A stretch of 64,000 nt of DNA from Methylococcaceae bacterium (GTDB taxonomy: Bacteria; Pseudomonadota; Gammaproteobacteria; Methylococcales; Methylomonadaceae): contig JADKAL010000009.1 of the NCBI GenBank assembly GCA_016715325.1, forward strand, positions 59,034 to 123,033, in the 5' to 3' direction. The translations under genes were made by a program, and so were the position numbers. Below are positions 1 to 64,000 of the stretch, piece by piece (within the stretch, counting starts at the first letter, position 1; each line of letters begins with the position of its first letter). Under the pieces are notes generated by a model. The model was not told the origin of the DNA and made no database searches. It worked only from the letters and a program-made list of their open reading frames with translations.

Positions 1-6
1 AAAATA

Positions 7-483
7 ATGTCCACGCTGACATTTCATAAGCATATCTGTATTGAGATTTTACTTTTTTTGATAATTGTTTTTCTTCTTTTCAGAACTACAATAAATACTA
101 ACGTTTATTATCAAGACACCGGAAGAAATACAGTTTTAACTTTTAGCTTAATGCCGGATGGTGTGCTTGTCGTATCAGAGCCGAACGTTGGCAATGTCGT
201 GACCGTTCCGCGTGAAAAACTCATTAATCGAGGGCAGCCGGTCAATCTCGGTGAAATAGGGTTTGCAATAACCGAGTATAAATCTGATGATAAAACTGAC
301 CATCATGACTTGGTCGGAGGACTTTTAGATAAAATTATTTCACCGGCAATGGCAACAAAACACAATTTACCAGGGCATATCTATTGGAATTATTCTTGGA
401 CAATAGGCAGCAAGAAAGGATGTACGCGATATGATGTTACGAAGTATCCGCCAACTTTAATTAACGTCGGCGCTTGTATCTAA
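7..483 (+). CDS. Hypothetical membrane-anchored protein
   Basis: I do not recognise this 158-residue protein. Residues about 10-27 form one strongly hydrophobic segment, so it is probably a signal anchor with the rest in the periplasm. The remainder is soluble, with two cysteines near the C-terminus (in the GCTRYDV and GACI segments) that could form a disulfide. The last ~40 residues, with an aromatic IYWNYSWTIG stretch, loosely resemble the end of type IV pilin-like proteins, but there is no prepilin cleavage motif. The gene starts 7 bases into the window, so upstream context and ribosome binding site cannot be judged. It lies 150 bp before the TonB receptor on the same strand; no functional link is evident. 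Confidence 0.5.
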   Translation: MSTLTFHKHICIEILLFLIIVFLLFRTTINTNVYYQDTGRNTVLTFSLMPDGVLVVSEPNVGNVVTVPREKLINRGQPVNLGEIGFAITEYKSDDKTDHHDLVGGLLDKIISPAMATKHNLPGHIYWNYSWTIGSKKGCTRYDVTKYPPTLINVGACI

Positions 484-635
484 AGCATTAATAATTATCA
501 ATCTATTTCTTAATCGCAATATCAGCTTGCGTAGTTAAATTATTCAGGAAAAATTCCTTTTTTTCTCGATAACTGGTTATCTCGGTAAGTTTTCGTTAGC
601 ATTTCTTTCTTTTAAAAATAAGAAGAATAAGCTGA

Positions 636-2966
636 ATGAAAGCCCAAAAGTTATTGTCGTTCTTTTGCCTGTTGGTATTTAGTGACTGTATTTTTGCAGA
701 AGAGCCGGACGCCGTTGAATTAGAGACGGTAGAAGTTGTCGGGGTTACACCGTTATCGGGTAGCAGTGTTTCCGTCGATAAAATTGCCGCTAATATACAA
801 ACGGTTACTGCCGATCAATTAAAAAACGCACAAACGATTTCATTATCCGATTATATCAACAGGTATTTGGGTAGCGTCAGCGTTAACGAAGCGCAAAACA
901 ACCCCTTACAACCGGATATCTACTATCGCGGCTTTGTTGCATCGCCTTTACTTGGGTTGCCTCAAGGCTTGGCGACCTACGTCAACGGTGTTCGTTTCAA
1001 CGAGCCGTTCGGTGATAGCGTAAATTGGGATTTAATTCCCCAAGGCGCTATCGATTCGATGACCTTGCATCCCGGCTCCAACCCTGTGTACGGGTTGAAT
1101 GCATTAGGCGGTGCCATTTCCGTTAAAACTAAAACCGGTTTTTCTGCGCCCGGACATCAAATCGAAGTCTACGGCGGTTCGTGGGACCGGCATTCGGAAG
1201 AACTCACTACCGGGTGGAATAACGGCGCACTTGGGGCTATTTTCTGGTTGCACCATTTCGAGGAAGAAGGCTGGCGCGCTTTTTCACCCAGTAAGGCGGA
1301 TCAAGCCTTCGGTACGTTGAGCTGGCGGGGCGATCGAGGATCTTTGGATTTAACGCTAGGCGGCAACGATAATAGGCTTAAAGGCAACGGCGCGGTTCCT
1401 GTGCAACTCCAGGCGATTAATCGAAAGGATGTGTTTACGCACCCCGATCAAACAGTTACCCGTATGTTCTTTTCCGAGCTGGAGGGCAATTACGATCTGA
1501 CGGACGATATTCAACTGAGCGGAAATGCGTATTTCCGGCAAAACCGAATTCGTACCTTTAACGGCGACGATAGCGACTTTGATAATTGCGAAGATGATAA
1601 ATTAACACCAGAAGATGAAACGTTGTTTGTTTGTAATGAGGAGGGGGAGTTTGCTGAAAATCTGAATGGGAACAAAATTATTGCCGATGACGATGTAGAA
1701 GGCGCAACTAATAACACTAGCGCCACCCAAATGCGTAGCCGTGGCGGTACTGTGCAAGCAGCATTCAATCAAGACCTGTTCGGACATGAGAATAATCTTA
1801 TCGTTGGCGCGAATTACGATTACGCCGATGTTCATTTCGGTTCCGATACGGAATTAGCGCGATTGACGGATGATAGAGGGACGGTTGGTAGCGGTATTTT
1901 AGTCGAGGAGGCGCGAGTGCGGTTGAATACGACGACCGAAACCTGGGCCTTGTTTTTAACGGATAGTTTTTCGATTACCGATAAGCTTACCGCAACATTT
2001 TCAGGGCGTTTCAACCATGTCGATATTGTTATGGCCAATCAATATGTGACGGAGGAAGACAAGCTCAGCGGCGAACATACTTTCGACCGATTTAATCCGG
2101 CGGGCGGTTTGACTTACCAGATAAGGGATAATTTGAATGTTTACGGGAGCTACAGCGAATCATCGCGGATACCGACACCGATGGAGTTAAGTTGTGCCGA
2201 TCCTGAGGATCCGTGCCGTCTGCCGAATGCGTTTTTATCCGATCCGCCGCTGAAACAGGTTGTTGCCCGCACCTTTGAAGGTGGTTTTCGGGGTGATCTG
2301 AATAAACTTATGGACAAAGGCGATATGAAATGGAATATCGGTTATTTTCATACCGTCAACGACGACGACATTATTTTCAATCGCGGCGGTGATAGTGTCA
2401 GCGAGGGATTTTTCAGTAACGTCGGTCAAACTCGGCGACATGGCGTGGAAGTTGCCACAACGGTTAATTACCCGCAGTTATTCAGCGACATCGACGATTG
2501 GCATTTTTCCACTAACTATACCTATCTGAATGCCCGTTTTCTCGACGGGTTCGACATTCAAAGTCCATTAGATGAAGATGCGCGGGAAATTGTAGGCCGC
2601 GGTGCACGAATTCCGGGCATCCCTGAGCATATCTTTAAGGCCTCGTTAGGCGTCGATTTATGGCAGAAAGTGTTGTTAGGGGTCAATGGTACTTATAGCG
2701 GAAATCGTGCCTTTAGAGGCGATGAGGCGAATATTACGCCTACTCTGTCGGGGTATTGGTTATTCAATGCGACGGCTGAGTATAAAGTGACCGATCATTT
2801 TTCAGTATTCGGTAAAGTCGATAACCTTTTCGACGTACACTACAATTCGTTCGGTTTATACGGAAATCCAACCGAAGTGCTTGGGGTTGCATTCGACGAT
2901 GATCATCGCTTCGTTTCGCCGGGCGCGCCGAGAGCCGGATGGATTGGCATTCGATTAAAAATGTAA
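636..2966 (+). CDS. TonB-dependent outer-membrane receptor
   Basis: A 776-residue outer-membrane receptor that would import a metal chelate or other large substrate using TonB-ExbBD energy. A signal peptide of about 21 residues (ending CIFA) is followed by a TonB-box-like segment (ETVEVVG), a plug domain (about 45-170, with NPLQPDIYYRGF and the PGSNPVYGLNALGGAI segment) and a beta-barrel of about 600 residues. The barrel has typical strands and the late NLFDVHYNSFG motif. One long acidic loop around residues 310-355 holds two cysteines and is probably extracellular. The protein ends in IRLKM, not in the usual terminal Phe. The substrate cannot be told from sequence and no Fur box, riboswitch or sigma/anti-sigma pair is adjacent. 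Confidence 0.9.
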   Translation: MKAQKLLSFFCLLVFSDCIFAEEPDAVELETVEVVGVTPLSGSSVSVDKIAANIQTVTADQLKNAQTISLSDYINRYLGSVSVNEAQNNPLQPDIYYRGFVASPLLGLPQGLATYVNGVRFNEPFGDSVNWDLIPQGAIDSMTLHPGSNPVYGLNALGGAISVKTKTGFSAPGHQIEVYGGSWDRHSEELTTGWNNGALGAIFWLHHFEEEGWRAFSPSKADQAFGTLSWRGDRGSLDLTLGGNDNRLKGNGAVPVQLQAINRKDVFTHPDQTVTRMFFSELEGNYDLTDDIQLSGNAYFRQNRIRTFNGDDSDFDNCEDDKLTPEDETLFVCNEEGEFAENLNGNKIIADDDVEGATNNTSATQMRSRGGTVQAAFNQDLFGHENNLIVGANYDYADVHFGSDTELARLTDDRGTVGSGILVEEARVRLNTTTETWALFLTDSFSITDKLTATFSGRFNHVDIVMANQYVTEEDKLSGEHTFDRFNPAGGLTYQIRDNLNVYGSYSESSRIPTPMELSCADPEDPCRLPNAFLSDPPLKQVVARTFEGGFRGDLNKLMDKGDMKWNIGYFHTVNDDDIIFNRGGDSVSEGFFSNVGQTRRHGVEVATTVNYPQLFSDIDDWHFSTNYTYLNARFLDGFDIQSPLDEDAREIVGRGARIPGIPEHIFKASLGVDLWQKVLLGVNGTYSGNRAFRGDEANITPTLSGYWLFNATAEYKVTDHFSVFGKVDNLFDVHYNSFGLYGNPTEVLGVAFDDDHRFVSPGAPRAGWIGIRLKM

Positions 2967-3464
2967 CGTTTTAAAGCTATCTTTGGTGAGGTTTTAGTTT
3001 CTACTCAGCTATAGAGGTTATAAACGATTCAAACTTTAAGGAGATTGAATCAATTAAGAGGTAACATAAAACCATCGGGCAATAAAAAGCCCGCATAAAG
3101 CGGGCATGTTGAGTTTTATTATTGTTATTATTTAGCTGTACTAAAAAGTGTCGCCTGTACAACTCAACTCAAGCAGAATTACTTTTTTATTATTGTTATA
3201 TATCAATAGCCTATGAGGCTATGTCCCCCTCTATACCGGAAGTTAACCGGCATCGCTCCGAAAAGCTGGACGTATTCTATATCTAAAAAAACGCCTTTGT
3301 CCAACAAAAAAAGCTAAAATTTTAAATATTTAATCTGCTCTTAAAATTGTTATTTTATAACAACCGGTTACGAACAGTGTTTGATTGTTGAAAGATTGCG
3401 TTTTCAACAAAAACTGAATTAAAGTTACATCTGTTAAGCTTGAATTCAGGAAAGGGCATTACGA
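2967..3464. other. Gene-free interval with structured sequence
   Basis: No convincing gene lies between the TonB receptor and the BepA-like gene. It holds the minus-strand terminator at 3084-3105 and, at about 3208-3275, two inverted repeats: AGCC/GGCT around a 5-nt loop, and CCGG/CCGG around AAGTTAA. A TGTACAR-like motif occurs twice near 3135-3165. I do not recognise a known riboswitch. The arrangement is compatible with a small RNA on the minus strand ending at 3084, but this is only inference. Confidence 0.35.
3084..3110 (-). terminator. Rho-independent terminator reading on the minus strand
   Basis: GCCCGC (3089-3094), a 5-nt loop and GCGGGC (3100-3105) form a perfect 6-bp GC stem. On the minus strand it is followed by five T residues, as expected of an intrinsic terminator. 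On the plus strand the T tract is poor. It would end a minus-strand transcript, either from the BepA-like gene ~360 nt upstream or from an independent RNA in the gap. Confidence 0.55.
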
Positions 3465-4919
3465 TCATTGGTTGCGCCTAGCTTCCATTTGTTCGCTTAA
3501 AAAGTAATCGTGTCTTTCTCTCAGAATCGCCGATAAATGCGGATTGAGGCCCTTTGACTGACGAGCCAACCTGATTTGAAAGATCGCATCCTGTATTAGA
3601 CCGACCGAATAATAATATTCTGCCAGATAACGGTGCGACTCCGCCGGTTGATTTAAATCATTATAAATTTGCGCCAGCAACTCGTAATATACGGGGAGAG
3701 TTTGGGTTTTTGCGGATAACAACTCCAAGTTTTTCTTGGCTTTCCCGGAATCTCCGGAACGTACTAAAGCCGTAATATATTCAAGCTTAATCGCTTCGTT
3801 GTTTGGAAATTGTTCTGTCAGTTTTTGGTAACGACTTAACGCCAGCGGATAGTTTTTGGATTCAAGCGCAGTTCGGGCTAGCGCAGTGGCATAATGCGGT
3901 TGTGCTGGATGTTGCTTAACCAATTGTTGGAAAGTTGATTCTGCTTCCTGGTATTTTTGTAATTTTAATGCGACTAACCCCAGTCCGTAACGAGCTACCG
4001 TTCTTTGCTCATCCGTGCCTTGATTGAGCCGTGCCTGGAAATATTTCGTCGTTCCCGCATCGTCTTTGCCGGTTAATACCCGGAGCTTTTCTTTGATTAA
4101 TTGATAACCGAGCGAGTCTGCATATTGTTTATAGGGGTAAGTTTCCGCGCGTCCGCGCGTATCTGAGATACGCGATGCTGTGACAGGGTGGGTTCTAAGG
4201 AATTCAGGAACGTCCTTGCCATAGTAACGGCTGGATTGTTGCAAGCGTTCGAAAAAAGTCGGCATACTGCGAGGATCGAACTTTGCTTCTTCCAAGGTCT
4301 GCATACCGACGCGGTCGGCTTCCATTTCATTTTCGCGTGTAAAATCGATCTGAAACTGCACGCTGCTCCCCATAACAGCCATGATTGCCGCTTGCCCCAA
4401 TGCAGGCGATTGTGTTCCCAAGAGGATAGCCGCTAAGGTTGCCGCCATCGTGGGGATCGACAAGCGTCCTGCAGCCTCTGCCGCACGATATAAGTGTCGC
4501 TGTGTGACGTGGGCTATCTCGTGTCCCATCACCGAGGCTAATTCGCTTTCCGCTTCCGTCATGATAATCAAACCGGAATTGACTCCGATGTAACCGCCTG
4601 GGCCAGCGAAGGCGTTAATATCGTTTTCCATCACCACAAAAAAATGAAAGGGCAAACCGGGGCCATCGCTATTGGCGACCAACCTATTGCCAATCGTTTG
4701 GATATATTCCTGGATTTCGGCATCCTGATTGATGGTAACTTGCGAGTGTAGGCTTCTGAAAAACGCTTCGCCGAGTTCTTTTTCTTCCGCCGGCGTAATA
4801 ATCGTACCTGACGAGTCTCCCATATCGGGCAATTCGATTTTGGTATTGGGTTCCGCATATTACAATGCCGGAAAAAGTGCGATGAATAGAAAGAAAATGA
4901 TTTGACGGCTTAATTTCAT
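3465..4919 (-). pseudogene. bepA: BepA-like M48 metalloprotease with TPR domain; in-frame stop in signal peptide
   Basis: Periplasmic beta-barrel-assembly-enhancing protease: an M48 zinc peptidase followed by TPRs that degrades or matures outer-membrane proteins with BAM. The body shows the family start MGDSSG, the zinc motif HEIAH, the second zinc region NEMEADRVG, and TPRs over the C-terminal ~180 residues. The natural start is ATG at 4919, giving MKLSRQIIFFLFIALFPAL and then a TAA stop (4860-4862), after which YAEPNTKIELPDMGDSSG continues in the same frame. Read through, the length is ~484 residues, close to E. coli BepA. The longest intact reading frame starts at a TTG (4832) and would lack any export signal. 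Either a C-to-T change (CAA to TAA) killed the gene or the base is a sequencing error. Confidence 0.8.
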
Positions 4920-5080
4920 GGCGATAAGACTGAAAGGGGACGGACGGAGTTCCGGTTTTGAAGATAAATTAAAAAACAAAAGACCAACGATATAACTAAT
5001 TAGTTTAAACAGGTTGCATATAAATATAAGACGAACCGATTTAACTTATTTGATCAATATTTTATCCGACTCAAATCATC

Positions 5081-5872
5081 TCAGTATTTAGCCGCTTCCA
5101 TTTTGGCCTTTTTGGCGCCTTCGATATTGTTTTGCAACTCTCTTGCGTTTGCTATGAGAAGCCAGCTATGTTTTTTCAGAGCATTATCGTTTACCGCTAA
5201 AATCGCCGCTTTTCTAGCAAGATCTTCCGCAAGTTTTGGTTTGGATTGTTTCAGTCTTAATACTGCAAGCTTGTAATATAACGTGGCATTTCGCGGTTCG
5301 ATTCGAATTGCGCGCTCGATTGAAGAAACGGCTGAGTCGATATTGCCGCTTTGAGTATTTTCATTGGCCGCCATCACTAAAGAGCCGACAGCAGGAGACT
5401 GCGGTGCAAAAGTTTCGAGCGTTTCTAACGCTTCGGGCTCTTTGGGAACGACGGGTAAGGGCGGCGCAACCGGCTTAACGGTTTCAATCGGTTTCGGTTC
5501 TTCCGCGGGTGGCTCGGTTTCAGGCATGGCCTGATCGTCGGCCGGTTGTTCGGTACCGAACGGATCGGTAGGTTGATCTAAAGGGGTTGCTTGTTCCGTA
5601 TTCGGCTGGATTATAGAATTGTCTGCCGGAGGTGCAAAATCCGGTTTGATCTCAACGATTTCGGGCGTTTTATTGAAGCCTTCTAAGGGTTTTGTTTCAA
5701 GCACAGGCGGCGGTTGTTGGATAACCGGATTTTGCTCCCTCGGAAAACGTTGATAGGGATCGTAAGCGGGGCCGCCGAATACCGGAGCCGGAGGTTGATT
5801 GCCGTTAAATCCTGCGCAAGCCGATAGAAGCGAAATTACCGGAAATATTAAAATCGAACGCCTAATTTGCAT
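5081..5872 (-). CDS. Proline-rich TPR lipoprotein
   Basis: A 263-residue probable lipoprotein. The ATG at 5872 gives MQIRRSILIFPVISLLSACAG, a signal peptide with lipobox LSAC; an upstream TTG at 5890 is a less likely start. After the cysteine comes a long Pro/Glu-rich low-complexity linker (about residues 25-150), suited to spanning the periplasm. The C-terminal ~100 residues form two or three TPR-like helical repeats (GNIDSAVSSIERAIRIEPRN, then YYKLAVLRLKQSKPKLAEDLARKAA). Function unknown. It lies ~160 bp upstream of the BepA-like gene on the same strand, so an envelope role is plausible. Similar TPR lipoproteins scaffold peptidoglycan or outer-membrane machinery. Confidence 0.65.
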   Translation of the reverse strand: MQIRRSILIFPVISLLSACAGFNGNQPPAPVFGGPAYDPYQRFPREQNPVIQQPPPVLETKPLEGFNKTPEIVEIKPDFAPPADNSIIQPNTEQATPLDQPTDPFGTEQPADDQAMPETEPPAEEPKPIETVKPVAPPLPVVPKEPEALETLETFAPQSPAVGSLVMAANENTQSGNIDSAVSSIERAIRIEPRNATLYYKLAVLRLKQSKPKLAEDLARKAAILAVNDNALKKHSWLLIANARELQNNIEGAKKAKMEAAKY

Positions 5873-6075
5873 AAATGATGAAAATCTCAATGATTGCGAT
5901 ACATAAGTTTGAAAATATTAGCAATTGTTCTGCTTATGCCATTCTAACCTACAAACTATTTACTCAAAAGACAGGTTGAATTCTATTCACTTGTAAATGA
6001 CAGTAAACGAATACTGAAAATTCCCTTTTATTGTATAGTGTTGTTTGTTTTAGACTGTAAAAACGTAATGCGTTC

Positions 6076-7089
6076 ATGACTCTGTTGTTGAATAATGCTG
6101 ATGAACGTGAGATTTCATCAGCGGCTTCGCCAAATCGCTTCTGTGTAGCCCCCATGATGGATTGGACCGACCGGCACTGCCGGTATTTCCATCGACTCCT
6201 AACACGTCACACGATGTTGTACACCGAAATGGTCACGACCGGTGCGTTAATCCACGGCGATAATCATCGGTTTTTAGAATATAACAATTTGGAGCATCCG
6301 GTTGCCTTTCAGTTAGGCGGAAGCAATCCTCGGGAATTGGGTGTTTGTGCAAAATTGGTTGAGGATTACGGCTATGATGAGGTTAACCTGAATGTGGGTT
6401 GTCCAAGCGATAGAGTGCAAAACGGCCGATTCGGTGCTTGTTTAATGCTCGAGCCCGAACTAGTTGCCGATTGCATTGCCGCGATGAATGCGGTTGTTTC
6501 AATCCCTGTCACCGTTAAAACGAGGATTGGCGTCGATGATCAAGATTCCTACGAAGCGTTGGTCGATTTTATATCGAAAGTGGCCGCCGCCGGTTGTAAA
6601 ACCTTTGTTATTCATGCTCGGAAAGCGTGGTTAAAAGGCTTGTCGCCTAAGCAAAATCGCGATGTTCCGCCCCTGCAGTACGACGTAGTTTATCGATTAA
6701 AGTCCGATTTTCCCCATCTCGCGATTATTATCAACGGCGGAATAAGTAATTTGCAAGATGCAGAAAATCAGGTAAAACAAGTCGACGGGGTCATGGTAGG
6801 ACGAGAGGCTTATCATAATCCGTATCTATTGGCAGAGGTCGATGGACGATTGTTTAATGCAACCGGACAACCACATTCCAGACATGAAATACTGGAACGA
6901 TTGACGCCCTATATAGAACAGCAATTAACACAAGGGATTCGTTTAAATAGCATTACTCGCCATATTCTCGGTCTTTTTCACGGGGAGCCGGGCGCAAGGG
7001 CTTGGCGACGTCATCTAAGCGAGAATGCAACGCGTCCGGGAGCAAGCATCAAAGTGGTGCACGATGCCATCGCTTTTACCCGGCATTAA
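6076..7089 (+). CDS. dusA: tRNA-dihydrouridine(20/20a) synthase DusA
   Basis: FMN- and NADPH-dependent enzyme reducing uridines 20/20a in the tRNA D-loop. The 337-residue protein has the Dus barrel signatures: [18 protein letters not shown] near the N-terminus, the catalytic loop [20 protein letters not shown] with the active-site cysteine, the FMN-binding [19 protein letters not shown] segment typical of DusA, and INGGISN plus GVMVGREAY near the end of the barrel. The helical tRNA-binding domain follows. Length fits DusA (E. coli about 330-345). It is followed 38 bp later by folE on the same strand. Confidence 0.95.
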
Positions 7090-7127
7090 GGTATACTGCC
7101 AAAATTTAATAACGACAACGGCATAAA

Positions 7128-7670
7128 ATGGAAGAATATTTCTCGAAAATAATCGAATCGATTGGGGAAGACTTGACTCGCGAAGGTTTGCTCGAAACCC
7201 CTAAAAGAGCAGCAAAGGCCTTTAAATTCCTGAATAACGGTTACGAGAAAACGTTGGAAGAAGTCCTTAACGGCGCCATATTTACCGCCGATTCGGAAGA
7301 TATGGTCATTGTGAAAGATATCGAACTTTACTCGCTTTGCGAATATCACTTATTGCCGTTTATCGGCAAATGTCACGTCGGCTATTTGCCGAAAGGTAAA
7401 GTGCTCGGCTTGTCAAAAGTCGCCCGAGTTATCGATATGTACGCCAGACGCTTACAAATTCAGGAAAAGTTGACCAAACAAATTGCCGATGCGATTGAAA
7501 CGGCAACGGGTGCAAGAGGCGTTGCTGTTGTGATTGAGGCCAAACATTTATGTATGATGATGCGGGGCGTTGAAAAACAAAACTCGGTGATGACTACGTC
7601 GGTGATGACAGGTGCGTTCCGTAAAGAAATCAGTACGCGTTCTGAGTTTTTGAATTTAATTAACCGCTAA
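7128..7670 (+). CDS. folE: GTP cyclohydrolase I
   Basis: Converts GTP to 7,8-dihydroneopterin triphosphate, the first step of tetrahydrofolate synthesis; C1 metabolism makes folate and pterin cofactors important in methylotrophs. The 180-residue protein shows [13 protein letters not shown], the zinc ligands in [19 protein letters not shown] and [14 protein letters not shown], and the [23 protein letters not shown] segment. Length matches the type IA family. It sits between dusA and hemH on the same strand with short gaps, so a shared transcript is likely. Confidence 0.95.
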
Positions 7671-7681
7671 CTAGGTAATAG

Positions 7682-8650
7682 ATGACTGGAAAAAAAACCG
7701 GAGTATTGCTCGCAAACTTGGGATCACCCACGGCCCCGACTACATCGGCGGTGAGAAAATTTCTGAAAGATTTTCTAGGTGATCCGCGTGTTGTTAATAT
7801 TCCTAGGCCGATCTGGTGGATCATTTTAAATGCCTTTGTTTTACCGTTTAGGCCCAAGCGTTCTGCAAAAGCGTATCAAAAAATCTGGACTGAGCATGGC
7901 TCTCCGTTAGTTTATCTATCTATGCGTCTCAGTGAAAGATTAGCGGAAAAACTAAGCCCGAAAAGTATTAAAGTCGCTTGCGCGATGCGATACGGTGCTC
8001 CATCCATTGCTGGGCAACTCAAATTATTTAAGCAGGAAGGTATAGAAAACATAATCGTCTTGCCTTTATATCCTCAGTATTCCTCTACGACAACCGCTTC
8101 GATCTACGACGATGTCGTCAAAGAACTAAACCGTTGGCGTCATCTGCCCAGTTTCCAATTTATCGCGGACTATCATCGACATGAAAGTTACATCGATGCG
8201 TTAGCGCAATCTATCAAAGTCTTTTGGCAAGAACACGGACAAAACGAGTTGCTGGTCATGTCTTTTCACGGCTTGCCGGAGATGCTGACAAAGTTGGGCG
8301 ATCCGTACTATTATCAATGTCTGGAAACCGCAAAACAGCTTGCTGAAAAGTTGGGACTGGACGAAAAACAGTGGCTGTTGGTTTTCCAATCGCGTTTCGG
8401 TAAAGCGGAATGGTTAAAGCCTTATTGTGCGGACACGTTGCAAAAACTACCCGCGCAAGGTGTTAAAACGGTCGACTTAGTGTGCCCCGGCTTTGCGGTC
8501 GATTGTCTTGAAACTTTAGAAGAAATTGCTATGGAAAATAAGGAAGTATTCGTGGAAGCGGGCGGAAGCGGTTACCGTTACATTCCCGCTTTAAACGACT
8601 CCGAAACCCATGTAAATGCCATTGCAAAATTGCTGGACGAGTGGCTATAA
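7682..8650 (+). CDS. hemH: Ferrochelatase
   Basis: Inserts Fe2+ into protoporphyrin IX, the last step of haem b synthesis. The 322-residue protein has the family start TGVLLANLGSPTAPT, the substrate-binding loop SPLVYLSMRLSERL, the PLYPQYSSTTTAS segment, the active-site MSFHGLPE (His) and the C-terminal CPGFAVDCLETLEEIAME containing the catalytic glutamate. Length is normal for proteobacterial HemH. It starts 11 bp after folE. No CxxC-type 2Fe-2S cluster extension is evident. Confidence 0.95.
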   Translation: MTGKKTGVLLANLGSPTAPTTSAVRKFLKDFLGDPRVVNIPRPIWWIILNAFVLPFRPKRSAKAYQKIWTEHGSPLVYLSMRLSERLAEKLSPKSIKVACAMRYGAPSIAGQLKLFKQEGIENIIVLPLYPQYSSTTTASIYDDVVKELNRWRHLPSFQFIADYHRHESYIDALAQSIKVFWQEHGQNELLVMSFHGLPEMLTKLGDPYYYQCLETAKQLAEKLGLDEKQWLLVFQSRFGKAEWLKPYCADTLQKLPAQGVKTVDLVCPGFAVDCLETLEEIAMENKEVFVEAGGSGYRYIPALNDSETHVNAIAKLLDEWL

Positions 8651-8696
8651 ACGACTCTTTATTTCAATCCGTACATGAGTATTAAAAGGCGGTTAA

Positions 8697-10285
8697 ATGC
8701 AAGAAACCATACTAAAAAGCTGGCAGGAAGAACCTTGGCCAACTATTAAGTCCACTAAACCGCTGCCAATGGGTGAAGGGGTTATCGATGAGACTGCCTT
8801 TAATACACTTGAAATTGATAAGGTTTTTGACTCGGTAAATTACGCATCGACCACGACCGGGCAAGCGTTGCTGTACCGGTCGTTATGTCAGCCGCTGAGT
8901 TCGATTAAAGAACTTAAAGCAAAACAAGAGGCTGTCAAAGAACTCGAAAAAAATCAGGCGCTGAGAGAGCAAATCGAGGCTATCGTCGAAACGGTGGAGG
9001 CGAATGAAAAAAATGTTCATTTATTATTTTTCGGCGAATTTCTAGGCGCTTTCTCTCAAACTCGAGCCAAGAATGAAATCGACGGATACGGCTATCGTCA
9101 GTACAGAAACGGCGTTCAGTTTTTTCACGACACACTAAGTCAAGTTGAAGGTGTCGATACACCGAAGTCTAAATACCTGAACGAATTACTGAATAAAATA
9201 AAATCGTTCAAGAATTCCCGGTATTATTCCTTAATGGAAGGTCCCGTTTATTTTGTAGAGGGAAACATAAAAAGCAAGGAAGAGCGAGGCGGCTCTCTTT
9301 TCCCCATTCCCGTTATCTTTAAACCGCAACTTTTAAAGCCAGTTTTGTTGTCATCAATCATCGGATTAATCTGGCTTATTTCAATGTTTTCTCCTGTGGA
9401 CATCACGCCCTCATTACCAGCTGTGTCAATATTTTTAGGCCCGTTGATGCTGCTTTATTTTCCCGTCATCGGCGGATACGACCGCGATAATTGTATTATT
9501 CCATTGAGGAATCTCTACAAAAAGCCGATGAAGTGGGCGAATTTCTCGATGTTTTAGGGCAATTGGATGAATTATTTTCATTCATCAAATATGCCCAAAG
9601 TTCAACCCACCCAACAGTCATGCCAAAATTCGAGGATGCCAAGCATCACCGGATTAATCTTAAGTCGGCGGTCAATCCGGTCTTAGGAAAAGAAAATCCG
9701 GATTATGTCGGGAATGATTTCGTGCTGGACGACGATAAATTAGTTTTATTAACCGGCCCTAATAGCGGCGGTAAAACGGCATTCTGCAAAACCGTTACGC
9801 AAATACAAATTTTATCACAAATCGGTTGTTACATTCCGGCGAAGGCCGCAACAATGACGGTTGCCGATAAAGTTTTCTATCAAGTCCCCGAAATCAGCCA
9901 TTTGGATGACGGGGAAGGGCGTTTCGGTACCGAATTAAAACGGACAAAAGACATTTTCCTGGCATCCACGGCAAAAAGTCTGGTCGTATTGGACGAGCTT
10001 TCCGAAGGAACGACTTTCGAAGAAAAAATGGAAGCCTCATCCAATGTACTCAACGGTTTCTACCGGAAAGCGAATAGTACAATCCTCATTACCCATAATC
10101 ATCAATTGGTCGATTTATTTGCCAAGGAAGGAACCGGCTTGTCCATGCAAGTGGAATTCGCCAACGATGCGCCGACTTACCGGTTAATCCCCGGTATATC
10201 AAGAGTCAGCCATGCCGATCGGGTAGCGAAAAAGATCGGCTTCTCGAAAGAGGATATCGACAGTTATTTAGCGAACTCAAAATGA
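8697..10285 (+). pseudogene. Membrane-anchored MutS-family ATPase, frameshifted
   Basis: A MutS-related protein of the membrane-anchored type, not a mismatch-repair MutS1. Reading frame 1 (8697 to a stop at 9557) gives the MutS core-like helical domain and two hydrophobic segments (about residues 205-265). The second frame resumes by 9491 and gives the MutS ATPase: Walker A LLTGPNSGGKTAFCK, DDGEGRFGTELKRTKDIFL, Walker B LVVLDELSEGTTFEE, and ILITHNH. The reading frames join near 9490-9550 with one missing base, giving about 529 residues. A clear RBS (AAGGCGG) precedes the ATG, and the stop overlaps the purT start by ATGA. Function of this membrane MutS subfamily is not established. The frameshift may be a sequencing error, since both halves look well conserved. 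Confidence 0.75.
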
Positions 10286-11484
10286 AATTAGGCACCGCAT
10301 TAACCAATAACGCAACCAAGGCAATGCTGCTCGGTTCGGGAGAGCTGGGCAAAGAAATCGCCATTTCGTTGCAGCGATACGGCGTTGAAGTGATTGCGGT
10401 AGATCGCTATCCGAATGCGCCCGCCCACCAAGTCGCTCATCGTAGCCACGTCATTACCATGACGGATGCAGAAGAGTTGAGGAAAATTATCGATCTGGAA
10501 CAACCCGACATAATCATTCCTGAAATCGAAGCGATAGCGACCGATGTTTTAATGCAAGTCGAATCCCAGGGACTCGCCAAAGTGGTGCCGAATGCGAAAG
10601 CCATTCAGCTTACGATGAACCGGGAGCGCATTCGTGCGTTGGTGGCGGAAGAGCTTAAAATACCGACTTCTCGCTACGCCTTTGCAGAAAGTTACGAAGA
10701 TTTAAAAACTGCAGTCGACAGCGGAATCGGCTATCCATGCTTCGTTAAACCGACGATGTCGTCTTCGGGAAAAGGGCAGACGATGGTAAAAACGCCGGAA
10801 CAACTTGAAGAAGCGTGGAAATATGCTAAAGTCAGTGGCAGAGTCGATACCGGTAAAGTGATTGTCGAATCAAAAATCGATTTTGATTTTGAAATCACTC
10901 TGCTAACGGTGCGAGCGTATGATAGCTCAGGTAAAGTCCAGACTTATTTTTGCGAACCCATCGGACATGTCCAGGAAAAGGGCGATTACCGCCAAAGCTG
11001 GCAACCGCAAGCGATGACCGAAATAGCATTAAAAAACGCTAAGGCGATTGCATGTAAAGTGACGGAAGCCCTTGGCGGAGAAGGTATATTCGGTGTTGAA
11101 CTGTTTATAAAGGGCGATGAAGTTTGGTTTTGTGAAGTAAGTCCCAGACCGCACGATACCGGCATGGTTACAATGGTAACCCAGTTACAAAATGAATTTG
11201 AGTTGCATGTAAGGGCCATCTTGGGCTTTCCGGTAACGACAGTGTTGAAAAAATGTGGCGCCAGCGCGGTAATCTTGTCGGACATTGACTCGAAAGATTT
11301 TTTTTATACAGGTTTAGAACAAGCGTTAAGCGAATCAGAAAGCGAAATTAGGCTGTTCGGCAAGCCGGAAGCTTTGAAATACCGAAGAATGGGCGTAGCC
11401 CTTGCTACTTCACATTCGGTAGATGATGCAATAAAGAAAGCAGTTAGTGCTGCGAATTCGGTGAATATCCATGCAACGAAATAG
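10282..11484 (+). CDS. purT: Formate-dependent GAR transformylase PurT
   Basis: ATP-grasp enzyme using formate and ATP to formylate glycinamide ribonucleotide in purine synthesis. The 400-residue protein begins with a Rossmann-like N-terminal domain ([30 protein letters not shown]). It continues through the ATP-grasp region ([67 protein letters not shown]) and ends with the typical YRRMGVALA segment. Length is slightly above E. coli PurT (392). Its ATG overlaps the stop of the MutS-like gene, so they are probably co-transcribed. In a methanotroph this gives direct use of formate produced in C1 oxidation. Confidence 0.96.
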
Positions 11485-11493
11485 GAATAATTA

Positions 11494-12141
11494 ATGATGT
11501 TAAAAAACACTCTTTTATTATTAACCTTATTGATTTCAACTGATGCATTCGCAGACATCTACAAATATGTCGATTCAAACGGGCGCGTAACCTATACCAA
11601 CTTACGAACGAGTACGTTCGGTCATTCTTCTCGCCACAGCTTAGCAAAGCTCATCATAAAAACCCCGGAAAACCATTTCAAGTTCAGAGAAAACAGCTTC
11701 TATCCGACGATATTCCATCGCGAAAGTCACGAACCGAGTTCGCGTATTATCAATCGAAGCAAATTTTCTAATCTTATTTCCGAAGCTGCCAATCGGCACG
11801 GCGTAGAGGAAAAGCTGGTACATGCAGTGATTCAAACCGAATCCGCTTATAACGCCGGTGCCGTATCGAGAGCCGGTGCTGTGGGTTTAATGCAGTTGAT
11901 GCCGGATACGGCCAGACGTTACGGTGTTACCAATCGGACCGATCCGATTCAAAACGTTAACGGCGGCACTCGGTATTTGAAAGATTTGTTAGATATGTTT
12001 AACTACAACCTCGGGCTTGCGGTTGCTGCGTACAACGCCGGAGAAGGGGCTGTTATGAAATACAATAATTCCATTCCCCCTTATCCGGAAACTCAAAACT
12101 ACGTCAAGCAAGTTTTATCGCTTTATCGTAGCGCCTTATAA
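11494..12141 (+). CDS. Secreted lytic transglycosylase (DUF4124 plus SLT)
   Basis: Periplasmic peptidoglycan lytic transglycosylase of 215 residues. A signal peptide (MMLKNTLLLLTLLISTDAFA) is followed by a DUF4124 motif (DIYKYVDSNGRVTYTN) and a C-terminal SLT domain: HAVIQTESAYNAGAVSRAGAVGLMQLMPDTARRYGV with the catalytic glutamate in TES, then NVNGGTRYLKDLLDMF and AAYNAGEGAV. This is the small SLT-family architecture with glycan-cleaving activity, and not the long superhelical Slt70. An AGGA ribosome-binding site lies just upstream. It starts 9 bp after purT. Confidence 0.9.
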   Translation: MMLKNTLLLLTLLISTDAFADIYKYVDSNGRVTYTNLRTSTFGHSSRHSLAKLIIKTPENHFKFRENSFYPTIFHRESHEPSSRIINRSKFSNLISEAANRHGVEEKLVHAVIQTESAYNAGAVSRAGAVGLMQLMPDTARRYGVTNRTDPIQNVNGGTRYLKDLLDMFNYNLGLAVAAYNAGEGAVMKYNNSIPPYPETQNYVKQVLSLYRSAL

Positions 12142-12163
12142 AACATACCTGACCTTCCATAAA

Positions 12164-12415
12164 TCAGCCGACTATCGGTGTGAGATGGTCGGGGTTGACG
12201 CAACATCTTACATTGCACTTATGTTGAAGACGTTGTCCAACGGGTAAACGCCCGTACTGGGTTTCCCAGGAAGCGATGTCGGCTTTAATTTCTTGCCCAT
12301 CGATATTAATTCGACCATAGTCGTTACGTGTTTCGCCGGTCCAAAGCCAACAACCGGTTTCAGTAACAGGAATGACGAATTCCATAAATTTATCAACTGC
12401 TAGTTCGTTTTTCAT
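12164..12415 (-). CDS. Small HNH-like zinc-binding protein, possibly degenerate
   Basis: An 83-residue protein resembling the short HNH_3-type homing or phage HNH nucleases. It has the GCWLWTGETRNDYGRINIDG lead and the end QHKCNVRCCVNPDHLTPI, which supplies the Cys/His zinc ligands and the NPDHL helix. In typical members a histidine sits in an AHRxxWE motif; here the equivalent is ADIASWE, so one metal or catalytic ligand appears replaced. A strong RBS (AAAGGAG) is correctly spaced from the ATG, supporting real expression. It is isolated on the minus strand between unrelated genes, with an AT-rich upstream region. It may be a relic of a homing endonuclease or a DNA-binding regulator. Confidence 0.6.
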   Translation of the reverse strand: MKNELAVDKFMEFVIPVTETGCWLWTGETRNDYGRINIDGQEIKADIASWETQYGRLPVGQRLQHKCNVRCCVNPDHLTPIVG

Positions 12416-12690
12416 AGCATCTCCTTTTAATATTCATTTGAAACATCAACAACAAAGTTGATTTTCTTAACGTCATTTTATAAATAAAATAAGTCGAGAA
12501 TGTGACAAATAACCTACTTTAAATAAGCATTATTTATGCCTTATTTATAGTGGCTAATTATCAAGGAGTTAGTTCTTCTTGGAGAAAAAAAAATTAATAT
12601 TGCACAAAATGAGTGCAATGATGCACCCATTCCGGCAGTTTAATTGCGATCATAAAGATCATCGAAAAGCGGATTTACAAATTGAGTCGA

Positions 12691-13530
12691 TCAGGGGTTG
12701 ATAGCGTAAGTCTCGCTATACGTATTGCCTGTTTTGCAGACATCCCGCGCCGTCGGGCTTTCGCATTGGGTATCGGTAATGTCGGCTTTTAAAGTGCCCG
12801 CAGTGTCGGGAACAAAGTAAAACCGGAAGTTAGGGTCGGAACTGATGGCAATGTCCGTTTTCGCCGTTAAGATCGGTTTACCGTTAAATGAAACTTTCAT
12901 ATTTTCGATGAAATGCGATTTTTTAATGAATCGCGTCACTTGATCCATCTGCATACCGCTTAAGTTGGGATGGCTGATTAACAATTGCACTAACGCAGGT
13001 TCTTTGGTTTTAATGCCGTCATCCAACCGGAATTTCATCTTGCCCAAACGTTTCATCGCGGCATCCAAATCGGCACCCACCGGTGCCGAGCAACCGCCGC
13101 TGGCTTTGACGTATTTTTTGGTCATGTACAATTTGCCGTCATTCATTTCCGCAATAGCGCGAATATAACTGTAGGTATTAACGCGAATTCGCATAGCCAG
13201 ATCGGCCTTGCCGCTGTCAGGCGTAAATTCAAACTCGCCGACGAAAGGGAAGGGATTCTTATCGACCAATACCAGGATTTTTTTGATATAGCTGTCGTTG
13301 GTTTGCTTCGTTTTGGTGTTGATCTTTAACGGCACCAGAGCGGGGTCTTCGGCGCGGATGGGTGCATCCAGTTCTATGATGTTATTTGATTCTTCAATCG
13401 TTTTACCGGAAAAATACTGGTTTTTTAAATCATTGTTCCATTCGGTTTCGTCTTGTTCCGCGAAGCCGACAGCCGAGAATAGGAGCAAAATCAAGAATAA
13501 AAGCTTTGTAAAATAAGTGTTTTGACGCAT
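12691..13530 (-). CDS. Quinoprotein dehydrogenase-associated SoxYZ-like carrier
   Basis: A 279-residue exported protein matching the fused SoxY/SoxZ-like family found with PQQ-dependent (methanol-type) dehydrogenases. Signal peptide MRQNTYFTKLLFLILLLFSAVGFA. An N-terminal SoxY-like beta sandwich carries a KASGGCSAPVG motif around residue 145, the place of the sulfur-carrier cysteine in SoxY. The C-terminal half (MKVSFNGKPILTAKTDIAISSDPNFRFYFVP) is SoxZ-like. A very good RBS (GGGAGG) precedes the ATG. No PQQ dehydrogenase gene is in this window, so its partner must lie elsewhere. The precise function of the family is not established. Confidence 0.8.
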   Translation of the reverse strand: MRQNTYFTKLLFLILLLFSAVGFAEQDETEWNNDLKNQYFSGKTIEESNNIIELDAPIRAEDPALVPLKINTKTKQTNDSYIKKILVLVDKNPFPFVGEFEFTPDSGKADLAMRIRVNTYSYIRAIAEMNDGKLYMTKKYVKASGGCSAPVGADLDAAMKRLGKMKFRLDDGIKTKEPALVQLLISHPNLSGMQMDQVTRFIKKSHFIENMKVSFNGKPILTAKTDIAISSDPNFRFYFVPDTAGTLKADITDTQCESPTARDVCKTGNTYSETYAINP

Positions 13531-13577
13531 GTTAGGTCCTCCCGAAATGAGGTCTTTAAGTTGGTAGATGTTGAAAA

Positions 13578-14225
13578 TTATATTTCTGAAAGTTTTGGTT
13601 TCTTCTTCCTAGACACACTTAATAATCCTACTAGACCACTGAAAAATAAACAGATTGAAGCAGGGATAGGTGTTGTTATTACATATGTTTCAAAAAAAAC
13701 ATCGAAACCGTCGCCTTGATTAGTCCATTGGTTTATTTGATTATCGTAAGCAAGCATTTCACCACCGGAATATTGATTATCTGAATTGCCATTCCAAAAA
13801 CCTTGCAATCCGCCAAAACCGGGCGGCGGCGCTTTGACGTAGTTAACAATTAAAGCATACATCGATCCTGCATGAATGTTGAAATGGTCTGGGAAAATAA
13901 TTTTATTGGAAATCAGAGAAGTGCCTGAGGGAAGAATGGTTGAAAGTATTGTGTCTTGAGGAATGCCTTGTTGCGTAGACCAGAGCGACACTCTTAATTG
14001 AGACGACGCCTGTGGAATGCCCTGCACGTTAATACGAACACTTTCAAGTTTTCCCGATAAGCCTGCGGTAAATGTTTGTGCTACAAATTGACAGCATTCA
14101 TTAATAAACGAGGCTAAATTACCGCCACCTTTTTTTGTAAATGATTGATCCAGGAGCGTTGCTGCCCTTGCGGAAGGAAAAAATATTAGAATGATAAAAG
14201 CAAAACTTAATAATTTCTTATACAT
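13578..14225 (-). CDS. PEP-CTERM-like secreted protein
   Basis: A 215-residue exported protein. It has a signal peptide (MYKKLLSFAFIILIFFPSARA), a beta-rich ectodomain resembling choice-of-anchor or carbohydrate-binding modules (LESVRINVQGIPQASSQLRVSLWS) and a C-terminal sorting-type tail: ITTPIPASICLFFSGLVGLLSVSRKKK. That tail is a hydrophobic helix followed by basic residues with a PxPA motif, the VPxPA-like variant of PEP-CTERM signals handled by exosortase. No exosortase is in the window. It starts immediately upstream of the SoxYZ-like carrier on the same strand, with a 47-bp gap. Its role is probably at the cell surface or in exopolysaccharide association. Confidence 0.7.
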   Translation of the reverse strand: MYKKLLSFAFIILIFFPSARAATLLDQSFTKKGGGNLASFINECCQFVAQTFTAGLSGKLESVRINVQGIPQASSQLRVSLWSTQQGIPQDTILSTILPSGTSLISNKIIFPDHFNIHAGSMYALIVNYVKAPPPGFGGLQGFWNGNSDNQYSGGEMLAYDNQINQWTNQGDGFDVFFETYVITTPIPASICLFFSGLVGLLSVSRKKKPKLSEI

Positions 14226-14343
14226 AACCGCGTTACCTCGTGTTTATTAAATAATTAAGTTCAATTAAGGCAGAAAACAGATGCTTTTTCTGTCCCTTGC
14301 TCCAAGGCGATCAATTCGATTTGAACTTTTAGTATTTTGGTCG

Positions 14344-15843
14344 TTAACCTTTAGGCCGCATATGCGGAAACAACAACACATCTCGAATCGACGGTGCATC
14401 GGTGAATAGCATTACCAAACGGTCGATGCCGATGCCTTCGCCTGCCGTGGGAGGCATGCCGTGTTCCAGGGCGGTGATGTAGTCGGCATCAAAGTGCATG
14501 GCTTCATCGTCGCCGGCTTCTTTGTCTTCGACCTGTTTTTGGAAACGGGCGGCTTGGTCTTCTGCATCGTTCAGCTCGGTAAAGCCGTTGGCGATTTCGC
14601 GGCCACCGACGAAAAACTCAAAGCGGTCGGTGACGTGCGGATCGTTGTCGTTACGTCGTGCCAGCGGAGACACTTCAACCGGATAAGCGGTAATAAAAGT
14701 GGGGTTCATCAGCTTGCTTTCGACGGTTTTTTCAAAAATTTCGATTTGGATTTTACCTAAGCCGTAACTGTCTTTTACCGGAATCTTCAAGGCAGCGGCG
14801 ATTTTTACCGCGCCATCACGGGTGCTGATTTGCTCTAAGGTAACGCCGGGATTGAAATGCAGGATGGATTCCACCACGGTCATCCGGTCAAATGGCTTGC
14901 CGAAATCGTACTGTTCACCTTGGTAGTCAATTATGGAATGACCTACGACTTCTTGAGCGATACCGCGCAACATTTCTTCAGTCAAGTCCATTAAATCATG
15001 GTATTCGGCATAAGCCTGATAAAACTCCAGCATGGTGAATTCGGGATTATGGCGCGTGGATAGCCCTTCATTACGGAAATTGCGGTTGATTTCAAACACG
15101 CGCTCAAAACCGCCGACGGCCAAACGTTTCAAATACAATTCCGGCGCGATACGCAGGAAGATGTCCATGTCCAACGCGTTATGGTGGGTGATAAACGGGC
15201 GGGCGGTAGCACCACCGGGGATGACTTGCATCATCGGCGTTTCCACTTCCAGAAACTGCCGCTCAATCAGGAATTGACGGATATAAGCGACAATCTTTGA
15301 ACGCACCAGAAAGGTGTTGCGGGTTTCCTCGCTCATGATCAAATCCAGATAACGCTGGCGGTATTTGATCTCCTGGTCGGCTATGCCGTGAAATTTTTCC
15401 GGCAAGGGACGCAGGGCTTTGGTTAGCAGCCTTATATCATCGACCTTAATGCTGAGCTCGCCGGTCTGGGTTCTAAACAACACGCCTTCGGCACCGATGA
15501 TGTCGCCGATGTCCCATTTTTTGAATTGCTCGTTATAAAAACCTTCGGGTTGTGTGTCGCGGGTTACATACAATTGAATCTTGCCGGACATATCCTGGAT
15601 ATGCACAAAACTGGCCTTGCCCATTACTCGACGAGTCATCATTCGACCGGCGATTTTGACGCGTAAGAGTTCGGCTTCGAGGTCTTCTTTCGATTTTTCG
15701 CCGTATTCGGCTAATAGTTCACCCGCCACCACATTACGGCGAAAATCGGTAGGGAAAGCGATATTGCCGTTGTCGCGCAGTTCATTGAGTTTACTACGGC
15801 GTTGGCGGATTTGTTCTTGTTCGTCTGCTTGAGTTTCAGTCAT
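14344..15843 (-). CDS. lysS: Lysyl-tRNA synthetase, class II
   Basis: Charges tRNA-Lys. The 499-residue protein has the N-terminal OB-fold anticodon-binding domain ([32 protein letters not shown]). The class II catalytic core follows: motif 1 ([21 protein letters not shown]), motif 2 ([24 protein letters not shown]) and motif 3 ([15 protein letters not shown]). Length is normal. In many gammaproteobacteria lysS directly follows prfB; here the two are on the same strand but separated by a two-gene cassette at 15985-17828, leaving 141 bp between that cassette and lysS. Confidence 0.97.
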
Positions 15844-15984
15844 AAAAATTCAAATGAAATATTTAAAAGTTGTAAAATGTGACGATGGCTTAAATTTAGC
15901 TATAAAAATTGAGATAGATAATAAACATTATCGTAATTTAGAATACAAACATCTAAATATTGAGTTTGATTAAACTCTAATTTA

Positions 15985-16467
15985 CTATGTTTGGATGTTC
16001 CTTTTCGGGTGTCTTTTGTCAATTCGAAATAGAACGCCTTTATATAGCAAATTATCTTTGTCTATATCCTGAAAATCTGAATTACACAGTTTTATTCTAT
16101 CGATAATAAATTGAAAAAAATGCTTACCTGCCATGAGCTGTTTTAAATATTCACCTTTATTTTTTGATTTTAATTCGATTAGAAATACATAAATTTTATT
16201 ACCTTTTTGATGAACTAAAATGTAATCATTTTTAGTGCAAAGACCTTTTACAGAAGGATTGAAAAATGGAAATATAGCATCGCTTTTTGTTTGCTTGTTT
16301 TTATCGAAACTGAAACAAGATATATTATCGGAACTTTTTATTTTAATATCGACCGATAACTTTTCTTTTTCTTCAATAAGACGTAACGTATTTTTGTCGC
16401 CTTTAACTAGATGAAAGTGAAATTCATCAGGAATAACACAATTTAATAAATGAGGAAATGATTTCAT
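15985..16467 (-). CDS. Small PD-(D/E)XK nuclease-like protein, partner of the adjacent ATPase
   Basis: A 160-residue protein I cannot assign to a named family. The C-terminal half reads like a compact PD-(D/E)XK core. An aspartate in KNDYILV is followed 17 residues later by an E-L-K triad in the strand KIYVFLIELKS, then a helix with K and Q (EYLKQLMAGKHFFQF). This D...ExK plus downstream Q layout is common in restriction-type nucleases, but homology is inferred only by eye. Its start overlaps the stop of the ATPase gene by one base, so the two are translationally coupled. Base composition is much more AT-rich than flanking lysS and prfB, suggesting transfer. Best guess is the effector of a two-gene defence-type cassette. 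Confidence 0.6.
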   Translation of the reverse strand: MKSFPHLLNCVIPDEFHFHLVKGDKNTLRLIEEKEKLSVDIKIKSSDNISCFSFDKNKQTKSDAIFPFFNPSVKGLCTKNDYILVHQKGNKIYVFLIELKSKNKGEYLKQLMAGKHFFQFIIDRIKLCNSDFQDIDKDNLLYKGVLFRIDKRHPKRNIQT

Positions 16468-17828
16468 TAATCATTTAGCTCCTTTGCATCCTGCATTGCA
16501 TAATAAATCTCATTGGATGATTTATTAAGATCATTAATGACAACATCAAAGGTTTCAGCAATAATTCCTTCTTCATTATCCACCGTCATTGGTGTTATTT
16601 TTTTTTCATTAAATAGGTACGCCGTTACTCGTTTTCCTTCTAGTAATTCATTATCTTGATAACCGAATTTTTTTTGTAACTCAATTGATCCTGAAAAACC
16701 TTTTTTTAGCATTATTAAGTTATTTAATTCACGTACAAAGTAATCGCTGTGGGTGCTAACAATTACCTTTAAATCCGCATTAACTAGTTGGGCTAAAATT
16801 CGCGCTACTTGCCGTTGATTATCAGGATGTAAATTAAGCTCAGGCTCATCAATCATAAGACAATCACCTCTTTCTGCTAGGTGCTCTAAATAGAAAACCA
16901 AGCCAAAAAGAGTTTTCACGGTTGATGATCCAAAATGCAGAGGTAGTTTTTTTGTATCACTTCGGTAAGGTATAAAAAAAACGTTACCTTGACTATCAAC
17001 CTCATATTTTCCGTTCAATACCTTTTTTTGTATATTTTGGGCATACTCACGATAAATACTTTTTTGACTTTTAGTTCGGCCAATTTTATTTAAGTGTTGA
17101 ATATAGTCTTGAATTGGGTCGGCATACCTTGAGCTTATTATGTCTTTTAATAACTCCATTGGATCAACTTTATCTTTTTGGGCGTGCTGAATTAATAAAT
17201 TACGAGTGCTAGATAGTTCTTTAAAAAATAAATTCAATCCCGCTCTTTCAGCAGGTAGAAGAAATGAATCTTTTGATAAACAGGTAAAAAGAATACTAAC
17301 TAAGCTTTTTGAAATGAATTCTTGGAGCAAACTGTCTGGAATTTCTGTGTTATGTAAAGTCAATTGAATGATTTCGCTATCAGCTTCCTTTTCTAAGGAA
17401 AGAGACCAATCCTTTATTTTTCCTAATGAAAGTGTGTTTTTTGCTGGTTTTTTTATAGAACGTGCTTGTAAGTCTTCGTCATCAAAATTTAGGCGTATTG
17501 TGGTTGTATTTGAAAACTCTTCATTTGTTACACCAAATAATCGTGGCAAATACTTTTTGAAATGTTCTTCAATATGTTTAACCATTTCGATTTGGTTTGA
17601 ATTGAATACTTCTCTAACATCAAGTCGGTAAGTACCTTCTAGTTTAAGTTTTTCAATGATTTTTTTAACGAAATTAAATCGAATATCGAAATCTTTTTCT
17701 AATAGTCCATAAAGCGAATACATAACATAAGTCTTGCCTGAATTATTTTTGCCACAAAAAAGAGTGAAGTCATTAAGTTGAATACTGCCTTTTTCAATGC
17801 CACCAAGATGTTCAAAATCAATTTTCAT
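16467..17828 (-). CDS. ABC/OLD-type AAA ATPase of a putative two-gene defence cassette
   Basis: A 453-residue SMC/RecF-like ATPase (AAA_15/AAA_21 type). The N-terminus MKIDFEHLGGIEKGSIQLNDF leads into Walker A GKNNSGKT (residues 26-33). An insertion of about 200 residues follows, then an ABC-signature-like HFGSSTVKTLFGLVFYLE (about 295-315), Walker B CLMIDEPELNLHP (about 323-335) and the switch histidine VSTHSDYF (about 358). There is no TOPRIM domain, so it is not a GajA-like OLD nuclease. It starts 20 bp after the prfB stop and is followed with a 1-base overlap by a small nuclease-like gene. Such ATPases sense or gate an effector in several phage-defence systems. The exact system is not recognised. 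Confidence 0.75.
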   Translation of the reverse strand: MKIDFEHLGGIEKGSIQLNDFTLFCGKNNSGKTYVMYSLYGLLEKDFDIRFNFVKKIIEKLKLEGTYRLDVREVFNSNQIEMVKHIEEHFKKYLPRLFGVTNEEFSNTTTIRLNFDDEDLQARSIKKPAKNTLSLGKIKDWSLSLEKEADSEIIQLTLHNTEIPDSLLQEFISKSLVSILFTCLSKDSFLLPAERAGLNLFFKELSSTRNLLIQHAQKDKVDPMELLKDIISSRYADPIQDYIQHLNKIGRTKSQKSIYREYAQNIQKKVLNGKYEVDSQGNVFFIPYRSDTKKLPLHFGSSTVKTLFGLVFYLEHLAERGDCLMIDEPELNLHPDNQRQVARILAQLVNADLKVIVSTHSDYFVRELNNLIMLKKGFSGSIELQKKFGYQDNELLEGKRVTAYLFNEKKITPMTVDNEEGIIAETFDVVINDLNKSSNEIYYAMQDAKELND

Positions 17829-17848
17829 GGTTTTATCCTTTATTTGTG

Positions 17849-18947
17849 TTACAGACCGCTCTTCAAACTGGCTTCAATGAATTGATCTAACGAACCATCT
17901 AACACCGCTTGGGTATTGCCTGTTTCGACATTTGTACGTAAATCTTTTATGCGTGATTGGTCGAGCACGTAAGAACGAATCTGGCTACCCCACCCGATGT
18001 CTGATTTACTGTCTTCTAAGGTCTGTTGGATTTCGCTACGTTTGCGAAGTTCAAGTTCATATAACTTGGATTTCAACTGCTTCATCGCCGTGTCTTTGTT
18101 TTTATGCTGGGAACGGTCGCTTTGGCACTGTACGACGGTGTTGGTGGGGATGTGGGTAATTCGCACCGCCGATTCCGTCCGGTTAACGTGCTGACCGCCC
18201 GCACCGCTGGCGCGATACACATCAATGCGCAAATCGGCAGGATTAATGTCGATGTCAATGTTATCGTCCACTTCGGGAGAGACAAACACAGAGACAAACG
18301 AGGTATGGCGGCGGTTACCGGAGTCGAACGGCGATTTACGCACTAAACGATGGACGCCGGTTTCAGTCCGAAGCCAACCGAAGGCATAATCGCCTTCAAA
18401 CTTAATCGTAGCGCTTTTGATGCCCGCGACGTCACCAGGGGATTCTTCGATCAATTCGGTTTTAAAGCCTTTGGCCTCGCCCCAGCGAAGGTACATCCGC
18501 TCGATCATGGAAGCCCAGTCTTGCGCTTCCGTGCCACCAGAACCGGATTGAATATCCAAAAAGGCATTATTCGCATCCATTTCACCCGAAAACATGCGGC
18601 GGAATTCAAGATCGGCAACACGTTTTTCAAAATCGGCTAGATCGTCCACGACGGTATCAACAGTGGCTTCATCGTCTTCTTCAACCGCCATCATCAATAA
18701 TTCTTCGGCATCGGACATGCCTTGCTCTAAGTCTTTAATTGTATTAACAACAATTTCTAGCTGTCCGCGTTCTTTGCCTAAAGCTTGTGCTTGTTCCGGG
18801 TTATCCCAAATTTTCGGGTTTTCCAGTTCCCTTAAGACTTCAATGAGGCGTTCGCTTTTGTTGTCAAAGTCAAAGATACCTCCTAAGCGCGTCGCCACGG
18901 CTTTTAAGGTCTGCAATTTTGTTTTTGATGGGGTTTATTTCTTGCAT
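17849..18947 (-). CDS. prfB: Peptide chain release factor 2, with programmed +1 frameshift
   Basis: Terminates translation at UGA and UAA. The true start is ATG at 18947 ([25 protein letters not shown]), followed by the recoding site. Codon 25 is CTT, codon 26 is TGA (18872-18870) and the next base is C, preceded three bases upstream by the internal SD-like AGGAGG (18884-18879). A +1 shift gives [13 protein letters not shown] and the rest of RF2, including GGQ ([18 protein letters not shown]) and the tripeptide anticodon-like region [13 protein letters not shown]. Total product is 365 residues, the E. coli length. This is the classical autoregulatory site: low RF2 promotes frameshifting. A start annotated at 18916 in the shifted frame would be wrong. 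Confidence 0.97.
18870..18884 (-). promoter_or_regulatory. prfB: prfB programmed +1 frameshift site
   Basis: On the minus strand the order is AGGAGG (18884-18879), TAT, CTT, TGA (18872-18870), then C. This matches the conserved RF2 recoding element AGGxGG-TAT-CTT-TGA-C, with the stop at codon 26 as in E. coli. Confidence 0.97.
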
Positions 18948-19646
18948 GAAATCGATTACTACCCTTTAAAGTTTAGGCTAAAAAATTAAAATAAACCGTT
19001 AATTATAAACTATAAGCATAAGTAGGTCATAATCGGCGTGCTTCACAAAAAAACAAAATCGATTCATGTGATGACTGAAAAGTCGAACATCGACTTACAT
19101 GCGCTTCCTAAAGTTTCGTTTGCATGGATTCTATCGAAAAGCTTTATGTGTTTCGACGTGCTTTGCAATAAAGGTTATTACCATATGAAATGGCTGGATT
19201 GAAGTGTTCACTGTGTAGCCGACTTTGATGCAAAAATGAAAAATCTGTTTTTTTGATGTAAAAGTATTTGTTTTTTCATGGTTTAATACAACTTTTATGA
19301 TTATTAATGCATTGTTTTATAATGATAATTAGTCAATTTAAAGAGACAGTCAAAAAATAGTTGTGAATTTCCGTTACTTTTTTTATTTCCTTGCTATTCT
19401 TAATTCGTTATGAAAAGGTTCTTTGTTTACGGAAACTTCTCGCATACGAAATCAGGCCGTAGGTAATCTGAGGATTAGCTGATTTATTTTGGTTTAATTT
19501 TGGTTTGCATGAGGAGTTGATTGCAGTATCGCTATAAGGATCCGAATTTCAAGAATTAAAGATATGTCATGGAAAAAGAACCGTAAAACGAGCGACCTAA
19601 ACTTACAATACTATGGCATAGCCTACTTTCGACTGGGATACCAACA
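18948..19646. other. Gene-free interval upstream of the giant surface protein
   Basis: About 700 bp between the divergent prfB and the large adhesin-like gene. I see only short open frames without convincing codon use or conserved features, such as a 43-codon frame at 19072. The stretch 19240-19400 is very AT-rich and probably contains promoter sequence for the downstream gene, but I cannot fix a -35/-10 pair with confidence. No tRNA or known riboswitch was seen. Confidence 0.4.
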
Positions 19647-22600
19647 ATGTCAAATTCGCCTCGTAAACTAACATATTTGTTGGTTATTGCCGTATGCTTA
19701 ATTGCCTCTTTCGTCGTACAGGCGGCTCCGCCCGTATCTACAGACGACAAAGCGTCCACGCAGTTAAACACTCCAATTCTTATCGACGTTCTCACTAACG
19801 ATACGTCCGATGTTCCGTTAGATACCGGTACAGTGAACGTTAAAAGGCCGTACCGAAGAGGAATTGTAGCGTTACGGAGCGGGCAAGTCCGGTTTACACC
19901 CAAAGCCGGATTTATTGGCGATGAAACCTTTGCTTATACCGTTAGGGACACATTAGGATTAATTTCGAATCCGGCAACCGTGACAGTGACCGTAAACGGT
20001 GATCCGACTGATATTGCATTAAGTGCAAATACACTTACTGAGAATAACCCCGCCGGAACGACCGTAGGTAGTTTTACCACAACCGATCCTAATGCCGCCG
20101 ATACTCACATTTATACGCTTGTTGCAGGTGCAGGAAGTACTGATAATGCTGCTTTCCAAATTGCCGGTAATTCTTTGCAAACAGCGTCTGTGCTAGATTT
20201 TGAAACGAAATCCGATTTCAGCATCCGCGTGAGAAGTACGGACTCAGGCGCGGGCAGCCTGTTTTTTGAGAAAGTGTTTACGATTACTGTTACTGATCTA
20301 AATGAAGCCCCGGTATTCACCATAACGCCGACAACAAGTGTCAATGAAGATGCCGGCGCACAAACGATAAACGCCTTTGCCACAGGTATCAACGACGGCG
20401 ACGCAGGTAATGAAACGTTGGCCTTCTCTGTGACGGGCAACACCAACGTGTTGTTATTCGCAGGCGCACCGGCGCTGAGTCCGACTGGAGTGCTGACTTA
20501 TACACCTGCAGCAAATGCGAACGGCAGTGCTACCATTTCGGTTCAGTTAACGGATAGCGGTTCGAGTGTTGCCCCGAACGTCAATCAAAGCGCTATTCAG
20601 ACCTTCACTATTACTGTTAATCCGGTTAACGATGCGCCGAGTTTTACAGCCTCTAATCCGCCAGCAATCAACGAAGATTCAGGTGTTCAGTCGATTGTCG
20701 GCTGGGCTTCATTCGATCCCGGTCCGAATGAAGGTACGCAGTCGGTGCTATCGTATAACGTGAGCAACATCAGCAATCCGGGGTTGTTCAGTGCGGCTCC
20801 GAGTATTGCGAATAATGGCACGTTGAGCTATACGTCTGCACCGAATGCCAATGGTACGTCAACTTTCGATGTTGTTGTGCAAGATAACGGTACTACGGCA
20901 AATGGCGGCGTGGATACGAGCTCTACTCAAACTTTTACGATCACGGTTAATCCGGTCAATGATGCGCCTACAGCTGTAAACAAGAGCTTTAACGCACAAA
21001 CTAACATGAAAATCGGCCTCACGGGACTCCTTGCAGGAGTCACCGATGCCGATAACGGAATTAACGGTTGTACGCCGACATTTAGTGTCGCGAGCATTGG
21101 AAATCAAGTAGGTGGTACGTTCGCTCTCACGAATGCGAGTACAGGCACGTTCGATTTCGATCCGAATCCGGGTTTTACCGGAACCGCTACCGCTACGTTT
21201 ACAGTCCAGGATAACGGCTGTCCTGGCGTCGCGACGAGCGCTCCAGCGAATATTTCTGTAACAGTGGGCGGTACTCGTATCTGGTTTGTTAATGCCGCTG
21301 CAACCGGAGGCAGTAACGACGGACGCTTGAGCAATCCGTTCACTTCTTTAGCCAGTGTCGACAATGTCGATACGATAAATGACCGTATCTTCGTCTTTAG
21401 CGGAACCTATCCAACCGGCTTACTGACCTTATTCGACGGCGAGCAACTGATTGGACAAGGTGTTTCCGGTTCGGATTTCGACACCCTATTCGCAATTACA
21501 CCGCCTGCGGGAACGATTGCACGTCCGAGCATTAACGGAACGCGTCCGACGATTCAAGATACGGTGACATTGGCGAATACTAATGTTGTACGCGGATTGA
21601 ATATTTCGACAACCGGTAAACCCGCATTGGCAGATATCGTTGCCGTTATTTCGAATATGACAGTTAACGAAGTTAACGCCACTTCGAATAGTACAACGGT
21701 AAATCTGTCTCAGATCTCATCGGGTAATATCGTGCTGGATAGCACAACATCAACGGGCGGTGTCAATAATATTAGCTTGAGCAACGTATCCGCTACCGTT
21801 AATTTAGGCGGAGGCGCGTTGAGCGGCTCTACAGCGGGAGTTAGCAACCATGCTTTCCTCATCGGCGGCGGTGCGGGCAGCATTAGCTACAGCGGTAGTA
21901 TTAGCAAGGCAAACCAGGGTAACGTTGTCAATGTGTCCGGGCTTACCGGCGGAATCGTCACACTGAGTGGCACGATTAACGGAAACAGCAGTAATGGCAT
22001 CAACGTGTCCTCAAATTCCGGGGGGGCGATTAACTTTAGCGGCGCCATTAAATCACTCAATACGGGCGCAAACACCGCCTTAACCTTGTCATCCAACACG
22101 GGCGCCACAGTCAATTTCTCGGGTGGCGGCTTGGCTATCACAACCACCAGCGGTGCGGGATTCACTGCCACAGGCGGCGCGAGTGCCGTTAACGTCACTG
22201 GAACCGGCAACACCATTAACAGCACGACGGGTACGGCACTGAATGTCGCCAATACAACCGTTGGAGCATCTGGCCTTACCTTCCAAAGCATTTCTTCCAA
22301 CGCAGCTACCAACGGCATTCTATTAAACAATACCGGAACAACAAACGGTGGATTAACTGTGTCGGGAACTGGCACTGCGGGTAGCGGCGGCACGATCCAA
22401 AACTCGACCGGCACCGGCATTTTGCTCACCAGCACAAGAAATGTCGTACTGAATCGAATGAACATCACCGGAAGCGCCGACGACGGCATCGGCGGTACTA
22501 ACGTCAACGGTTTTGTGCTGGACAGTTGCCGTATCACTGGCAACGGCAATACCACGAATGCCGATTCTGGGGTGGATATGGTTAATTTGATCGGGACGGC

Positions 22601-23630
22601 CAGCGGCGGAACCAATCCGACCCGTATCGTCAATTCAACCATCAGCAATAGCTTTCTTTTCGAGATCGGCATTACCAACACCAGCGCGGGTACACTGACC
22701 AACTTGGAGATGTCCGGAAACACGCTGTCCAGTAACGGTTTGCAACTGAGTCACGGCAATCTCATGACCCTGCAAGCGCTCGGCAACGACACCATCAATT
22801 TGAATGTGACGAGCGGGACATTTACTGGCAATACCGATACCAGCGGCGGTAAAACCATTACAGCGACAGGGCTGATGTGCGACCACTCAGGAACCGGGGG
22901 GACGGTGACGTGCAATATTTCGAATGCGGATTTCACCAACAACAACGTCGGGCCGCAATCCTCGATTGCCGTGGCCGGTAACGCGGTTTTCAACTTCAAC
23001 GGCAACGATATTCAGGGCAGCCGTTCGCACGCTGTCAACTTCTTTGCCGATGCCAACTCGCCGTTTACCAAGACGCTTACTGGTAGGCCGCAAAACAATA
23101 TTATTGGTACGGCAAATATAACGGGTTCCGGCTCGACGGTAGGTTTCCCCATCCGAGTCCAAAACGAAGGCCGCGTCCCTGTTACTATGGCGATTACAGG
23201 CAACACCATCAACGAATCGGTGGGCTTTACCGGTATTAACGTAAACCACGGCATTACGACTGCGGCCGGTACCAATGCCACCAACATGACGATTACTGGC
23301 AACAACGTGAGCAATATCGACAGCGGGCGCGGTGTGCTCGTGCAACAGGTCGAAATATTAAGCCCACATAATGCCGGCACCGTGTGTACCGACATCAACA
23401 GCAACACGTTCAGCAACATCGTCGGGCAGGGGGGAGACGGTACAATCATTCGCATCCGAGAAGCCACGAATAATACCGCTGGCCCACACAATGTAAGGCA
23501 ACTCTCGCCAACCGTTGCAGTAAACGCGAACGAACTCGACGACTCCAACGGTATCACAAATCCTCTGCAGATCAGTCTGTCCGGCACACCGACCTTCGGA
23601 ACAGGAACATGCACCCAACCCACTAACTAA
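19647..23630 (+). CDS. Giant secreted cadherin-like / parallel beta-helix surface protein
   Basis: A 1327-residue exported protein with signal peptide MSNSPRKLTYLLVIAVCLIASFVVQA. Residues about 30-550 are a chain of bacterial Ig-like/cadherin-like modules: DDKASTQLNTPILIDVLTNDTSD, then repeated VNEDAGAQ/INEDSGVQ segments each ending in TFTITVNPVNDAP. Residues about 560-1300 are Gly/Asn/Ser/Thr-rich and form a right-handed parallel beta-helix-like domain (WFVNAAATGGSNDGRLSNPFTSLASVDN, then many short SGN/NNT turns). There is no C-terminal anchor, autotransporter barrel or RTX repeat, so the export route is unclear. The beta-helix part (22000-23600) is more GC-rich than the surroundings. It is followed 24 bp later by three tail-collar genes and probably heads that transcription unit. 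Confidence 0.8.
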   Translation: MSNSPRKLTYLLVIAVCLIASFVVQAAPPVSTDDKASTQLNTPILIDVLTNDTSDVPLDTGTVNVKRPYRRGIVALRSGQVRFTPKAGFIGDETFAYTVRDTLGLISNPATVTVTVNGDPTDIALSANTLTENNPAGTTVGSFTTTDPNAADTHIYTLVAGAGSTDNAAFQIAGNSLQTASVLDFETKSDFSIRVRSTDSGAGSLFFEKVFTITVTDLNEAPVFTITPTTSVNEDAGAQTINAFATGINDGDAGNETLAFSVTGNTNVLLFAGAPALSPTGVLTYTPAANANGSATISVQLTDSGSSVAPNVNQSAIQTFTITVNPVNDAPSFTASNPPAINEDSGVQSIVGWASFDPGPNEGTQSVLSYNVSNISNPGLFSAAPSIANNGTLSYTSAPNANGTSTFDVVVQDNGTTANGGVDTSSTQTFTITVNPVNDAPTAVNKSFNAQTNMKIGLTGLLAGVTDADNGINGCTPTFSVASIGNQVGGTFALTNASTGTFDFDPNPGFTGTATATFTVQDNGCPGVATSAPANISVTVGGTRIWFVNAAATGGSNDGRLSNPFTSLASVDNVDTINDRIFVFSGTYPTGLLTLFDGEQLIGQGVSGSDFDTLFAITPPAGTIARPSINGTRPTIQDTVTLANTNVVRGLNISTTGKPALADIVAVISNMTVNEVNATSNSTTVNLSQISSGNIVLDSTTSTGGVNNISLSNVSATVNLGGGALSGSTAGVSNHAFLIGGGAGSISYSGSISKANQGNVVNVSGLTGGIVTLSGTINGNSSNGINVSSNSGGAINFSGAIKSLNTGANTALTLSSNTGATVNFSGGGLAITTTSGAGFTATGGASAVNVTGTGNTINSTTGTALNVANTTVGASGLTFQSISSNAATNGILLNNTGTTNGGLTVSGTGTAGSGGTIQNSTGTGILLTSTRNVVLNRMNITGSADDGIGGTNVNGFVLDSCRITGNGNTTNADSGVDMVNLIGTASGGTNPTRIVNSTISNSFLFEIGITNTSAGTLTNLEMSGNTLSSNGLQLSHGNLMTLQALGNDTINLNVTSGTFTGNTDTSGGKTITATGLMCDHSGTGGTVTCNISNADFTNNNVGPQSSIAVAGNAVFNFNGNDIQGSRSHAVNFFADANSPFTKTLTGRPQNNIIGTANITGSGSTVGFPIRVQNEGRVPVTMAITGNTINESVGFTGINVNHGITTAAGTNATNMTITGNNVSNIDSGRGVLVQQVEILSPHNAGTVCTDINSNTFSNIVGQGGDGTIIRIREATNNTAGPHNVRQLSPTVAVNANELDDSNGITNPLQISLSGTPTFGTGTCTQPTN

Positions 23631-23654
23631 ATAAATGCACAGGAGAAACAGACT

Positions 23655-24170
23655 ATGGCAGAACCATTCTTGTCAGAAGTACGGATCATGAGTTTTGTGT
23701 TTCCGCCCAAAGGTTGGGCGCTCTGTAACGGGCAACTGTTGCCCATCAACCAGAACCAAGCTTTGTTCTCTTTGTTGGGAACGACGTTTGGCGGCGATGG
23801 GCGCGTGAACTTCGGGTTGCCGGACTTGCGCGGGCGAACGCCGATCCACGTCGGCGACAGTCACACCCTCGGCGAGCGCGGCGGGGAGCAAGCCCATACG
23901 TTGTCGATCTCGGAAATTCCGACCCATAGCCACGTTGTGAACGGATCAGGAAGCCAAGGCAATTCGTCCGACCCACGCACGGTTAGCGCAGGGAATTTAT
24001 TGGCGCAAGATCCCGGGAACGTGTATTCCCCAAATGCGGCAAGTATCGTGAGCTTAAATACCGGCAGTGTAAGCAATGTCGGAGGTAGCCAAGCCCATTT
24101 GAATATGCAACCCTTCCTCACCTTGTCTTTCTGCATCGCCTTGCAGGGCATTTTCCCATCCGCAACCTAG
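23655..24170 (+). CDS. Phage tail collar domain protein (MdpB type), copy 1
   Basis: A 171-residue microcystin-dependent-protein-B-type protein built on a tail collar domain. The N-terminus MAEPFLSEVRIMSFVFPPKGWALCNGQLLPINQNQALFSLLGTTFGGDGRVNFGLPDLRGRTPIH is the collar signature. The C-terminal part ends with GGSQAHLNMQPFLTLSFCIALQGIFPS. Such proteins resemble phage T4 short tail fibre collars and probably trimerise. No other phage structural gene is nearby, so this is a chromosomal set and not a prophage. It follows the giant surface protein by 24 bp with RBS AGGAGAA. Molecular function is unknown. Confidence 0.88.
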   Translation: MAEPFLSEVRIMSFVFPPKGWALCNGQLLPINQNQALFSLLGTTFGGDGRVNFGLPDLRGRTPIHVGDSHTLGERGGEQAHTLSISEIPTHSHVVNGSGSQGNSSDPRTVSAGNLLAQDPGNVYSPNAASIVSLNTGSVSNVGGSQAHLNMQPFLTLSFCIALQGIFPSAT

Positions 24171-24180
24171 GAGAACAGTC

Positions 24181-24684
24181 ATGGCACAACCTTATGTCGG
24201 TGAAATTCGTATGTTTGCAGGCAATTTTTCGCCTGCAGGCTGGCAGTTCTGCGATGGCTCATTGTTGTCAATTTCCGAAAATGAAGTACTGTTTAATTTG
24301 ATAGGTACGACTTATGGCGGGGATGGAGAAAGCACCTTTGCCGTGCCCGACCTGCGTGGACGGATTCCGATTCATCAGGGCAACAACTTCATCCTTGCGG
24401 AAACCGGAGGAGTGGAAGAAGTCACCTTAACTGTCAGTCAAATACCTGCCCATTCACATCCGTTACTTGGTTCAACATCAAGCGGTACTGTAACGAATCC
24501 GTCAAACGCTTTCTTAGCCAGTTCTACGGTGGTCTCGCTCTATGCCGCTGAAACCGCCAATGCAGCTATGGCGACAAACGCAATTGGTTCGGTAGGAGGA
24601 AGCCAACCGCATACGAACTTTCAGCCGTACTTATGCGTGAGCTTTATCATTTCATTGTTCGGAATATTTCCGTCGCCATCATAA
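24181..24684 (+). CDS. Phage tail collar domain protein (MdpB type), copy 2
   Basis: A 167-residue paralogue of the preceding gene, beginning 10 bp after its stop. It has the same layout: MAQPYVGEIRMFAGNFSPAGWQFCDGSLLSISENEVLFNLIGTTYGGDG, VPDLRGRIPIHQGNNFILAETGG, a variable Ser/Thr/Ala-rich middle and the conserved end GGSQPHTNFQPYLCVSFIISLFGIFPS. The middle segment differs most between the copies, suggesting different binding or partner surfaces on a common scaffold. No signal peptide is evident. Confidence 0.88.
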   Translation: MAQPYVGEIRMFAGNFSPAGWQFCDGSLLSISENEVLFNLIGTTYGGDGESTFAVPDLRGRIPIHQGNNFILAETGGVEEVTLTVSQIPAHSHPLLGSTSSGTVTNPSNAFLASSTVVSLYAAETANAAMATNAIGSVGGSQPHTNFQPYLCVSFIISLFGIFPSPS

Positions 24685-24784
24685 TGAGACTATTGGCGAC
24701 CAGCTTATAAACAAATCCAATGACATGCATGCTCAACAGTCAGTTTAACATTTTTTTAGCGTTGATTGCTTAAAGGAGAATACT

Positions 24785-25310
24785 ATGGATCCATTTGTTG
24801 CTGAAATTAGAATATTTCCGTTTAATTTTGCGCCCAGAGGCTGGGCATTTTGTGACGGTCAGTTATTGCCTTTGTCGCAGAACACGGCGCTGTTCTCTTT
24901 GCTTGGCACGACGTACGGAGGAAACGGCAAATCCAATTTTGCGCTCCCCGACCTGCAAGGTCGCGCCCCGATGTTTGATGGACAAGGCCCCGGTCTTTCT
25001 CTTCACGACCTTGGCGAAACGGGAGGCTCGGAAACCGTTTCACTTCTGGAATCTGAAATACCGTCGCATAGTCACGCGCTTATGGCAACCGTCGAAGATG
25101 GCGTGCAAGGTACGTTAACCGCCGGCATAACCCTTGCAAAATCGGTGGGCGGTGCCATTTATCAAACGACGACTAATGCAAATCTCGTGGGGATGAACCC
25201 CAACTCGTTGGCACCTGCAGGTGGCGACCAGCCTCATAACAACATGATGCCGTATCTTACGTTTTAATTTTTGTATAGCGATGCAAGGGGTTTTTCCGCC
25301 AAGGACTTAG
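24785..25310 (+). pseudogene. Phage tail collar domain protein (MdpB type), copy 3, C-terminal frameshift
   Basis: Third tandem collar paralogue (MDPFVAEIRIFPFNFAPRGWAFCDGQLLPLSQNTALFSLLGTTYGGNGKSNF). As sequenced it stops at 25267 after 160 residues, ending MMPYLTF, and lacks the conserved last strand. Removing one T from the T4 run at 25262-25265 restores FNFCIAMQGVFPPRT and a stop at 25308-25310, for 174 residues in line with copies 1 and 2. So a one-base insertion, genuine or a homopolymer error, truncates the trimer-forming end. A good RBS (AAAGGAG) precedes the ATG. Confidence 0.85.
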
Positions 25311-25472
25311 TGAATGTTAAAAATAAATAGTTAAATACTATTTATTTTGGAAGATTGCTTACAGTGTCACAAAATTAAAAGTTAGTCATAGAAAATGCCG
25401 CTTCAATTTGATAATAATAATGACACGTTCTATTCGATTCGTCCTAAATCCTTGAGGCAAACTAGCTGATTA

Positions 25473-25904
25473 ATGATGAGGACAAGTAATCGGAAAGGCG
25501 TATTAAGCTATTGCTTTAGCGTTTTATTCACCGGGTGGTTATTAATTTGTGCCGTCAATACAGCAATCGCCGCTAAAACCCCTGAAAGGTTGGCGGATTT
25601 TGCGGCGTTGAAAGGTGAAGTCTTTACGGTTAATCGCGTTGGGAAAGGGAATAAAGTTTGGAGCAAAGGGGTCGAGTTAAAGCTTTTTGAGATTTCGATC
25701 ACTAGCCAAGAAGGCCCGACAGAACAATTTAATGTGCGGTTTAAAGGTCCGAAAAACGCCTCTTTAGATAAGGCGGTTTATCTTTTCGAGCAAGTTAAAA
25801 CCGGATCGTTTTCATTATTTATAGAACCTTTAAAATCCGATTCCAAAAACACGTATTATCAAGCTACTTTTAATTTATTGAAGAAAAATATTAAAAATGA
25901 ATAA
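25473..25904 (+). CDS. Secreted DUF6916-like protein, copy 1
   Basis: A 143-residue protein with a Sec-type signal peptide (MMRTSNRKGVLSYCFSVLFTGWLLICAVNTAIA) followed by a small beta-rich domain: LADFAALKGEVFTV, VELKLFEISITSQEGPTEQFNVRFKGPKNA and SFSLFIEPLKSDSKNTYYQATFNLL. The pattern matches the two other small proteins at 25897 and 26994: GExFTV, LxLxEI, FxLxFxGP, LFLxPxG and a closing YxAxFN. I assign all three to the DUF6916 family from memory of that pattern. Function unknown. The family commonly neighbours tail-collar proteins. Confidence 0.7.
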   Translation: MMRTSNRKGVLSYCFSVLFTGWLLICAVNTAIAAKTPERLADFAALKGEVFTVNRVGKGNKVWSKGVELKLFEISITSQEGPTEQFNVRFKGPKNASLDKAVYLFEQVKTGSFSLFIEPLKSDSKNTYYQATFNLLKKNIKNE

Positions 25905-26322
25905 CCTGCCTCGAAGAACCGTTTTAAAAATGTTGGCGACCGCAATTGCCGCCGGTTTTGCCGGGGTTGGGATTTCGGCCACACAGAACGTATTGGTTGC
26001 CGCTACGGGAGCGGGTTTTGGCAAAAGGTTTAGTTATTCGACTTTTGCTTCGATGATGGGTGAAACATTTACTCTGGTCATGGTTGAACCGCAAAGAAAA
26101 TATCGTGTCCGTATGCAGTTGGTGGAGATTAATTCGGTTTTTTTATCCCCTGAGAACGATCAATTCAATCTAGTATTCAAATTAGCGAACTCAATAACCA
26201 AACCTGACGGTGTTTATCGTGTTCTTCACGCAACGAGGGGTAGTGCAAATCTTTTTTTGCAACCGATGGGGAATGAGTTAGACGGTAACTACTGTATTGC
26301 AAACTTTAATCTATTGACTTAA
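25897..26322 (+). CDS. Tat-exported DUF6916-like protein, copy 2
   Basis: A 141-residue paralogue overlapping the stop of copy 1 by 8 bp. Its N-terminus MNNLPRRTVLKMLATAIAAGFAGVGISA carries a twin-arginine motif (PRRTVLKML) and a weakly hydrophobic stretch, so it is probably exported folded by Tat. The mature part has the DUF6916 pattern (FASMMGETFTLVMVEPQ, MQLVEINSVFLSPENDQFNLVFKLA, SANLFLQPMGNELDGNYCIANFNLL). Copies 1 and 2 thus appear to use different export routes for the same fold. Confidence 0.7.
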   Translation: MNNLPRRTVLKMLATAIAAGFAGVGISATQNVLVAATGAGFGKRFSYSTFASMMGETFTLVMVEPQRKYRVRMQLVEINSVFLSPENDQFNLVFKLANSITKPDGVYRVLHATRGSANLFLQPMGNELDGNYCIANFNLLT

Positions 26323-26329
26323 TCCCTTG

Positions 26330-26806
26330 ATGTCAACGTTAAGTTTTAAGCCTATTACCGAGGCGGATCTGGGTTTTTTGAGCGCAGTTTATGCAAGCAC
26401 TCGTGCCGAGGAGATGGCGCTAGTCGATTGGGACGATGAGCAAAAAATTTCTTTTCTTAAGGGTCAGTTTTCCGCTCAGCATCAACATTATCAACAACAT
26501 TATACTAATACGGAATATCTGATTATTCTTTCAAATGATATGCAGATCGGTCGTTTTTATATCGCACGGTGGCCGGCTGAGATTCGAATTGTCGATTTAG
26601 CCTTGTTACCGGAATTCAGGAATCTCGGTTTTGGCTCAAAAATTTTGAAAGATGTGCTTGCCGAAGCTACTGAGGTTGTAAAATCTGTCACTATTCATGT
26701 CGAACGATTTAACCCAGCGCGCAATTTATATCAACGATTGGGCTTCGTAAAAAAAGGCGAGCATGGTATTTACGATCTAATGGAGCGGTCTGTACCTTCG
26801 TCTTGA
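26330..26806 (+). CDS. GNAT-family N-acetyltransferase
   Basis: A 158-residue GNAT acetyltransferase using acetyl-CoA. I place the start at the ATG at 26330 (MSTLSFKPITEADLGFL); a TTG three bases upstream is possible. The acetyl-CoA site is LALLPEFRNLGFGSKILKDVLAEA, the Q/R-x-x-G-x-G/A loop in slightly degenerate form, and the C-terminal strand is VERFNPARNLYQRLGFVKKGEHGIYDLMER. Acceptor unknown. It lies 7 bp after a DUF6916 gene in the collar island. GNAT genes recur next to such collar clusters, so it may modify a cluster product. Confidence 0.85.
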   Translation: MSTLSFKPITEADLGFLSAVYASTRAEEMALVDWDDEQKISFLKGQFSAQHQHYQQHYTNTEYLIILSNDMQIGRFYIARWPAEIRIVDLALLPEFRNLGFGSKILKDVLAEATEVVKSVTIHVERFNPARNLYQRLGFVKKGEHGIYDLMERSVPSS

Positions 26807-26820
26807 GTCTTTTGAAAGGT

Positions 26821-26879
26821 GGTCTGTGCTTCGACTTGGTCAGCATGAACGGTTCATATTTTAAAATGCCGAATCAATA
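26821..26879. repeat. Dispersed intergenic repeat, family B copy 1
   Basis: About 58 bp beginning CTGTGCTTCGACTTGGTCAG and ending GCCGAATCAATA closely matches 57564-57621 (about 80-85 percent identity by eye). Both copies lie just after a gene in intergenic DNA. It resembles the short GCTGAG..TCGAAGC-type repeats common in such genomes. Confidence 0.7.
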
Positions 26880-26993
26880 ATCAAAGCTGCAACGTAAATG
26901 CAAATCTGTAAAATCTAATTTTATATTGGGCGCATTAACGTGCTATAGGCTTTAAACAATAATAAAAGACGAAACGAACAGGAGCTTAACTGA

Positions 26994-27287
26994 ATGTTAG
27001 ATGCTTTGACAAAAGAAGACTGGACGAAACAATTGAATGAAAGCTTTTATATTCAAATTGGCAATACCGATAAATATCCTATAAAACTGATCGATGTTTC
27101 GGGATATGGAAGGAGTATGGGAGGGAGTCGCGAGGCTTATTCTTTGCTGTTTTCCGGGCCAAAGATGCCTATATTGCCTCAGAACATCTATAGTGTGAAT
27201 AATTCAGCATTTGGGGCTCTGGATATTTTTTTAGTCCCCATTGGACCGCAAGCCGATGGAATGGGATATGAAGCGGTTTTTACTTAA
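26994..27287 (+). CDS. DUF6916-like protein, copy 3 (cytoplasmic)
   Basis: A 97-residue protein consisting only of the DUF6916-like domain, with no export signal: MLDALTKEDWTKQLNESFYIQI, PIKLIDVSGYGR, EAYSLLFSGPKMPILPQNIYSV and ALDIFLVPIGPQADGMGYEAVF. This is the clearest family member of the three. A good RBS (ACAGGAGC) precedes the ATG. It is separated from the GNAT gene by a dispersed repeat and closes the collar island. A bidirectional terminator follows. Confidence 0.8.
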   Translation: MLDALTKEDWTKQLNESFYIQIGNTDKYPIKLIDVSGYGRSMGGSREAYSLLFSGPKMPILPQNIYSVNNSAFGALDIFLVPIGPQADGMGYEAVFT

Positions 27288-27363
27288 TTTCTGGACTAAA
27301 TTTTAAAGCTTAATTTAAAGTTCTAAATGTTTGATTAAGACTTTTAATAGATTTCTCATAAAT

Positions 27364-27398
27364 AAAAAAGCCAATGCCGATAAACATTGGCTTTTTTT
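27364..27398 (+). terminator. Bidirectional Rho-independent terminator
   Basis: AAAAAAGCCAATG (27364-27376) pairs with CATTGGCTTTTTT (27385-27397) around an 8-nt loop, with T/A tracts on both sides. It lies between the convergent DUF6916 copy 3 (plus) and collagen-like (minus) genes and can serve both. Confidence 0.9.
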
Positions 27399-27422
27399 CG
27401 TACCAATTATGTTTATTGCGGG

Positions 27423-28523
27423 TTATTCGGCACAAAGTACATAGGCGGTATTAGTCGGTGTAATATCGGTAAACTCGCAATGCCAACCGATTGTATCGGT
27501 TGCGTCGTTGTCACAAACTAATCCGCCTCCGCACAATGGTGCGCTTGAAAAGGCCCCGCTACCCGTCGTTGAGGAAGTCTCGGTATCATAACAACTGCCG
27601 GAAATCGCTTTACCGGTTGGACAAGAAACGTCAACCGATAATGCATTGCTTGCTTGAGTTTTGACTGTAATAGTCGATATACCCGTCGGCCCAGTAGCAC
27701 CGGTAGGGCCCGTCGGTCCTACGTCGCCCGTTGCCCCGGTTGGACCAATAGCACCGTTTGCGCCATCCGCTCCGGTCGGCCCTATGGGGCCGATTGCACC
27801 GTCAGCACCCGTCGGTCCTGTCGGACCGATTCCACCGTCAGCCCCCGTGGGTCCTGTCGGACCGTTTGCGCCGGTAGCTCCTGTGGCCCCCGTAGCTCCA
27901 TCAGATCTTAAAACCACTTCTAATACGGCTGGGTGGCTGGTTGAGGTATTTTCTTTGCTGTCGATTGTGGCGTCCAGCAAACTGCCGTTTTCCACGGTCA
28001 ATGCAAAGCCGAAGTTCGAAGGAGATGGCAGGGGTAACCAAGTCTTGAAAATGTCGCTAACATCGAATTGAACCCAACGACCTGCGAAATCTGTTGAAAT
28101 CGGTATCGATTGGGATATTCTCAAGTCCAGTGCCGGTGCCACGCCTCCCGCCGGGATGGTTTTTTCCGCCCAATCTTGAGTAACTCGTCTGAGCGTTAGA
28201 TTACCGCCGGTTGTAATTGTCGGCATGAACAACTTGAGAGTAGCTTTATCGATATCTTGAGAAGTAAGCCCCGACCTTAATGAATCGGACAGCCTAAACC
28301 TCAAGAAAGCGGTGTTACCGCTTATTACCACCAGCGAAGGATCTCCGCCATGTTTTACGTTAGCTGGCTGCAGCGTTGTTACATAACTGTCGGCATGCAG
28401 TGTGACGCTATCGCCCCAAGCTGTTACCGGACCGGCTAGGACAGTAGCAATAGCGCTCGCCAATGCGACCGGTTTTAATTGGTTAACTGCTGTACGTCTC
28501 TTTCTTAAGGGAGAGGGTTTCAT
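27423..28523 (-). CDS. DNRLRE-domain protein with collagen-like repeats
   Basis: A 366-residue exported protein. I choose ATG 28523 ([15 protein letters not shown]...) over an upstream TTG at 28538. A basic n-region and a hydrophobic segment ending TAWG form the signal peptide. Residues about 35-205 are a DNRLRE-type module ([61 protein letters not shown]). Next come about 25 G-x-y collagen triplets dominated by GPTGATG and GPTGADG, then a short Cys-containing C-terminal domain ([28 protein letters not shown]) that may trimerise or bind ligand. It is probably a filamentous surface protein. It converges on the collar island, so the two may build the same surface layer. Confidence 0.82.
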
Positions 28524-28827
28524 GGGGATTGGCCTCAAAATGTTGTTGAAACTAATTTACAATCATACTTGAATGAACAATAACTATACCGGCATAATTT
28601 AAATAGAGAATTAAAAAACTGATTGCTATTTTCATTTTAAGTTATCGATTAGTTCTCTTGAATTAAAGATCGATAGCTCGCAAGACTTTAGTTTTAGCGT
28701 TATCGATCATCATGCTGATTCAGATATAAAGCGTAGCACTATTTGTAGAATTTACAGCTTATTGTGAAAAAAATATACCTAGGTTGACTAAACTTTTCTC
28801 TTAACGGATTACTGGAACGATTTTTTT

Positions 28828-29939
28828 ATGAGAAAGTTAAAAATTTGCCTCTGCATGATTGTAAAAAATGAGTCTCATATCATTTTAGAAACGCTTTCAT
28901 CCATTAGCCGGTACTTGGACTATTGGGTTATCTGCGACACGGGATCAACCGATAACACGCCTGAAATAATTGAAGCGTTTTTTAAGCAAGCCGAAATACC
29001 CGGTGAGTTACATAAGGTCGAATGGAAAAATTTCGGTTACAACCGTACACAAGTCTTTAGTTTAGCGTATAAAAAAGCTGACTACCTATGGGTTATCGAT
29101 GCGGATGATTTTTTGGTTGGACATTTGGACTTTAATGGTCTAAATGCGGATTCCTACCGGTTAAAATACGTTTTGGGTTCTATAACGTATTATCGCGATC
29201 AGCTCTTTAGAAGCGATTTAGAATGGGAATACAAGGGGGTATTGCATGAGTATCCGTATTGCCGTTCAAAAGAGCAACCTAGCAAAGCTATTCTGCATGG
29301 CGATTACTATATACAGGCAAGAACAGCGGGTGCCAGAAGTAAGTTAGATCCGAAGCAGAAATATTTAGCCGACGCCCAAATTTTAGAGCAAGCCCTATCT
29401 ATCGAACAAGATCCCGGTTTAGTCGCAAGATATTTGTTTTATTTGGCGCAAAGCTATCGCGATGCCGGCGAACATGAAAAAGCGATTAAATGGTATCGCG
29501 ACAGAGTCGATGCCGGGGGATGGGTTGAGGAAGTTTGGTATGCCATTTATCAAATCGGTAGGCAGTTCGAATGGCTAGGAAATTTCGATAAAGCAAAACT
29601 GGCCTACTTGGAGGCCTATGAATATCGACCGATTCGTGCCGAATCTTTATATAGTGTGGGAAACTGTGCAATATAAGGCGGGAGTTCTCGCAAGCCTCTA
29701 TGTTTCTGGAACAAGCAGCTAAAATCCCTTATCCAGAAGATATTCTTTTCGTTTCAAAAAGCGTCTACGATTATGAGATCGCCTTCGAACTATCAATCAG
29801 TGCTTATTGGATTGGAAATTACCGACAATCCGTCGATCTTTGTAATAAGTTGATCGCCATGAAAGACAAGATCCACCCTAGTATTTACGAGCAAACCTTG
29901 AAAAACAGAGAGTTCGGTTTGTCGAAAATTGTGTATTAA
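28828..29939 (+). pseudogene. Family 2 glycosyltransferase with TPR tail, frameshifted
   Basis: The N-terminus is a GT-A glycosyltransferase (KICLCMIVKNESHIILETLSSI, WVICDTGSTDNTPEI, YLWVIDADDFLVG with the DxD-like motif). A TPR-like region follows (LFYLAQSYRDAGEHEKAIKWYRDRV). As sequenced the frame stops at 29676 after GNCAI. In the other frame GKLCNIRREFSQAS joins directly to MFLEQAAKIPYPEDILFV and ends at 29939. Adding one base in the GGGAAA run (29658-29663) fuses both, giving ~370 residues with continuous TPR pattern. This architecture is common among surface-glycan transferases. It lies near a sulfotransferase and a TPR/GT-D protein on the opposite strand. Confidence 0.8.
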
Positions 29940-29956
29940 AGCGACTTTTGATTTTT

Positions 29957-30664
29957 TTAAAGGTTCACGGTTATGTCGTAACCATATTGATCGCAAAACG
30001 CTATTAAATCGGTACGGAGATGATCGGCTATTCGCTTGTAGCCGTCATCGGGTATTTCAGGTTTTACAATTCCCCGCGAAGACGTGCTATTCGCATTCGT
30101 CGCTATATCTATCGTTGAAATATCGATTGTTTCATGTACAAGCCGATTATTTACCAAGAAAGCGTGAACTGCTTCGACGCAATTTTCTACTTTGAAGGTT
30201 TCGACCGGGTTTTTTAATTGAGTTATCTTGTTCCACAACAGAAAAGATGCGATTGCACGCTCCAGGTCGCTTTTATAATCATCAAGATCGATACCTAGTT
30301 GGTCGATAATGTGATTTCGTCGGAAATTATAGGAACGTTCCACCCAATTTTCTAACAGAATGGATGGAATCGCGTCGAAAGGATTTCTGACATAGGCTAG
30401 TGTGTAGTCGAAATCCGTCGCATAACTGGCGTACGGGTTAATTATATGACTTCCTAATGTAGGCATATTCAAGTCTTTTACAACATATAGCCAGCTACAA
30501 ATGCCATTCGCGCCGAACCATTCATGATTGACATCAACGCCTAAATGTTTAAGTAATAACGAGATGTAGCGAGAACCGCAGCGGGGATGTCCGGTAATCA
30601 GAAGCTTTTTTCGGTCGCGGCTCGATTCGGCTTCCGATTCGTCGCCGCTTTGATAAATATTCAT
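29957..30664 (-). CDS. Sulfotransferase-family protein
   Basis: A 235-residue PAPS-dependent sulfotransferase-like protein. The 5'-phosphosulfate loop is LLITGHPRCGSRYIS (about residues 21-35) and the 3'-phosphate region is YVRNPFDAIPSILL (about 90). A C-terminal helical part with KVENC and DHLRTDLIAFCDQYGY closes the fold. The ATG at 30664 is the first clear start. However, the same frame stays open upstream to the stop of the TPR/GT-D protein (30761) and encodes plausible protein (FDKFREKQFPGYRKAEKKDYY), so the true start may be a non-ATG codon upstream. It probably sulfates a glycan made by neighbouring transferases. Confidence 0.75.
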   Translation of the reverse strand: MNIYQSGDESEAESSRDRKKLLITGHPRCGSRYISLLLKHLGVDVNHEWFGANGICSWLYVVKDLNMPTLGSHIINPYASYATDFDYTLAYVRNPFDAIPSILLENWVERSYNFRRNHIIDQLGIDLDDYKSDLERAIASFLLWNKITQLKNPVETFKVENCVEAVHAFLVNNRLVHETIDISTIDIATNANSTSSRGIVKPEIPDDGYKRIADHLRTDLIAFCDQYGYDITVNL

Positions 30665-30760
30665 ATCGCAGAAAAAGTTGGAACGGTAATAATCTTTCTT
30701 TTCAGCTTTGCGATAGCCGGGAAATTGTTTTTCTCTAAATTTATCGAAATCCAGGTTGAC

Positions 30761-33700
30761 TCAGAGGATGGGATGCAGATATTCATGCTCCATTCGTGTC
30801 GAATAGCCCATCCATATATCAGCCGTCGAGCCGATATCGATGCTTATTCCACCTTTATTTTTGATTTCATTGCAGTAAATTTTTCCTAAAAAACCGGCGG
30901 CTACTAAGAAAACATCACCTTTTTCTACCGTTAGTTCGTTAATAATTCTCTCGAAATAGTCGGGGTAGTGGCAGTTATTTTCTTCATGGATGTTGAAATT
31001 ATGACTATGTCGATGTTCTGAAGGAATCAAGATAGTCTTTACAGTAGTAATGCCGAATCTGTCATGGAGCACTCGAGCGAAATCAGGATGGCAAGTAATA
31101 GCAGTTACTTTGCTGACATTCGTCAAAATGTATCGGTATAAATCCCAAAACTCTAAATCCGTATGAGAATGGCAAGAGGTTAAAATCGTTTTTTGCTTAG
31201 TTGCAAAAAGACCTTTGTTGACGCTTAAATGATGGAAGATTGCTTCGATACCGCGATTATGACGGTGATTTGCCAAGTTATCGAAACTCGCTATGTCCCG
31301 CACTCTTCTCACTAAATCCGGTATTCCTAAAATATCGGCATTAAGAACCGATTCGGCAAAAAGTGCTTTAATAGGCTTGTCATCCTCATGCTCGATTTTG
31401 ACATCTCCCCACCAAACTCGCTGAATATCTTCTATGTCGTTATTTTGCCAATGTTCGTATTGAGGAGGATAGGTCAAATAATTACCTTCGCCGTCGCCGA
31501 GCCGAATCATCGAAGTCGGGGTTTTATTTTTAATTCTTGATATAAGTATTTCTGATACTTTAAGTGCCGAAACGGGAGATTCTCCAATATCCAAATAGCT
31601 CTCGGAAAATACAGCACTGATATCGTTAAGTTCTTTGGTGAATTCGACGATCTTACGGGTAAAAAGCGCAATCATATTAGAAGGATTTTCATCTAAGTCC
31701 TGATCTAAAAAATTTTCGCATTTTGTAAAATTCCCGGTTTTTATTCTTTCGACAATTTCGTTATACAGTGGATTCTTGAACAGATAAGGTTTAGGTAGTG
31801 AGATGAAGCTTAGAAAATGGTGTCTAAATAAACCTTGGTTTTCTATAATCGATTGTAGTAAACAGAGTTGTTCGTATACCCTGAATTTAATCTTTAATGC
31901 AGCGAGCGAGATATTGTTATTGTCCAAATAGTTTTGAAAAAGCGTAAAGGCGGCGATGATGTTGCCTTTGTTTCTCAAGGCTAATCCGACCTTAATTTGC
32001 AGGTCTACATTTTCGGAAAAAAATCTGTTGTTGTTTTCCAATAAGACTAAGATCTTTGATGTTTCTCCATATTTTGAATATAAATTAACTAATGGAACTA
32101 AACAGGCATCGTGTTTAAGCTTATTTACATGACGTTCGAGTAACGCATAAGCCACTTCCGTTTTACCCATCAACTCCAAGAGGGTTACATATTGATTGAT
32201 GACCGTTATGTTTATGGGATTGATTTGATAAGCCGTAAGAATCGCATCTAACGCCGAATGATGTTTTTCTATTTTTCGATAAAGCTGGTGTAGACCTACA
32301 TAACCGTTTACCAGATGAGGGAAATCGTAAACCATTTTTTCGAATAGGATTTTCGCTTCTTCCAATCGCGATAACGCCAGTAAAGTATTACCCTTTAAGC
32401 TGAGTGCTTCTATTTTTGTAGGAAATAGTTCGATTATGTAATCGCAGTGCTTAAGGGTTTCTTCATGTTGAGACTGCGCGGCTGCGACCCGCGCAATACC
32501 GAAATAGCCGTTCGGTTTGTCGGGTCGTATACGGATGATCTGTTGGAAAATATGTTTGGCTTCTTCAAAACGAAACAAAGCTATAAGCGTATTTGCTAAT
32601 AACTGACTAACGTGAATATCATTGGGAAATGATTCTAATAGCTTATAACAACGTTCAACAGATTTTTGAAAATCTCCCTGTTGGAACGAAATTCGAGCAA
32701 GTAACAAATGACCAACCGGTTTTTTCGGGTAATTGTCGACCAAACCGATACTTATTCGTTCCGCCTCTTTGAAAAATGAAAGCCCGATTAATGCTTCAGC
32801 TTTGAGTTGCAAAAAAGATGGATGAAATGAAAATATTGACGCCCACTGCTCACAACGTTCAAAGGTAAGTTTAAAATCTTGCATTTTCAATGCGATCTTG
32901 GTTAAACCCGCATAACCAAAAGGCCTGTCGGGGAATCTTTTTATCAGGAACCGGCATAGCTGTTCAGCTTCTTCCAACCGCTCAAGGTTTATTAGCACTT
33001 CCGATTTCAAATGTAAAAAAGACAGCTCATCCGGAAAATTAGGCATGTATTGCTCGCAACGTTCCAATGTCAATATAAAGTCCTGATTTAGCGATGCGAT
33101 TTTGGTTAAGCCCGCATAGCCGAGAGGTTTATCTGGAAAATTTTTGATTATCAGGCGGCAAATCTGCTCTGCTTCTTCCAAACGTTCAAGGTTAATCAGC
33201 GCTACCGATTTCAAGTGTAAAAAAGACAGCTCATCCGGAAAGCAGGGCATGAATTGCTCACAGCGTTCCAATGTGAGTTTAAAGTCCTGATTGAGCAATG
33301 CGATTTTAGTTAAACCTGCATATCCAAAAGGGCTGTCGGGAAATCTTTCGGTTAGTAGACGACAGGCCTGCTCAGCTTCTTCGAATCGTTCAAGGTTAAT
33401 CAGTGCTGCCGACTTCAAGTGTAATAAAGACAGCTCATTCGGAAAGCAAGCTATGAATTGTTCACAGCGTTCCAATGTAAGTTTAAAGTCTTGTTTTTTT
33501 ATTGAAATTCGCGCCAAGCCGATAAAACCGATAGGTTTGATTGGAAATAGTTTGCAAATATCCTGGCATAATTCCTCCGCTTCGTTGAAGCGCTCAAGCG
33601 ATGTTAAAGATTCGATTTTATAATTGAGCAGAGGCTGGTTATTAGGGAAGCGCCGCAAAAATTGTTCGCATCGTTCCAGTGCGATTTCAGAGTTTTGTTG

Positions 33701-33934
33701 TTTGAGTGCAATCAGCGCTAAGTTTACAAATCCGGCGGGGTTATTCGGGAGTCGAGCGATGAGTTGATCGCATAAATGCTCCGCTTCTTGAAAGTGCCCG
33801 AGCGCAATTAGTTTTTCTACCGCAGAAATTTGAGATTGGAGATTCTTAGGAGAAATATTAAAGATATTATCGAGTCCAGATGTATCGACTGTGTTTTGAT
33901 TTCTATTCACAATTTTGTCCGGTTTCTGGAACAA
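30761..33934 (-). CDS. Large TPR protein with C-terminal GT-D-type glycosyltransferase domain
   Basis: A 1057-residue cytoplasmic protein. Residues about 35-700 are at least 15 tandem TPR-like units of about 34-36 residues. Several are nearly identical, for example FKLTLERCEQFMPCFPDELSFLHLKS and LINLERLEEAEQICR, pointing to recent internal duplication. Residues about 780-1050 resemble the GT-D glycosyltransferase fold: TSMIRLGDGEGNYLTYPPQYE with the conserved D-G-E, then VWWGD, ITCHPDFARVLHDRFG, GDVFLVAAGFLGKIYCNEIKNKGGISIDIGSTADIW. It is immediately followed, in the same frame after one TGA, by the sulfotransferase. Together with the glycosyltransferase opposite, this suggests a locus for protein or glycan decoration of surface structures. 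Confidence 0.8.
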   Translation of the reverse strand: MFQKPDKIVNRNQNTVDTSGLDNIFNISPKNLQSQISAVEKLIALGHFQEAEHLCDQLIARLPNNPAGFVNLALIALKQQNSEIALERCEQFLRRFPNNQPLLNYKIESLTSLERFNEAEELCQDICKLFPIKPIGFIGLARISIKKQDFKLTLERCEQFIACFPNELSLLHLKSAALINLERFEEAEQACRLLTERFPDSPFGYAGLTKIALLNQDFKLTLERCEQFMPCFPDELSFLHLKSVALINLERLEEAEQICRLIIKNFPDKPLGYAGLTKIASLNQDFILTLERCEQYMPNFPDELSFLHLKSEVLINLERLEEAEQLCRFLIKRFPDRPFGYAGLTKIALKMQDFKLTFERCEQWASIFSFHPSFLQLKAEALIGLSFFKEAERISIGLVDNYPKKPVGHLLLARISFQQGDFQKSVERCYKLLESFPNDIHVSQLLANTLIALFRFEEAKHIFQQIIRIRPDKPNGYFGIARVAAAQSQHEETLKHCDYIIELFPTKIEALSLKGNTLLALSRLEEAKILFEKMVYDFPHLVNGYVGLHQLYRKIEKHHSALDAILTAYQINPINITVINQYVTLLELMGKTEVAYALLERHVNKLKHDACLVPLVNLYSKYGETSKILVLLENNNRFFSENVDLQIKVGLALRNKGNIIAAFTLFQNYLDNNNISLAALKIKFRVYEQLCLLQSIIENQGLFRHHFLSFISLPKPYLFKNPLYNEIVERIKTGNFTKCENFLDQDLDENPSNMIALFTRKIVEFTKELNDISAVFSESYLDIGESPVSALKVSEILISRIKNKTPTSMIRLGDGEGNYLTYPPQYEHWQNNDIEDIQRVWWGDVKIEHEDDKPIKALFAESVLNADILGIPDLVRRVRDIASFDNLANHRHNRGIEAIFHHLSVNKGLFATKQKTILTSCHSHTDLEFWDLYRYILTNVSKVTAITCHPDFARVLHDRFGITTVKTILIPSEHRHSHNFNIHEENNCHYPDYFERIINELTVEKGDVFLVAAGFLGKIYCNEIKNKGGISIDIGSTADIWMGYSTRMEHEYLHPIL

Positions 33935-34332
33935 ACAGTTGAATTAATGCGTAAGGCCGAAAATATTAAACGAATCAATAATGGGGTTGCCAAAGTGAGT
34001 TGATGTTACTTATCTATGACAAGATTCCGAATATTATTTTGTCGGTCTAATTAATACTAGCTTGGAGATCCATAGTTACATAAAGTGTAACATGTAACAT
34101 AAAGGTGTATACGCTGTGGGCGAACAACGGATAAGACGCAATAAGTTTTTTAATAGTTCCAGTTTATGAGTGTAATCAGAAAAACGAAATTAGTGGATAT
34201 GTCGTTTTTGAGATAAATAACTTAAAAAAGCATATTTATGAGGATCACTTTTTTCTCGTATTGTTTCGCCTTTATCAAGCGTGTGAGCAAAGCGTTACTT
34301 ACTATATGAACGCTTTGCTGCTGTTTTTATTG
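33935..34332. other. Gene-free interval with long inverted repeat
   Basis: No gene is supported here. At 34286-34296 and 34309-34319 there is a perfect 11-bp inverted repeat (AGCAAAGCGTT / AACGCTTTGCT) around a 12-nt loop, 14 bp from the ftsK stop codon. On the minus strand it follows ftsK but lacks an immediate T tract, so it is either a weak terminator or an mRNA-stabilising hairpin. Confidence 0.5.
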
Positions 34333-36699
34333 TTAATCGCGGACCGGCGGCGGAGCCAAGACAACACGCGAGCCGTTTGTTTCAGCAGGGGTAACAATTC
34401 CGGCCGCTTCCATATCTTCAATCATCGTAGCGGCGCGGTTGTAACCGACTTTAAAGCGACGCTGAATGCTCGATATGGAGGCTTTTCTCGATTCGGTTAC
34501 GAATTGTACGGCTTGGTCGTATAAACTGTCGGACTCGGGATCGCCGCCGTAGCTATTGCTCGAGTTTCCGAATCCGTCGCTATTTTCAAACGATTCTTGC
34601 GTAATTTCGGGCAAATAGTTCGGCGGCGCGGTTTGCTTCAAGAATTCGACTACGCGATGCACTTCGTTATCGTCCACAAAAGCGCCGTGCGCACGTATGG
34701 GAATGCTGGTGCCGGAGGGTAAAAACAACATATCCCCGTTGCCGAGTAAGGCTTCGGCCCCGCCTTGGTCGAGGACGGTGCGCGAGTCGATCCGTGACGA
34801 AACTTGAAATGAAATCCGGGTAGGAACGTTGGCTTTAATCAAACCGGTCAGAACATCCACGGACGGACGTTGAGTCGCCAGCAAGAGATGAATGCCTGCG
34901 GCACGGGCTTTTTGGGCCAGTCGTGCGATCGATTCTTCCACTTTTTTACCGACAATCATCATCATGTCGGCTAATTCGTCGATGACGATGACAATACTCG
35001 GTAAGGTAGCAAGCGCCGGTATTTCGGCAATTTCAGTGAGTGGATTCAGCATTTTATACAGGGGATCTTTAATGGTTTCACCGCGTGAAGCGGCTTCTTC
35101 GATCAGTTGATTGAACCCTGCCAAATTTCTTACACCCATTTTTGACATCAGTTTGTAACGACGCTCCATTTCGCCGACAGCCCAGCGCAATGCGTTGTGC
35201 GCTTCTTTCATGTCCGTAACGACCGGCGTCAACAAGTGAGGAATACCTTCATATACCGACAGCTCGAGCATTTTAGGATCGATCATAATCATTCGCACTT
35301 GGTCGGGTGTGGCTTTATATAGCAAGCTTAAGATCATGGAGTTGATAGCGACCGATTTACCCGAACCCGTCGTACCTGCCACAAGCGCATGGGGCATTTT
35401 GCCTAAGTCGGCGACCAAAGGTTGTCCTGAAATATCTTTTCCCATCGCCAACGTCAAAAGTGAGGCTGCCTTTTCAAAGGCTCTTGACGCCATTAAGTCG
35501 CGCAAATTCACCATTTCGCGTTCCCGGTTCGGAATTTCCAAACCGATTACCGATTTACCGGGAATAACCTCTACAATCCTGACACTGGTTACCGACAAAG
35601 CTCTGGCAAGATCTTTTGACAAACTACTGATACGGCTGACTTTAACACCCGCAGCCGGTTGCAGTTCGAAACGGGTAATCACCGGTCCGGGTAAAAAGCC
35701 GACCACTTCCACCGAGACATTAAAATCGGCAAGGATGTCTTCTACCAGTCTGGACATTTCCTCCAAATCGCTTTGCGTATAACCCTTGACGCGGGTTTCC
35801 CGGTTATCTAACAAGGTGAGCGGAGGGAGTATTTCGCCTTTGTTTTCCGATGCGATGGGACGAACATTTTTCGAAGGCTGATCGCTAGTTTTCTTAACGG
35901 AAATACTTTGCTCGCCTGCGTCAAACATTAAAGGGGGGAGTTGTATAGGCTGAGCTACCGGTTTTGCAGGGATAGGTTTTTTAAGCGGTTCGGCTTCGTC
36001 AGGAACAGATCGAAGCACGGGTTTAGTAGTTTTTTCCTGTTCCGGTTGGCTAACTGTGGTTTTAATGAGTGCCGCGGGTTTCGTGTTATAGTTTTGTAAG
36101 AGTTGGGTGAAACTATTGGCCATAAAATCGACCAAAACAACGGTGTATTTTCCGATAAGGTCGATGACTGTTAACCAGGATAATTGAGTTGCTAATGTAA
36201 TTCCTGCTAGAAAAGAAGCGATTAAGAGGAGCGTTGCACCGGAATTGCCGCACATCAATAACAAAGCATCGCCGATTTCTTGACCGATGATGCCGCCTGA
36301 ATTTCCGGGTAACTCAATGCCGACGCGTAAAACATGAAGATAAAATAAGGCCGCGCTGGAGATGATGGCGATAAACGAGCCGAGCCAATTGAGAATAACG
36401 AGTGTTTTCTTTCGGGATTCCTGCTTGCTGATATATGCAAAATAAGCATGCCGTATGATGACAAAAGGAAGTAAGTACGCAACGACACCGAAAAAACTCA
36501 AACAAAAGTCGGCCACCCATGCCCCGATCACGCCACCGGCATTACTGACAGATTGAACCGTGCTGCTGTGAGTCCATCCGCCGTCTTCGTTATTGTAGGT
36601 GGCAAGAGAGATAAGGAAAAAAATTGAGCCGGAAAAGAACACCATAACGGCGACTTCTCTCAAGCTACGAAACGTCTTTTCTTCTAACACAGCAGCCAT
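34333..36699 (-). CDS. ftsK: DNA translocase FtsK
   Basis: Septal DNA pump that coordinates chromosome dimer resolution with division. The 788-residue protein has four N-terminal membrane helices (about 20-190) and a short Pro/Lys-rich linker (~100 residues, far shorter than in E. coli). The motor domain has Walker [16 protein letters not shown], Walker [22 protein letters not shown] and [29 protein letters not shown]-terminal winged-helix gamma domain ([46 protein letters not shown]) reads KOPS. Length is normal for the compact FtsK/SpoIIIE form. It is divergent from the ycgN-like gene. Confidence 0.97.
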
Positions 36700-37015
36700 G
36701 ATGTAACCCGCAATAGAAATGTCAATAAAACATGATTATAGACCAATTATTAAATGTTATACATTAATTAAATAGGCAAAAAATAGCCTTGTTTTTTGTC
36801 TAATATTCCGGTTTTAAAACCGCTGAATTGATTCGATTCAGGATAGGAAAAAGGCATCTTCCAATCGTCCGCTTTGAATTAAGATAAGCCTGCCGGATAT
36901 TTTCTCGAACGAGTTTCAAGATTTTACAAAATATCGCAACTCGACGTTATGAGACACCACCTATTCATCAAAAAATACGGTAACGCACAAATGTTAATAA
37001 TACAGGATTTCTCCA
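36700..37015. other. Divergent intergenic region between ftsK and a ycgN-like gene
   Basis: About 316 bp of AT-rich DNA that must hold the ftsK and ycgN-like promoters. The only notable structure is a perfect 14-bp palindrome, CGGTTTTAAAACCG, at 36809-36822, which could be an operator. No gene or RNA is recognised. Confidence 0.4.
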
Positions 37016-37444
37016 ATGGCTTTTTGGCATGATAAAGCGTTGTCTGAAATGACGCATGAAGAATGGGAGTCGTTATGCGACGGCTGCGGTAAATGTTGTC
37101 TGCATAAACTTGAAGACGAAGACTCCGGTAAAATCTATTTTACCAATGTCGCGTGTCGATTACTCGATTTGGCTAAGTGCCGCTGTACCCGCTACAACGA
37201 ACGCACCCGTTATGTCCCTGAATGTTTGGACGTGAAACGAATGACTGAGTCTCAATTCGATTGGCTTCCATCAACCTGTGCCTATCGATTGCTTGCTGAA
37301 GGTGACGATCTGCCTCGATGGCATCCTTTAGTGTCCGGTAAAAAGGGGAGTGTGATCGATGCCGGTGTTTCAATAAAACTTTTTGCCGTCCCGGAAACGC
37401 AAGTGCAAGATTTTGAAGATCATATCATCGAGTGGTTAGACTAA
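37016..37444 (+). CDS. YcgN family cysteine-cluster protein
   Basis: A 142-residue member of the UPF0260/YcgN family. The signature is WESLCDGCGKCCLHKLEDEDSGKIYFTNVACRLLD followed by CRCTRYNERTRYVPECL, with eight or so conserved cysteines likely binding zinc or an Fe-S cluster, and the end WHPLVSG. The biochemical role is not established. It is well conserved in proteobacteria and usually 140-150 residues, as here. The start is the ATG after CTCCA at 37016. It stands alone, divergent from ftsK. Confidence 0.9.
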   Translation: MAFWHDKALSEMTHEEWESLCDGCGKCCLHKLEDEDSGKIYFTNVACRLLDLAKCRCTRYNERTRYVPECLDVKRMTESQFDWLPSTCAYRLLAEGDDLPRWHPLVSGKKGSVIDAGVSIKLFAVPETQVQDFEDHIIEWLD

Positions 37445-37826
37445 GTAACGAACATTTTAGAAAATTGTTAACGCGAATATTATCGAGTAAACGTTTTAAT
37501 ACCAGCCACACTTGACTATACAAATTGTAGGAATTTCTAGAATTGTTTGCAGTAATTTGCGGATAACGTTACTGTCGTGCGATGTTGGAAATAAGCTCTG
37601 ACATTCGGGTCGTGCACTTAGGAATCAAGCGGACAGTTCGGTTCGGCTATGCCAAGCAAATGACGTGACGCCGTCAATTGGTCTTACTATGACCGCTTCC
37701 TACACCTCTTTCGCGTTAATTTTTTTGCCCTTTGTAACTTACACGTTAAAGTAATAAGAACTAATGCAGCGCTGTGTTTTTGAGAGACGCAGGGCGGTAA
37801 ACATCACATATTACAGAGGTTTTATC
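37445..37826. other. Gene-free interval
   Basis: About 380 bp between the ycgN-like gene and the small membrane protein gene. I see no coding pattern, tRNA or recognised RNA element. A GACGTGACGCCGTC-type imperfect palindrome lies at about 37661-37674. A TTGTAACTTACACG stretch near 37735 may be part of the promoter for the following small gene. Confidence 0.35.
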
Positions 37827-38021
37827 ATGCGCGTAGATTTGGATACATCCCTCAATCAATCCGAAAAAGAAGATTTGCAAGGCAAAAGCCAAGCGCAAGA
37901 ACAAAGTCAATCTGAACTCTATCCTGCGGTAAACGAACGGCTGAAGCGCTTGGTTGGATGGTTAGGACTCGTATTTATTGTGGCAGTTATTTTAGTGCAA
38001 CAATTTTCAGGCTATTCTTAA
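37827..38021 (+). CDS. Small single-pass membrane protein
   Basis: A 64-residue protein starting at ATG 37827, supported by an AGAGG ribosome-binding site at 37815-37819. A longer frame opening at 37764 has no RBS. The N-terminal ~40 residues are hydrophilic and Gln/Ser/Glu-rich (LNQSEKEDLQGKSQAQEQSQSELYPAVNERLKRL). The C-terminal part is one transmembrane helix (LVGWLGLVFIVAVILVQQFSGYS), so it is a tail-anchored protein. Function unknown and no neighbour in an operon. Confidence 0.6.
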   Translation: MRVDLDTSLNQSEKEDLQGKSQAQEQSQSELYPAVNERLKRLVGWLGLVFIVAVILVQQFSGYS

Positions 38022-38442
38022 CAACGACTATACAGTGCTAAGAGGATTGTTAATTGAGTTGTTGAATCCGGTCCGTCGTTTTGACCTTGAATAACGCCAT
38101 AAAAGTGACAGACTTATTTATAATCTAAAGGTCATAAACATCCAGGCGTCTAAGGTATTGTAATTCCAAATACATTTGGCTAATAATTAACGACAGATTC
38201 ATCAAAAACACGGTTTTATTTGCTAAAAATACTAAATCTGTCTGCGTCAGAAAATGATGTAAAACATTAATGTTTATCCAGGGCTTTCCCAGAGCCAAGC
38301 CAAGAGCAAATTAAAACTTCATCAAATTGATCCCCCATTTTTTTCTATAAATCTGACCTGGATAGGCATAGAATCGTCTACGTTATCGTCGAAAACAACT
38401 TCGGTCCGTAAACTATAGAAACACAATATCATAGGTCGACTC
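38022..38442. other. Gene-free interval upstream of YeeE/YedE genes
   Basis: About 420 bp, AT-rich in the middle. No gene, tRNA or known riboswitch was recognised. An open frame on the minus strand (38322-38567) overlaps the YeeE gene and looks like a shadow. The promoter for the YeeE pair is presumably here. Confidence 0.35.
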
Positions 38443-38865
38443 ATGGAAAATTTTACACCGTATTCAGCGTTCTCCGGTGGGCTCCTCATTGGCGTGTCGT
38501 CATTGCTGCTCTTGTTATTCAACGGTCGGATTGCAGGCATCAGCGGAATGATGAGCGGATTAATCAAGGCTCCTCGAAACGAAATTTATTGGCGGGCGGC
38601 ATTTTTGGCGGGCATTGTACTCGGCGCTTTTTTATTTCACCAAATTAAACCGGATTTCTACCAGTCCCGGATTAATTTCCCCATTCCCTTGCTAACGTTA
38701 GGCGGATTTTTGGTCGGTTTCGGCACTCGTATGGGCAACGGCTGCACGAGCGGTCATGCGGTTTGCGGTATAGCGCGCTTATCGTTGCGTTCCATTGTGG
38801 CGACGGCGGTTTTCATGACAACCGGATTTATGACTGTTTTCGTCGTTCGGCATCTTATAGGGTAG
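38443..38865 (+). CDS. YeeE/YedE family sulfur-compound transporter, first half
   Basis: A 140-residue membrane protein with four hydrophobic segments and the family motif [26 protein letters not shown], whose cysteine is thought to relay sulfur species through the channel in YeeE/TsuA proteins. Short YeeE genes like this pair with a second gene (here at 38870, 4 bp later) to make a two-subunit version of the ~350-residue single-chain transporter. The probable substrate is thiosulfate or a related sulfur anion. No rhodanese, ArsR-type regulator or sulfurtransferase is adjacent. Confidence 0.88.
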
Positions 38866-38869
38866 TGAT

Positions 38870-39280
38870 ATGAAGCTGATTGCTATCGCATTATTTTGCG
38901 GGATATTATTCGGACTCGGCCTTTCGTTATCGCAGATGACGAATCCCGAAAAAGTACTTAATTTTCTAGATATAGCGGGGAATTGGGATCCCAGTCTGAT
39001 CTTTGTGATGCTGGGTGCGTTGATCGTAACATTTACCGGTTTTAAATTCGTGCTCAAAAGGCCGAATCCGCTTTTCGATCACAAATTTTACTTGGCGACC
39101 AAAACGGAAATCGACAAACCGCTGATCATCGGCGCCGCTATTTTCGGAATCGGTTGGGGGATTGCCGGTTATTGTCCGGGGCCGGTAGTCGCCGGTTTAG
39201 GTAGCGGTAATGTTGAGGCGATTATTATGCTTGTTGCGATTTATCTGGGTTTTTTTACTCATCGAATGATTAGTAAATAA
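38870..39280 (+). CDS. DUF6691/YeeE family membrane protein, second half
   Basis: A 136-residue partner of the previous gene. Hydrophobic helices carry [41 protein letters not shown] and the second conserved cysteine motif [25 protein letters not shown]. This is the DUF6691 half of split YeeE/YedE transporters, and the pair completes the pore. Tight spacing with the first gene indicates co-translation. Confidence 0.88.
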
Positions 39281-39323
39281 ATCGGAAAATAACGTGAAAA
39301 AGCTCCACAAAAGGTGGTTATAA

Positions 39324-39689
39324 CTAATATTTATCTTATTAATAGTAACAATACTTGTGCCGGTTTTAGGGCTTTATATCTTCAGTTACGATAACTCGGC
39401 AAAATTTGCCGAAACGCTACTTTTTGAGAAAGGCGATAACGATCAATTAATTACATCGGTTTTAAATTTACGCTTTCCGGCTGGGACACAGGTTGGCGAG
39501 GTCGAAAGATTGGTTAAATCAATCAGTAAATATAGCCGGTGTAAAACAGAGAAGCCTGGCAAAATGATCTGTTCCTTTGGCTTACGTGGGGTCATTTGCT
39601 CGGCAACAACAATTGAAATTACCGTCGATATGACAAACGATGAAAAAATTAAGCACCTTAATGCTAAAAGCAAAGGAAATTTCTGTTAA
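39324..39689 (+). CDS. Hypothetical protein with N-terminal hydrophobic helix; start uncertain
   Basis: From a GTG at 39357 the frame gives 110 residues, but it is open upstream to 39324 and encodes a clear hydrophobic stretch (IFILLIVTILVPVLGLYIF). An RBS-like AAGGTGG sits at 39311-39317, at good distance from an ATA at 39327. The gene therefore probably begins near 39327 with a membrane anchor; ATA may be a mutated or miscalled ATG. The soluble part has three cysteines (SRCKTEKPGKMICSFGLRGVICS). Function unknown. It is followed by the SIMPL protein 35 bp later. Confidence 0.45.
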   Translation, partial: LIFILLIVTILVPVLGLYIFSYDNSAKFAETLLFEKGDNDQLITSVLNLRFPAGTQVGEVERLVKSISKYSRCKTEKPGKMICSFGLRGVICSATTIEITVDMTNDEKIKHLNAKSKGNFC

Positions 39690-39724
39690 GAAAATAAACA
39701 ATAATTTAATTGAGGTCGTTAAAA

Positions 39725-40477
39725 ATGGAAAAACAATCAACTTTAGCCATGACAATCCTCGGTGTTTTACTGGCGATCGGGATGTCGAGCGCGGCATTTA
39801 TACTGGGTGTTCAAGCGAAAAAAGCGGCTTCCGGGCAACAGTCGATTACCGTTAAGGGCTTAGCGGTTAAAGATGTAAAAGCCGATAATGCCGAATGGAC
39901 GGTTACTATTTCCGTCAACGAGCCGACATTTGCCGACGCTTTAAACAGGCTCAGAGCGGAGCGTCCGGCGTTGGATGCGTTTTTGACGAAAGCCGGCCTC
40001 GATAAATCCGGCTGGCAGGAAAGCGGCGAATCGGTGACGGCGCATATGGAGACGATCTATTTGCCCCAAGGCGGTACTAAAACCGAGCAGCGCGGTTACG
40101 ATGCGACGCAAAACATTGTTATTGCGAGCAAGGATTTACCCAAGATTGTGAACGCCAGTAAGGATTTTCTGGCTTTACAAGCCGAAGGTCGTCCGTTCAC
40201 GGCGACCGATCCCTTATATTTAGTCGGTAATCTGGAAGATATTAAAATGTCGTTGATTGCGGCGGCGACTGAAAATGCTAGAAAGCGGGCGGAAGAGTTC
40301 GTTAAGCAGGATAAGGTTAAAGTCGGCGTGATGCGTTCGGCTTCGCAAGGCGCGTTTTATATTCTCGCTCCCGGCGGCAATACCGATAATGACGATTACG
40401 GCGGTACTTACGATAAAACCACCATAAACAAACTGGCGAAAGTCGTGGTCACCATCGTCTATAACATCGAACAATAG
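39725..40477 (+). CDS. SIMPL domain protein (DUF541)
   Basis: A 250-residue exported protein with an N-terminal signal anchor (MEKQSTLAMTILGVLLAIGMSSAAFILGVQA) and a SIMPL/DUF541 body: SITVKGLAVKDVKADNAEWTVTISVNEPTFADALNRL, then GYDATQNIVIASKDLPKIVNAS and NARKRAEEFVKQDKVKVGVMRSASQGAFYI. I chose ATG 39725 over an upstream alternative at 39710, because the protein then begins directly with the anchor. Family members are periplasmic or membrane-associated and often oligomeric; no enzymatic role is established. Confidence 0.85.
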   Translation: MEKQSTLAMTILGVLLAIGMSSAAFILGVQAKKAASGQQSITVKGLAVKDVKADNAEWTVTISVNEPTFADALNRLRAERPALDAFLTKAGLDKSGWQESGESVTAHMETIYLPQGGTKTEQRGYDATQNIVIASKDLPKIVNASKDFLALQAEGRPFTATDPLYLVGNLEDIKMSLIAAATENARKRAEEFVKQDKVKVGVMRSASQGAFYILAPGGNTDNDDYGGTYDKTTINKLAKVVVTIVYNIEQ

Positions 40478-40744
40478 CTTTTACGATTCGACTCCAAAGC
40501 ACGGATGATTTTCAGTGCATCCTGAGCGGGGCCGAAGGGAGCTAAACTAACCCACCGGACGATTCGATAAAGTGGTAGACGCCCGGTGTTTTCTAGTGCT
40601 GGAAAATAGCAGTGAGCGTTCAACTATTTGACAAGATCGATCTCGTCTTGCATAAAGTAGTAAATCATAATAATTTTTAGACCGGAACGAGACGAAATCG
40701 ACTACGTCCGGTCAAACGGTACACGGGCGAATAATAAATAGAAT

Positions 40745-42492
40745 ATGTCGGTTTACTATATCGGTTTATCGGTAACTTACCACGATCCCGCCTTGGCGAT
40801 TATCGACCGGGACGGTAACGTGTTGTTTGCCGAAGCGACCGAACGCTGTTTACAACATAAACGTGCGCTAAATTGCGAGCCCGATCAACTATTTCAGTTA
40901 CCCGAGCTACTTTCCCGGTATTGTGCCGATGCCGAAAACATCGTCATTGCGACTAATTGGCGTAACAATCGACCGATCTATGAAAACATCGTCAAACGGC
41001 TAGGCATCTTGTCGGCTCCCGGACTTTTAAAAACGCGCCTTAAAAAACTCTATTCGCCGTTACCGAATTACCAGCTGCATCACATGATGGCATGCCAGCG
41101 CAGCAGTATCGAACGGGCAGGATTGAATGTAGTGCGCATCGCTCAAGAACGCTTTCCCCGCTGCAAGCTGACCTTCAAGGATTACGATCATCATTTAACA
41201 CATGCGGCGATGGCGTGTTATTCCAGCCCTTTCGACGAAGCTGCCTGCGCGGTGATCGATTCGTACGGCGAAAACGGCTCGATGGCTTTTTATCGTTACC
41301 GTGACCGTAAACTCGAACGAATACACGAAGCCAAAGGCTTGAATAAGGCCAGTTTAGGCTTGTTTTACATGAAAATGACCGAGTTGTGCGGATTCGATTG
41401 GCTCAAGGGTGAAGAATGGAAGGTCATGGGCCTCGCTTCCTATGGCAAGCTCGATCAGGCGCTCTACGATCTGTTGAATTCGATGATTGTCGTTGACGGC
41501 TTCGATTGTCGACATGTCACCGAAGGCTTTTTCGATCGGCTCGCACTATTGGATGTGTACCGGCAAGCACCGAACGCACCAATTGAACAAAAAGCGGATG
41601 TGGCTTACACCGGTCAAGCTTTCTTTGCCGATCTCGTTACTCAGTTACTCAATCATCTGCAGGATGTTACACATACCGATAATCTGACGATAGCGGGCGG
41701 TTGCGCCTTGAACTCCTCGTTTAACGGCCAGATCAGACAACGGACCCCCTTCAAACAGGTTTATATTCCTTCTGCACCGGCTGATGACGGTTGCGCCTTA
41801 GGTGCGGCGTGGCTGGCCTATCACGAGACCCATTCAAATGATCGCAAAGGGCCGAAATTGCAGACGCCTTATACAGGTTCCGAAATCAACGACGAAGCAA
41901 TTGAACGACTGATAAAGTTTAATAGAACGCTTTCGATAGCGCATTTACCGGGCAACATCTGTCAAGCCACAGCCGAATTGCTCGCCGACGGTAAATTGGT
42001 CGGTTGGGTTCAGGGTAGGGCGGAATACGGTCCAAGGGCGCTGGGAAACCGTTCCATCCTTGCCGATCCACGAACGGCAGCCATGCAGGACAAAATTAAC
42101 GAAACCGTTAAATTCCGGGAAATGTTCCGGCCTTTTGCGCCTTCAGTGCTGCACGAACACACCGATGAGTATTTCGAAAACGTTCAAGAATCGCCGTATA
42201 TGGATAAGACGTTGCTTATTCGTGAGTCGATCGGGACAAAATTACGGCAGTCTGTCATGTCGATGGGACAGGGCGGCTCCAAACCGTCAAAAAAGAATGG
42301 AATCCACGTTTTTACGAATTGATCGATCAATTCTATCGGCTAACGCAAGTGCCACTGTTGTTGAATACCAGTTTTAATGTCATGGGCAAGCCACTCGTTC
42401 ACAGTCTGGAAGATGCGTTAACAGTGTTCATGACGACCGGTTTGGATGTCTTGGTGATCAACGATTATTTAATCACCAAGCCGCCGCATTAA
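40745..42492 (+). pseudogene. NodU/CmcH-type carbamoyltransferase, frameshifted
   Basis: O-carbamoyltransferase family enzyme transferring a carbamoyl group from carbamoyl phosphate to a hydroxyl. The N-terminal Kae1-like domain shows YIGLSVTYHDPALAIIDRDG and DHHLTHAAMACYSSPFDEAACAVIDSYGENGSMAFY. The C-terminal domain shows GWVQGRAEYGPRALGNRSILADPR and FRPFAPSVLHE. The frame breaks at 42238-42241: restoring one A in the AAAA run turns the stray ending into KITAVCHVDGTGRLQTVKKE and LLLNTSFNVMGKPLVHSLEDAL, ending at 42490-42492 for ~582 residues, the family norm. It heads a tight operon with a diiron protein (next ATG abuts the stop) and an AlkB-like hydroxylase. The indel is probably a homopolymer error. 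Confidence 0.85.
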
Positions 42493-44742
42493 ATGAAGAC
42501 CCATAACGCAAATCTCGTTTTTGATCCTTCTTTAAAGCCGGTGTTCTCAAAATCACCGGATGAGGCAGAACAGTTTGCAATCAATGGCAGCCGAGACCTG
42601 TTTTATGCGTTGATTCATATCAGCGAGCATTATGGAGTGTTGCCATCGGTTTACCATTATTTGGAATCGAATTTTCAACACGTTAACAAACATTGTGCGG
42701 CGTGTTTCGGTAAACATTACAGTTCAAGCAGTGTCGATCAGATGTTAGCTAAACCTGATTTCGAGCAGGCATCAGAGTTGGGCGACATCTCCTTGAATGA
42801 CTTTCTAGTACAATACGCCCCCGTTTATTTTACTGAGCTGGCTTGGTTTCCGTCACTCTCCCAAACGGTGACTTGTCAGATAACCATTGCTGTGGATTTA
42901 ATGGCAGTGTATTTAAGGCTGACTCAAAACGGACAGTCGATTCCCAAAACTAGAATTGCTTATACAGGTTATTTGCTGTCTTCCGGCATTGATATACCCG
43001 CATTGCATACACTCGCATTTGTAAAACAATCGGCGGTAGTCGATGAGGTATTCGACTTTGCGGCGGTACAAATCGCTTTGGGACAATTTCCACGGGTGTT
43101 TTTTCCTGAAATACTGGGATTTACTTTGGCTTACTGCCATTCACCGAACTTATTAGACCTTTATTTTTCGGGTGAAGCAAAAGAAAAACCGCCAGCGTTT
43201 TTAACCTTAAGAAATCAGCGGCGCAAGCAGGAGTTGCCGGTTATCAAGGGCGTAATTCAATCTTACCTCGCAGAATTCCCCATCCAAAGCGATGAAATTT
43301 GGCAACGGATTCAAACTGGATTCTGGTTGTATCGTTTACAAACCGCCTATTGTTACCAAAGTATTAGCCAAAAGCTGCAAACCGTCCTATCGCCGAGACA
43401 GGCGATGCATAAATTGCTTCAAGACATAATCCCGCATGCCATCGGTCATCATGGTGCTATTCGGTTGGGCAGTAAAACCATCGACGAATGGTTTAAGGAG
43501 CAACCGTTTAAAAGCGAGAACTTTTTAGCCACCTTATTGCATTCGCCGCTGGTGGACAAAGCAAAGCCTGAAAATAGCAAGTTATTGAAACTGTATGAGT
43601 TTGGCGGCCCTATGTTCGGTGTTCTTGACGATAATGGGAAAACCGTTATCAAAAACTGGCTTTCATCCGAAATAAATCCAAGCCAGACGCCACAAAAAAA
43701 AGCACAGTTAGGCACACTAAAATCAAGGTCATACCCCTATGGACTCAAGAAAATTCCTAACGAACTTGAACGCATTAAAGTTTCCTTTGAAACGCAGCAA
43801 CAAAGTAGCAATCCAGCAAATCAACCCAAATACAACAAACTTAGTAATAAAGAACTGTATTATTATCTGATAAATAACGATATTTACCCTGACGTATTGC
43901 CGACGGCGAAAGACAGGGTGAAAAGAGTTTTGGCTAAAGCGCGGCTATTTAACCGCTTGCCTTTTCGGCATTATTCGCATCAAGCCTTTGAAAGCCATAT
44001 TAAATCGATCTATCAAAAGGAAGTAAACCGCTACAAGCCGCTCAATCACAAACCCAAACTTTCCAAATCGTCCTATGCCTGGGGTATCGAGCAATTTGCC
44101 CCGACAATCCTAACGGACGGCAGTTGGTTACAATGCGTTCATCGGCTTGCTTTTCATCCAGCCCATACGGTGGGTGAGTTGCTAGAAAAAATCTATGAAG
44201 ACGAGATCGGCAACGGCATTGTTGAACAGAATCATCCTTATATTTATCAAGCCTTGCTCGACAGTTTAGAGATTAAACTGCCGCCGATTGAATCCAGGGA
44301 ATTTGTCGAGCATCCCGGTTTCATTAGCGGAGCATTCGATATTCCCGTGTTTCTGATGGCTATCGCCAAATTTCCCTCAACGTTCCTGCCTGAACTATTG
44401 GGATTGAACATGGCTATTGAACTGAGCGGGCTGGGCAATCAATACTTAAGATTATCCCAAGCCTTGCGCTATTGGGGAATCAATTCGTATATCGTCGATA
44501 TTCATACCTCAATCGATAACCTGTCTAAAGGGCATTCGGCATTGGCCATGAAAGCCATTCAACGCTATTTGGACGATGTAGCCGCAAACTCAGGGACAGC
44601 GGAAGTCGATGCGCATTGGCGGCGGATTCATACCGGTTATTGTGCTTTACAAGGGGTCAGCAATCGCTTTAAATTTTCATTGATCTGGCAGTATTTTCTA
44701 AAAAAGCCGACAGCCTATCATTCTAATAATAAGGCGCAGTGA
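42493..44742 (+). CDS. Two-domain haem-oxygenase-like diiron oxidase (iron-containing redox enzyme family)
   Basis: A 749-residue protein whose C-terminal third (about 540-735) matches the haem-oxygenase-like diiron oxidase group (UndA, BesC and SznF relatives). Likely ligands lie in ELLEKIYEDEIGNG, in FISGAFDIPVFLMAIAKFPSTFLPELLGLNMAIELSG and in IDNLSKGHSALAMKAIQRYLDDV. The N-terminal half (about 90-330) carries a diverged echo: WFPSLSQTVTCQITIAVDLMAVYLRLTQNG and ALGQFPRVFFPEILGFTLAYC. The gene thus appears to be a tandem duplication with one degenerate half. Such enzymes cleave or oxidise fatty or amino acid substrates with O2. The start abuts the carbamoyltransferase stop. Substrate unknown. 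Confidence 0.75.
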   Translation: MKTHNANLVFDPSLKPVFSKSPDEAEQFAINGSRDLFYALIHISEHYGVLPSVYHYLESNFQHVNKHCAACFGKHYSSSSVDQMLAKPDFEQASELGDISLNDFLVQYAPVYFTELAWFPSLSQTVTCQITIAVDLMAVYLRLTQNGQSIPKTRIAYTGYLLSSGIDIPALHTLAFVKQSAVVDEVFDFAAVQIALGQFPRVFFPEILGFTLAYCHSPNLLDLYFSGEAKEKPPAFLTLRNQRRKQELPVIKGVIQSYLAEFPIQSDEIWQRIQTGFWLYRLQTAYCYQSISQKLQTVLSPRQAMHKLLQDIIPHAIGHHGAIRLGSKTIDEWFKEQPFKSENFLATLLHSPLVDKAKPENSKLLKLYEFGGPMFGVLDDNGKTVIKNWLSSEINPSQTPQKKAQLGTLKSRSYPYGLKKIPNELERIKVSFETQQQSSNPANQPKYNKLSNKELYYYLINNDIYPDVLPTAKDRVKRVLAKARLFNRLPFRHYSHQAFESHIKSIYQKEVNRYKPLNHKPKLSKSSYAWGIEQFAPTILTDGSWLQCVHRLAFHPAHTVGELLEKIYEDEIGNGIVEQNHPYIYQALLDSLEIKLPPIESREFVEHPGFISGAFDIPVFLMAIAKFPSTFLPELLGLNMAIELSGLGNQYLRLSQALRYWGINSYIVDIHTSIDNLSKGHSALAMKAIQRYLDDVAANSGTAEVDAHWRRIHTGYCALQGVSNRFKFSLIWQYFLKKPTAYHSNNKAQ

Positions 44743-44748
44743 ACTGAA

Positions 44749-45918
44749 ATGGCGACAACCCAACCTGATAAATCTTTTCCTAACAATCCGCAAGCTGAGC
44801 GGTTGTCGCCGGATAATGCAGGTATGCAGGCTGGGTATTTAGACAACTTAAATACATTGTTAAGCTATTTTAAGCACCTGCTTAGCTTGGTCTTTCCGCT
44901 AACCACATTGCTGTTCCTGACGACCGGGTTGTTTATCGAAAATGAAGCGCACAGTATTGTAAGCATCTTTGTCTTTACGATCCCATTTTGGCTCGTGTTG
45001 TTGCTTGATTGGCGTTGTCCCAAGGAAAAACGGCAAGCCAGTTCGCAACATCCAACCCTGTTTTTTGACGGCATCCTGGCGGTGTTGACAGTTATTCAAC
45101 TTGTGAACGTCTTATTAATGCTGAACTATATCGGCTTATTAAGGTGGGATAACACACAAGATAGCATTGTCAGTCTAGCCAATTTAGTCGCCATCCGGTT
45201 TTTGGTAGGAACCAGCTCAGGCACATCCGGAATCGTTGTCGCGCATGAACTCATCCACCGGCGGGAGTGGATTTGGCAATGGGCAGGACGGCTCTTGCTT
45301 TGCACCGTTTGCTACGAGCATTTCGTCATCACGCACAAACGCGGGCATCATCTGAATTTAGGTATGCCGGACGACATCGCCACGGCACAATTAGGGGAAA
45401 GTTTTAAGGATTACTGGCGGCGGATTTATATCGGCTATTTGAAATATGCTTGGCGGTCGGAACAGGAGCGATTAAGCAATAGCTCGAATATCAATCGACT
45501 TATTCAAAATCAAGTATTGCAAGGCATCGTAGCCGAGACCGCAATTTTGATATTCATTCTCGTCTATTGGGGCTGGTTGGCCGCCGCCATGTTTATCTAC
45601 CAAGCGCTAGTTGCTGTGCGTATTCTTGAAGCGGTCAATTATTTTCAGCATTGGGGTTTGGAAGACGGTCAATTCGGCAATACCTACGGCTGGGTCTGTC
45701 CATCCTGGATCAGTCGCTACGCCTTGATCGGCTTATCCCATCATATCGGGCACCATCAAGACGAAAATAATCAGTATTACGAAGTCGACTTCTCAGACCA
45801 AGGTCCGGTTTTACCTTACGGATATTTTGTGATGAACCTTTGGGTTAAGTTGGGGAATGGTTCTTATCAAATGATGGCGGTTAGGGAGTTGGAGAAATAT
45901 CGGCGTTCGGTGGGGTAG
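44749..45918 (+). CDS. AlkB-like membrane diiron hydroxylase/desaturase
   Basis: A 389-residue integral membrane non-haem diiron oxygenase. Histidine boxes are HELIHR (about residue 166), HKRGHH (about 196), NYFQHWGL (about 297) and SHHIGHH (about 330), the layout of alkane 1-monooxygenase (AlkB) and xylene monooxygenase. Four to six hydrophobic helices surround them. No rubredoxin domain is fused and no rubredoxin gene is adjacent. It starts 6 bp after the diiron oxidase gene, so carbamoyltransferase, HDO protein and AlkB-like hydroxylase probably form one operon acting on a lipid-like or long-chain substrate. Confidence 0.87.
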   Translation: MATTQPDKSFPNNPQAERLSPDNAGMQAGYLDNLNTLLSYFKHLLSLVFPLTTLLFLTTGLFIENEAHSIVSIFVFTIPFWLVLLLDWRCPKEKRQASSQHPTLFFDGILAVLTVIQLVNVLLMLNYIGLLRWDNTQDSIVSLANLVAIRFLVGTSSGTSGIVVAHELIHRREWIWQWAGRLLLCTVCYEHFVITHKRGHHLNLGMPDDIATAQLGESFKDYWRRIYIGYLKYAWRSEQERLSNSSNINRLIQNQVLQGIVAETAILIFILVYWGWLAAAMFIYQALVAVRILEAVNYFQHWGLEDGQFGNTYGWVCPSWISRYALIGLSHHIGHHQDENNQYYEVDFSDQGPVLPYGYFVMNLWVKLGNGSYQMMAVRELEKYRRSVG

Positions 45919-46286
45919 GGTGTCGCTAGCACGACGGGTTTTTGAATGTGGGTTCTCGTACCCACGGACGAGATACTTTTCTTTTTACGGATGAGCGACA
46001 TGGATGTTGTAAATGCGGCACTTAACGACATTGGTAACATATCTCCGACACGCTCCGCTAAACTTACGCACGGCAAAAATCAAAACCCATCGCCAGACTT
46101 AAATACGGTATCGCCAAAATAATGAGTTGGTATTGCTTTCTTAGCGTATAGTGAAGCGATGGACGGCTCGACTTTGCCTTTAAACAGAGTTGGTTATTAA
46201 TTTCGGTCAAAACGCCGTCCATTTGTGAGAGCTGCCTTTCTTAAATTTGCTCCTTACCAGCCGATCAACCGTTTGCATCAGGAGTT
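45919..46286. other. Gene-free interval containing a dispersed repeat
   Basis: After the AlkB-like gene comes repeat family A copy 1 (45921-45986). The rest holds no convincing gene. ATGGACGGC (46159-46167) and GCCGTCCAT (46214-46222) form a 9-bp inverted repeat around ~46 bp just before the DUF1488 gene. Confidence 0.45.
45921..45986. repeat. Dispersed repeat, family A copy 1
   Basis: About 65 bp that matches 62367-62431 with a near-perfect core, GTGGGTTCTCGTACCCACGG. The core contains two small inverted repeats, TGGGT/ACCCA and CTCGT/ACGAG. Both copies begin TGTCGCTA and end in a T-rich tract. Confidence 0.8.
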
Positions 46287-46550
46287 ATGATGATTTCTTT
46301 CCCCAGGCTTGAATGCTGGAATAGTATGACAAAAATGGCGACCGTTGCAGCGGAAGTCGACAAAAAGCGTGTGCTTTGCCGTGTCTCGTATGAGAGCCTG
46401 AGAACTAAATTCGGAGCTTCTGATGATATGCTCATGCATTCGGTAGTCGCCCGGCATCGTACCGATATCCAGGAGGCTGCACGAAAAATTATCGAACGGG
46501 ACGATTATGAATCCGACGGTTCCGTCCTCATCAAAACGAGCGACCTTTAG
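46287..46550 (+). CDS. DUF1488 family protein
   Basis: An 87-residue small protein resembling DUF1488: ISFPRLECWNSMTKMATVAAEVDKKRVLCRVSYESLRTKFG, then RTDIQEAARKIIERDDYESDGSVLIKTSDL. A strong AGGAG ribosome-binding site precedes two adjacent ATG codons (46287 and 46290). Function of this family is unknown. It stands alone after the AlkB-like operon and its downstream repeat. Confidence 0.78.
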   Translation: MMISFPRLECWNSMTKMATVAAEVDKKRVLCRVSYESLRTKFGASDDMLMHSVVARHRTDIQEAARKIIERDDYESDGSVLIKTSDL

Positions 46551-46594
46551 CCGTAGCTAAGCCGGTCGTCGTTAGCCGTTCGGCGGGTGCGCGA

Positions 46595-46699
46595 CTAGTC
46601 GTTAGACTCTTTCTTTATCTTCTTGGCAGCCTTCTTTTCCTTAGGGCTTAGCGCAGGTTTTTTCTTGGTTTCTTTATTGCTTTTTCGTTCTTTGCTCAT
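46595..46699 (-). CDS. Small lysine-rich protein (34 residues)
   Basis: ATG 46699 begins MSKERKSNKETKKKPALSPKEKKAAKKIKKESND, a very basic 34-residue peptide rich in Lys and Glu. Peptides of this pattern (MSKERKSNKETKKKP...) recur in gammaproteobacterial genomes as unannotated small proteins, as I recall them. It is probably disordered and may bind nucleic acid; this is inference. It lies alone between two plus-strand genes. Confidence 0.6.
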   Translation of the reverse strand: MSKERKSNKETKKKPALSPKEKKAAKKIKKESND

Positions 46700-46855
46700 G
46701 GTCTTGTTCCAAATGATTGAAGGGACTGAAATGATATGACGGCATTAATGGCAATTTAGTTCGGTAAGTTTTTGAAATAAATTCTAATGCCAGGACTCAG
46801 CTTACGCCCATGCCTGAGAAAGAACAACTTATTTCCTTAACGATCAAAAGAGTTT

Positions 46856-47401
46856 ATGTATTCATCCGAAAAAATAATTGAACACACAAAAAAATGGATA
46901 GACGACGTGATAATCGCCTGCCGTTTTTGTCCTTTTGCCGCCCAGGTTGTCAAGCAGCAACAAGTTCATTTCGCGGTTGAAACCGGCATGGATTCGGATA
47001 GTTCTCTGGATGCTGTTGTCCGCGAGTTAACTCGGTTGGACAATGACTGCACGATTGAAACGAGCTTCCTGATATTTCCTTATAACTTCTGCCAATTTGA
47101 CGATTTCCTTGAGTTGGTATGGCTTGCAGAACGCCAGCTAAAACAAAACGGATATGTCGGCATTTATCAATTAGCCAGCTTTCATCCATTGTACTTGTTT
47201 GCTAACTCAGACGAACACGATGCGGCAAATTATACGAATCGATCCATTTACCCCATGCTGCATTTTTTACGAGAAGCGAGTATCGATAAAGTATTGGAAC
47301 ATTATAAAGATCCGGAAAACATTCCTACCGCCAACATCGACTTTGCCCGAAAGAAAGGATTAATCTCCATGAAAATACTTAGAGATACTTGCCTTTACTG
47401 A
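46856..47401 (+). CDS. DUF1415 family protein
   Basis: A 181-residue cytoplasmic protein of the DUF1415 family, starting at ATG 46856. Signatures are WIDDVIIACRFCPFAAQVV with the CRFCPFA motif, LIFPYNFCQFDDFLELVWLAERQL and YQLASFHPLYLFANSDEHDAANYTNRSIYPMLHFLREASIDKVL. Family function is not known; the CxxC pair suggests a redox or metal site. Length is normal. It stands alone. Confidence 0.9.
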   Translation: MYSSEKIIEHTKKWIDDVIIACRFCPFAAQVVKQQQVHFAVETGMDSDSSLDAVVRELTRLDNDCTIETSFLIFPYNFCQFDDFLELVWLAERQLKQNGYVGIYQLASFHPLYLFANSDEHDAANYTNRSIYPMLHFLREASIDKVLEHYKDPENIPTANIDFARKKGLISMKILRDTCLY

Positions 47402-47632
47402 CTCCGCCTTTTAATGTCTTAATCGTTCGTACCCTCGAGGCATCAATACTGATTAAATTGAACCACATACCGGCTTTAGATGCCTCTCTATAAGCAACCC
47501 CCCAAAAATTACAAAACAGAAAAACGATTAGCGTCAATTTCCGATTTCCCGTATCCATCGTACTATAATTGCGAAAAATCCAGCTCGTATCCCTAAAACA
47601 ACACCCTTACCTTTTTCGATATCGGAGAAAAC

Positions 47633-48124
47633 ATGTTCAAAAACCTCGACAAAGTCATCGTTTTTAGTTTTATTTTAGTCCTCAGCGCTTGTGCCGGGGG
47701 ACCGCACCCTACACAACAGGAAGTTGCCCGGGACTTTTGGACGGCTATGGAGACAAACGACCTTGCCAAAGCGAAAACCTATGCCAAAAAAGGCACGATG
47801 GATAGTGTAAGCCCGAACAACGATGCGAAAATGGATAAAGTTGAAATAAAGCCGTCTAAGGTGGAAAACGGCTTGAATGTGGTACCGACTACCGTTACCG
47901 CCACCCAAAACGGCGAACAAAAAACCACGTCTTTCAATACGGTGCTAGAACAGGAAGACGGCGAATGGAAAGTCGATTTCGAAAAAACCTCCACGTCGAT
48001 CATGGGTTTTTCCATGCAAGATATGATGGAAGGTATGGGGAAAGCGATGGGAGACGCCATGAAAGGCGTCGGCGAAGCGGTTGGGAAAGGTTTAAGCGAC
48101 GGGGAAAAAACTTTAGATCAATAA
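47633..48124 (+). CDS. Lipoprotein with NTF2-like DUF4878-type domain
   Basis: A 163-residue lipoprotein. Signal peptide MFKNLDKVIVFSFILVLSACAGG has lipobox LSAC. The mature part resembles small NTF2-like modules: PTQQEVARDFWTAMETNDLAKAKTYAKKG, NVVPTTVTATQNGEQKTTSFNTVLEQEDGEWKVDFEKT. It ends with a Met/Gly-rich amphipathic tail (MQDMMEGMGKAMGDAMKGVGEAVGKGL). Function unknown. A terminator-like hairpin follows. Confidence 0.7.
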   Translation: MFKNLDKVIVFSFILVLSACAGGPHPTQQEVARDFWTAMETNDLAKAKTYAKKGTMDSVSPNNDAKMDKVEIKPSKVENGLNVVPTTVTATQNGEQKTTSFNTVLEQEDGEWKVDFEKTSTSIMGFSMQDMMEGMGKAMGDAMKGVGEAVGKGLSDGEKTLDQ

Positions 48125-48147
48125 CATAGATAATTTAAAAATAAATT

Positions 48148-48181
48148 TTCAAGAAGAAGCGGTCAAAAGCTTCTTCTTGAA
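48148..48181 (+). terminator. Bidirectional terminator-like hairpin
   Basis: TTCAAGAAGAAGC (48148-48160) pairs perfectly with GCTTCTTCTTGAA (48169-48181) around an 8-nt loop, between the convergent lipoprotein and ImpA-like genes. T-rich sequence follows on the minus strand; the plus side has little T tract. Confidence 0.6.
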
Positions 48182-48212
48182 TCAGATCAAAACTCCTAGC
48201 TCATTTTTTAGA

Positions 48213-50904
48213 TTAAAGCGGCCAAGGGCTTACACCGTTTATCAATACCGGTGTGGGTAAAGGATCTTTGAATGCGCTTGCCTCATTGGGTACGACCCAA
48301 AATTGTTTTTTCACTGCCGTAAACCCATAGGCAGCCACTTGGTTGCCGGCTTCTCCGCTGTATTTAACGCCCCATAAATCAAAAAACGGCCGCTGGTCTT
48401 TTTCAGTAATAAAAGACATGGCAATCAACATAAAGTCGTTACCGTTGATCGCTGTCGGCCTTTGGGTGTATAGAGTGAAGCCTAGGCTCGCACGTTGATT
48501 TGTCCACGATGTATCATTAGCAATCGCGGCAGAAAACAAGCGCTCATGGATATACATTAAGCGGAAAACATCCCATCCGGCATCGCCCAAATGAGTCAAG
48601 CTTTGGCTGCTCATCGCCATTTGCCAATAAAATATCAGCCGTTGGAATACGCCGCCGTTCTGCCAAATTGCTAATCTGGCGCTTTCTATCGGATCGGCGG
48701 TCTTCGCCGCGAGTTGTAAGGCATCAAAGGTCGCTTTGAAACCGAGACCTGCCGAACTTGGCGGTTTCCGTGGTTAGTTTATTAAATTTCCACCATTTAT
48801 GAATTGGAAAAATATTGTTCGATACCTCCGTAGATGCGCCGTCGTAAATTTTTAAGCGGGTGCGTTGTAAATTGTGCCCAATCTCGTGCGACTCACCCCA
48901 ACCAAGCGGTGTAAAGGCCCAATACTGATCGTAAGGATTTCCGGAACAACCGTATCCGCAAGCAGCCCGGTCGGCATTAATATGTTGGATATTGGTCATG
49001 CCATGAAGCCCTACACTGGTGCAATCCCAACCATGAGTGGTGCAAAAAGCCAGAACTTTTGCAGGTTGCGCAATTCCAGCCCCTACCATTCCGGCAAGAC
49101 CGTATATATCTTTGTAGAGATAATTTTGCGTCAGGACCAGCAACCTTTTTACATCGCCGACAATTAACGGATCGTTGACCGATTCTTTCATCAAGTCCAG
49201 GCGTGAATGTATTTGTATGCCGGGTAGCCTGATTTCAGCCCAATTTAAAGGAGTACTCGCCAATCGAGTACTAAATTCATCGAAGTTTGTGCCGTTAAAT
49301 ATCGGTTGGCGAAGTAAACCAGTCGATGCGACGGTAACTTGTTGCACAGATTCGGTACCTTCCGCATTCAGATACAGAATGCCTCCATAAGGCGACGTTA
49401 TTTTTACTTCCCTGCCTTTGAATAGCGGAATGCTGTTGCTCCACAAATATAAGGGTCTGTCGTAGGTATCGAAAATATGCGCCGCACCGCTGCGTAACAT
49501 ACCGATATGCACATAGGCTTTAACCGGATTTGCATCGTTTCGCGTCAAGGTAACGGTCCGTCCTGGTGGCACATAAAAACCGGATGACGAACTCGCTTGG
49601 CTGCGTCGCGTAACTAATGTTAAAGGCGGATTTTGGGTTGGCAGATTGCCCGGAATGGTCGCACTAAAGCTGCCTAAATCGGGCTGGGCTGGATTGATTT
49701 TACGGGTAAGATAAGTGGCATGATCCGCGTAAAGGGATTGGAGAAAAGTCGTGTCGTTTGTTACGCCCTTTTTCATCGGATAACTGATCGCCGAACGGTA
49801 TTTATCGCCAAGCAGTACCAGCAATTTTCCCAATCGACGTCCGCCTTGGCTGAAGATATCGAGATTTTTTTCCTCCCAACCGCTCACTTGTTGCCGGACG
49901 GATTCCGCACCATCGTAAAACTCGCTCACTAATACGGGCATGTTTTTACAATTGCGGTCGTCATTGCATAAAGTCCAATCAAAACTGAAGTCGCGATTCT
50001 GAAAATGATGCAGTAAGCGTTCAATTTTGGTGAATGCATCGTTAGCGGCTTGCATTTGATTTAAACCATTAAAATTTGCCGCATCGTTAGCCCAATAATT
50101 TCCTCCATAAGGCAAACGAAATCCTAAGATTCGAGTTAACGAGTCGCTGAAAGCGGATGTTCCCTCATACCAAGTGTGAAGATACAAAACCGGTTTTTTT
50201 AAGGCAAGATGCGCTTTAATAGCGGCAAGGACGGTTGCATTATCGGCAACATTGGCATTCGTTTCCCAACTGACAATTAATAAATCCTTATTTTGATAGC
50301 ACGTCGTGATTGTTAAAGGATCGTTACAAATTTGGGTTTGCCAAGCCGGGGCTTTTTGACTGAACCAATTGGTAATCGATTTATTTTCACCGCCGGTATA
50401 GGTCAGTGCAATATTTTTTGCTTGAGTAAAGCTTCCGATATCTCCGTTTATTCCCGATAGTAACCAACCTATAACGCGTTTAAACGGCGCTTCGTAACTT
50501 AAATTGTTGCCGCTCAAAAAATAACTCATCGGCACGGAACCGAATGCCGCAAAGCGTCCACTGTTAGTTATACCGTGAACCGCTAAGATATTACCCTTAT
50601 TCCCCACCAATAAAGGAAAAACCCTTTCGTTCTCATCGATGGTAATCAACTGTGTCCGATTTCCGGGCGTATATTGAATTGCACCTGTAGGGGTATAAAA
50701 GCCTTTCATTCGATTCGACTGCATGGTTTTATATGCATCGATCTGCTGTAAAGCCGCACTGACGATTTCGCTGCTATCCGTTGGTAAAAGTGCCGGATTA
50801 CCCGTATCCACAGCTTCATTGAGAGTCGCTTGTGCTGTCGCCGACATAAGAAACAATGCAAAAACTACAAGCAAATTCCGCTTAGACCCTCTTGAAAAAG
50901 CCAT
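48213..50904 (-). pseudogene. ImpA-like secreted metalloprotease, frameshifted
   Basis: A large exported zinc metalloprotease of the ImpA/M88, M60-like (enhancin-like) group, known in Pseudomonas aeruginosa for cleaving O-glycosylated host glycoproteins. The signal peptide is MAFSRGSKRNLLVVFALFLMSATAQA. The zinc motif WGESHEIGHNLQRT with HExxH lies near residue 670. The frame ends at 48724 (RSRFQSDL). Skipping one base near 48750 continues GLGFKATFDALQLAAKTADPIESA, then RLAIWQNGGVFQRLIFYWQMAMSS, to 48213, for about 896 residues. The extra base is not in a clear homopolymer. The likely target in a free-living bacterium is a mucin-like glycoprotein or a surface glycoprotein of a predator or neighbour. 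Confidence 0.82.
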
Positions 50905-51173
50905 TTTTATTCCAAATATTAAAGGTTTTAGAGAATGTATGACTGTAAAATTGAAAACTAAGTATTAGCCGGACTGGACTCAAGACTTCACAGGGCAGAA
51001 TCTATAGTTAATCGTTACAGTATTTTGGCGGTTATGATAATAAAGTTTTTTAATCTAAAAAGTGACGTAGATAGCAATTACCAATCGAGATTCGCTTGTA
51101 TCGGCGTTTTGTCGTAATGAATTAATGAGTTTGTTTACATTGAACTGGAGAAGCCAGTTTGTTTTTTAAGCAT

Positions 51174-51202
51174 AAAAAAGCCCGACGAATCGGGCTTTTT
51201 TG
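51174..51202 (-). terminator. Rho-independent terminator of the udg-rimI unit
   Basis: AAAAAAGCCCG (51174-51184), loop of 6 nt, CGGGCTTTTTT (51191-51201). On the minus strand it lies ~50 bp after the rimI stop with a six-T tract, and it works on both strands by sequence. Confidence 0.9.
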
Positions 51203-51250
51203 CTTAGTTTCTCCAACCGACTCTTCGGCAAATTCGGACAGCTAAAAACA

Positions 51251-51793
51251 TTAAGTCAACAATTCAAGTGCATACATGATAGCGTCTTCACGCCCGTTTT
51301 CAGCCGGATAGTAGCCTTTTCTGGTACCGATCTCGTTAAAGCCTAATTTCTGGTAAAGGGCAACTGCGCCCGTATTTGACGGTCTCACCTCAAGAAACAT
51401 GGTTTCAGCTTCACCTTTGGCTATTTCGATTAGTATTTCCATCATTTTCCGGCCAATGCCTTGCCCTTGCTCGTCATGCGCCACCGATATATTGAGAATA
51501 TGGGCCTCGCCGACACCCATCGTCATAATGCAATAGCCAAGGATTTTTCCCTTTTCTTCGCAAACCCAACAGCCGTAACCGACTTTAAAGCAATCGATAA
51601 ATATGTCATCGTCCCACGGGAAAGTGTAGTTAGTCCTTTCTATTTCCATAACGTTCGGCAAATCGGCGTACGTCATGGTGCGCAGCCTTAACAGATCGGT
51701 TCTGGATAACGATTCCGGAAACACTTTGGCATAAAAATCCCTGTCTGCATCGTAAACCAAAACGTTTTTTATCTTATCCATCCATCCGCGCAT
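51251..51793 (-). CDS. rimI: Ribosomal-protein-S18-alanine N-acetyltransferase RimI
   Basis: GNAT enzyme acetylating the N-terminal alanine of ribosomal protein S18. Motifs include MTYADLPNVMEIERTNYTFPWDDDIFIDCF, ILNISVAHDEQGQGIGRKMMEILIEIA (acetyl-CoA loop) and MFLEVRPSNTGAVALYQKLGFNEIGTRKGYYPAENGREDAIMYALEL. At 180 residues it carries a ~38-residue N-terminal extension relative to E. coli RimI (148); an internal ATG near the MTYADLP segment could be the real start. It follows the UDG gene with a 2-bp gap on the same strand. Confidence 0.92.
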   Translation of the reverse strand: MRGWMDKIKNVLVYDADRDFYAKVFPESLSRTDLLRLRTMTYADLPNVMEIERTNYTFPWDDDIFIDCFKVGYGCWVCEEKGKILGYCIMTMGVGEAHILNISVAHDEQGQGIGRKMMEILIEIAKGEAETMFLEVRPSNTGAVALYQKLGFNEIGTRKGYYPAENGREDAIMYALELLT

Positions 51794-51795
51794 GT

Positions 51796-52506
51796 TTAAC
51801 CCTTATTCTTGTGTATTGTTGTAACCGCTAATTGTAAGTCCTGCCAAGCCTTTCGCTTTTCCAGCAATGACCGCAGCAAATAGGCCGGATGATACACCAC
51901 GACCAACGGCGTACCTTCCAACTCATGTACCTTACCCCTCAGTTTAGTCAAGGGCGCATCGGTCTTCAATAAGGTCTGTGCTGAAATTCGACCAACTGCA
52001 AGAATAATTTTCGGTTTTATTAGCGCACATTGACGCTGCAAATAGCCGCTGCAATGTTCAGCCTCATCCGGTTTCGGGTCGCGGTTACCGGGCGGCCTGC
52101 ATTTGAGGATGTTTGTGATGAACACTTCCTCTCTGTCCAAACCCGCCGCTCTCAACATTTCGGTTAACAATGCCCCGGCTTTACCGACAAACGGTTTGCC
52201 TTGTTCGTCTTCAGTTTGGCCCGGCGCTTCGCCGATTATCATCCAATCGGCAGTTTTATTACCGGTACCGAATACTGTATGGGTGCGGGTTTGGCACAAA
52301 CCACATTTGGTGCAATTTGTGACTTCGGTTTCTAGCTCAGCCCAAGTCCCAATGTGATTAGTGTGTAGTTCTAATCCCGTTGTTTCTTCTTTGGTAAACC
52401 CTTCTGCTTCTGGCTCTGATTCAGAAACAACAGGCATAAATGTTCTTGGTATCCAGACATCGATACCAATAGCCTGTAAATATTCTAATCTTTTAGAGTT
52501 ATCCAA
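51796..52506 (-). CDS. Uracil-DNA glycosylase, family 4 type
   Basis: A 236-residue Fe-S uracil-DNA glycosylase that excises uracil from DNA. The four-cysteine cluster set includes CTKCGLC and CALIKPKI-type positions with KCRPPGNRDPKPDEAEHC. The active-site segment is IIGEAPGQTEDEQGKPFVGKAGALL and the C-terminal catalytic part is VVVYHPAYLLRSLLEKRKAW. The N-terminal ~70 residues form a variable extension (SESEPEAEGFTKEETTGLE). It is transcribed with rimI. This is the udgA/family 4 type, distinct from Ung. Confidence 0.92.
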   Translation of the reverse strand: MDNSKRLEYLQAIGIDVWIPRTFMPVVSESEPEAEGFTKEETTGLELHTNHIGTWAELETEVTNCTKCGLCQTRTHTVFGTGNKTADWMIIGEAPGQTEDEQGKPFVGKAGALLTEMLRAAGLDREEVFITNILKCRPPGNRDPKPDEAEHCSGYLQRQCALIKPKIILAVGRISAQTLLKTDAPLTKLRGKVHELEGTPLVVVYHPAYLLRSLLEKRKAWQDLQLAVTTIHKNKG

Positions 52507-52658
52507 GGATTTTCCTGATGAAATAACGAGTAAAAAGGATGAATTTTATCGTATTACAAGTTTTGTCGTAACGTAACAAATTCTATCTTAATGAAAAATC
52601 TTAAGCATACAGATTGGGTGTGATCAAGCACGTAAATCACGTCCAAATGAGCATATTT

Positions 52659-53351
52659 TTAAAGCTTGGTATTAGCAACATAGGAATGAATTATATTATC
52701 AGCTACATTTAGGTTAATAGTCTGAACTTGTAATTCCCCTGGGTTCACGATATCCAATATACTGCATTCTGGATAACCGGACTCTGTACGCATAGAGATC
52801 ATATACATTCCCTTGCCGTTTGATCGTGATATTAAATGCTCATTCATTAAATCTACTATCTTACTTTGCCAATCAACTGCTTTTTGATAATCACCCTGTT
52901 TAAAATCCCTTGATGACTCGACGGTGCGAATAGTACCCCTATGAAGCACATGTCCACATTCGGCATAGAGTGTTTTAAACTCACTTAGTGTAAGAGCATT
53001 GGGATTAGAATTACCTTGTATATTCCATCCATCTATCGTTTTAATTCTAATTAACGATTGAGGAAATGAATATGGATGGATGCGATGTAGCAAATTCATG
53101 ATTCTTTCAGCATTCCATTCCTTTTTTGTTGATTTTGTTTGTGCATCAGGAAGATCTCCGTGCAACTGTAGGCAACCCAAAGCTATGAGTTCACACATCC
53201 GCCTAAACTGAAAATATGCATATTCTCTTGCGTACGGCGGAGTGAGATTAAGTCTGCCGTCAAAAGCTTGAGCTACTAATTCTATTCGTATGGCAAGCTC
53301 ATGCATTAATGGTAAATATTTCTCTACCGCTTCTTTTGTAGAAAAATCCAT
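52659..53351 (-). CDS. Hypothetical protein
   Basis: A 230-residue protein I do not recognise. The N-terminal half is helical (VEKYLPLMHELAIRIELVAQAF, REYAYFQFRRMCELIALGCLQLHGDL), the C-terminal part beta-rich (MYMISMRTESGYPECSILDIV). No signal peptide or membrane segment is visible. It sits between udg and leuA on the same strand with 73 bp to leuA and somewhat lower GC than its neighbours. It could be an inserted accessory gene. No motif allows a functional guess. Confidence 0.5.
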   Translation of the reverse strand: MDFSTKEAVEKYLPLMHELAIRIELVAQAFDGRLNLTPPYAREYAYFQFRRMCELIALGCLQLHGDLPDAQTKSTKKEWNAERIMNLLHRIHPYSFPQSLIRIKTIDGWNIQGNSNPNALTLSEFKTLYAECGHVLHRGTIRTVESSRDFKQGDYQKAVDWQSKIVDLMNEHLISRSNGKGMYMISMRTESGYPECSILDIVNPGELQVQTINLNVADNIIHSYVANTKL

Positions 53352-53388
53352 ATCTATTGGCGAAGTTCTATGTGAATCTTATTAATGC

Positions 53389-53411
53389 GGACGAGACAAA
53401 ATGTCCCGTCC
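53389..53411 (-). terminator. Hairpin downstream of leuA
   Basis: GGACGAGACA (53389-53398) and TGTCCCGTCC (53402-53411) form a 10-bp stem with one mismatched position and a 3-nt loop, 14 bp after the leuA stop. The T tract is weak, so it is a possible terminator or mRNA-stabilising hairpin. Confidence 0.4.
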
Positions 53412-53424
53412 GGCCTAAACTATT

Positions 53425-54970
53425 TTAAACATCCCCCTTCTGCGGATGCCTTCTCTGATCCGGGCTCAGCAACTTGTTGACCGCATTGATATAGGCTTTC
53501 GCCGACGCGATCACAATATCGGTATCCGCACCAAGTCCGTTGACGATACGACCGGCTTTTTCCAACCGGACTGTCACTTCGCCTTGCGCATCGGTGCCGT
53601 TGGTAATGTTATTCACGGAATAAAGCGCCAACACGGCATCGGTTTCGACAAGCTTTTCGATAGCTTTCAAACTGGCGTCGACCGCACCCCCGCCTTCGGC
53701 ATTACCTGTCACCTCCTTGTTGTCGATGCGAATCGTAACCTTCGCATTGGGGACTTCGCCGGTTTCCGAACAAACCTTCAAGGCGACGAGTTTAATATGC
53801 TCGTCTTCCGCTTCAAAGCCGACTTCCGAAATCAAGGCTTGTAAATCTTCGTCGAAGATCTCGTGTTTTTTATCGGCAAGGTTTTTAAACCGGGCGAAAG
53901 CATCGTTCAGTTCTTCTTCCGATTGAAATTCCACGCCCAATTCCATCATCCTGCTTTTAAAGGCATTCCGTCCTGAATGTTTACCCAACACCATCCGATT
54001 TGCCGACCAGCCCACGTCTTCCGCCCGCATGATTTCGTAAGTCTCGCGGCTTTTCAAGACGCCGTCTTGATGGATGCCGGCCTCATGCGCAAATGCATTG
54101 GCGCCGACAATGGCCTTGTTCGGTTGTACCGGAAAGCCGGTAATCGACGATACCAATTTGGAACAGGTTAATATTTCCCGTGTATCGATCCGGGTTTGAC
54201 ATGGAAAGACGTCGTGACGCGTTCGCACCGACATCACCACTTCCTCAAGCGAGGCATTGCCGGCACGTTCGCCCAATCCGTTAATCGTACATTCGACTTG
54301 CCGTGCGCCGTTCAAGACGGCGGAAAGCGAATTCGCCACCGCCAAGCCTAAGTCGTTATGGCAATGCACCGAAAATATCGCCTTGTCGGCGTTCGGTATA
54401 CGATTCCGTAAGTTGGCGATTGTGGCGCCGAACTGATGGGGCAAACTATATCCGACCGTATCGGGTATGTTTAATGTCGTCGCACCCGCATCAATGACGG
54501 CTTCCAAAATCCGGCACAAGAAATCTTCTTCCGACCGACCCGCATCTTCAGGCGAAAACTCGACATCGTCGGTAAACTGCCGTGCCCTTTTAACCGCTTT
54601 TACGGCGTATTCAATCACCTGTTCCGGCTGCATGTGCAATTTCATCTGCATGTGGATCGGTGATGTGGCGATAAAGGTGTGTATTCTGGAGTGGCTTGCG
54701 CCTTTGAGCGCCTCGCCTGCCCCTGTCTATATCCTTATCTAAGGCTCTAGCCAACCCGCATACGATACTGTCCTTAATGATATTCGCCACGGCTTGAACG
54801 GACTCGAAATCGCCCGGACTCGCAGCCGGAAAACCGGCTTCTATCACATCGACTCTCAAACGCTCCAAGGCTCTGGCAATACGAATTTTTTCATCGCGCG
54901 TCATCGACGCGCCGGGGCTTTGTTCACCATCCCGCAAGGTGGTGTCAAAAATTATCAATTGGTCTTTCAT
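53425..54970 (-). pseudogene. leuA: 2-isopropylmalate synthase, frameshifted
   Basis: First committed step of leucine synthesis: condenses acetyl-CoA and 2-oxoisovalerate. The start is ATG 54970 ([23 protein letters not shown]) with RBS GGAG. The HMGL-like barrel includes LRDGEQ, the metal site in [16 protein letters not shown] and [18 protein letters not shown] LeuA dimer/regulatory domain follows (about 390-510). The frame breaks in a G4 run (C4 at 54720-54723). Dropping one base changes [10 protein letters not shown] into [25 protein letters not shown] and rejoins [20 protein letters not shown], for 514 residues, a normal LeuA length. A real knockout would make the cell a leucine auxotroph, so the indel is probably a sequencing error. 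Confidence 0.92.
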
Positions 54971-55007
54971 TGTAAACTCCATCAATGGATGGCAATAGGC
55001 TACTCAT

Positions 55008-55112
55008 TCAATAGCCAAGTAATAAAAAGAGGGTTAATTTTTTATGAAAAAAGAATTGAATGCCCGCTAGGGCAGGATTCTCAAGAGCAGGAACAGGCGC
55101 AGACACAAACAT
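55008..55112 (-). promoter_or_regulatory. Possible leucine-rich leader peptide upstream of leuA
   Basis: ATG 55112 opens a 34-codon frame ending at 55008, 38 bp before the leuA start. Its last residues are KLTLFLLLGY, with five Leu codons (TTA, CTC, TTA, TTA, CTT) in a nine-codon run. An AGG-type RBS precedes it. GGCTA/TAGCC and CCATC/GATGG stems follow near the leuA RBS. This fits a leucine-responsive attenuation leader by logic only; no long U-tailed terminator is visible. Confidence 0.3.
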
Positions 55113-55222
55113 ACACCAGCCTTTGCAAATACAAAGCCGCCGTTTAAAACTGAAATATGTTTGTTGTTTTGAAAAGTCATGACAAAACTATAACTTAACG
55201 AACTCTATCTCTCAAGTAGAAT

Positions 55223-55990
55223 CTACAATTTACGTTCTTGTAATCGCCGTTTACGCATGATCAGCGTTAATACCGGACCTGAAACGGCATAGCCTAAAGC
55301 CAGCAAAAACAACATCGTCTCCGGTTGCGCCATGACGAAAGCGATGGCTAACATTACCGATATGGCAACAATGAAAGGCACTTTTCCCCTTAAATCGATT
55401 TCCTTAAAGCTGTAATACCGAAAGTTGCTCACCATCAACAAGCCGGTGCAAATTGTCAGTACAATAGAAGGATATTTGACGACTTCGATTGGGTATTGAT
55501 GTTCAAGGGACATCCAAATAAATCCCGCCAGGACTGCCGCCGCCGCCGGACTTGCCAAGCCTTGAAAATAACGTCTATCGGCCGTACCCACCTGAGTATT
55601 AAAACGCGCCAACCTTAATGCACCGCCCGCCATATGCACGAATGCGGCAAATAAACCCAGCTTACCCATCCCTGAAAAAGCCCAAAGGTACATAACCAGT
55701 GCCGGTGCGACCCCAAAAGAGGTCATATCGGAAAGACTATCGTACTGAACGCCAAATTCGCTTTGCGTATTGGTCAAGCGAGCAACACGGCCATCTAGGC
55801 CGTCTAATATCATCGCGATAAAAATGGCGATTACCGCCGTTTCATAGCGGCCTCCGATAGCGGATGTTATCGCATAGTAACCGGAAAATAACGCGCCGGT
55901 GGTCAACAAATTAGGTAATAAATAAATGCCGCGACGACGAATCGAGCGTTTTTCGGGTTTGTTCATTTTTACAGTATTTGCTTTTAACAT
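55223..55990 (-). CDS. pssA: CDP-diacylglycerol--serine O-phosphatidyltransferase
   Basis: Integral membrane enzyme making phosphatidylserine from CDP-diacylglycerol and serine. The 255-residue protein begins MLKANTVKMNKPEKRSIRRRGIYLLPNLLTTGALFSGYYAI (ATG 55990; a second ATG at 55966 is possible). It has the CDP-alcohol phosphotransferase motif D-G-x2-A-R-x8-G-x3-D-x3-D spanning LDGLDGRVARLTNTQSEFGVQYDSLSDMTSFGVAPALV. Six to eight hydrophobic helices follow, ending RKRRLQERKL. This is the short PssA type. It precedes leuA on the same strand; pssA next to leuA is common in related genomes. Confidence 0.92.
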   Translation of the reverse strand: MLKANTVKMNKPEKRSIRRRGIYLLPNLLTTGALFSGYYAITSAIGGRYETAVIAIFIAMILDGLDGRVARLTNTQSEFGVQYDSLSDMTSFGVAPALVMYLWAFSGMGKLGLFAAFVHMAGGALRLARFNTQVGTADRRYFQGLASPAAAAVLAGFIWMSLEHQYPIEVVKYPSIVLTICTGLLMVSNFRYYSFKEIDLRGKVPFIVAISVMLAIAFVMAQPETMLFLLALGYAVSGPVLTLIMRKRRLQERKL

Positions 55991-56227
55991 TAAAGATTCA
56001 GCTGAAATTATACAACGCTCGGCAATTCGCTACCTAAGTTTAATGATGCCGTGTGGCAACAATATTAATCTGTTACATTTTGCATGATTAAAAATCAATA
56101 CAACAAATGAAAATAAGCGCTTTCATCTATGCTAAAATTCGCGCACCAAAATCTAGCGAAAATGAATCCAACCCGTAAGCTTTTCGCCACGGTAACCTTA
56201 ATTTTAATACTGAGATAGATCATCACC

Positions 56228-57457
56228 ATGAGCAAACCCAAAAAAGTCGCAATTCTAACCGCCGGCGGTTTAGCCCCTTGCCTTAACTCAGCCATTGGCA
56301 GCCTTATCGAACGTTACAGCGAAATCGATCCGTCGATTGAAATTATTTGCTACCGTAGCGGTTACAAAGGCTTGTTATTGGGCGATTCTTATAAAGTTAC
56401 CCCAGCCGTGCGTGAAAAAGCCGGTTTATTGCACAAATTCGGCGGTTCGATTATCGGAAACAGTCGTGTTAAGTTAACTAACGTTAAAGACTGCATCAAA
56501 CGCGGCTTGGTTCAAGAAGGCCAGGATCCGCAAAAAGTTGCCGCCGACCAATTAGTCAAAGACGGCGTGGACATTCTGCACACCATCGGTGGGGATGATA
56601 CCAATACTGCGGCAGCCGATCTTGCTGCTTTTCTGGCGAAGAATAACTACGGTTTGACCGTTATCGGCCTGCCTAAAACCGTCGATAACGACGTCTTCCC
56701 CATCAAACAATCGTTGGGCGCATGGACCGCAGCGGAACAAGGCGCACGTTATTTCTGGAATGTTGTGGCAGAAAACAACGCCAACCCGAGAATGCTGATC
56801 GTCCATGAAGTCATGGGACGCAGTTGCGGCTGGCTGACGGCGGCAACCGCACTGGAATATCGCAAATTGCTGGATCGCGCTGAATGGCTACCGGAACTTG
56901 GCTTAACCCGCGCATCTTATGAAGTCCACGGCATCTTCATCCCGGAAATGGCTATCGACATCGAAGCAGAAGCCAAACGTTTACGCGCAGTGATGGATAA
57001 AGTGGACTGTGTAAATATCTTTATCTCCGAAGGCGCCGGTGTTGAATCCATCGTTGCGGAAATGCAAGCCAAAGGCCAGGAAGTACCGCGCGATGCATTC
57101 GGTCACGTTAAGCTGGATGCGGTTAATCCCGGCAAGTGGTTCGGTGAGCAATTCGCGCAAATGCTGGGCGCAGAAAAAACATTAGTACAAAAATCAGGAT
57201 ACTTTGCGCGTGCTGCTGCGTCTAATGTTGAAGATATTCGCTTGATCAAATCTTGTGCGGATTTAGCTGTCGAATGCGCTTTCCGCCGTGAATCCGGCGT
57301 TATCGGTCATGACGAAGACCGCGGCAACGTACTGAGAGCGATTGAATTTCCACGCATTAAAGGCGGCAAACCGTTCGATATCGACGCTGCTTGGTTTAAC
57401 CAAACGTTAGCGGATATTGGTCAAACGAAAGGCGCTAAAGTAGAAACAAGCCATTAA
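56228..57457 (+). CDS. pfp: PPi-dependent 6-phosphofructokinase
   Basis: Reversible pyrophosphate:fructose-6-phosphate phosphotransferase, the glycolytic entry in type I methanotrophs, which assimilate formaldehyde by the RuMP cycle. The 409-residue protein has the PFK fold with KKVAILTAGGLAPCLNSAIGSLI, HTIGGDDTNTAAADLAAFL (GGDD, the aspartate marking PPi in place of ATP), LPKTVDNDVFPIKQSLGAWTAAEQ (catalytic TVDND) and HEVMGRSCGWLTAATALEYRKLL. The length and insert are those of the methanotroph-type PPi-PFK. It stands alone with its own terminator. It is strong taxonomic evidence. Confidence 0.95.
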   Translation: MSKPKKVAILTAGGLAPCLNSAIGSLIERYSEIDPSIEIICYRSGYKGLLLGDSYKVTPAVREKAGLLHKFGGSIIGNSRVKLTNVKDCIKRGLVQEGQDPQKVAADQLVKDGVDILHTIGGDDTNTAAADLAAFLAKNNYGLTVIGLPKTVDNDVFPIKQSLGAWTAAEQGARYFWNVVAENNANPRMLIVHEVMGRSCGWLTAATALEYRKLLDRAEWLPELGLTRASYEVHGIFIPEMAIDIEAEAKRLRAVMDKVDCVNIFISEGAGVESIVAEMQAKGQEVPRDAFGHVKLDAVNPGKWFGEQFAQMLGAEKTLVQKSGYFARAAASNVEDIRLIKSCADLAVECAFRRESGVIGHDEDRGNVLRAIEFPRIKGGKPFDIDAAWFNQTLADIGQTKGAKVETSH

Positions 57458-57468
57458 GTGAAATAAAC

Positions 57469-57501
57469 GCGGATAAAACAAGCTTTTTATCCGCATTTTT
57501 T
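57469..57501 (+). terminator. Rho-independent terminator after pfp
   Basis: GCGGATAAAA (57469-57478) pairs with TTTTATCCGC (57485-57494) around a 6-nt loop and is followed by A and six T residues, 12 bp after the pfp stop. Confidence 0.92.
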
Positions 57502-57529
57502 CGTACTATAGATTCGGCCCTGTGAAGTC

Positions 57530-57623
57530 TTAACTCCCGTTCGCCTCGAACCCGTCGAGAGGCGATCTGTGCTTCGACTGGCTCAGCACGAACGGTTCAG
57601 AATTTATAAGGCCGAATCAATAG
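57530..57623. repeat. Dispersed intergenic repeat, family B copy 2
   Basis: 57564-57621 matches 26821-26879 (CTGTGCTTCGACTGGCTCAG ... GCCGAATCAATA). It is preceded by the inverted repeat CGCCTCGA/TCGAGAGGCG-like pair at 57543-57564. It lies between pfp and dapE, which are convergent. Confidence 0.7.
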
Positions 57624-57625
57624 TT

Positions 57626-59094
<1,469 letters not shown>

Positions 59095-59098
59095 CGTT

Positions 59099-59341
59099 TT
59101 ACAGTTGGCTATTCAACAACTCATCGATGCTTGGTAATTCTTTGTCCGTCTTGCAGCGGATTTTGTAAAGATCGACAAATTCCATAAAGGCTTGCTGTAA
59201 GTCTTCGAGAATTTCATCTTCATTTTCGCGCTCGTCTTCAGGGACATCGTCGGATGCCAAATACTCTTGTTGCAAGGAAATTTCGCTATTTAAGGCGAGT
59301 GTCGCGTAGATTATGGCGTTGTTGCTTAGGCTTTGGCTCAT
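59099..59341 (-). CDS. Hypothetical acidic protein in the dap operon
   Basis: An 80-residue acidic, helical protein (MSQSLSNNAIIYATLALNSEISLQQEYLASDDVPEDERENEDEILEDLQQAFMEFVDLYKIRC). No known domain is recognised. It is tightly placed, 4 bp before the arsC-like start and 29 bp after dapD, so it is almost certainly a co-transcribed gene. Small acidic proteins here may be regulatory or structural; no evidence decides. Confidence 0.6.
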   Translation of the reverse strand: MSQSLSNNAIIYATLALNSEISLQQEYLASDDVPEDERENEDEILEDLQQAFMEFVDLYKIRCKTDKELPSIDELLNSQL

Positions 59342-59370
59342 TAGGTTGACCTCACTGGTTAGGTTAATTT

Positions 59371-60189
59371 TTAATCCCGCAACAATTCATTAATGCCTGT
59401 TTTGCTACGCGTTTTTTCATCGACTTGTTTGATAATAACAGCGCAATACAAACTGTATTTACCGTCGCTGGAAGGCAAATTACCGGAGACGACAACCGAT
59501 CCCGCAGGAATCCGTCCGTAGCTTACTTCGCCGGTCATGCGGTTATAGATTTTTGTGCTTTGGCCAATGTACACGCCCATCGAGATAACGCAACCGTCTT
59601 CGACAATCACACCTTCTACGACTTCGGAACGTGCGCCGATAAAGCAATTGTCGCCGATGATCGTCGGATTGGCTTGTAAAGGTTCTAAAACGCCGCCGAT
59701 ACCAACACCGCCGGACAAATGTACATTTTTACCGATCTGCGCGCATGAGCCTACGGTTACCCAGGTATCGACCATCGTGCCGCTGTCCACATACGCGCCG
59801 ATATTAACGTAAGACGGCATTAAAATCGCACCGGGCGCAATATAAGAACCTTTACGCGCCACCGCATTCGGCACCACGCGTACACCCGCTTTGGCGAAGT
59901 CGTCTTCCGAATAACTGGCGTATTTGCAATCGACTTTGTCGTAATATTTGGTATTGCCGCCGTCCATCATGCGGTTTTCGTTGATACGGAATGACAGTAA
60001 TACGGCTTTTTTCAACCATTGGTGGGTAACCCATTCGCCATTGATTTTTTCAGCGACACGCGCTTTACCGGTATCGAGCAGGGACAAAACTTCATTTACG
60101 GCATTACGGACCTCAACACTCGCATTAGCCGGTGTGATGTCGGCGCGTTGTTCAAAGGCATTATTGATGATGGTTTCAAGTTGACTCAT
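59371..60189 (-). CDS. dapD: 2,3,4,5-tetrahydropyridine-2,6-dicarboxylate N-succinyltransferase
   Basis: Succinylates tetrahydrodipicolinate in lysine/DAP synthesis. The 272-residue left-handed beta-helix transferase shows [36 protein letters not shown], then hexapeptide repeats ([51 protein letters not shown]) and [38 protein letters not shown]. Length is normal. It follows dapC by 11 bp. Confidence 0.97.
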
Positions 60190-60200
60190 TGTTATTACTT

Positions 60201-61400
60201 TTAGTTTAAGGTGGATAAAAAATGTTTAATTCGATGCGCGGCTTCAATGCACTCTGCCAAAGGCGCTACCAAAGCAATACGGACATGATTCTGCCCCGGA
60301 TTAATGCCCTCATTGTAACGCGACAAAAAGCTACCGGGTAGAACGGTGATGTTTTGTTGCGCAAACAGTTTCTGGCAGAATTCCGTATCGGAAATTGACG
60401 TTTTCAACCAGATATAGAAACTTGCAGGCGGTTTAGAAACCTCACAAACTTCTTGAAGAATCTCAATAAAAGCATCGAATTTGGCGCGGTACAATCGCCT
60501 ATTCTCGATGACATGCGCTTCATCCTGCCAAGCCAAAATACTCGCATGTTGGGTGGGCAACGGCATGGCACAGCCCTGATAGGTGCGGTATTGAAAATAA
60601 CTTTTTAGAATCTCGGCATCGCCTGCGACGAAACCGGAACGCAAACCCGGCGCATTCGAACGTTTAGAAAGGCTATGAAAAACGAGACACCGTTTAAATG
60701 TCGTATTGCCCATTGCATAAGCCGTTTGCAATAAACCGGTAGGCGGATTACTTTCGTCGTCATAAAGCTCGCTGTAGCATTCATCGGAAGCGATGATGAA
60801 ATCATAATGTTCCGCCATATGGATCAATTTTTCCATATCGGCTTGCGCCATTACCGCGCCGCTGGGATTGCCCGGCGAACAGATATAAATCAATTGGCAG
60901 CGTTGCCAAACAGCTTCAGGAACGGCATCAAAGTCAGGCAAATACCCGGTTTCGGCTGTCGTATTCAAGAAATAAGGCTTCGCGCCCGCCAATAAGGCCG
61001 CCCCTTCGTAAATTTGATAAAAAGGATTAGGCATAATCACCACAGGATCTGCCGCCGGATTAACAATACACTGGGCGATTGAAAACAAGGCTTCGCGGGT
61101 ACCGCTAACCGGCAACAACTGGGTTTCAGGATCGATAGCATCACTTGGTATGTTAAAACGCTTACCCAGCCACCCGGCAATCGCTTGCCTCAAACCTAAA
61201 ATGCCTTTGGTCGTGGGATAAACTCCCAAGCCTTTACTATTCTCAAATAGGGCATTTTGAATAAACTCGGGAGTTGGGTGCGTCGGCTCGCCGATGGATA
61301 AAGCAATATGCGCCTTATCCGCCGGAGGAACCAAACCTAGCTTGAGTTGCGCCAGTTTTTCGAACGGATACGGATGGCAATGTGCTAATCCAGGATTCAT
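60201..61400 (-). CDS. dapC: Succinyldiaminopimelate transaminase
   Basis: PLP-dependent class I/II aminotransferase converting N-succinyl-2-amino-6-ketopimelate in lysine synthesis. I place the start at ATG 61400 ([20 protein letters not shown]), the usual N-terminus; the frame is open further upstream but that part overlaps the M48 gene. Motifs are [85 protein letters not shown] and the PLP lysine in [20 protein letters not shown]. About 399 residues, first gene of the dap unit. Confidence 0.95.
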
Positions 61401-61416
61401 TTTCAAATACAACGGG

Positions 61417-62197
61417 TTAGATACAATGGGGCTGCTTACCCATGTTTTGTGCTTGTTGAAAAAGGCCCATTGCTTGCGGCATGTGCCGTTCCAAATCTTG
61501 GATGCGGGTGGCATGAGACGGGTGAGTCGACATAAACTCAATCGGTTGTTTGCCCTGGGTTGCTTGATCCATTCGTTGCCACAACCCGATGCTGTGTCGC
61601 GGATCGAACCCTGCTTTAGCCATTAAATCGACACCGATCATATCGGCTTCGCTCTCTTGAGTTCTGCCATAAGGTTTTAAAACACCGTATTCAGCCCCTA
61701 CGCCCAGCAAGCCGAAACCGAGTTGTCCCAGGGGAGAAGTCGGCATCGTCAACGCTTGTAAAATATTCAACCCTTGGCTCATGGCCATTTCTTGCGAAGC
61801 GTTCGTTACTGTGCTTTGCCAACACATGGCCGACCTCATGCCCGATAACGGCGGCAAGTTGTTCTTGATTATCGGCCAATTGCAACATGCCGGTATGGAC
61901 ACCGATTTTATTGCCGGGCAAGGCAAACGCATTGGGCGTCTTGTCTTCAAAGACAACCACTTCCCACTTTCCACCCGTTACATTGGTAATAGCTTGAGCG
62001 ATACAACGTGTCGATTTATTGTATTGCGGATTCAAGCTGATTTTTTTATCCCGTTTTAAGGTATTGAATGCCTGCAACCCCATCTGGTCGACCTGGTTTT
62101 CAGGCAGCATGATGAACTGGCTTCTGCCGGTAGGACTGGTCGCGCAAGACGTTGTTAAACAGGCAATAATGACAATAGGAAATAATTTGTTAAACAT
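61417..62197 (-). pseudogene. M48 family metallopeptidase lipoprotein, frameshifted
   Basis: A LoiP/YggG-like zinc peptidase lipoprotein. The signal peptide MFNKLFPIVIIACLTTSCAT has lipobox TTSC. The body shows NAFALPGNKIGVHTGMLQLA and the zinc motif AAVIGHEVGHVLAKHSNER. The frame then runs into nonsense (NGHEPRVEYF). Shifting one base near 61794-61802 restores SQEMAMSQGLNILQALTMPTSP, then QESEADMIGVDLMAKAGFDPRHSIGLWQRMDQ, FMSTHPSHATRIQDLERHMPQA and a stop at 61417, about 259 residues as in the family. It probably degrades misfolded outer-membrane proteins. The event is a single-base change in ordinary sequence. Confidence 0.85.
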
Positions 62198-62742
62198 TCA
62201 TAAAGTCCTATGGAATACGGTAAGGGCTGGTATTTTAGCGTAACTCAGGGGTGAAAGTTTAAAAATCTGGCTTTTGGAGGCTTATTGTCTTTTGTTGAAA
62301 AGACTTAAAAGTTTAGATTAGGCTATAATTTGGATGTAGAGACGTGCCGTTAGATGGTATTTGATGTGTCGCTAACGCGACGGTTGTTTTAATGTGGGTT
62401 CTCGTACCCACGGACGAGATACTTTCTTTTGCTTCGCCAAAAGAAAGTTTCCAAAGAAAAGGCGACCCGATGCCGCTTATTTCCTGCGTTCCTCAGTTTT
62501 GACGGGGATTGCCGGAAGGACTTCCTGTCCCTCCGGCAGCGTGCGCATCCCTGCCGCGCCCCTTCGGGCAATTCCCGCCAAAACTTCCGGTACTCGGCGC
62601 GGCATATGGGGATTGATTTTATTAACAATTTAAAACATAGCGAACGAAGTAAAGCAAACCTTTGGCCTGCAAATGTCAGTCGCAAGCGATATACCTCGTT
62701 TTGAAGTACAACTCAGTGGTATTTACATGTTGGGAATACAAG
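62198..62742. other. Gene-free interval: repeat A and GC-rich tract before the NACHT gene
   Basis: It contains repeat family A copy 2 (62367-62431). A hairpin CTTTCTTTT/AAAAGAAAG and a GC-rich stretch with several inverted repeats follow (62440-62620). This type of element, ending in AAAAGAAAG-style hairpins, looks like a non-coding mobile or REP-like repeat. Open frames in it on both strands have no protein-like composition. Confidence 0.5.
62367..62431. repeat. Dispersed repeat, family A copy 2
   Basis: About 65 bp matching 45921-45986; the shared core is GTGGGTTCTCGTACCCACGG with an ACGAGATACTTT continuation. It lies ~170 bp after the M48 gene start (the two genes flanking are divergent) and 310 bp upstream of the NACHT gene, close to the border where base composition drops. 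Confidence 0.8.
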
Positions 62743-64000
62743 ATGCTTGAACAGCTAATTAAAAAAGCAACAGGAGGTTTAGATAATGTCGTAAATGAAC
62801 TAATTAATGCTGCACAAGATAAGGTAAAAGAAAAAATTGCTGAAGTTTTTTCAATTAACAAGCTTGAAAAGCTAAAGACAAATATTGCTAGAGTCGGGAA
62901 AGTTAAGACAATTTTAAATCCTGATTCAATTATGGAACTGAAAGATATTTTCATTGAAAGTGCAATATCATTAAATGATGCGGGAATTTTTCAATCAGTG
63001 GAAAATTTCATCTCAAATCACATCCTAATTGAGGGAGGACCAGGACAAGGAAAGTCATTGTATCTTAGGCACCTCTGTTTAAGTGAAGGTAAGAGACCTC
63101 ATTACATACCTATTTTTATCGAGTTTAGATACTTAAAGTATGAAAAAAGCCTAAGAGAAGAATTATTCGATCAAATAAATGAATTTGGTGTTGAATTAGA
63201 TGACATCCTTTTTGATTATTTAGCTCAATCAAAAAAACTTTTGTTTATTCTTGACGGATTTGATGAAATTCCAAACTTAGCTAGGCAAAAAATTTCTCGC
63301 GATTTAGAAACAATTGCAAGAACTTATCCTGATTTAAAAATTATTGTTTCTTCTAGACCAGATTCGGGAATGGGATCTTCAATTTATTTTAAAAAATTCA
63401 AAATTTCGTATCTAAATCTCGAACAACAGCACGCCTTTATCAATCATTTATATAATAACCAACAACAAGCAAAAAAAATTATCGATATTTTGAATGAAAG
63501 TAAATTCTTAGCAGACGTTACAAATACCCCATTGCTTCTCACTTTATTCGCTATTACTTATAACGCTAGACAATTTAAACCTGATAGTTTATCTGAGTTT
63601 TATAGTGTAATCTTTCCAACTATGCTTTATCGGCATGATCGCATGAAAATTGGTTATGAAAGAGAAAGGAAATCTAAACTAACTGATTATCAAATGCAAA
63701 GACTCTTTGAAGCTTTTAGTTTTATCACTAAATAATAACAAAACCAGATTTAGTTCATCTAAATTTCATGAGTTTCTAGATCTTGCATCAAAGCAAGAGA
63801 GAATCGATGAAAATCTGGAAGATAAATTAATTGATGATTTGACTCAGATAACAGCCCTCATTATACCTGATGGTTTTGATGACTTTTCATTTTCCCACAA
63901 AAGTATTCAAGAGTATTTCGCAGCCGTTTTTATTTCTAAAATTGCTGAAGGAAAAAGGTTTAAATTTTATAGTAACCTTTCCAACAATTTTGATGAATTT
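62743..64000 (+). pseudogene. NACHT NTPase, frameshifted and cut by window end
   Basis: A STAND-type NACHT ATPase (bNACHT-like), from ATG 62743 (MLEQLIKKATGGLDNVVNELINAA). Walker A is LIEGGPGQGKSLYLRHLC (about residues 94-111), Walker B KKLLFILDGFDEIPNLARQKI (about 165-185), with sensor-like IVSSRPDSG and TPLLLTLFAI following. The frame stops at 63735 (FSFITK). Skipping one A in the AAA run at 63730-63732 continues NNNKTRFSSSKFHEFL and then DFSFSHKSIQEYFAAVFISKIA, the typical NACHT helical end (SHxSIQEYF), open to the window edge. The C-terminal sensor domain lies outside. It is very AT-rich relative to its left flank, typical of acquired defence genes. Function inferred: antiphage sensing. 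Confidence 0.75.

Follow-up and report, generated by a model that had tools for sequence, protein, structure and literature searches.

PD-T4-4 was named in a study that selected anti-phage genes by function (Vassallo et al. 2022, PMC9519451). It consists of an ABC/OLD-like ATPase and a PD-(D/E)XK protein, and the available text of that paper places the E. coli system in an ICE-like element. The same architecture is found in the WonAB / OLD-ABC ATPase plus Novel REase operons, which the consulted text of their source describes as similar to PD-T4-4; WonAB is prophage-borne and is reported there to cause abortive infection by translation arrest (PMC12137116). An ABC/OLD-type ATPase with this general fold is also a component of Gabija, Septu and PARIS. 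As for chromosomal sites, cDHS1 and cDHS2 of Pseudomonas aeruginosa have fixed core-gene flanks that contain tRNA or tmRNA genes, hold many defence systems and are tied to no single mobile element; according to the text consulted, their median sizes are 26 and 6 kb, and a mobile gene is detectable in 71% and 53% of sites, respectively (PMC10250203). The E. coli defence-island hotspots are likewise integration sites bounded by core genes, and their defence cargo varies; many of them lie on prophages, satellites or integrase elements, and the main text of that paper mentions neither prfB nor lysS (PMC10121019).

The window analysed in the present study, a stretch of 64,000 nucleotides from a Methylococcaceae bacterium, carries a two-gene pair between prfB and lysS. 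This pair is likely to be a PD-T4-4 anti-phage cassette in an exchangeable defence slot of the prfB-lysS operon of gammaproteobacterial methanotrophs. The reading draws, at the level of sequence, on the family memberships of both genes, their position, co-direction and tight spacing, the recurrence of unrelated cassettes in the slot and the empty slots in close relatives. The open reading frames run on the minus strand in the order prfB, A, B and lysS. The upstream flank prfB (release factor 2, RF2; 17849..18947) begins at an ATG at 18947 and ends with a stop codon at 17849-17851, and the programmed +1 frameshift signal AGGAGGTATCTTTGAC is still present at about 18869-18884; we take this signal to be the RF2 autoregulatory site. 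The ORF list, with its prfB start at 18916, misses the true start. A 20-nt spacer with a ribosome-binding-like AAGGA (17829..17848) separates prfB from gene A, and PD-T4-4 cassettes lying directly after prfB in related species have spacers of 16-20 nt. Gene A (16467..17828) encodes an OLD/ABC-type ATPase of 453 aa, and gene B (15985..16467) encodes a PD-(D/E)XK-like protein of 160 aa as read; the two overlap by TAATG. The downstream flank lysS occupies 14344..15843. In 500-base windows, the GC content of the pair was 0.28-0.34 versus about 0.43-0.52 over prfB and lysS. These results bear out the AT-rich, co-directional pair between prfB and lysS that the sequence-only reading had described.

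Between 14000 and 19700, a scan for promoter-like matches that might mark a promoter of the cassette's own gave 13 against 14.1 expected, and terminator-like matches numbered 3 against 6.2 expected; Rfam at gathering thresholds gave no match. Co-direction, the 20-nt spacing and promoter-like matches no more frequent than chance make it plausible that the cassette is expressed from the housekeeping (prfB) promoter. On the far side of prfB, the window holds a 1327-aa repeat protein (19647-23630) followed by three tandem paralogues (23655-25267), which we take to resemble tail-collar/microcystin-dependent (MdpB-like) proteins.

Both proteins matched PADLOC models of PD-T4-4. Protein A matched PD-T4-4_A (PDLC04033) with 471.7 bits over residues 1-446 and profile positions 1-459 of 460, and protein B matched PD-T4-4_B (PDLC04037) with 113.6 bits over residues 8-150 and profile positions 9-148 of 190, leaving the C-terminal profile end unmatched. 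In A, the Walker A motif GKNNSGKT (residues 26-33) and the Walker B/D-loop CLMIDEPELNLHP were readable, and Pfam gave no TOPRIM match, in agreement with the proposal of an ATPase without TOPRIM. The D...ExK core that had been noticed in B was found as D81 and E98-x-K100, which do not vary across an alignment of 17 sequences including the window or across another of 25; E32 and Q110 were also invariant in the alignments. For the structure of B, Foldseek by itself was uninformative. Gabija was rejected as a candidate because neither A nor B had a TOPRIM or helicase match in Pfam and B matched PD-T4-4_B instead; Septu and PARIS were rejected because B had no HNH or PtuB match and no DUF4435 or AriB match, respectively, and HNH and DUF4435 matches were lacking in A as well. 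This upheld the earlier exclusion of the three systems by domain content. Unlike WonAB, the pair is not prophage-borne but lies between housekeeping genes, and WonAB's ATPase inserts and C-terminal extension are said to differ, a comparison made by description in the available text (PMC12137116); the 2023 PADLOC scan listed no WonAB match for the pair. The window pair likewise differs in setting from the ICE-borne E. coli PD-T4-4 system, and no mobility gene was recognised beside it. Judged by the family match of both genes, the pair is a predicted member of PD-T4-4, a known defence type. The defence logic suggested by the sequence-only reading thus held, whereas its idea of a new or little-described module did not, since both proteins match existing models.

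The relatives of A outside the window were also considered. Within the family searched, relatives at least 63% identical to A occurred in 8 genomes, 7 of which have A in the prfB-lysS junction, and no flank gene was in view in the eighth (G159). The 17 more distant copies (54% identity or less) had no prfB or lysS within the stretch seen. A protein 96% identical to A (P0039) also exists outside the window. Plasmid (33) and phage (3) records of A relatives all fell below 60% identity; the 20 plasmid records listed among the 33 were 26-32% identical, a further difference from described PD-T4-4, and the 3 phage records, all from Vibrio phages, were 28% identical. Viral carriage was rejected as a candidate, as a scan of viral contigs gave 6 pattern matches and 0 relatives. 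The concentration of A's nearest relatives in the junction, the low identity of the plasmid and phage records and the absence of a fitting named Pfam or NCBIfam family for B would suit a genuinely new defence system that resembles PD-T4-4 only superficially. Such a system is highly improbable, given that the two adjacent genes yield a very strong, full-length match to PD-T4-4_A and a significant one to PD-T4-4_B.

The 3' end of B is broken. Among the matches listed, 32 of 36 other B proteins were 183-204 aa long versus 160 aa in the window, and most aligned B proteins close with a conserved tail that ORF B stops short of. This tail, KLEFNQT...YYLSQFL, is readable on the minus strand in another frame at 15900..15983, so that about the last 27 residues of B are out of frame in this assembly; intact copies occur in relatives. 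A B relative of 163 aa (P0002, 87% identical) also lacks the conserved C-terminal tail. Genes split between frames were seen elsewhere in the window at 8697-10285 (MutS-like), 53425-55230 (leuA) and 61417-62197 (M48 peptidase-like), all named by eye. The out-of-frame tail, the similarly short P0002 and the traces that decayed cassettes have left in other species could together mean that this strain carries a dead cassette, with the tail of B lost by frameshift and the locus on its way out. We consider this unlikely, because the three other frame-broken conserved genes suggest indel errors in the assembly, the invariant residues of B precede the break, and the remainder of A and B looks constrained. 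In comparison with locus L105, A had a dN/dS of about 0.06 and codons 1-147 of B one of about 0.08, with dS near saturation, suggesting that both are under apparent constraint. An indel-prone assembly would be the simplest cause of the frame break.

To place the locus, we surveyed the junction in the family of G001 (the genome of locus L014), of which 201 genomes were searched; it is presumably the family of Methylomonas, since G003 and G004 hold loci L002 and L003. The best 150 of 183 genomes with LysS and the best 149 of 184 with PrfB were placed, and 129 had both. Ten of these were dropped because prfB and lysS lay on different contigs, leaving 119 readable junctions on one contig and strand. 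The gap was below 200 nt in 55, 200-400 nt in 4 and at least 400 nt in 60. Hence 60 of 119 junctions were occupied, with extra genes of 0.4-3.7 kb (434-3696 nt, median 1836). As a control, rpsB-tsf was read in 121 genomes of the same family; all 108 readable pairs had 372-635 nt between domain matches, with no insertion. In the 64 genomes where both pairs were readable, 28 prfB-lysS gaps reached at least 400 nt, whereas no rpsB-tsf distance exceeded 1000. Among the best 80 LysS relatives on genome contigs, a prfB match was in view in 71; the gap was at least 400 nt in only 3 of these (L002, L003 and L050, all methanotrophs by title) and no more than 280 nt in the other 68, L072 being counted on a weak partial prfB match. 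In the G007 family (38 genomes), a count by eye gave 2 occupied junctions of 28 readable ones (G007 and G229), a far lower use of the slot than in the main family.

These results strongly support the prfB-lysS junction as a putative insertion site, as had been proposed, and the comparison with near relatives recommended at that time did reveal empty junctions. The sequence-only reading had named fixation of the pair at this locus across the whole order, with housekeeping-type conservation, as counting against itself; no such fixation is seen, since occupancy varies and near relatives have empty junctions. Constant core-gene flanks combined with variable presence and content make the junction a core defence hotspot.

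All 60 occupied junctions were then read. ORFs were taken as the longest non-overlapping frames of at least 60 aa and grouped into 38 clusters; 36 proteins were scanned, labels were carried over to cluster members, and state labels were set by hand. Clusters c27, c32, c33, c34 and c36 (one ORF each) stood outside the scan, c29 was scanned with PADLOC only and c7 with Pfam only. The commonest cargo was a HEPN pair (11/60), followed by HEC-01 (AAA plus DUF4276) and DUF433/DUF5615 (10/60 each), photolyase and DUF4326/SLOG (7/60 each), and PD-T4-4 and RelB/YafQ (6/60 each). PilZ was found in 4 loci, as was NYN-OST-HTH (NYN plus OST-HTH/LOTUS; L144, L145, L152 and L159). Two loci each carried Type II R-M sets, Type II restriction enzymes next to sequence akin to the methylase of L115 (L128 and L141), Mrr, GmrSD_N/NsnA-like with HEPN, PDC-M19, DUF488 (PDC-M45C), DuOB, DUF4160/DUF2442 and PIN, while HEC-02, a HEC-04-like ATPase and a DUF4276-like ORF were each found in one. 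The HEPN pair (e.g., L103:405-1237, with 10 further junctions) comprises a HEPN protein and a protein of about 150 aa; its scanned copy had no PADLOC match, and the pair may represent a defence or toxin-antitoxin system new to the literature.

In 30 of the 60 occupied junctions, the cargo belonged to a known or candidate defence family named by PADLOC. Judged on slot cargo alone, the slot appears enriched in defence systems. The junction might instead be merely a permissive gap for any gene, with no selection for operon-borne defence, and the photolyase, PilZ and NYN tenants would fit this, the cargo figures being those of this slot alone. We regard it as rather unlikely, because a TA/HEPN/PIN module or a family named by PADLOC is present in 53 of 60 junctions (45 without the unproven HEPN pair; 7 have neither), 143 of 146 ORFs point in the operon direction, and the gap is short in nearly all LysS loci with prfB in view. 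A predicted defence slot remains the preferred reading.

In the case of a PD-T4-4 cassette in such a slot, A and B would be transcribed by read-through from prfB. A would form an ABC-ATPase dimer and, on sensing a phage product, would license B; as a PD-(D/E)XK nuclease, B would cut nucleic acid, perhaps RNA, and so abort the infection. By analogy with WonAB, the abortion would most likely proceed through a stop in translation. A more speculative and improbable extension is that the slot serves as a translation-coupled immune socket. Cassettes would be retained there because the RF2 operon, with the release-factor-sensitive frameshift of its first gene, expresses them in step with translation, and they would be swapped by flanking homology alone. 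Many recurrent cargos (HEPN, YafQ, PIN, NYN, AbiU/AIPR and PD-T4-4/WonAB-like) belong to kinds with effectors known or suspected to act on RNA or translation; under this extension, the operon would provide the process that they arrest and also monitor it.

In form, the slot differs from cDHS1 and cDHS2 as the available text presents them: its inserts are only 0.4-3.7 kb, lie between adjacent translation genes and are nearly all co-directional, and neither a mobility gene among the families scanned nor a tRNA in any of the 60 loci was found. Judged from its gene content, it is a putative core defence hotspot of unusual form, small, co-directional, set between adjacent translation genes and free of recognised mobility genes. 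The site is of greater interest than the cassette, because in related species it is empty or filled with many defence-like or toxin-antitoxin cassettes. In the open PMC library, which leaves subscription papers and most preprints outside, no title or abstract among the matches listed described a prfB-lysS hotspot. The terms prfB, lysS and hotspot together returned only a paper on gene loss in Blochmannia, and no listed match was titled for phage defence in methanotrophs; in the consulted text of PMC12810054, defence terms gave nothing relevant. A single suspected cassette thereby becomes a defined, PCR-sized chromosomal slot that could be read across gammaproteobacterial methanotrophs, organisms that matter for methane fluxes, to find defence systems, and this may reveal unnamed ones such as the HEPN pair.

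Turnover was followed on a PrfB+LysS tree of the window and 60 of the 119 genomes, namely those with the most similar LysS. At least 30 changes of cargo state and at least 15 changes between empty and occupied were counted on this tree, in which 17 of 58 inner branches were weakly supported and composite cargo was treated as its own state; the tree itself could be affected by recombination with the cargo. The hosts nearest to the window had the HEPN pair (G105), an empty junction (G026), a BsoBI-like R-M set (G092) and again an empty junction (G051). PD-T4-4 was found in several separate clades. Cargo proteins seldom exceeded host identity in the cargo-versus-host comparison, which counts against easy horizontal transfer, and for PD-T4-4 this comparison gave no signal of recent transfer; the tree-conflict test for PD-T4-4 was one-sided and used a weakly supported host tree of 8. 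An unrecognised mobile element, site-specific at the prfB stop codon, could deliver the cassettes, and two observations agree with this: the median distance from the prfB stop to the start of the first cargo ORF is 27.5 nt, and the PD-T4-4 copies have a common leader. It is nevertheless very unlikely, as the cargo families scanned contained no integrase, transposase or recombinase, the window showed no convincing direct repeats at the flanks of the pair, and no tRNA or tmRNA gene was present in the window or in the 60 occupied loci, most of them extending about 90 nt into either flank. Recombination within the conserved genes on both sides would instead swap or remove cassettes, which would need no integrase of their own. 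The results suggest that immune cassettes can be gained and lost between two essential translation genes although no mobile element is visible, making integrase-free movement of defence genes directly testable.

Decayed cassettes were also recognised. In L146, 20 residues of PD-T4-4_A lie directly 3' of prfB, and further remnants were those of photolyase (L107), DUF4326 (L113 and L137), and NYN and DUF4160/DUF2442 (L162); such remnants are best read as a record of past tenants of the slot. In the G007 family, both occupied slots carry an AIPR/AbiU-type protein (L050:4213-5895 and, in G229, L256:77-1786; 77% identical), a tenant that differs from those of the main family. Finally, three modules are stacked in L116, each of which is found singly in other species.
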